Positions 1-34,011 of a stretch of DNA of 34,011 bases are shown here, piece by piece. The stretch's first letter is position 1. Each line of letters opens with the position of its first letter. The notes beneath the pieces were generated by a model. It ran no database searches. It was not told the DNA's origin and was given only the letters and a program-made list of their open reading frames with translations. This DNA is from Balneolales bacterium (GTDB taxonomy: Bacteria; Bacteroidota; Rhodothermia; Balneolales; Cyclonatronaceae). The position numbers were made by a program, and so were the translations under genes. The stretch is taken from assembly GCA_007125355.1 (NCBI GenBank), contig SLDG01000164.1, positions 1-34,011 of the forward strand. The letters run 5' to 3'.

Positions 1-1
1 G

Positions 2-121
2 ATGTTACCCTTCTTCTTCATTTTCATGATTACCTGGACCATATTCCTGCTCGTTTACTGGGCTCTTGGAATTCCACTTGGATTACAGGCAAGTTACACA
101 TGGCCTGCGGTAATGCCATAA
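2..121 (+). CDS. C-terminal fragment of AbgT-family (p-aminobenzoyl-glutamate-like) transporter, truncated by window start
   Basis: Frame 2 reads MLPFFFIFMITWTIFLLVYWALGIPLGLQASYTWPAVMP*, resembling AbgT C-termini (MLPY..FL..W...L..W..LGIPLGP). Confidence 0.6.
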   Translation: MLPFFFIFMITWTIFLLVYWALGIPLGLQASYTWPAVMP

Positions 122-128
122 AATCTTC

Positions 129-165
129 AAAAACCCCGGCTAACAATCGGGGTTTTTTGTTTTTT
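129..165 (+). terminator. Intrinsic terminator after the AbgT-like gene
   Basis: CCCCG-gctaacaat-CGGGG followed by TTTTTTGTTTTTTT. Confidence 0.8.
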
Positions 166-274
166 TGGAGGGAATAAGGATAATATGAATAGATACTGTG
201 GCCTGCTCAAAAAAATGATTAAATCATTCATCCAGTTCTGATGTAGAATCTGAGTAAAAATAACTATTAACGCC

Positions 275-343
275 ATGCTCCGTTAGGAGCATCACCTTTG
301 TAACACAAGAACTACAAAAACCCAATCCTGCGCCGTAGGTGCA
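275..343. repeat. Two short intergenic hairpins
   Basis: ATGCTCC-GTTA-GGAGCAT (275-292) and TGCGCC-gta-GGTGCA (329-343). Confidence 0.5.
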
Positions 344-432
344 ATACCACATCTCCCCATATCCCACATAGCTTACCAAACACCAAATTCTTATCTTACT
401 ATTTGGGATGTGCTTATTGCCAACGAACGTAA

Positions 433-1545
433 ATGAGGATGAATAAGAGAGGGATTTTAGACGGCGTTAATGTACTTGAACTTGCCAGTGTGCTTGCCGG
501 GCCATCTGTTGGGATGTTTTTAGCGGAACTTGGCGCAAGTGTTACCAAAATCGAAAATCCACGCACCGGCGGTGACGTTACCCGCTCATGGAAACTGCCT
601 TCTGAGTCCAAAGAAAAGCCAACAAGCAGTTATTACAACGCTGTTAATTGGGGGAAGTCGATTGACATGGTTGATTTAAAATCCGTTGAGGGATTAAAAA
701 CAGTAAGCAGCCTTATACAAAAATCAGACATCATCCTTGTTAGTTTTAAACCGGGTGATGCCGAAAAACTCGGTTTAGAATATGAAGCGGTTACAAAAAT
801 CCGTCCGGATATAATCTACGCATCGATTACCGGATATGGCGATGATGACCCCAGAACGGCTTACGATGCTCTTTTACAAGCAGAATCCGGTTTTATGCAC
901 CTGAATCGCAAGCCAGGTGCATCCCCGCTTAAAATGCCCGTTGCTCTGATTGATATCCTCGCCGCTCATCAGTTAAAACAACTTGTTTTGGTGGCATGGA
1001 TTCAAAAACTAAAAACCGGCGAAGGCAGCCATGTTGAGGTTTCTTTGTTCGAATCCGCTGTAAGTTCGCTGGCAAATCAGGCCGGGGCATGGCTCTATGC
1101 AAATACAGAACCGGAACCGATGGGCAGCGAGCATCCCCATATTTATCCCTACGGATCAGCTTTCAAAACAGGAGACGGCAGAAGTATTGTCCTTGCCGTG
1201 GGTAACGACAGGCAGTTTCAGGCGCTGTGTGAAATTCTGAATATCAACAACATTTCAGAACAAGATGATTTTTCTACAAATCCCGCCCGGTCTGCCAACA
1301 GGAATGCATTGCGTGAAGTACTTGAATCGGCATTTATGAACATAGAAGACTCTGAATCCCTGCTCGGGGATTTACACGCTAAAATGGTTCCTGCGGCCAT
1401 CATCCGGAAAGTTGGTGAAGCCGTAGAACTTTACTGCGGCTCTTTCCACACTCACAAAGATGGCAATTTAAAGGGGATTCCAACCATAACAGGACGCATT
1501 AACGGTAAGCCGGCCGCAGCCTCACTCTCGTTTGAGCCGCAATGA
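433..1545 (+). CDS. CaiB/BaiF family CoA-transferase
   Basis: N-terminal GVNVLELASVLAGPSVGMFLAELGASVTKIENP, plus YDALLQAESGFM and HPHIYPYGSAFKTGDGRSIVLAVGNDRQF motifs. Confidence 0.9.
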   Translation: MRMNKRGILDGVNVLELASVLAGPSVGMFLAELGASVTKIENPRTGGDVTRSWKLPSESKEKPTSSYYNAVNWGKSIDMVDLKSVEGLKTVSSLIQKSDIILVSFKPGDAEKLGLEYEAVTKIRPDIIYASITGYGDDDPRTAYDALLQAESGFMHLNRKPGASPLKMPVALIDILAAHQLKQLVLVAWIQKLKTGEGSHVEVSLFESAVSSLANQAGAWLYANTEPEPMGSEHPHIYPYGSAFKTGDGRSIVLAVGNDRQFQALCEILNINNISEQDDFSTNPARSANRNALREVLESAFMNIEDSESLLGDLHAKMVPAAIIRKVGEAVELYCGSFHTHKDGNLKGIPTITGRINGKPAAASLSFEPQ

Positions 1546-1703
1546 TTACCCTGAACCAGAATTAGATTATAAAAAAACTCTGTGCAAAACACTGTGGTAC
1601 TCTGTGGTTCAATTCACCAATAGGCTTTTTAGATACTCTATTTTAAACAGAAATAATTTTTCAGCGACCAAGAGAAATGATTTAAATCAAATTTTAATCT
1701 GCT

Positions 1704-3077
1704 TTACTCAATCCAATCAATTCTGTAGGGCAAATCCGCCACGATGTATGTCATTACAGCAACAGCAGCAGTACAGTGCTGTACTTCTTGCTTATCCAGA
1801 ATTTCCATTGCATCGGCATGCGTGTGGTGGTACCAGAAATAGCGCTCCACATCCACATCGAGGCCCATAATGGCTACACCTTCTCTGTTCAGAGGGCCAA
1901 CATCAACCGTTCCGGACGACCCTTCACGCACTGTAACCGCTCCGATTGGCTCAAGCAATGATGCGATATCTTCTAACACAGGAAATGCCGACTCAGGCCC
2001 GGTATAGCCAAAACCAAGCGGAGTAAACACACCAAAATCGACTTCAAATGCCAGTACGTGGTTTTCAATTTCGCCATTTGCCATCACCTTGTTTCTGTAT
2101 TCCAGTCCGCCTCTGACTCCATTTTCCTCATTGGTAAACAATACAAGACGAATTGTGCGGCGAGGCTCCAATCCCAATTCCTTAATGATACGCATTGCTT
2201 CCCATGTAACAAGGCATCCGCCGGCATCATCCATAGCACCATGGCCGACATCCCATGAATCTATGTGGCAACCAATCAGCACAATTTCATCTGGCTTTTC
2301 ACTTCCCCGAAGCTCAGCTATTACATTTCTGGATAGGGCATCAGGCAGCATTTCGGCCTCCATATATAATTCAACTTCAATTGTTTCTCCCCTTTTGGCC
2401 ATACGGTGCATCCATGCGGCATCTTCAACTGTAATGGCAGCTGCAGGAATTTTCTCGACATCTTCACCATAACGCATTCCACCGGTGTGGGGTGTTTGCA
2501 TAGAAAAGTCGGTTACAGAGCGAATCAATGCGGCTTTGGCACCATGCGCGGCTGCTCTTGTGGCGGCGTGAACTCTGTATTGTACTGCTTGTCCGTAATT
2601 TTCGTATTCGTAGTTAAATAATACGATTTTGCCCTCAGCTTCGGCAGCTCTTTCTTCCAGCTCATCAAATCCCGAAACTACCAAGACTTCACCGGTCATT
2701 GGCGAGCCGCCGGTCCCTATGCTTCCACCAAGTCCAAGCATTGGCATATTACGCTGATCAGGAGAAAGCAACGTGGCGTATTCGTGTCCCCGTACCCAAT
2801 GTGGCACCATTACATCTTGCGTACTGACTTCAAACCCGTCTTCATTTAGCTTTTCCACTGACCAGTCTATGGCATCTTCTAACATTTGCGAACCGCTTAG
2901 GCGCCTCGGGTAATAATCTGTTAGATAGGTAAGCCTGTCCCAAACCAATGAATTATTTTCGGCCATTTCTATGATTTGACGGGCGGCATCGCCATATTCC
3001 TGTTCAATTTCATTGGGGGTTTTGCACGCGGTTAAACATAAAATAGCAGCGAGAGTAAAAACTAAAATGTGTCTCAT
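1704..3077 (-). CDS. M28 family zinc peptidase, predicted lipoprotein
   Basis: Signal MRHILVFTLAAILCLTAC; zinc motifs GCHIDSWDVGHGAMDDAGG, FTNEENG and HHTHADAMEILD. Confidence 0.9.
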   Translation of the reverse strand: MRHILVFTLAAILCLTACKTPNEIEQEYGDAARQIIEMAENNSLVWDRLTYLTDYYPRRLSGSQMLEDAIDWSVEKLNEDGFEVSTQDVMVPHWVRGHEYATLLSPDQRNMPMLGLGGSIGTGGSPMTGEVLVVSGFDELEERAAEAEGKIVLFNYEYENYGQAVQYRVHAATRAAAHGAKAALIRSVTDFSMQTPHTGGMRYGEDVEKIPAAAITVEDAAWMHRMAKRGETIEVELYMEAEMLPDALSRNVIAELRGSEKPDEIVLIGCHIDSWDVGHGAMDDAGGCLVTWEAMRIIKELGLEPRRTIRLVLFTNEENGVRGGLEYRNKVMANGEIENHVLAFEVDFGVFTPLGFGYTGPESAFPVLEDIASLLEPIGAVTVREGSSGTVDVGPLNREGVAIMGLDVDVERYFWYHHTHADAMEILDKQEVQHCTAAVAVMTYIVADLPYRIDWIE

Positions 3078-3285
3078 CTTATTGGATGTATGTGGTTAAG
3101 TGTGTGGCGAAATAGTGGAATTTATCAAGCCGATTAGTAAAACATTGAATATTCTACATTGAAATGATTTTAGCAAATCGTTTTAAAAAAGTTTACGTTA
3201 TATTTTACACCTCACATAATGGAATTGCTTTTCCGGGAAACAGAGAAAAAACCTGACTAAACACAGAATCACAACGTTTTAAAAA

Positions 3286-4155
3286 TTGGCTATGAGTTTG
3301 AAAGAAGAAAAAATGATATTTCTGATACAATGTCCTGATCAAAAGGGGCTTGTGGCTTCAATTAGTACCTTTTTCTACAAAAGAGGATTCAACATTCTGC
3401 AATGCCAACAATATTCTGATTTACTGAATGGCCACTATTTTATGAGATTGGAATTATCGCTCAAGGACTTAACCACATCACGAAAACAACTGGAAAAAGA
3501 GTTTGCTGCTTTTGGGGAAGGTTTTTCATTGAAATGGTCGGTTCATTACACTGATGAAATTCAGCGAATGGCTATTTTGGTTTCAAAGACATCCCACTGC
3601 CTGTATGATTTGCTTCTGAGATGGAAAGAGGGAGAGATTCACTGCGAAATCCCTTTGATAATCAGTAATCATCCGGATCTTGAAAAAGTAGCCAATCAGT
3701 TTAAAATCCCGTATTACTGCCTCCCGATTACTCCTGAAACAAAAGCTGAGCAGGAAAAAGAAATCAAAAAACTGCTCGAGTCGCACCATATTGATTTGAT
3801 TGTCCTTGCAAGATATATGCAAATTCTGAGTGAGGGCTTTGTTGAACAATATGATGGCAATATTATAAACATCCACCATGCATTTTTGCCTGCCTTTCAG
3901 GGGGCAAATACCTATCAGCGGGCATACGAGCGAGGGGTAAAAATGATTGGTGCCACATCGCATTATACCACGAAGGATTTAGATGAAGGCCCGATTATTG
4001 AACAGGATGTTCAACGTGTTAAACACGAACACACTCCGGAAGAACTAAAACAAATTGGCAGGGATATCGAGAGAATTGTACTCGCACGGGCGGTTAAAGC
4101 TCATCTCGAACGGAAGATAATTGCAACCGGCATGCGCACTGTTATTTTCCATTGA
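3286..4155 (+). CDS. purU: Formyltetrahydrofolate deformylase
   Basis: ACT domain (CPDQKGLVASISTFFYKRGFNI) plus formyltransferase domain (ISNHPDL, LARYMQILS, NIHHAFLPAFQGANTYQRAYERGVKMIGATSHY). TTG at 3286; an ATG at 3292 may be the real start. Confidence 0.93.
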   Translation: MAMSLKEEKMIFLIQCPDQKGLVASISTFFYKRGFNILQCQQYSDLLNGHYFMRLELSLKDLTTSRKQLEKEFAAFGEGFSLKWSVHYTDEIQRMAILVSKTSHCLYDLLLRWKEGEIHCEIPLIISNHPDLEKVANQFKIPYYCLPITPETKAEQEKEIKKLLESHHIDLIVLARYMQILSEGFVEQYDGNIINIHHAFLPAFQGANTYQRAYERGVKMIGATSHYTTKDLDEGPIIEQDVQRVKHEHTPEELKQIGRDIERIVLARAVKAHLERKIIATGMRTVIFH

Positions 4156-4192
4156 AACCTGTTTGGGATTTTATGGCAAGTTAAGGAGACAA

Positions 4193-6376
4193 TTATCCCG
4201 GAACACGAACATATTCCTTATCAGCCTTTTGGTTAACGCTGCTTGTGCTAAACGGCAGCCTGCAAACAAATCGTGATCCTTGATTTTTTTTATCTTCAAG
4301 GAATATAGTTCCGTTTAGCTTACTTGTAAGCAATGCTACGGTATAAAGGCCTATACCCGTAGAACTTTCTCCTCCAGTTGGTTTATTACTTATCTGACTG
4401 AACATTTGAAAAAGTTTTTCTTTTTCTTTTTCAGGGATTCCAATGCCTTCATCATCAACAATAATTTCCCAGAAGTTATCAGTTGCTTTTTTGATTGTCA
4501 GGCTAACTTTTGAACCCAAGTTAGAAAATTTAATAGCGTTCGATATAAGATTATCAATGATTCGGGATACATAATCAGGATATGTTTTCACAATAAAATC
4601 ATCTATATCTTCCTGAATAATAATGAGTTTTCTCGCAGCCATCATTCTGAAAGCAGACATTGAGTCTTCTACAATTTCACGTGTTGAAATTTCTTTAAAT
4701 TCTGTTTGAATATCACTGCGTTCAACTTTCTTTATATCAAGTAAGTTATTAACCAGGCGTTGCATTTTTTTAGAACTGATATCAATCATAGACAAAAGCG
4801 ACCTATTCTCTTCGTCGATTTCATTCATACTCATAACTTCAACTAATCCGCTGATTGACGAAAGCGGATTCTTTAAATCGTGAACAATGACTCCAATAAG
4901 TGCATCGCGGTCGCTGTTAAGTTTTTCGAGTGCCTTATTTTTTTTCTGGATATCGTTCTTTTGGTCCTCTAATGCGCTTAGTAATAACCTTAATCTGCGC
5001 TGATTTTTAAATGTATACAGCAAGAAGCCGGTTACAATTATCATGGTAATGAGTAAGATGGCATTTATTTGTCGCTGGCTCGCATTTAGCGACTCCTGAA
5101 TAGCCAGATTCTGCTGCAATAGCTGAAACTCAGCATCTTTCTGCTCCATGTTATACTGTGCCCTTAACTCAGATATTTGTGCACTTCTAACATTTTCTTT
5201 TAACTCTAACTTTAATTCATGGTGGGTTTCAAGATAAGCTAATGCTTGTTCGGTTTCACCTTTATCAGCATAAATTTTATATATAAGTTCAGTCACATCA
5301 GACATAATCTGTCTGATCCCAAAATGACTACTTAGTTCATATGCATCAAGGGCGTGGCCTAATGCTGTATCGTAATTACCATTATTAAAATAGGCTCTTG
5401 AAATAACAGAATTATGATATAGCTTGCCAAATGGAAAATTTAACTCTTCACTTAATTTTAAACCCTCTCTACCGATATCTATAGCATTTATGTAGTCGCC
5501 TTTTTTTATAAAATTTACAGCCAAATTAAATTTATTCTGAATAACAGCGTGTTTTAAGTCATATTCGGTATTAAATGCGATAGCAGCAAAGAGCGTGTCA
5601 ATGGCTTGTTCAGTTTTACCCATACCGGCCAATGCCAGTGCAAGATTATTAAGATTCGTAGACAAATTATGAACAGAGTTGAGCTCTCTGTTAATATTAT
5701 ATGCAATAGTAAAACGCTCTAAAGCTTCCTCGTATTCGTCTTGATCATTAAGTATAAGCCCTATCATGTTGTTTAAAACAGCTTTATTTCGTCTCTGTTC
5801 CTCATCGCCTTCAATAATCCTTATTACCTCATAATAATCTGCCAGAGCTTCATAATTTCTATCTAAACTGCTAAATATTTTTCCCCTTGTACCCAATAGC
5901 ACATGTTTTAGTTCATCTGATTCCAACTCAGACTCAAATATTTCAAAAGCTTCATTAATTATCTCCAGTGCCTGTTCTTTCTCTCCCATTTCGGCTTTTG
6001 TATCAGCAAGCCACTTCCTGCTAAGCACTTTATGCCTTGCAGACCCTGATTTATCACTCAATTCTATGGCTTCATTTACAATTTCATAGGCTTCTCTAAA
6101 ATCTCCACGCATTAAGTAATGCGTTAACTGTGTTATTTTTATTTCAACCATCAGGTGATAATTGGAGTCGGCCAGAGCTTCTTCCCATAAAAGATGCCTT
6201 AGACTGTCACCCTCGGCAGTCAAAAATTTATCATAGTTGCGATCCATTTCTGTCAACATCTGTTTCTGTATATCAGATATCAATCCCTTACCATTAGAAT
6301 CGCTCTTGTTCTCTTCTGTAATGGTGCAGCCAATTAAAAGTGTTATAAAAACAAAGACAATAAAGGTGTTTTTCAT
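4193..6376 (-). CDS. TPR-containing sensor histidine kinase, predicted lipoprotein signal
   Basis: Start chosen at MKNTFIVFVFITLLIGC (lipobox); TPR-like repeats; TM segment INAILLITMIIVTGFLLYTF; HisKA VIVHDLKNPLSS; HATPase NAIKFS, DDEGIGIP, TGIGLYTV. Confidence 0.92.
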   Translation of the reverse strand: MKNTFIVFVFITLLIGCTITEENKSDSNGKGLISDIQKQMLTEMDRNYDKFLTAEGDSLRHLLWEEALADSNYHLMVEIKITQLTHYLMRGDFREAYEIVNEAIELSDKSGSARHKVLSRKWLADTKAEMGEKEQALEIINEAFEIFESELESDELKHVLLGTRGKIFSSLDRNYEALADYYEVIRIIEGDEEQRRNKAVLNNMIGLILNDQDEYEEALERFTIAYNINRELNSVHNLSTNLNNLALALAGMGKTEQAIDTLFAAIAFNTEYDLKHAVIQNKFNLAVNFIKKGDYINAIDIGREGLKLSEELNFPFGKLYHNSVISRAYFNNGNYDTALGHALDAYELSSHFGIRQIMSDVTELIYKIYADKGETEQALAYLETHHELKLELKENVRSAQISELRAQYNMEQKDAEFQLLQQNLAIQESLNASQRQINAILLITMIIVTGFLLYTFKNQRRLRLLLSALEDQKNDIQKKNKALEKLNSDRDALIGVIVHDLKNPLSSISGLVEVMSMNEIDEENRSLLSMIDISSKKMQRLVNNLLDIKKVERSDIQTEFKEISTREIVEDSMSAFRMMAARKLIIIQEDIDDFIVKTYPDYVSRIIDNLISNAIKFSNLGSKVSLTIKKATDNFWEIIVDDEGIGIPEKEKEKLFQMFSQISNKPTGGESSTGIGLYTVALLTSKLNGTIFLEDKKNQGSRFVCRLPFSTSSVNQKADKEYVRVPG

Positions 6377-6675
6377 AGTCTTTTCAAGTATGTTTAAACT
6401 CAAAAACAGCATTCTTATGCGTTGTGCAGACAAATTACTTTTGCTGGATTAGATGGTTTATTAAAGTTACAACATTTTAATAATTTTTCTTAATATTTTT
6501 TGTGTTTCTAATGTGAACAATAAAGGATTACACTTTGATCTTCTCAAAAATTGCTTTCAAAAGCTTCAGATTTTTTTCGATAACACAGAGAAGTCAAAAA
6601 AACAGTTCACATAGCCATCAGCATTAGCAAGGCTTTTCTGCGGGCAACTAAACTCATTAATACGTATTTTCCAAC

Positions 6676-7422
6676 ATGAGAGATAAAGGCGTTTTTCAAA
6701 TCGTTAATTGGCACGATCTTGGCTTTATGTCATATAAACCAGCATGGAGCTTACAGAAAGCTATTCAAAAGAAAATTATAGACGAAAAACTCAAAGCCAG
6801 AACCAATCCTGAGTTACCACGAATAAATGATGTACTGCTGTTTGTTGAGCATCCGCATGTATTTACGCTTGGCAAAAGCGGAAGCATGTTACATCTGCTT
6901 GTTAAAGATGAAGAGTTAAAAAACGCTAATGCAGAGTTTGTAAAAATTGACCGCGGGGGCGACATCACCTATCATGGGCCGGGTCAAATTGTCGGGTATC
7001 CAATTTTTGACCTTGACCGTCATTTTACAGACATCCACAAGTATTTAAGGTTTCTTGAGGAAGTCATCATAAGAGTTTGCGCCGATTATGGCTTTGAGGC
7101 AGAACGCGTAGATAAACTGACCGGCGTGTGGATAAACGGACACAAAATCTGTGCTATGGGTATAAAGTGCTCGCGTTGGGTTACACTACATGGATTCGCA
7201 ATGAATGTGAACACCCAACTAAATTACTTTAATAAGATTGTCCCCTGTGGTATTGCTGACCGGGGAGTTACCAGTTTAGAGGAACTACTGGGATATAGAG
7301 TAGATGAGCAAGAGGTTAAATCTAAAATTATAAAACATTTCTCTGATGTTTTTTCAGTAAGACTTGAAAAAGCAGACTCTTTACCTATTGATTGGCAAGC
7401 CACGGCAGGCATTTCTGATTAA
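6676..7422 (+). CDS. lipB: Octanoyltransferase (lipoate-protein ligase B)
   Basis: [69 protein letters not shown] motifs. Confidence 0.95.
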
Positions 7423-7544
7423 AATTGAGTATCTTACACTTATGTTCCGATGATAATCACATTCTATTCATAAACGGAACGTATTTTGTATTTCAGACGG
7501 TTAAAATTCCGTCAACTCTTCATTTTTTAAACAGGTTTGATTTT

Positions 7545-8438
7545 ATGAGCTGTGCAACACAGGTAATGGAACGCGGAACTTCTAAAGACAGCGCTGTCGC
7601 GGGCAGACGTCCGGAATGGCTGCGTGTTAAGCTTCCGGCGGGAAAAACATTTCGGCAGGTAAGTGATATAATACAAACACATTCTCTCAATACGGTTTGT
7701 GCTGAAGCGCGTTGTCCGAATATGGGTGAATGCTGGAGTGCCGGCACAGCTACGTTTATGATTTTAGGGGATGTCTGCACCCGCTCTTGTGGTTTTTGTG
7801 CCATTAAAACCGGCCGGCCGGTTCAGGGCCTGGATTGGGATGAGCCCAACCGCGTTGCCGAAGCGGCCAAGCTTATGAATTTGAAGCATGTGGTTATCAC
7901 ATCTGTGAATCGCGATGAGCGCAAAGACGGTGGAGCTCCCATATTTGCTGAATCTATCAAGCGGCTTCGGGAAGAAATACCCGGTGTTACCGTTGAAGTA
8001 CTTATCCCTGATTTCCGCGGTGTGTGGGAAGCACTCGATTATGTGATTGATGCAAAACCGGAAGTATTGAATCACAATCTGGAAACTGTTCCTCGCTTGT
8101 ACAGACAAGTACGGCCGCAAGCCCGCTATGAGCGCTCACTTGAACTGCTCAAAATCTGCCACGACAAAGGCCTGCGAACAAAAACCGGGATTATGGTCGG
8201 ACTTGGAGAAACACCTGCTGAGGTTTTTGAAGTAATGGATGACATCGCTGAAATCGGCGTGGATGTAATGACCATCGGCCAATATATGCAGCCCACAAAA
8301 ATGCACCTCGATGTGCAGGAGTGGGTTCATCCCGACACTTTCGCGACCTACAAAGAAATTGGAGAATCTAAAGGCATTGAGCATGTAGAAAGCGGGCCAC
8401 TCGTTCGTTCTTCTTACCATGCTGAACGCCATCTGTAA
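7545..8438 (+). CDS. lipA: Lipoyl synthase (radical SAM)
   Basis: [14 protein letters not shown] and [10 protein letters not shown] cluster motifs. The ORF opens at 7425 but homology begins near the ATG at 7545. Confidence 0.95.
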
Positions 8439-8452
8439 ATAAATTCACGCCT

Positions 8453-9757
8453 TTGAGAAATCCATCTGTTTGCGTAATTGGTGCCGGATGCTCAGGTATT
8501 ACAGCAATTAAGAATCTGATACAGGCAGGTGTATCTAACATTGTTTGTTTTGAACAAAACAGCCGGATTGGCGGAAACTGGATTTATTCCCCGAAAATTT
8601 CACACTCCAGTGTGTGCGAGACCACGCACATCATCAGTTCAAAAGAGTTGTCTTCATACATAGACTGGCCCATGCCGGACCACTATCCGGACTATCCCTC
8701 GCATGAGCAGGTTCTGGAATTCTTCGAGTCTTATGCCCGTAACTTTAAACTGTATCCTTACATCAGGTTTAATACCAAAGTAGAAAAAGTTACCAAGACG
8801 GATAACGAAAAGTGGCAGGTTAAGCTGAGTACCGGTGAATTTCAGGTTTTTGATTATTTGTTCATTTCAAACGGACACCATTCTGACCCCCGGCATCCTG
8901 ATTTGCCGGGGAATTTTAGCGGTGAATATTTGCACAGCCATGCTTTTAAAACCAATCAGGCCTTCAGAGACAAACGGGTTTTAGTGATAGGTGCCGGAAA
9001 TTCAGGATGCGATTGCGCTGTTGAAACGGCCCGGGTTTCATCTTTTACCGCCATCAGCATAAGAACTCCACAGTATATTGTGCCTAAATTTTTCCTTGGG
9101 AAGCCCGTAGATACATTCAATCAAAAATTTCAGTGGTTACCTCCATTTATCACAAATCCTCTGCAAAAAAACTCGCTAAAACTACAGATTGGAAGTTTTG
9201 CTGATTACGGACTCCCGGAACCTGACTTCCCTGTAGTAAAGGCGCATCCCACTGTAAATTCCGAATTGCTTTATATGATTCGACACGGGAAAGTCCATCC
9301 CCGAAAAGCCATCAAAAATATAGATGGGAAAAGCATTACATTTGCAGACGGGTTAATCGAAGAATTCGATTGTATAATTGCCGCTACCGGATATAAAATC
9401 GCTCTGCCTTTTTTTGATAAAGATTTCATCAACTATGAAGATGCCGAGCGTGTACCTTTATACCTAAGGATGTTTCATCCTGATCATCCCACACTTGTTT
9501 TTATAGGATTGGTGCAGCCACAAGGAGCCATTTGGCCTTTGAGTGATTATCAGTCAAAACTTGCCTCAAACTATGTTATGGGTAGATGGAACCGGCCTGA
9601 AAATATCCGCGAGCTTGCTGAAAAAGACTCTGACTATATAGACAAACAGTTCCTGAAGCGAAAAAGACACACCATAGAAGTACATTACCATTCTTATCTC
9701 AAAAGCCTGAAAAAAGAAATACCGAAAACTGCCCCTGAGTGGTCTGAGCAAAACTGA
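8453..9757 (+). CDS. Flavin-containing monooxygenase-like NAD(P)/FAD oxidoreductase
   Basis: FAD motif VIGAGCSGITAIKNL, second Rossmann motif VLVIGAGNSGCDCAVE, FMO-like FISNGHHSDPRHPDLPG; TTG start. Confidence 0.88.
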   Translation: MRNPSVCVIGAGCSGITAIKNLIQAGVSNIVCFEQNSRIGGNWIYSPKISHSSVCETTHIISSKELSSYIDWPMPDHYPDYPSHEQVLEFFESYARNFKLYPYIRFNTKVEKVTKTDNEKWQVKLSTGEFQVFDYLFISNGHHSDPRHPDLPGNFSGEYLHSHAFKTNQAFRDKRVLVIGAGNSGCDCAVETARVSSFTAISIRTPQYIVPKFFLGKPVDTFNQKFQWLPPFITNPLQKNSLKLQIGSFADYGLPEPDFPVVKAHPTVNSELLYMIRHGKVHPRKAIKNIDGKSITFADGLIEEFDCIIAATGYKIALPFFDKDFINYEDAERVPLYLRMFHPDHPTLVFIGLVQPQGAIWPLSDYQSKLASNYVMGRWNRPENIRELAEKDSDYIDKQFLKRKRHTIEVHYHSYLKSLKKEIPKTAPEWSEQN

Positions 9758-9791
9758 AGACACAAGTACAGTAGAAAAAAAATAGTCCCAT

Positions 9792-11975
9792 TTATGTAGG
9801 AAGGGAAATCACTTGTGCAGTTGCATGAGCATCTTCCTCTGCAGTATTCAAAGGAAGCTTACATACGAATCGGGTGCCGGCTTTCACTTTATCTTCGAGA
9901 AAAACTGTACCATTTAATTTGCCTGCAAGTAATGCAACGGTGTATAATCCGATACCGGTTGAACTTTCTCCTCCCGTTGGTCTGTTGCTTATTTGGCTAA
10001 ACATTTTAAACAGCTTTTTCTTTTCTTTTTCAGGGATACCAACACCCTCGTCGTCTACTATAATTTCCCAATATGCATCATCAGCTTTTTTGATTGTTAG
10101 GCTAACTTTGGCGCCCAAATTAGAAAACTTAATAGCATTTGAAACCAAATTATCGATTATCCTGGACACATAATCCGGATATGTTTTTACTTTAAATTCC
10201 TCTATCTCTTCACGTATTATGATTAGTTTTCTTGCGGCCATCATTCTAAATGTAGACATAGAATCTTCAACGATATCTCGGATAGAAACATCTCTTAATT
10301 CATTTTGAATATCGCTGTATTCCACCTTCTTAATATCAAGAAGATTGTTCACCAAGCGTTGCATTTTCTTCGAGCTAATATCAACCATAGAAAGTAGCGA
10401 CTTGTTCTCTTCATCGAGTTCGTTCATACTCATAACTTCTACCAAACCGCTAATTGAAGAAAGGGGATTCTTTAAATCATGGACAATGACTCCAATAAGG
10501 GCGTTACGGTCATTATTTAGCTTTTCAAGCGCAGTGTTTTTTTCCTGTATATCATTTTTTTTATTTCTTAACTCACTAAGCAAATGGCGGAGCCTGCGTT
10601 GATTTTTAAATGTATATATCAAAAAACCACCTATGATAATCATCGCTAAAATGAGAAAAACATTTATCTGTCTCTGATTCACATTTAATGTTTCCTGAAT
10701 GGCAAGATTTTGCTGTAATAAAAGAAACTCAGCTTCTTTTAGCTCCATATTGTACTGCGCGCTAAGTTCAGATATTTGTGTGTTTCTAACGTACTCGTTT
10801 ATCTCTAATTGCAATTCATGGTAGGCTTCAAGAAATGCAATTGCTTTATCTTTTTCATCTCTGTTCGCATGAATTTTGTATAGTAATTCAGACGCATCTG
10901 ACTTAATCTTTGTGACCCCGAACCTATCACTTAACTTAAAAGACTCAGCGGCATGGTCCAAAGCAGCGTTATAGTTGCCACTTTCAAAATAGGCTCTGCC
11001 CAATACTGCATTGTGATACAAAATACCGAAAGAAAAATTCAATTCCTGACTCATTTCCAACCCCTTTTTAGCGATATCTATGGCATTCTGATAATCTTCT
11101 TTTCTAATAAAACTAACAGCAAGGTTATACTTATTTTGCACTATACTATGCTTTAAACCAAACTCCGTATTAAACTCTATAGTTGAAAAAAGAGTATCGA
11201 TTGCTTCATCATCCCTACCTAACCCATTCAATGCCATAGCAATATTATTGAGGTTAGTAGACAAATTACGAACTGAGTTAAGCTCTCTGTTAATGTTATA
11301 CGCAATAGTGAATCTTTCTAATGCTTCTTCATGTTCATCCTGTTCATTCAAAATGAGGCCAATAATATTGTTTGAAAAAGCTTTATTCCGTAAATAGTCA
11401 TCACTTCCCTCTATAACCCTTAAAAACTCGTAATAGTCTTGCAAGGCTTCATAATTTCTACCCATCTGCTTTAAAATCTTACCTCTGGTTCCCAAAATAA
11501 CATATTTTATGTCTTTAGGCTCTTCTAAGGTTTCATAAATTGAAAGGGCATAGTTTATCAACTCCAGCGCTTCTTCTGTTTGGCCTAAACCGAGTTTCGC
11601 CTCAGAGTGCCATCTTGTGGTCATGATTTTATCTTCTGGATGTTCGGATTTTTCAGCTAATTCAAGAGTTTCTAATACGATTTCGAGTCCCTTAGCATAG
11701 TCACGAATCATCACATAATACCGTATCTGATTAATATTTATTTTAACCATCAAATGATAATTAGAATCGGCTATGGCTTCATCCCATAATAAAAGTGATA
11801 GGCTGTCTGCTTTATCTTTAAAAAAATTATCGTAATTACGGTCTATTTCTGTCAGTAGTTTCGACTGCCTATCTGTTAACAAGGGGTTGCCTTTAAGATC
11901 GCTTTGGTCTTCTGACGAAATGGTGCAACCAATTAAAAATGCAATAAAAGCTAAGACAGAAAAGGCGTTTTTCAT
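9792..11975 (-). CDS. TPR-containing sensor histidine kinase, predicted lipoprotein signal; paralog of 4193..6376
   Basis: MKNAFSVLAFIAFLIGC lipobox; near-identical kinase core (VIVHDLKNPLSSISGLVEVMSMNE, DDEGVGIP, TGIGLYTVALL). Confidence 0.92.
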   Translation of the reverse strand: MKNAFSVLAFIAFLIGCTISSEDQSDLKGNPLLTDRQSKLLTEIDRNYDNFFKDKADSLSLLLWDEAIADSNYHLMVKININQIRYYVMIRDYAKGLEIVLETLELAEKSEHPEDKIMTTRWHSEAKLGLGQTEEALELINYALSIYETLEEPKDIKYVILGTRGKILKQMGRNYEALQDYYEFLRVIEGSDDYLRNKAFSNNIIGLILNEQDEHEEALERFTIAYNINRELNSVRNLSTNLNNIAMALNGLGRDDEAIDTLFSTIEFNTEFGLKHSIVQNKYNLAVSFIRKEDYQNAIDIAKKGLEMSQELNFSFGILYHNAVLGRAYFESGNYNAALDHAAESFKLSDRFGVTKIKSDASELLYKIHANRDEKDKAIAFLEAYHELQLEINEYVRNTQISELSAQYNMELKEAEFLLLQQNLAIQETLNVNQRQINVFLILAMIIIGGFLIYTFKNQRRLRHLLSELRNKKNDIQEKNTALEKLNNDRNALIGVIVHDLKNPLSSISGLVEVMSMNELDEENKSLLSMVDISSKKMQRLVNNLLDIKKVEYSDIQNELRDVSIRDIVEDSMSTFRMMAARKLIIIREEIEEFKVKTYPDYVSRIIDNLVSNAIKFSNLGAKVSLTIKKADDAYWEIIVDDEGVGIPEKEKKKLFKMFSQISNRPTGGESSTGIGLYTVALLAGKLNGTVFLEDKVKAGTRFVCKLPLNTAEEDAHATAQVISLPT

Positions 11976-12182
11976 ACTATATATTATATTATAAATCTCT
12001 TAAGCAACGTTCCCGTGCATTTTTCGACCTAAATTGATACATACGAACATAAATGTTTCGGTTCAAATTACAGCTTTTTTAATGCTTTCGCTTAAAATTT
12101 TAGCGCGTAAGTGCTGTCCGATTATGGCCAAATACAAATCTATATCGGATATGTTTCCAAAGTCCGGTCGATATATTCGTAA

Positions 12183-12225
12183 AAAAACCGTGATCACATC
12201 CAATTTCAGTTAATCACGGTTTTTC
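12183..12225. terminator. Hairpin with A/T tracts, possible terminator of the minus-strand S9 gene
   Basis: AAAAACCGTGAT ... ATCACGGTTTTT inverted repeat. Confidence 0.7.
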
Positions 12226-12256
12226 TAAAAGTCTGAATTTTCTAAGCTACTACTTC

Positions 12257-14377
12257 TTAATCCTCAAACGGGTTCAATTCCATATTGTACCAGGTAAATC
12301 CGTAGATATCAGCGAGCTCTCTGATAATCATTGAGGTTGGTTTTCCGGCTCCGTGTCCCGCCAGTGTTTCAATGCGAATTAGCACCGGCAAGTCTCCGGT
12401 ATGGCCGGCTTGGAGAGCGGCGGCAAATTTATATGAGTGAGCGGGAACTACACGGTCATCGTGGTCGCCTGTGGTAATTAATGTGGCAGGATATGCTGTT
12501 CCATCAACAACATTATGCACGGGTGAATATCCCAGGAGATATTGAAACATCTCTTCGCTTTCCTCAGCAGTCCCGTAATCGAAAGCCCATCCGGCACCGG
12601 CGGTGAACGTATGATAACGAAGCATATCTAACACACCCACAGCAGGAAGCACAACACGGAATAACTCCGGTCGCTGTAACATGGCCGCGGCTACAAGTAA
12701 GCCACCATTCGAACCGCCGGCAATAGCGAGTTTCTCGCTCGAAGTATAATTGTTATCAATCAGAAATTCGGCAGCGGCAATGAAATCATCAAATACATTT
12801 TGCCTTTGCTTGCGTGTTCCTGCTACATGCCATTTCCGGCCATACTCGCCACCACCCCTGATGTTCGGTTGCGCGTAAATCCCGCCATTTTCCAGCCAAA
12901 CGAGGCGCGAAATACTAAACGACGGCCTGAGACTTACATTAAATCCGCCATACCCGTAAAGATAGGTAGGATTTGTGCCATCCATTTCAAGGCCCTTTTT
13001 GTAAGTGATGAACATGGGGACTTTCGTGCCATCTTTGCTCTCGTAAAATACCTGCTCTGTTACGTACGCTTCCGGATCGAAATCTATGTCAGGACTCCAA
13101 TAAAGCTCTGACTCCCCGCTCTCAATATCATAACGAAATATCGTTGACGGATATGTAAAAGAGGTAAAACTGTAATACAGGATATCATCTTCACGAAGTG
13201 CAGAAAATCCACCGGCAGTGCCGATAGATGGCAATTCAACTTCGCGAATCAGGTTTCCATCGTAATCGAATTGTTTCACAACGGTTTGCACATCAATCAA
13301 ATAGCTGGCAAACAAGTTGCCTCCAGCAGTACTAACACTAAGAACATGGTCGCCTGCCGGGATTACATCCAACCAATTTAACTTTCCTGCATCAGTAACA
13401 GGCACCTCAACCAACCGATAATTCGGTGCCTCGTAGTTTGTGTAAATCAACACGCGACCATCATGAATATCAATCACACTATGCGAGTTATCAAAACCTG
13501 TTACTACGGGGATGACGCCTCTGTCCCAATCCTGCAAGTCTTTTATGTACAACTCATTGCCGGTTGTACTTTCTGCCGCGCTAACAATGAGATATCGGTG
13601 ATCCTGAGTGACACCACCGAAAATATAACGACGCGGGGTTTCTTCGCCACCGAAAATAAGTACATCCTCAGCTTGTGGAGTACCAACCCGATGATAGAAT
13701 AAGTTGTGTCTGTCGGTCATTGCCGAAAGCTGACTTCCATCGGGCTGATCGTAGCTGCTGTAGAAAAGCCCCTCATTTTTAAACCAGGAAAGACCGGAGA
13801 ATTTAACGTTGTGTAGAGAATCTCCTACAATTTCCATAGTATTTGTATCAAGGAAAATGACGCTTCTCCAATCTGAACCGCCAACCGAAATAGCGTAAGC
13901 AGCCAGGCTTCCATCTTCAGAAAAACTTAGTCCGGCAAGCGAAGTCGTACCGTCTTCTGAGAATGTATTCGGATCAAGGAAAACTTCTTCTTCCCCACTG
14001 CCGATTTCTTTTGTGCGGAAGACTACTGAATGGTTCTGCAGGCCGTCATTTTTGTAGTAATAATAGTAATTTCCTCTTCGAAACGGGGCTGACATTCTCT
14101 CATAATCCCAAAGCTCAGTCAATCGCTCTTCGATATTTTTTCTGAATGGAATTTGCTTCAGAAAATTGTAGGTAACTTCATTTTGCGCGGCAATCCATGC
14201 TCTGGTTTCTTCAGACAGATCATCTTCGAGCCAACGATACGGGTCTGGGACTTCCGTGCCGAAATAAGTGTCAACTACATCTCCCATACGTGTTTCAGGA
14301 TAGTTGATTTGAGCCTGAGAAATGGTAATCAGACCGGTACATATCATTATTGTGATTAAGGAAAGTACGTTTTTCAT
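12257..14377 (-). CDS. Prolyl oligopeptidase (S9A family), secreted
   Basis: Signal peptide; DPYRWLED; GGSNGGLLVAA nucleophile motif; TGDHDDRVVPAHSYKF; GHGAGKPT. Confidence 0.94.
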   Translation of the reverse strand: MKNVLSLITIMICTGLITISQAQINYPETRMGDVVDTYFGTEVPDPYRWLEDDLSEETRAWIAAQNEVTYNFLKQIPFRKNIEERLTELWDYERMSAPFRRGNYYYYYKNDGLQNHSVVFRTKEIGSGEEEVFLDPNTFSEDGTTSLAGLSFSEDGSLAAYAISVGGSDWRSVIFLDTNTMEIVGDSLHNVKFSGLSWFKNEGLFYSSYDQPDGSQLSAMTDRHNLFYHRVGTPQAEDVLIFGGEETPRRYIFGGVTQDHRYLIVSAAESTTGNELYIKDLQDWDRGVIPVVTGFDNSHSVIDIHDGRVLIYTNYEAPNYRLVEVPVTDAGKLNWLDVIPAGDHVLSVSTAGGNLFASYLIDVQTVVKQFDYDGNLIREVELPSIGTAGGFSALREDDILYYSFTSFTYPSTIFRYDIESGESELYWSPDIDFDPEAYVTEQVFYESKDGTKVPMFITYKKGLEMDGTNPTYLYGYGGFNVSLRPSFSISRLVWLENGGIYAQPNIRGGGEYGRKWHVAGTRKQRQNVFDDFIAAAEFLIDNNYTSSEKLAIAGGSNGGLLVAAAMLQRPELFRVVLPAVGVLDMLRYHTFTAGAGWAFDYGTAEESEEMFQYLLGYSPVHNVVDGTAYPATLITTGDHDDRVVPAHSYKFAAALQAGHTGDLPVLIRIETLAGHGAGKPTSMIIRELADIYGFTWYNMELNPFED

Positions 14378-14567
14378 GATTTGAAATGGTTTTAGTTGGT
14401 TTTGTTATGATGTTCTTCAAAGCCTTCTTTAGTTCAAATTTAATTAAGATTAAGGTATATCAGTAATAACTCGTTTATGTAGAAACAGTCCTATTCAATA
14501 GACTAAGATAAGTGGCCGAGCTTAATTTTTTATTTAAATGTTGTTACGAAATATGGTTGGGAAATGT

Positions 14568-15500
14568 TTAGCCCGGCTTTTCTCTCTGTGTTTTCTTTCG
14601 GATTCTATATTTTGCATTTTCCAGATCTTCTTTCAGAGCATCGACTTTTTCCAGCAAAATATCCAGTTCATCATCGGCACTTCTGTATTCTTTAGACATT
14701 CTCATGAAATGATCGCGTCTTTTTACATCATACCGGGCTTCTTCCATACTATTCATAATTACACCGATAAACAGGTTAAGTACAATCATAGTGCCAATTA
14801 AAACGAAACTAACAAAAAATGCAACGGCCAAACCACCCATTGCATAAGGCGTTGTACAACCCGATTCATACGAATATCCCCAAATTGGGTGGTCACATCC
14901 ATACATATTGATATAGAGAATATCCGTCCAGTCTTCTAAAGTCACAATCCTGAATAGTGATAATAAACTTAGCTGCAGGTTCCCAAAATGCACTGGGTCG
15001 TTATACTTAAATAAAAATACCCCCATAGTGGCATAGATGTAGAAAATAACACTCAACAAAATAGCAATGTAACCAATGGAAGGGATTGATTTCAGAAGTA
15101 CATTTACAAGAAGTTGCAATTTGGGGATTGTTCTAATAATTCTGAAGACCCTCATAACTCGTGCCAGCCGGAAAACAGCAACGAAATGCCCCTCTAATTC
15201 GGGGAAAAGAAGTGCAATATAACAGACGGCTACTATGGTAAAATCAAACACATTCCATGGATCTTTAAAATAGCGAAGTGGCTTATTGCCATGCCCACCC
15301 ATACGTATAAAGACCTCTATTAGAAAAATAAAAAGGATTATCTGGTCGATAGTAAATAACAAGCTTTTGTATTCAGCTACTTTTTCGCCATAGGTTTGTA
15401 TACCGACCACTACGGCAGTAAGAAGTATAACTGCCAAAATAAAGTTATTGAACCATGCAGATTTGGCAACGGCCCTGCAATAGACGTGTATCCTGCTCAT
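14568..15500 (-). CDS. Voltage-gated ion channel, BacNav/NaChBac-like (ion transporter family)
   Basis: S4 RLARVMRVFRIIRTIPKLQLL; pore TLEDWTD; S6 VLNLFIGVIMNSMEEA; C-terminal coiled-coil-like DDELDILLEKVDALKEDLENAK. Start chosen at MSRIHVYCRAVAKSAWFNNFI. Confidence 0.92.
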   Translation of the reverse strand: MSRIHVYCRAVAKSAWFNNFILAVILLTAVVVGIQTYGEKVAEYKSLLFTIDQIILFIFLIEVFIRMGGHGNKPLRYFKDPWNVFDFTIVAVCYIALLFPELEGHFVAVFRLARVMRVFRIIRTIPKLQLLVNVLLKSIPSIGYIAILLSVIFYIYATMGVFLFKYNDPVHFGNLQLSLLSLFRIVTLEDWTDILYINMYGCDHPIWGYSYESGCTTPYAMGGLAVAFFVSFVLIGTMIVLNLFIGVIMNSMEEARYDVKRRDHFMRMSKEYRSADDELDILLEKVDALKEDLENAKYRIRKKTQREKPG

Positions 15501-15704
15501 GTCTTTTGTATGTTTGAAATAGCCCGAGATTTTAAAACTGCAAAAATAGAAATTAGAGTTGGAAAAACCTGAGTAATCCAGCAGATATGACAATCAAAAT
15601 TGATGTTTGGGTTTAAATTCAAAGTTTACAATATTATCCAACTGAAATTGTATTAGAAATCATTAGATGATTTCTCTTTAACTGAAACTAAACGAATAAA
15701 AAAG

Positions 15705-16295
15705 ATGAAGAAGTACAGCTTATTTTTGATATGTGGACTTGTAGCTTTAGGATTAATTGCATGCGCACCCGGAGAAGAGCCATTACAGGAGCAATCGCCC
15801 ACGATTGATGAAACCCAACTGGCATTTTTTGATAATTTGCGTGAATTTTGCGGAGAGCGTTTTGCCGGTTTTGCCAGCTACCCGACTGAAGGTGAACACG
15901 CGCTCGTTGGAAATGAATTGAGAACACATGTCTCTGTATGCGAAGACGATTTTGTGAGAATTGAATTATACCGCGAAGCCGGAGATTACTGGCACGGCGC
16001 CTGGGTTGTTGAAAAAAGAGATGAAGGCCTGCATCTGTTCCACGATCATCTTGGTGAAGTACGTACACTCGAAGACCTTGGCGAAGATGATTACCACGGC
16101 TATGGTGGATTTGCTACAGCCGAAGGAACCGAAGTAAGGCAGTTCTTTGCCGCTGATCAGGTAACTGCCGAAATGATTCCAGCCGCCGAAACAAATGTTT
16201 GGATGATGGAACTCGATGCTGATAATGAATTATTCATTTATTATCTGGAACGCCACGCAGAGCCACGCTTCAGGGCCGAATTAAGGCGCCAATAA
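15705..16295 (+). CDS. Predicted lipoprotein of unknown function
   Basis: MKKYSLFLICGLVALGLIAC lipobox; no family recognised by eye. Confidence 0.75.
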   Translation: MKKYSLFLICGLVALGLIACAPGEEPLQEQSPTIDETQLAFFDNLREFCGERFAGFASYPTEGEHALVGNELRTHVSVCEDDFVRIELYREAGDYWHGAWVVEKRDEGLHLFHDHLGEVRTLEDLGEDDYHGYGGFATAEGTEVRQFFAADQVTAEMIPAAETNVWMMELDADNELFIYYLERHAEPRFRAELRRQ

Positions 16296-16304
16296 GAGCA
16301 TATC

Positions 16305-16345
16305 AAAAAAGGCCGCCTTGAATTACCAGGAGCGGCCTTTTTTTT
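16305..16345. terminator. Bidirectional intrinsic terminator between convergent genes
   Basis: AAAAAAGGCCGC cttgaattaccagga GCGGCCTTTTTTTT. Confidence 0.85.
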
Positions 16346-16359
16346 GAGTTTTCGGGATA

Positions 16360-18345
16360 TCATTTCACATGCTCACCGAACCAGTCAACAACCCGGTTCA
16401 TAAAATCGAGCTGATGCGCCCTTTCTGTTAACCCATGCGGCTGTCTTGGATACAGAATTAATCCCGTAGGAATATCTAACATTTCAAGGAACTGATGTAA
16501 CTGAATAGATTGCTCGGGATGCACACGCTCATCAGCTAATCCTGTGGCTACAAGTAAAGGCGTATTGGCATTCTTTAGCCACGCTACGGGAGAACGCTCC
16601 CAATTTTGACCCGGATTATCAAACCAATATAAATCCCAGTGTACAACACTCATTTCATGGGGGATGTCTGTTGTTCCCATAAATGAAATCCAGTTTGATA
16701 AACCGGCAAATGTAATACCTGCAGCAAAACGGTCGCTATACCTCGTTGCCGCCCAGGCCGCGAAATATCCCCCGTAAGAAGTACCGGAAATTCCAACTTT
16801 GTCGGCGTCAATCAGCCCTGAATCATACAAATAATCAATTCCAAGCAATACGTCATCAAATTCTTTACCGCCAAGGTCGCGGTGATTGGCTGATGCAAAC
16901 CATGTTCCCCGGCCTCCGCTGCCTCTGTAGTTTGGCTTAAACACCATATAACCTTCATTGGCAAGCAACTGCACCGGATAAAGCGGACGGGTATTCCAGC
17001 CGTTCATACTAATGCCCTCAGGACCACCATGTGGCAATATTGCCAGCGGATATCGCTGTCCCTCTACAAAATCAACAGGTTTAATGAGAATTCCCTCAAT
17101 CTCAACATCATCTGCACCACTCCACGTAATAGAGGATTGTCTGCCAAGTGCACGCTCAGCAAGCCAGCTGTTGTGGAACGTCAGGCGCTCAAAATTCCCC
17201 CTGCGGAAATCTGCAATGTACACTTCAGAGGGATGGCTGCTTGTATTTACAGACGCCGCGAACATTCTGTGACGGGCATCAGCACTGAAATTTCTAAAAA
17301 TTTCTTTACCTCCACCGGCAATTTTATTCGGTTGATCACGATCTATACGCATTGAATATAAATATGTCGATGAACGGTCAACTCCGGTAAAAAGCACGGT
17401 TCTGTTATCCATCCATGAAATTGATTCGGGAGTAACTTCCCAATGTGGCGGCGTAATATTTTCTTTTCCACTGCCATCGGTATTTATAATCCAGATATTT
17501 TGCGGGAGTGGATCACTGTACACTTTGCCGGCTAAAACAGCCAGTTTAGTTCCATCGGGTGACCAGCTCATGGCATCTTTCTTTTTGTTTGATGTCATTA
17601 ACTCAACCATGTCTGAGCCGTCTTTCCCGATAATGGCATAACGGGTGTACAACATATTTTGATCGGCTCCGGGTTTATCACTAATTCTTACAGAAAGCCT
17701 CCGGTTATCAGGCGCCCATGCAAAATCCCAAACATAGAGATTTTCAGGAGTAATAATACGGGCTTCTTCGCCTTCATTTTGAACCCAAAGCCTCATGTAC
17801 CGCAGGTTTTCTCCGGCGACAATCATGTCGAATCCTTTTTCAATCATTTCTCTGCGTTCCTCAGAAACAGGATCCATTGCGAGATAAGCCAGCGATGTTC
17901 CATCCGGACTCCATTTAAAACTGCTGATTCCGTTTGCTGCATCAGAGTGTTTTCTTATTTCACGGCCACGATTATCAACAGAATATACCTGTGTATGACT
18001 GTGATGCTCTGAAATATTCGAGAGGAAATAAAGGCGTCCATCCGGTCCCCATTGAGGAGAACTCGCACTATTTGGACGAATTTTTACAGGGGTAGAGTTT
18101 CCGCCGCCAACCGGAATAATGTACAATTCAGAGAAATTACGGCCAATGGCATCGTCCTCTGTACGTGGCACGCTAAGCGTGTAAGCAATATGGCTGCCCT
18201 CTGGGTTCATAACAACCGCGCCGACAGATTTAATGGAAACTATATCTTCGGCAGTCAACCCCTGAGCTTGTAGTTCAGAGGCGAAAAATACCGCCAGAAA
18301 AAAGATAGCGGATAGGATAGTAATTTTAAGATGTGTTTTTTTCAT
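16360..18345 (-). CDS. S9 family peptidase (acylaminoacyl-peptidase/DPP-like), secreted
   Basis: Beta-propeller-like repeats with SPDGT; GTSYGGYFAAWAATRY nucleophile motif; GLADERVHPEQS; HGL. Confidence 0.93.
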   Translation of the reverse strand: MKKTHLKITILSAIFFLAVFFASELQAQGLTAEDIVSIKSVGAVVMNPEGSHIAYTLSVPRTEDDAIGRNFSELYIIPVGGGNSTPVKIRPNSASSPQWGPDGRLYFLSNISEHHSHTQVYSVDNRGREIRKHSDAANGISSFKWSPDGTSLAYLAMDPVSEERREMIEKGFDMIVAGENLRYMRLWVQNEGEEARIITPENLYVWDFAWAPDNRRLSVRISDKPGADQNMLYTRYAIIGKDGSDMVELMTSNKKKDAMSWSPDGTKLAVLAGKVYSDPLPQNIWIINTDGSGKENITPPHWEVTPESISWMDNRTVLFTGVDRSSTYLYSMRIDRDQPNKIAGGGKEIFRNFSADARHRMFAASVNTSSHPSEVYIADFRRGNFERLTFHNSWLAERALGRQSSITWSGADDVEIEGILIKPVDFVEGQRYPLAILPHGGPEGISMNGWNTRPLYPVQLLANEGYMVFKPNYRGSGGRGTWFASANHRDLGGKEFDDVLLGIDYLYDSGLIDADKVGISGTSYGGYFAAWAATRYSDRFAAGITFAGLSNWISFMGTTDIPHEMSVVHWDLYWFDNPGQNWERSPVAWLKNANTPLLVATGLADERVHPEQSIQLHQFLEMLDIPTGLILYPRQPHGLTERAHQLDFMNRVVDWFGEHVK

Positions 18346-18467
18346 ATCACAGTCAGTTTTGTGGTAATGGGATAGTAAACTTATGCTGGAAAAATATACA
18401 AAAAAGGCTGTAAAGTGTTTGGTATCGATTGTTGCCTTTTGTCATTGTCTTTGTGAGTTAAAATATA

Positions 18468-18499
18468 GTTTATTCGTTTATCTGTTTATTTGTTTATAA
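18468..18499. repeat. Four tandem 8-bp units GTTTATNN
   Basis: GTTTATTC GTTTATCT GTTTATTT GTTTATAA. Confidence 0.7.
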
Positions 18500-18636
18500 T
18501 GGTGACGACAAAAAAAGATGACAAATTGGGTGGAATTGTTGCATGGCAAAGTCGCAATTCTTTGCGGCTCTGCCAAGTACCATTTTTAAACCCCAATAAT
18601 GCCAAAGGCATGCCGATAATGCGGTAAAAAAAGAAA

Positions 18637-18726
18637 AACAAGGGGATGCACCTGCGGAGAGGCAAACTCCTCATGGGCAAATATTGTAGCAAAAGCAATA
18701 ATAACAAGGGGATGCATCCCCTTGTT
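18637..18726. repeat. 24-bp perfect palindrome plus a nearby direct half-copy
   Basis: AACAAGGGGATGCATCCCCTTGTT at 18703-18726; AACAAGGGGATGCA again at 18637-18650. Confidence 0.75.
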
Positions 18727-18861
18727 CCTTGAGTTGCTGGTGTTGCTGGAGCTCCTGGTGTTCCGATTATTCCTATAGTGAAATATACCTTAAAGGAGTG
18801 ATACTGCCGTAGGCAAGTTCAATTATTTTGACTTTAAAAAGCTTAATGATTGTTCAACCAA

Positions 18862-18931
18862 GCCTTCGACTACATGCCGGATTTCGCTTTATGCCGATAG
18901 TTACCAAATTATGTCGGCATTCCGCTCAGGC
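18862..18931 (-). repeat. Solo REP-like hairpin unit
   Basis: GCC-TTCGACTAC-ATGCCG ... CGGCAT-TCCGCTCA-GGC; same architecture as units at 23.1-23.7 kb. Confidence 0.8.
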
Positions 18932-19005
18932 GGACTATTTCCTTTTGATACATGAGCAAATAAACAGATTTCAAAGCATCGCAAAAAATCTTACAGCTAC
19001 GATAA

Positions 19006-20559
19006 TCAGATATTTCTTGGCTTCAGCACAGACACGGGCAGTATCATTTCCTCCATAGAAGCGCCGCCATGCTGGAACGTATCATTGTACTTATTTTGGT
19101 ACTTATTGTAATTGGTAGGATAAATGAAGTAGTAATCTTCCTTGGCGAAAATATAATTGGTATTTGGCCTGATTTTGGGAAGTTTATACATTTCAGGGTC
19201 GTTAGCTATAATAGCCGCATCTTTATCACATTTCAGCATTCTGCCAAATTTGTAGCGAAGGCTCGTGGATGTGTTTTTATCCCCCAAAACCTTTGTATCT
19301 CGTAAAGACCGCACTGAACCATGGTCTGTTGTAACCACGATTCTTACATTTTTTTGGGCTAATTCTCTGAAAATCTGCAACAAGTTAGAATGTGCAAACC
19401 AGGTTTTGGCAAGTGAACGAAATCCTGATACATCAGGTGCAATTTCCTTAAGCACTTCTGAGTCGGAACGTGAATGGACCAATGTATCTACAAAATTAAA
19501 AACGAAAGCATTAAACTTATTTTGGCAATAATCATGGATACGATCCGCTATCTTTTTTCCTTCTTCCTGCTGTAAAACTTTTTCGTATTTGGGACGCACA
19601 TCCAAATTTTTACTCTCAAAGAGTTCACTCAACAGCTCTGGTTCAGCCATGTTTAGCGATGATTCATCTCCGGAGGCATTTTTCCATAGTTCGGGATATT
19701 TTCTTTCGATATCTAAGGGATATAACCCCGAAAAAATGGCGTTTCTCGAGTATGGTGTCGCCGTTGGCAGGATAGAATAATAAAATTCAGTATCGATTTG
19801 ATAATATTCCGTCAAAAACTGCTCAAACATAAGCCACTGATCATAGCGCATGCAATCGATGAGAATTAAAAATGTAGAATCGGCTTCATCGAGCTGAGGT
19901 ATTACATACTCATTAATGATATCGGGAGAAAGCACCGGCCGATTCGGCAAATCCATTTCAAGCCAGTATTGATATTCTCTTTGTATAAATTTACCAAATT
20001 CGGTATTTGCTCTCTGAAACTGATCCTGCAAAACTTGTAGTAATCCCTCATCACCGTTTTCAAGTTCAACATCCCACGCTGTAAGTTTGGCGTAAATACT
20101 CAGCCACTCTCTCCAATCCGGATTACTGTCGATTTGAGCCGATAAACTTTGAAAACTTTGCAAATAGGTTTGCGCAGATTTCTCGTTTGTGAGTCGCTTT
20201 CTGTCCAGGATTCGCTTAATGGTGAGCAAAATCTGATTCGGATTGACCGGTTTAATCAGATAATCCGAAATTTTTGCACCAATGGCATCCTCCATAATGG
20301 ATTCTTCCTCGCTTTTCGTAATCATTACTACCGGTAGATTAGGCTGAATCTGTTTGATTTTGCCCAGAGTGGTAAGGCCGTCGAGGCCGGGCATTTGCTC
20401 ATCTAAAAAAACGAGGTCGAATTTTTGCTGTTTCACCAGTGTAAGTGCGTCCTCACCATTTGTGACAGGGGTAAGCTTAAAACCTTTATTTTCCAGAAAA
20501 ATGATGTGCGGCTTCAAGTGGTCAATTTCATCGTCTGCCCACAAAATGGTGTTACTCAT
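19006..20559 (-). CDS. porX: PorX-like response regulator (REC + PglZ/alkaline-phosphatase-like domain), T9SS regulator
   Basis: REC domain [42 protein letters not shown]; PglZ-type [38 protein letters not shown]. Confidence 0.9.
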
Positions 20560-20573
20560 ATATTTTTTTCAAT

Positions 20574-21137
20574 TTAAACAGTTATTAGTTCTTTAATTGC
20601 CTCGAACCGGGCTTCTCCAATACCGCGAACGTTTTTAATCTCTTCAATCGATTCAAATGGTCCGTTAGTATCGCGATACTCAATTATTCTTGCTGCAATA
20701 GCCGGTCCAACGCCGGGCAACTGAGTAAGTTCTTCGGCTGTGGCTTTATTAATATTTATTTGTTCTTCAGCTGATACCGAGTCCTTAGATGTTTCGTATA
20801 CGTCAACGGACTGAGTTACGGTTTCCGTATTTATCTTTTTTTCAGGAAGCGCTTTCTGAGCCGGGTCTTTATTTAATTCTTCAGAATCTGAGGTAGTATT
20901 CTCGGGGAAATACTGAGTAAGCATCCTGTCGTTCTCAATTTCACTAAAAGCCGCCAACATCTGAAACTCCTCATAAAGTGGCGCATAAAAAGATTCATCA
21001 AATGCTTCAGTTTCAGCCATGAATGGTTTAGCAGCAAAAAGTAACAGAACAAATGCGGTTAGTGAATACATCATCTTTCGTTCAGATGATGTAATTTGCA
21101 AGCGGTCATACAAGAAATAGAGCGTTCTTTTTTTCAT
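20574..21137 (-). CDS. Membrane-anchored helix-hairpin-helix (ComEA-like) protein
   Basis: ININKATAEELTQLPGVGPAIAARIIEYRDTNGPFESIEEIKNVRGIGEARFEAIKELI; N-terminal TM MYSLTAFVLLLFAAKPFM. Confidence 0.88.
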   Translation of the reverse strand: MKKRTLYFLYDRLQITSSERKMMYSLTAFVLLLFAAKPFMAETEAFDESFYAPLYEEFQMLAAFSEIENDRMLTQYFPENTTSDSEELNKDPAQKALPEKKINTETVTQSVDVYETSKDSVSAEEQININKATAEELTQLPGVGPAIAARIIEYRDTNGPFESIEEIKNVRGIGEARFEAIKELITV

Positions 21138-21424
21138 GTTAAAGCCTCTTTTTTTATGATGATGTTTTAATACTGACCTTTTCACGATGATTTCCTTACA
21201 TAAATAAACAGAATTAATTTATAAAAATCAGTTTTTTATTTTTTTAGTGGGATTTGCGAACTTCTGTAATGAAATACAAGTGAGATACGATTAATCTTTT
21301 AATTATACACGAAGACACCAAGACACTAAGTTCCACAAAAATATATTTTTATTTTTGAGCAAAATTGAATGTTCGGATTATGCTCAATTCTTAGATACTA
21401 AATTTTCTAAAAATTACTAACTAA

Positions 21425-22219
21425 TTGAACCCGGAAACGCATTTTACTGAGGTTGACGATTTATCCGTACGATACATTAAGGTAGGGAACGGCAAGCCTC
21501 TTCTTTTTCTGCACGGTTGGGGATGCAAAGCTGAAACAATGGCCTCTGTCTATCTCAAACAGGCATCCTCTAATACCATTTATGCGCCGGATCTTCCCGG
21601 CTTTGGCGAAAGCAGCACTCCACAATCCGCCTGGAATATTGGTGGGTACGCTGAATTTGTTATAAAACTACTCGACAAGCTGGAAATTGACCAATGTGAT
21701 GTGTTAGCCCATTCTTTTGGCGGTCGCGTTATGTTGAAATTAATGTCAATGCCGCAAACAAAAAAACGCTTTGGGAAAGTGCTGATAACGGGTGGTGCGG
21801 GGATGAAACCAAAACGGAAACCATCATTCTATCTAAAAAAGTACACTGCCAAAACACTCAAAGCACCATTTATGATGCTCCCCGGCAAACTGAAAGAAAA
21901 GGGATTGCAAAAATTACGTGGTACTGCTCTTTGGAAATCACTTGGGTCTTCTGAATACAGTCAGCTTAACGGGGTGATGCGGGAAGTTTTCGTACTTACC
22001 GTCTCCGAATTTCTTGAACCCACGCTGCCGGCGATTGATAACGATATTTTACTGCTTTGGGGAGAAAATGATGATGCCACACCACTTTATCAGGCAAAAA
22101 GAATGGAATCGGGACTAAAAAATGGTGTTTTGGTCACCCTACCAAATGCCGGACATTATGCCTTCCTCGATCAACCCGCCCGCTTCAACGCCATTGCAAA
22201 GGCGTTTTTTGAGGGGTAA
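21425..22219 (+). CDS. Alpha/beta hydrolase
   Basis: PLLFLHGWGCKAE oxyanion region, LAHSFGGRVML nucleophile elbow, LWGENDDATPL, NAGHYAFLDQP; TTG start. Confidence 0.9.
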   Translation: MNPETHFTEVDDLSVRYIKVGNGKPLLFLHGWGCKAETMASVYLKQASSNTIYAPDLPGFGESSTPQSAWNIGGYAEFVIKLLDKLEIDQCDVLAHSFGGRVMLKLMSMPQTKKRFGKVLITGGAGMKPKRKPSFYLKKYTAKTLKAPFMMLPGKLKEKGLQKLRGTALWKSLGSSEYSQLNGVMREVFVLTVSEFLEPTLPAIDNDILLLWGENDDATPLYQAKRMESGLKNGVLVTLPNAGHYAFLDQPARFNAIAKAFFEG

Positions 22220-22311
22220 ATGCAAATCACAACACAACCTAAAAAAACTACAACTTAGTGAACACTCGTGCCTTTGTGATTCCGTCTTTAGCCAACCTTC
22301 CTTTTCTCGAC

Positions 22312-22345
22312 AAAAAAAGGTGGAGTACCTGTCAAATACTCCACC
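22312..22345 (-). terminator. Intrinsic terminator for minus-strand transcription
   Basis: Minus strand GGTGGAGTA-N9-TACTCCACC followed by TTTTTTT; perfect 9-bp stem. Confidence 0.85.
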
Positions 22346-22420
22346 AACTTGTGGTTTACTAACTAATGTAATACCCATTAATTAACCCATTGTTAACATG
22401 CTCTGGTCTCTCTTACGTAC

Positions 22421-22966
22421 CTATGCTGTAAGTTGTTTCGTCGACATCCATCCCGCATACGCCTGATGAAACGCGGCAAAGCGCATTCTTCCGCCAAACC
22501 ACTGCCAAACCACCGGTTTTGCAAGCATACTTGTCTTTTGGGAAGCCAATGCTCTGTATGAAGAAAATGGATACGTACGGTAATCTGTTGATCGTCCGCA
22601 TCTTTGCGGTAATGTATGGATGTCAAAAACTTTATACACACATTCCTTTTCGGATAAAAGGGCGTTTACCCGCAAATTATCTGTGAAGTCTTTGATGTTC
22701 TCTTCGGGCCATAAGCCTCTCATCTTTACTACGAACATTTTCTGAATAAAAGCTTTCAGCTTCTCCATTTCATGAACGCCGAAGGCTCTTGTTGCAACTA
22801 CACATTCAAAGTTGTTTCCCGCAACCGCATAAGCGCAGGTTTGGAGATTTTGTTCTGTGTAGGTTCTCCAAATGTTGAGAAAGGCGTAACACTCTGAGCG
22901 TGTATTGAAGTTTTCATCGTGAACGCCGGTATATTTTATGTGAAAATAATTGATATCGTGTTTCAT
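22421..22966 (-). CDS. Y1/REP-associated tyrosine transposase (RAYT)-like protein with degenerate HUH motif
   Basis: FHIKYTGVHDENFNTRSECYAFLNIW; CAYAVAGNNFECVV at the usual .AYCLMPNHFHFLI position; DYRTYPFSSYRAL ... WFGGRMRFAAFH matches the RAYT C-terminal signature. Confidence 0.75.
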   Translation of the reverse strand: MKHDINYFHIKYTGVHDENFNTRSECYAFLNIWRTYTEQNLQTCAYAVAGNNFECVVATRAFGVHEMEKLKAFIQKMFVVKMRGLWPEENIKDFTDNLRVNALLSEKECVYKVFDIHTLPQRCGRSTDYRTYPFSSYRALASQKTSMLAKPVVWQWFGGRMRFAAFHQAYAGWMSTKQLTA

Positions 22967-23111
22967 AATTGTTCTCCTCTTTTATAAAGCATGAGACTTG
23001 AAACGCGAAATCCTTACAAAAAAAATTTGGGTAAATCGAAAAAAGTATGCTTTGGGCTGTTTATTTTGAGTTGTAAGATAAATTAAATCAATATTATAAA
23101 AGCATCGTCAA

Positions 23112-23177
23112 CCTGAGCGGAGCTGCGGCTTAGATTGTTAATAAAACATCGGTGCTAACCCGCCGCGTAGTCGAAGG
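23112..23177 (+). repeat. REP-like hairpin unit A1
   Basis: CC-TGAGCGGA-GCTGCGG-(31)-CCGCCGC-GTAGTCGAA-GG. Confidence 0.8.
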
Positions 23178-23220
23178 ACTGCCCGAACAACCCGAAATCG
23201 CATTGAAGCCGTACCTACCA

Positions 23221-23277
23221 ATGGTTCGACGACGGCGGGAAAAGCATTGTGTCCCCATCACAACACCCAAGCCCGCC
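23221..23277 (-). repeat. REP-like hairpin unit A2, one flank degenerate
   Basis: ATGG-TTCGACGAC-GGCGGG-(32)-CCCGCC, without a clear TCCGCTCA box. Confidence 0.6.
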
Positions 23278-23330
23278 TGCTACTAATGACAGAGTTGGTT
23301 TTCCTGAGAAAATAGCTCAATAACCGCTTT

Positions 23331-23350
23331 GGTTTCGGCTCCGCTCAACC
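23331..23350 (-). repeat. Short form of the REP-like unit without inner hairpin
   Basis: GGTTTCGGCTCCGCTCAACC; GGTT/AACC outer stem with TCCGCTCA box. Confidence 0.6.
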
Positions 23351-23477
23351 CACGCTACAACCTCTCTGTCATATCCATCAAATGTATTTAGCGTAAGCGC
23401 AGATATTAAGGCCTCACCATGACGAGGTGGTACGTAGCTCAGGTGTAAACAAAAATACACATCACCATCAGGAGTCA

Positions 23478-23546
23478 GGGTGAGCGGAGCAGCGGTTTGG
23501 GATGTACATAAGTATTGGGATAGTTGCCCGCTGCGTAGTCGAATCC
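23478..23546 (+). repeat. REP-like hairpin unit B1
   Basis: GGG-TGAGCGGA-GCAGCGG-(32)-CCGCTGC-GTAGTCGAA-TCC. Confidence 0.85.
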
Positions 23547-23583
23547 CCTGTTTGGATAAGCAGCGTTCTTGCCTTAATCACCA

Positions 23584-23654
23584 ATGGTTCGACTACATGC
23601 CGGATTGAGTTGGTTGCTCTTAGCGAGTTACGAAGCCGGCATTCCGCTCACCAT
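23584..23654 (-). repeat. REP-like hairpin unit B2, inverted relative to B1
   Basis: ATGG-TTCGACTAC-ATGCCGG-(32)-CCGGCAT-TCCGCTCA-CCAT. Confidence 0.85.
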
Positions 23655-23715
23655 GACGGGGTGGTACGTAACTCAGGTGTAAAAAAAGCGAAGCAAAAAT
23701 AAGGGTTAAGCTACC

Positions 23716-24117
23716 CTACTTATTCGGCTCTAACCCTGCGCGTACCAAGGACTGGAAACCACCAATATTGTACACATTTTCGAAACCGGCGGATCTCATC
23801 ATTCTTGCAGCCTGACCACTGCGATTACCACTTCGGCAATAGAGATAGTACGTTTCGTTTTTGTCTAATGCAGTGACCTTTCTCTGGAACTCACCCGAAA
23901 TCAGATCAAAGTTAAAATCGGTTCCTTTAAGGTGTCCGGCTTTGAATTCGCCGGGTGTACGCACATCAATTAGCACACCGGGCGTGTTAACCCTTGCTTC
24001 CATAAATTGTTGTGGACTCATAGAGTTTCCTTGCCCGATAAATCCTGATAAAAAGTTAAACATTATAAATGCTCCTGCTATTAAGAATGTGTATGTGGTC
24101 ATTTTCTTTAAATCCAT
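23716..24117 (-). CDS. Membrane-anchored single-domain rhodanese
   Basis: LIDVRTPGEFKAGHLKG; active-site loop YCRSGNRSGQAA; N-terminal hydrophobic segment. Confidence 0.92.
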   Translation of the reverse strand: MDLKKMTTYTFLIAGAFIMFNFLSGFIGQGNSMSPQQFMEARVNTPGVLIDVRTPGEFKAGHLKGTDFNFDLISGEFQRKVTALDKNETYYLYCRSGNRSGQAARMMRSAGFENVYNIGGFQSLVRAGLEPNK

Positions 24118-24157
24118 TGTTTTAGTTCCTTAGAATCTTTTTTGCTTCGCTGCACAA

Positions 24158-25945
24158 TCAAAACATGGTGAAGTAAAAGAACAGTACCGAAACGATGAGA
24201 AATACTACTGTAACCCCGCCGCCGGCTTTGAAATAATCTTTGGTTTTGTATCCGCCTGCGGTCATCATCAACGCGTTAACCTGATGTGTTGGCAGGATGA
24301 AGGAGTTTCCTGCATTTACTGCCGCTAATAACACAAGCGGACGCGGATCTACGCCTGCCAACAACCCAATACTGATTACCAGCGGCGCCAACACCACTAC
24401 GGCACCGACATTTGACATCACCAAAGAGAAAAAAGTAGCCATTATCGCGACAGAAAAGAGCAATACCAATAAATGGCTGCCTTCAATTAGATTCATCAAT
24501 CCTGATGCGAGAAATTCTGCCGTACCCGAATTTTGCATTGCCACACCGAGTGGTATTAATCCCACAAGCAAAAATACCACTTTCTATTCAATGGCTTTGT
24601 AGGCTTCCTGTATGGTCATCACTTTTAACAATACCATGATGATAGCACCTGTGAGGAAGGAAATAGAAATAGAGAAGCCACTGAGCGCCAATGCAATAGC
24701 AATCCCAAAACTCGCAGCGGCATGTACCATCTTTTTTGGTTTTTTTGTATCTACACTGAATGGCGTGGCGACTACGAAGGGATCATCTGACTCCAGATTT
24801 TTAATATGATTCCAAGGCCCGAATACTATGAATGTATCTCCGGGTTTTATTATATGGTCAGAAAAATCCCCCTCAACTTTTGCACCATTACTGAACAACA
24901 TTATAGGCTCTACAGCAAACCGTTTCCGCATAGCAAATTCACGTAGTGTTTTACCCGCCAATTCAGATCTTGGTGGCACAATCACTTCTACAAAGCCGGT
25001 TTCATCCGGTTCATTTAATCCGCTGAATATTTTTGGGGATGTTGTCTCTACCAAATTATAATCAGTGGCAAATTTCTCAACCTGTTCTTTATCTCCATAG
25101 AGTGCCAAAACCTGGCCATCATCAAACGGTGTTTCCCGCCAAGGGGCGTAATCAATATGCTTATCATGCGAAATAGCCAGAATATTGATGCCATACGTAA
25201 TCCAAATCCCGGAACTTTCTACGGTGTGAGATGCAAGTTTACTTTCAGCAGGGATTTTGTAATAGCAGATATCCTTCTTGAGATTGAAAGCATGAATAAG
25301 TTTTTCCTGTTCGGTGGCCTCTAATTTGCCTTCGCTTTGGGGCAGGAAGTACTTCCCCAATAAAACAAAAAACAAGATTGTTGCTACGAGTAAAGCCAGG
25401 CCAACCGGTGTTACTGCAAACAAGCCATAAGGATCTAAATCTGCACTTTCGAGTAAATCGTTTGTCAGGATTAGATGGCCGGAGCCAACCATTGTAAGTG
25501 CACCACCAATAATTGCCATAAAACCAACGGGCATGATAAACACAGAAGCCGAGGTTTTAATTTTGCGCGCAATTTCAAGTGTACTTGGCAACATCATTGC
25601 TGCAGCGCCAATGTTACTCATCACAGCAGAAAGTCCACCCACGGTAAGTGATAGCGAACCGAGAATGGTATTTTTGTTATCCCCCACCTTCGACAATAGC
25701 CATTTCGAAAACATAGACATCATACCCGTTTTGGAGATGCCTTCACCTAATATCATTACGCCAATCATCGCCACAACCGCGTTACTCGAAAATCCCGAAA
25801 GTGCCTCAGCACTTGTAAGAATGCCGGTCCATGCAAGTAAGAGCATGGTAATAATTGCGGTGACATCAATGCGTAATTTTTCGGTTACCAACATGAAGAT
25901 GGTAAACGCAACGATGGCTAATACGGTAATGATTTGGATATCCAT
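24158..25945 (-). pseudogene. SLC13-family permease with TrkA-C domains, interrupted by an in-frame TAG
   Basis: Upstream ORF ends ...QEAYKAIE-TAG and continues in the same frame KVVFLLVGLIPLGVAMQNSG...; homologs usually carry W at this point (TGG to TAG). Confidence 0.8.
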
Positions 25946-25990
25946 AATGGATTAAAGAAGGTGAGATAAAGGAAAGTTATCTGTTAAAAG

Positions 25991-26023
25991 AAACCTGTCA
26001 GGATTCAAAATCCTGACAGGTTT
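25991..26023. repeat. 15-bp perfect inverted repeat with 3-nt loop
   Basis: AAACCTGTCAGGATT-CAA-AATCCTGACAGGTTT. Confidence 0.85.
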
Positions 26024-26044
26024 GAAGCGGTTTCTTGAGTCGTT

Positions 26045-27478
26045 TTAAGCCTCTAACAATTCCGCGTGCTTTTCTTTGAATTCAGGGAGTGAATCCATAA
26101 CAACACTTACATTGTAGCCTGCTTTTTTCAGTAACGAACCTGCAGCAGCTGAGCGACCACCAGCGGCACAATGTACAACAAGCGGTTTGTCAGACGGAAC
26201 CTCATTCATGCGCTCTAACAGACGAGTATGAGCAATGTTTTGCGCATTTGCAAAGTGGCCTTCTTCCTGATATTCAGTCAATTTACGCACATCGAGAATA
26301 TTGCTTCCCTGATTAGAACGTGAAGCTGCTTCTTCAAAAGTGATTACTTCTATGCTATCGAGTTTCCCACCCTGTGATTGATAAAGATTGAGATCTTCGA
26401 TAGTTACAAAACCAACAACGCGGTCGAGACCAACTCTATAAAGGTCAATAACTGCTTCTTTGAGTCTGCTCTCATCTACAATCAGGTACATATCCTGATC
26501 TTCAGTTACAAAAGAACCGGCTACGGTATTAAATTGCTTATTTAATGTCACCAATAGCGATCCAGGTAAATGGCCTTTCATGTACTCAGGCTCAAGACGC
26601 GTGTCTAAAACAGCCACATCATCTTGTTTTGCCTTTTCTGCGAGTTCTTTAACCGTTACTCTTTTGGGGGATGGAATTCCACCAAGAATTGCCGGGCCGA
26701 TTTTGTTATCGCGCTTCATTCTTGCAAAGTAAAGTGGTGGCTCAGGCTGACCTTCTAAAATGAATTTCACAAATTCATCTTCTGAAGTAGCCGCTCTTAA
26801 AGAGTTATTGTAACGTCTTTCGTATCCTGCGGTCGAATCGGGTACTGCACCAAGTGCTTTACCGCAAGCTGAACCTGCTCCGTGACCGGGCCAGATTTGT
26901 ACGTAATCGGGGATATCATTAAACTTTTGAATCGTGCTGTACAATGTACGCGCAGACGGCTCCATTACGTGCTCCATTCCGGCTGCTGATTCGAGTAAGT
27001 CAGGACGGCCAACATCACCCACAAATACAAAGTCACCTGTCGCGAGGCCTACCGGCTCATCTGCTGCGGCGCCATCGGTAATTTTGAAGGTAAGATGCTC
27101 AGGCGTGTGACCCGGCGTGTGCCATGCTTCAATTTTGATATTCCCAATCTTGAAGAAATCACCGTCTGTCATCAGTTCGTAGTCATACTTGCCTTTTGGG
27201 CTGTTAATCAGCCATTCATATTTCCAGTCGGCATCGCCTTCGTCTGATGCGTACACTTTTACGCCTCGCTCGGCAAACTCACGCAAGCCCGAAATATAAT
27301 CAGCGTGGATGTGTGTATCGGTTGCAGCCACAATGCTAAGCTTGTTCTCTGCCGCGTGCTCGATATATTGATCGATATCACGCATTGGATCGATAATTAC
27401 AGCTTCGCCTGACTTTTGGCAACCTACCAAGTAGGCATATTGTGCTAATTTTGGGTCGAAAAATTGTTTAAAATACAT
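26045..27478 (-). CDS. CstB-like MBL-fold persulfide dioxygenase with two rhodanese domains
   Basis: DTHIHADYISG, WHTPGHTPEH, GDFVFVGDVGRPDLL, WPGHGAGSACGKALGAVPDSTAGYER; first rhodanese domain lacks Cys (YLIVDESRL), second has VVHCAAGGRSA. Confidence 0.92.
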   Translation of the reverse strand: MYFKQFFDPKLAQYAYLVGCQKSGEAVIIDPMRDIDQYIEHAAENKLSIVAATDTHIHADYISGLREFAERGVKVYASDEGDADWKYEWLINSPKGKYDYELMTDGDFFKIGNIKIEAWHTPGHTPEHLTFKITDGAAADEPVGLATGDFVFVGDVGRPDLLESAAGMEHVMEPSARTLYSTIQKFNDIPDYVQIWPGHGAGSACGKALGAVPDSTAGYERRYNNSLRAATSEDEFVKFILEGQPEPPLYFARMKRDNKIGPAILGGIPSPKRVTVKELAEKAKQDDVAVLDTRLEPEYMKGHLPGSLLVTLNKQFNTVAGSFVTEDQDMYLIVDESRLKEAVIDLYRVGLDRVVGFVTIEDLNLYQSQGGKLDSIEVITFEEAASRSNQGSNILDVRKLTEYQEEGHFANAQNIAHTRLLERMNEVPSDKPLVVHCAAGGRSAAAGSLLKKAGYNVSVVMDSLPEFKEKHAELLEA

Positions 27479-27524
27479 TGTATTCTCCGGTTTAGATATT
27501 TGTTTTTATTGATTTAAAGTTCTA

Positions 27525-27950
27525 TTAATGAGGGAGCTTCTGTTGCAACACACCATACACGTATGTACCTAAGGTTGCAGTGATAATCGGGACAATCATA
27601 ACTGTTAAGCCCGATCCTAACAGAGCGAACATTGGTGCCGGACACGCTCCGAGAAGCGCCCATCCAAGGCCGAAAAATGTTCCGCCAATAATGTAACGCT
27701 TAACCTGAGTCGAATCTTTAGGCGCTACTGTTATTGGGTTTCCATTGCGGTCTTTCGCATTCATTTTCTTAATAATTTGGATGGAAATCATCCCCACAAA
27801 AATGGCGAGGCCAATGATGCCGTACATGTGAAAGGCATCGAAGCGGAACATTTCCTGAATTCTGAACCAGGAAACCACCTCAGATTTCATCAGGACAAAT
27901 CCAAAGAATATGCCTGAAAACAGATAAAGTATAAAGTCTGAAAATTTCAT
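27525..27950 (-). CDS. YeeE/YedE family (DUF6691, PmpB-like) transporter
   Basis: FGFVLMKSEVVSWFRIQEMFRFDAFHMYGIIG; GLGWALLGACPAPMFALLGSG. Confidence 0.9.
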   Translation of the reverse strand: MKFSDFILYLFSGIFFGFVLMKSEVVSWFRIQEMFRFDAFHMYGIIGLAIFVGMISIQIIKKMNAKDRNGNPITVAPKDSTQVKRYIIGGTFFGLGWALLGACPAPMFALLGSGLTVMIVPIITATLGTYVYGVLQQKLPH

Positions 27951-27970
27951 AGTGAGTTTAAGCCGTTAGA

Positions 27971-28528
27971 TTATAAAATGATGGGTAAAAGAACGTAGGT
28001 CATAAAAAGGCCGCCGATAAAGAAACCGATAACCGCTATAAGCGATGCAAGCTGTAAATTAGACAGGCCTGAAATTGCGTGTCCGGATGTACAACCACCG
28101 GCGTAGCGCGCCCCGAAGCCCACCATAAATCCACCTATAGCCAATACAATTATACCGGTACCTGAACCAAGAGCTTGCCATGTAAATAAATCTGAAGGCA
28201 CGAAGCCGCTGAAATCTGTAATTCCAAGAGATTGTAGTGAACTGACTGTAGATGACGAGAGATCGATCGGATCTGGATTAGCGAAAACCAGGCCACCAAG
28301 AACACCTCCGATTAATACTCCGGCCGCCATTACAAGATTCCAGGTTCCGGTTTTCCAATCATATTTAAAGAACTCAATGCCGGCAGGGTCGCAGGCCGCA
28401 CAAACGTGACGGAAATTAGATGACATTCCAAATGCTTTGTTGCCGACATAAAACAAAAGAGGAACCATCAACCCAATAATTGGGCCGGCCACATACCAGG
28501 GCCAAGGTTGAGAAAGAAATTCTGACAT
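27971..28528 (-). CDS. YeeE/YedE family (PmpA-like) thiosulfate/sulfur transporter
   Basis: GARYAGGCTSGHAISGLSNLQLAS motif; FRHVCAACDP; start chosen at MSEFLSQPWPWYVAG. Confidence 0.9.
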   Translation of the reverse strand: MSEFLSQPWPWYVAGPIIGLMVPLLFYVGNKAFGMSSNFRHVCAACDPAGIEFFKYDWKTGTWNLVMAAGVLIGGVLGGLVFANPDPIDLSSSTVSSLQSLGITDFSGFVPSDLFTWQALGSGTGIIVLAIGGFMVGFGARYAGGCTSGHAISGLSNLQLASLIAVIGFFIGGLFMTYVLLPIIL

Positions 28529-28592
28529 ATTTTTGATTCGTTTATTTAACTGATTTTGAATTACTGTTATCAATGATACGGAAAAAATAGAT

Positions 28593-28605
28593 ACATGTCA
28601 ATACA
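28593..28605. promoter_or_regulatory. Candidate GntR/HutC operator 1 (pmpA-proximal)
   Basis: ACATGTCAATACA; core GT-N-AA-T-AC shared with operator 2. Confidence 0.45.
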
Positions 28606-28713
28606 AGCTATTTAATTTCTTCTATTGGGGACAAAGAATCTTTAGGTGTTTCGATAATAATGCTATATAATAACTATATAAACGTATTTTGGTGTCTCCC
28701 ACAAGTTTTTACT

Positions 28714-28761
28714 ACATGTTAATACATGTGTTGTTTTATGTGTTCATATTACTTATATTTG
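28714..28761 (+). promoter_or_regulatory. Candidate operator 2 plus Bacteroidota-type promoter of gntR
   Basis: ACATGTTAATACATGT (28714-28729), then TTG (28731-28733)-N20-TATATTTG (28754-28761). Confidence 0.6.
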
Positions 28762-28791
28762 ACTTAAAACAAAAAAACAGAATTCATTTTT

Positions 28792-29580
28792 ATGGAAGCA
28801 ATGAAAGAAAATATCCCCCGACATGAACAAATAGCCGGATGGATCCGCGATGAAATAAGCAGCGGGCGATTTGGTATAGATGAAAAAATCCCTTCTGAGA
28901 ATGAGCTTTCAACTAAGTTTGATGTGAGTCGTGTCACGGTAAGGCGTGCTCTTCAAACATTAGAAAATGAGCAAAAAATTTATAGGTGTCAGGGGTTGGG
29001 CTCTTTTGTAAAGGGGAAAAAGCCCGTACAGCAAATGCTGGCGATGAACGATTTTATGGAAGACATGAAACAAAATGGGCTTGAAGGGACTTCCATAGTC
29101 ATACAAAACACTATCGAAGCAGCAACTCCAATTGTGGCACAGCATCTGAAGATTGAGCCCGGCACAAAGGTTTTTCGGCTTGATCGCCTGCGCCTTGCAA
29201 ACGGTAAACCAATCGCATTAGATTACACTTGGCTGCCCGCATTTTACGGACAATTAATTGTAGATTATGACCTCGAAACACGCACAATCTTCGACATCCT
29301 CGAAAATGAATACGATATAGAAATCACATCCGGCTGCTATTACCTGCAAGCAGAAACCGCCTCTGAAAGTCAGGCTGTGCATCTTAACATCCCAGAAAAT
29401 GCAGCACTCTTTCGTCTGGACCGAATATCTTACACATTGCACGAAAAACCGGTGTACTACCAAAGACGCTTTTACCGTAACGATAAATTTGTGTACAGAA
29501 TGCGCGTCGAGCGGAATAAGGACGCTTCAGATAATCCTGCAGCCATGCCATTGAGCGAAATCAAGGCTGAGTTTTTATAA
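28792..29580 (+). CDS. GntR family transcriptional regulator (HutC/UTRA type)
   Basis: wHTH IAGWIRDEISSGRFGIDEKIPSENELSTKFDVSRVTVRRALQTLENEQKI; UTRA-type C-terminal domain. Confidence 0.95.
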   Translation: MEAMKENIPRHEQIAGWIRDEISSGRFGIDEKIPSENELSTKFDVSRVTVRRALQTLENEQKIYRCQGLGSFVKGKKPVQQMLAMNDFMEDMKQNGLEGTSIVIQNTIEAATPIVAQHLKIEPGTKVFRLDRLRLANGKPIALDYTWLPAFYGQLIVDYDLETRTIFDILENEYDIEITSGCYYLQAETASESQAVHLNIPENAALFRLDRISYTLHEKPVYYQRRFYRNDKFVYRMRVERNKDASDNPAAMPLSEIKAEFL

Positions 29581-29593
29581 AATTGCTCTTGGC

Positions 29594-31018
<1,425 letters not shown>

Positions 31019-31025
31019 TTATTCA

Positions 31026-32402
31026 CTACAAAGGCTCAAAATGAGCCGTAAAATGCCTCAAAAATGGAGGTTCATACGTAATTTTAAATCCCTTTGTATT
31101 GTCTTTTTCCTCGAGAATTTTCTCGAAAACTTCAATCACATATTCAATGTGGCTTTGCGTGTAAACCCTGCGTGGAATAGCCAGCCTTACAAGCTCAAGC
31201 GGAGCAGGAATCAGCTTTCCGTTTTCATCATATTTGCCAAACATTACAGAACCGATTTCAACCGCGCGAACGCCACCAAGTTCATATAACCGGCAGGCCA
31301 GCGTTTGTCCGGGATATTCATGAGCCGGTATATGGGGATAAAGCGCTTTGGCATCCACATAAACGGCATGGCCACCAATTGGCTGCATAACCGGGATTCC
31401 TAATTCGGTTAATTTGTTACCGAGATACGCCGTGCTTCGAATACGGTACTTCAGGTAATCGGGCCTAAAGACCTCTTTCAATCCTATGGCAAGGGCTTCC
31501 ATATCACGGCCGGATAAACCGCCGTAAGTCGTATACCCCTCTGTGATAATGAGCAGGTTCGTGCATTCGAGCGCCAGCTTTTCATCTTTCAGCACAAGAA
31601 AACCACCCATATTCACCAATGCGTCTTTTTTCGCACTCATTACAGCGCCATCGGCAAGCCTGAACATGTGCTTTGCAATATCTTCGTATGTTGCATCTTT
31701 CCATGCATCTTCGCGGTCTTTAATAAACCAGGCATTTTCGGCAATCCGGCAACAATCCAGAATAAATAATACACCCGCATCCTTACAGATTTCACTAACC
31801 TGTTGCGCATTTTTCATGCTAACCGGTTGTCCGCCACCACTGTTATTTGTAACCGTAAGGATTACTGCACCGATGTTATCCGAACCATGCACTTGCAGCA
31901 GTTTTTTTAGCTTTTCAGTATCCATATTTCCCTTAAAGGGATGTGGAACTGCCGGGTTTGAAGCCTCCGGCACCGGAATGTCTATAGCTTCCGCTCCGGA
32001 GTATTCGATGTTTGCTCTCGTGGTATCAAAATGCGTATTACTGATGAATACTTTTCCGGCTCCGCCAATGGTTCCGTATAAAATTCGCTCTGCTGCGCGC
32101 CCCTGATGTGTGGGCAGAATATGATCAAAACCGGTCAAATCTCTGATTACCCGCTCCATTTTCTGCCAGCTGTTTGATCCGGCATAGGCTTCATCCCCTT
32201 CCATTATACCGGCCCACTGTTTGGCACTCATGGCTGAAGTTCCGCTGTCTGTAAGTAAATCAATTATTACCTGATCGGCCTTCAGCTTAAAGGTATTATA
32301 CTTTGCTTGCTTTAAATATGCAGCTCTTTCTGAGGCATTAGAAATATAAATCGGCTCTACCGTTTTTATACGAAACGGCTCTATAATCGTTTTAAAACTC
32401 AT
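31026..32402 (-). CDS. tnaA: Tryptophanase
   Basis: [58 protein letters not shown] resemble TnaA. Confidence 0.88.
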   Translation of the reverse strand: MSFKTIIEPFRIKTVEPIYISNASERAAYLKQAKYNTFKLKADQVIIDLLTDSGTSAMSAKQWAGIMEGDEAYAGSNSWQKMERVIRDLTGFDHILPTHQGRAAERILYGTIGGAGKVFISNTHFDTTRANIEYSGAEAIDIPVPEASNPAVPHPFKGNMDTEKLKKLLQVHGSDNIGAVILTVTNNSGGGQPVSMKNAQQVSEICKDAGVLFILDCCRIAENAWFIKDREDAWKDATYEDIAKHMFRLADGAVMSAKKDALVNMGGFLVLKDEKLALECTNLLIITEGYTTYGGLSGRDMEALAIGLKEVFRPDYLKYRIRSTAYLGNKLTELGIPVMQPIGGHAVYVDAKALYPHIPAHEYPGQTLACRLYELGGVRAVEIGSVMFGKYDENGKLIPAPLELVRLAIPRRVYTQSHIEYVIEVFEKILEEKDNTKGFKITYEPPFLRHFTAHFEPL

Positions 32403-32602
32403 AATTACTCAATTTAGTCGAATCGTTTTCACTTCTCATATATCGGATGGAATCATGCAGCTTAGTAGTAAGACTTTCTAAAGCCAAGTATTTTTCCAAG
32501 GCTGCTATTAAAATATCACTAAATGATTTAGTAAAAAACGGGAAAATATTACATGAACTACTAAATTGCCCATTTACCCCTAAATCATCTTTCACTTTTT
32601 TC

Positions 32603-32648
32603 TTGCAAGAGATTTAGTAAGATCTTATATTTAAGACAAATTAGTCTT
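32603..32648 (+). promoter_or_regulatory. Candidate promoter and Rrf2 operator upstream of rrf2-cyt c-nosZ
   Basis: TTG (32603-32605)-N20-TATATTTA (32626-32633); palindromes TAAGATCTTA (32618-32627) and AAGAC-aaatta-GTCTT (32633-32648). Confidence 0.5.
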
Positions 32649-32659
32649 TAATAAAACAT

Positions 32660-33121
32660 ATGCTACTTTCTAAAGCTTGTATTTACGGTGTTCGCGCTTC
32701 TCTTTACATGTCTCTTGTTTACCAAAAAGACAGATACATCTCTATAAGAGAAATGAGTGAAAAACTGAATATCTCTTTCCATTTTTTGACAAAGATTCTT
32801 CAGCAAATCACCCATGCAGGCTTAATGCATTCTTATAAAGGCCCAAATGGTGGTATTAACCTCAGCAAAGACCCGAATGAAATAACCATAATAAAAATTG
32901 TAGACGCAATTGATGGTATGGCTGTCTTTACAGAATGTGTAATTGGCCTGCCGGGTTGTGGTAGAAACAAACCATGTCCCCTGCACGAAAAATGGGCTGT
33001 TGCAAGGCAGGAATTGCAGGATATGTTCGAAAATACAACGTTGCACGAAATGGCAATAAGCAGTAAGAAATTAAATCTTCGGTTATCGGATGAATTAAGT
33101 ATCGAAGAGCTGATGATATAA
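32660..33121 (+). CDS. Rrf2 family transcriptional regulator with three-Cys (Fe-S type) motif
   Basis: YGVRASLYMSLVYQKDRYISIREMSEKLNISFHFLTKILQQITHAGL; ECVIGLPGCGRNKPCPLH (C-X6-C-X5-C). Confidence 0.92.
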   Translation: MLLSKACIYGVRASLYMSLVYQKDRYISIREMSEKLNISFHFLTKILQQITHAGLMHSYKGPNGGINLSKDPNEITIIKIVDAIDGMAVFTECVIGLPGCGRNKPCPLHEKWAVARQELQDMFENTTLHEMAISSKKLNLRLSDELSIEELMI

Positions 33122-33163
33122 TTTTTTTAACAATTATAAGACAAAATACTATTTTATACTATT

Positions 33164-33631
33164 ATGAGAATAATTAAGCTTTCAATCGTAACCCTTGCAG
33201 TAATGGTTCTTTACAGCTGTTCTTCTGACAGCCCTCAACAACAAGCCGAAAGAAACGGTAATCAGGTGCAAGAAACCGAATTCACCGAGTTCGAACTCGA
33301 GCATGGTATAGGACCTGTAACTGAAAAAATTACACTCGACGAATTAGACCTCGAAAAAGTTGCCAGGGGACAGGCAATATTTAATTCCAAGTGTACCGCC
33401 TGCCACGAATTCGACAGACGATTCGTTGGCCCTCCTTACAAGGATATATTAGAAAGGAGATCGCCGGAATTTGTAATGAACTTTATTCTTAACCCGGGCG
33501 AAATGGCCAGAAGACACCCCGAAGGCAAAAAAATGCTTGCTGAGTTTTTAACGGTTATGCCGTTTCAAAATGTGTCTAAAGACGAAGCAAGAGCTATTGT
33601 AGAGTATTTCAGAACAAGAACCTCAGATTAA
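33164..33631 (+). CDS. Cytochrome c, predicted lipoprotein, nos-associated
   Basis: Signal ending VLYSC; single heme motif CTACH; distal Met candidate LTVMPF. Confidence 0.88.
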   Translation: MRIIKLSIVTLAVMVLYSCSSDSPQQQAERNGNQVQETEFTEFELEHGIGPVTEKITLDELDLEKVARGQAIFNSKCTACHEFDRRFVGPPYKDILERRSPEFVMNFILNPGEMARRHPEGKKMLAEFLTVMPFQNVSKDEARAIVEYFRTRTSD

Positions 33632-33664
33632 TTTCCTAAAAATAAACACTTAATAATTAGACCA

Positions 33665-34011
33665 ATGAAATACATTATATCTTTAAAATCAACATTCATT
33701 GTTATAGGGCTTGTTATTGGTGCCATGTTAGTTTTGACAGGCTGTCCCGGCCAATCTAACTTAATGGACACACAAGATGCAGCCCAGAAAACCTATGTAG
33801 CACCCGGCGATTACGATGAGTTCTACGCATTTTTATCAGGTGGCTACAGTGGTCAGCTAAGCGTTTGGGGGCTTCCCTCAGCACGACTTTTCAAAGTAAT
33901 CCCCGTATTTAGTCAGGACCCGGAATCCGGGTATGGGTATTACGAAGAATCAAAATCCATGCTTCAAACATCTTATGGATTTATTCCCTGGGATGATTCC
34001 CATCACCCCCA
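33665..34011 (+). CDS. nosZ: Nitrous-oxide reductase (Sec-type, clade II-like), truncated by window end
   Basis: YDEFYAFLSGGYSGQLSVWGLPSARLFKVIPVFSQDPESGYGYYEESKSMLQTSYGFIPWDDSHHP. Confidence 0.88.
   Translation, partial: MKYIISLKSTFIVIGLVIGAMLVLTGCPGQSNLMDTQDAAQKTYVAPGDYDEFYAFLSGGYSGQLSVWGLPSARLFKVIPVFSQDPESGYGYYEESKSMLQTSYGFIPWDDSHHP

Follow-up and report, generated by a model that had tools for sequence, protein, structure and literature searches.

The window, a stretch of 34,011 nucleotides, is contig C92 of a genome of 2.84 Mb (85% complete, 362 contigs), and it holds a cluster of four REP-like units (23107-23657) in the alternating order +, -, +, -. This cluster is flanked by two minus-strand genes, i.e., a gene for a rhodanese-domain protein and a 181-aa ORF, while a solitary unit is found downstream of a response regulator-PglZ gene. 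The features considered here are:

18860-18935, minus strand: solitary type B unit (outer stem GCCT/AGGC, inner stem ATGCCG/CGGCAT)
22421-22966, minus strand: RAYT-like gene (181 aa), 141 bp from the cluster
23107-23180, plus strand: REP-like unit of type A (GTC tag, outer stem CCT/AGG, boxes TGAGCGGA and GTAGTCGAA; inner stem GCTGCGG/CCGCCGC with one mismatch; match to model R1 at 23103-23187)
23213-23423, minus strand: REP-like unit of type C (inner stem GGCGGG/CCCGCC, variant boxes TGAGCA and GTCGTCGAA)
23282-23414, plus strand: I1, a 133-bp inserted repeat (ACTAATGACAGAG...GGCCT) sitting inside the type C unit
23331-23350, within I1: short hairpin GGTTTCGGCTCCGCTCAACC (GGTT/AACC form)
23474-23547, plus strand: REP-like unit of type A2 (GTC tag, outer stem GGGT/ATCC, inner stem GCAGCGG/CCGCTGC)
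23584-23657, minus strand: REP-like unit of type B (GTC tag, outer stem ATGGT/ACCAT, inner stem ATGCCGG/CCGGCAT)
23716-24117, minus strand: rhodanese-domain gene, with its 3' end toward the cluster

A direct check of the sequence located the boxes and the inner and outer stems of the original prediction at their positions. That all units share the same boxes, as had been claimed, is true of three cluster units, in which both boxes are exact (23114-23175 and 23481-23543 on the plus strand, 23588-23650 on the minus strand), but not of the GGCGGG/CCCGCC unit, which has variant boxes and is split; outside the cluster, the window contains one more exact two-box unit (18865-18928, minus strand). The inner stem-loops of the cluster are 44-46 nt long, with loops of 31-32 nt (about 31-33 nt across the own genome), and the mismatch of the type A unit is missing from sister copies, in which the inner stem reads GCTGCGG/CCGCAGC (e.g., L007, L016). 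Unit B (23584) and unit A2 (23474) form an HH pair with the tags outward. The GGTT/AACC short form, which had been counted among the units, actually lies inside I1, and neither the unit split by this second repeat nor the neighbouring dead RAYT gene had been mentioned.

In the type C unit (from 23221), I1 splits the 5' box as TGAG|CA, and copies of the same type without interruption are found elsewhere (L007, L009, L017). Among the repeat loci fetched, I1 has 12 full-length copies, 11 of which sit inside type B or C units, at an identical point of the 5' box (GCT|CACC), the remaining one being elsewhere, at a CT|CA site. I1 may either target the repeats or have been amplified along with them. 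The uninterrupted units provide the empty site, and insertion may have duplicated 2 bp (CT). I1 is itself interrupted in at least three copies (L052, L064, L047; e.g., C243:4600-4871), at the same internal position, by a repeat starting with GTGTCAAGTCAAGTCTAATATG, which amounts to nested insertions. Moreover, one I1-bearing stretch is common to G002 (C234:2809-3061) and the own genome (C122:2563-2815), with matching identities in spite of the different genera, and may correspond to a shared, transferred or mis-binned contig.

The search of the host genome for the box pattern, as proposed along with the original prediction, returned 18 exact copies of TGAGCGGA-N25-55-GTAGTCGAA, nine per strand, against none for a reversed control, hence the two-box pattern is not due to chance; with a 621-bp query taken from the cluster, 80 matches were obtained. 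A covariance model, also proposed at the outset, was built from 23 units and used at a threshold of E<=0.01, with 150 candidates scored per genome, so that its counts are lower bounds: at least 85 copies in the own genome, at least 59 in G001, at least 84 in G005 and at least five in G004. With the same number of candidates, it recovered no copies in G002, G003 and G006, nor in four genomes of other families. The exact TGAGCGGA/GTAGTCGAA pattern, searched in 40 relatives, had no copy beyond the own genome, the units of the relatives being revealed by a looser pattern including the GTC tag. In a sample of 299 genomes of the phylum, the two-tier pattern occurs in 16, some of these occurrences being overlapping short forms. 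The suggested comparison with Rfam yielded no family, the scan of the window giving no match above the gathering score, and literature searches with the box sequences returned nothing relevant. Among the repeats listed for the single-contig genome G007 (C1), the first lies at 1.675 Mb and none within the first 1.67 Mb, a possible positional bias.

The units are extragenic: none of the 32 units catalogued in the own genome falls within an ORF of at least 150 aa (0% of unit bases vs. 65% of the flanks). In G001 and G005, which belong to one genus of the host's family, other than the host's own, 48 placements are unidirectional, 19 convergent and five divergent. Inverted pairs with the GTC tags outward account for 17 of the 21 close neighbours, against three with the tags inward and one in tandem, the usual gap being about 25 nt from model end to model end. 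Inverted composites with a BIME/REPIN layout recur (C353, C320 and C92 clusters), and the inverted BIME-like layout of the original prediction is upheld. A terminator-like hairpin (GTGGRGGCTTT..AAAGCCYCC), in which the variation is complementary too, was observed 3' of the repeats at L123, L137 and L104 (G001/G005).

The 181-aa protein has no match in Pfam, NCBIfam or PHROG, while orthologues (38-45% identity) exist in eight of the ten same-family genomes searched, along with weak matches to true RAYTs elsewhere. Its family alignment retains the C-terminal block of RAYTs (YPFSSY, WFGG, FHQ), and the comparison of the family profile with intact RAYTs (hhalign) has a probability of 99.3. When used alone, the profile of the dead RAYT group matched no solved structure; its match to TnpA-REP 4er8 needed the addition of two true RAYTs, and therefore counts little. 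Such homology, combined with a position 141 bp from the cluster and the REPIN-like layout of the repeats, would suit a classical RAYT-driven REP/REPIN system, in which a RAYT, present or past, cuts and pastes single-stranded DNA hairpins, the dead RAYT being its relic or its repressor. However, we regard this explanation as unlikely. First, the HUH motif and the catalytic-tyrosine segment are missing from every aligned family member. Second, orthologues of the gene occur in the repeat-free G002, G003, G006 and G008, but G001 and G005, which are rich in repeats, have none or only weak matches. Third, no RAYT locus examined (L073-L091) adjoins the repeats, including that of the intact RAYT of G005 (L084). 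Finally, a single Y1 transposase of the own genome exceeds the cut-off, an IS200-like protein of 154 aa, and no repeat is visible next to it. More generally, our searches for tyrosine transposases revealed no active one beside the repeats and linked no enzyme to them. Because the gene is not distributed like the repeats, we treat its position as coincidental, at most suggestive, and the RAYT adjacency was rejected as the driver of the repeats on these grounds. The alignment rather indicates a conserved, catalytically dead RAYT derivative, presumably domesticated. Dead RAYT-derived proteins (L073-L080), with tandem paralogues in G006 and G009, make a candidate domesticated DNA-binding protein.

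Regarding the stems, 91% of the pair cells are standard across 23 units of the own genome (71.7% when shuffled, with none of 500 shuffles reaching 91%), a value that falls to 30-48% upon shifting one strand by 1-3 columns, and eight pairs have changed on both sides, some pairs being of the G-U type; yet, as the own units boil down to a few subfamilies, each with a nearly fixed stem, relatedness inflates these numbers and much of the covariation mirrors the subfamilies. This objection is answered by G001 and G005, in which the stems are free yet complementary. Over 61 distinct units, Watson-Crick pairs occupy 118 of the 122 cells of the outer stems (97%; shuffled partners: mean 57%, maximum 69%) and 239 of the 290 cells of the inner stems (82%; mean 41%, maximum 50%). 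Five fully complementary combinations of outer dinucleotides are observed (GC/GC, GG/CC, AC/GT, CC/GG, TC/GA), as well as many mutually unrelated inner stems. The covariation of both stems, as originally predicted, is therefore upheld, and far more strongly by the relatives than by the window. Single-strand folding of individual own units is weakly better than for shuffled sequences (z from -0.3 to -2.0); these have long loops, however, and standard energy rules may miss the contribution of the joint.

Between the two stems, the bases of the joint are nearly invariant in G001 and G005, with T-GA-GC-GCA on the 5' side and GNA-GTC-GA-A on the 3' side. The 5' triplet is GCA in 60 of the 61 units, while the G and A of the 3' triplet are fixed in 61/61, N being A in 42 units, T in 16, G in two and C in one. 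In the own genome, GGA faces GTA, with GCA and GAA as variants. The units of G007 are ladders, in which GNA/GNA steps recur between short Watson-Crick runs up to a terminal GNA triloop, and two successive joints show GNA on both strands, with a free middle base. Tandem sheared G.A pairs in DNA, like GNA/GNA steps, are known to stack as one continuous helix. By analogy, the fixed bases probably are non-canonical steps (GA/GA, GC/G(T)C and GNA/GNA) forming such a helix. Hence, what had been described as a conserved asymmetric internal loop is indeed conserved in sequence, but is better read as a series of non-canonical pairing steps than as an open loop. A simpler short form, TGAGC-GNA-GTCGAA, exists in other families (e.g., G062), so that a two-tier unit resembles a short REP whose GNA tip has been opened by another hairpin. 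The idea that the joint stems from the target-site duplication of a GNA triplet was rejected, since the two GNA copies differ, both in G001/G005 and in the own genome.

Forty repeat regions from each of G001 and G005, two relatives of another genus than the window's genome, were paired by their flanks after masking the repeats, which resulted in ten pairs of sites with at least 1.1 kb of common flank at 80-91% identity. At L123/L178, the alignment extends over the tag, the outer stem, the joint and the following hairpin but not over the tip, which is GACCCGGTACCCCGGGAC on one side and ACACAGCGCAGCTGTGT on the other side. Likewise, differing self-complementary inner hairpins occupy the same flanked site at L137/L158, L121/L174, L119/L159 and L131/L155, the latter pair opposing a seven-base tip to an entire nested repeat. 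Over the ten sites, most of the compared tips differ in length and are unalignable. Nevertheless, an identical unit is found at the orthologous site L104/L146, which demonstrates vertical inheritance, and L139/L165 exhibits a single compensatory change (T-A to C-G). Moreover, the same tip cassettes appear at unrelated loci (e.g., ACGCAGCGCAGCTGCGT five times in G005), and a repeat can be nested in another one (GTCATGCTGAGCGCAG-CCCTGAGCGGAGTCGAAGGG-CGAAGTCGAAGCA at G001:C79). Taken together, these tip sequences favour an exchange of hairpin cassettes over slow stepwise compensation. As the covariation would then largely come from the swapping of ready-made hairpins, it is no proof by itself of base-by-base selection; the selection on a two-helix structure initially put forward would account for a part only, most orthologous changes being wholesale hairpin replacements. 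Tandem arrays of 5'-half repeats, such as (ACGTCATGCTGAGCGCAGTCCCAT)n, were also seen beside complete repeats (L155, L139, L144); these half units lie upstream of the complete repeats in some loci and, at L139/L165, are specific to G001.

The units might alternatively act as RNA, as structures at the 3' ends of transcripts that would serve as terminators, mRNA stabilisers or processing sites and be under selection for RNA structure. Their extragenic position, with few of them between divergent genes in G001 and G005, would agree with such a role, as would the strong covariation of the stems, including some G-U-type pairs, and the terminator-like GGRGGC..GCCYCC hairpins following the repeats in these two genomes. 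But the two orientations are equally represented and inverted pairs occur, the wholesale replacement of tips and the nested copies are reminiscent of mobile DNA, and no Rfam family matches, all of which makes a function as RNA improbable. As for the idea of plain short inverted repeats, whose likeness would be maintained by compensatory mutations one step at a time and not by exchange, it would account for the single compensatory changes at L139/L165, but hardly for unalignable tips of unequal length between flanks 80-91% identical nor for identical cassettes at unrelated loci, and is the least credible option.

In our opinion, the units probably are non-autonomous, extragenic DNA hairpin repeats of the REP type, with a fixed joint and an inner hairpin behaving as an exchangeable cassette. 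Dispersed over the genome, they mostly come in inverted pairs with outward GTC tags, and each would be a hairpin of several tiers made of an outer stem, a joint (T-A, GA/GA, GC/G(T)C, GNA/GNA), an inner stem and a tip. The joint would be equivalent to the TGAGC-GNA-GTCGAA tip of short REPs, opened up by the additional hairpin, and would represent the recognised or structurally required part, with the stems only needing complementarity. At fixed chromosomal sites, the inner cassette would be swapped between repeats. The boxes that the copies have in common would most likely mediate this swap, by strand exchange or template switching while the hairpins are folded in a single DNA strand such as the lagging-strand template. 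We infer this route, as well as the non-canonical helix of the joint and single-stranded DNA as the active form. Much more tentatively, the repeats could make up a tip-exchange system, in which those at fixed sites would serve as sockets, composed of the outer stem and a DNA-specific, non-canonical joint (GA/GA and GNA/GNA steps), and would repeatedly exchange self-complementary cassettes or whole repeats as single-stranded DNA with the help of a putative machinery.

How do these units compare to known families? CGTC-tagged REPs, described by Di Nocera et al. (2013) and including dRS3 of Neisseria, count Bacteroidetes among their host phyla; they bear an unpaired CGTC tag (or TGTC/CCTC) at one end, stems of 8-9 bp, loops of 4-5 nt and a 3' tail fitting CCA, occur predominantly as HH dimers, with heterodimers, and have no dedicated transposase nearby, their mobilising enzyme being not known (PMC3733652). 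Our units share with them the GTC tag at the foot, a stem often starting with AT, the palindromic structure, the extragenic location, the organisation mainly in HH dimers (the 17 outward pairs out of 21), including heterodimers, and the lack of an adjoining active tyrosine transposase gene. In contrast, the tag of the own units, GTC in 29 of 31 in the alignment, is preceded by C in 17 and by A in 14, which means that nearly half of the tags are AGTC. Furthermore, the stems are almost free in sequence and are divided into an outer one of 3-5 bp, followed by the joint, and an inner one of 6-7 bp; the small loop is opened by at least one further hairpin through the GNA/GNA joint; and, in place of the CCA tail, one reads GGACTG, CCATTGG or TCCCCTG in the own genome and GCACGTGG or CCATG in G001/G005. 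Since stem, loop size and tail lie outside the published definition, we do not file the units as members. Yet, while the origin of CGTC-type REPs is unexplained, change is here caught between two species, with the same sites and joints but different self-complementary tips, so that the way REPs gain and change their stems becomes directly testable in these genomes, and their well over a hundred hairpins, with fixed joint bases and variable stems, form a natural library.

GTAG REPs, BIMEs and REPINs are mobilised by RAYT/TnpA-REP (PMC2817692, PMC3116915, PMC6006769). Like them, our units form inverted hairpin pairs between genes and display alternative complementary stems within families, but they lack a GTAG/GT[AG]G foot at the 5' hairpin base, a REPtron and an associated active RAYT; GTAG is only present at the inner 3' joint (GTAGTCGAA), where it varies to GAAG, GCAG or GGAG. 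In Bacteroidetes, the TnpA genes of subclass 2.6 are reported to be flanked by atypical secondary structures (PMC6006769), which resemble our units in their phylum, in the absence of a GT[AG]G foot and in having copies elsewhere in the genome, whereas our units flank no RAYT gene seen here, the comparison being one of descriptions rather than of sequences. The double-hairpin elements of mitochondrial DNA are compact multi-hairpin mobile DNA, in which the structure is kept while the stem sequence varies. Related palindromic repeats are found in organelles (e.g., PMC2670323). The likeness of the double-hairpin elements is in the way of working only, as they are organellar and unrelated in sequence, and we claim no membership. 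Altogether, it is well supported that the units are a real, REP-like and unusually changeable variant of bacterial REP/BIME repeats, and what is new relative to known REPs is the combination of free stems over a fixed joint, nesting and the replacement of tips at orthologous sites.
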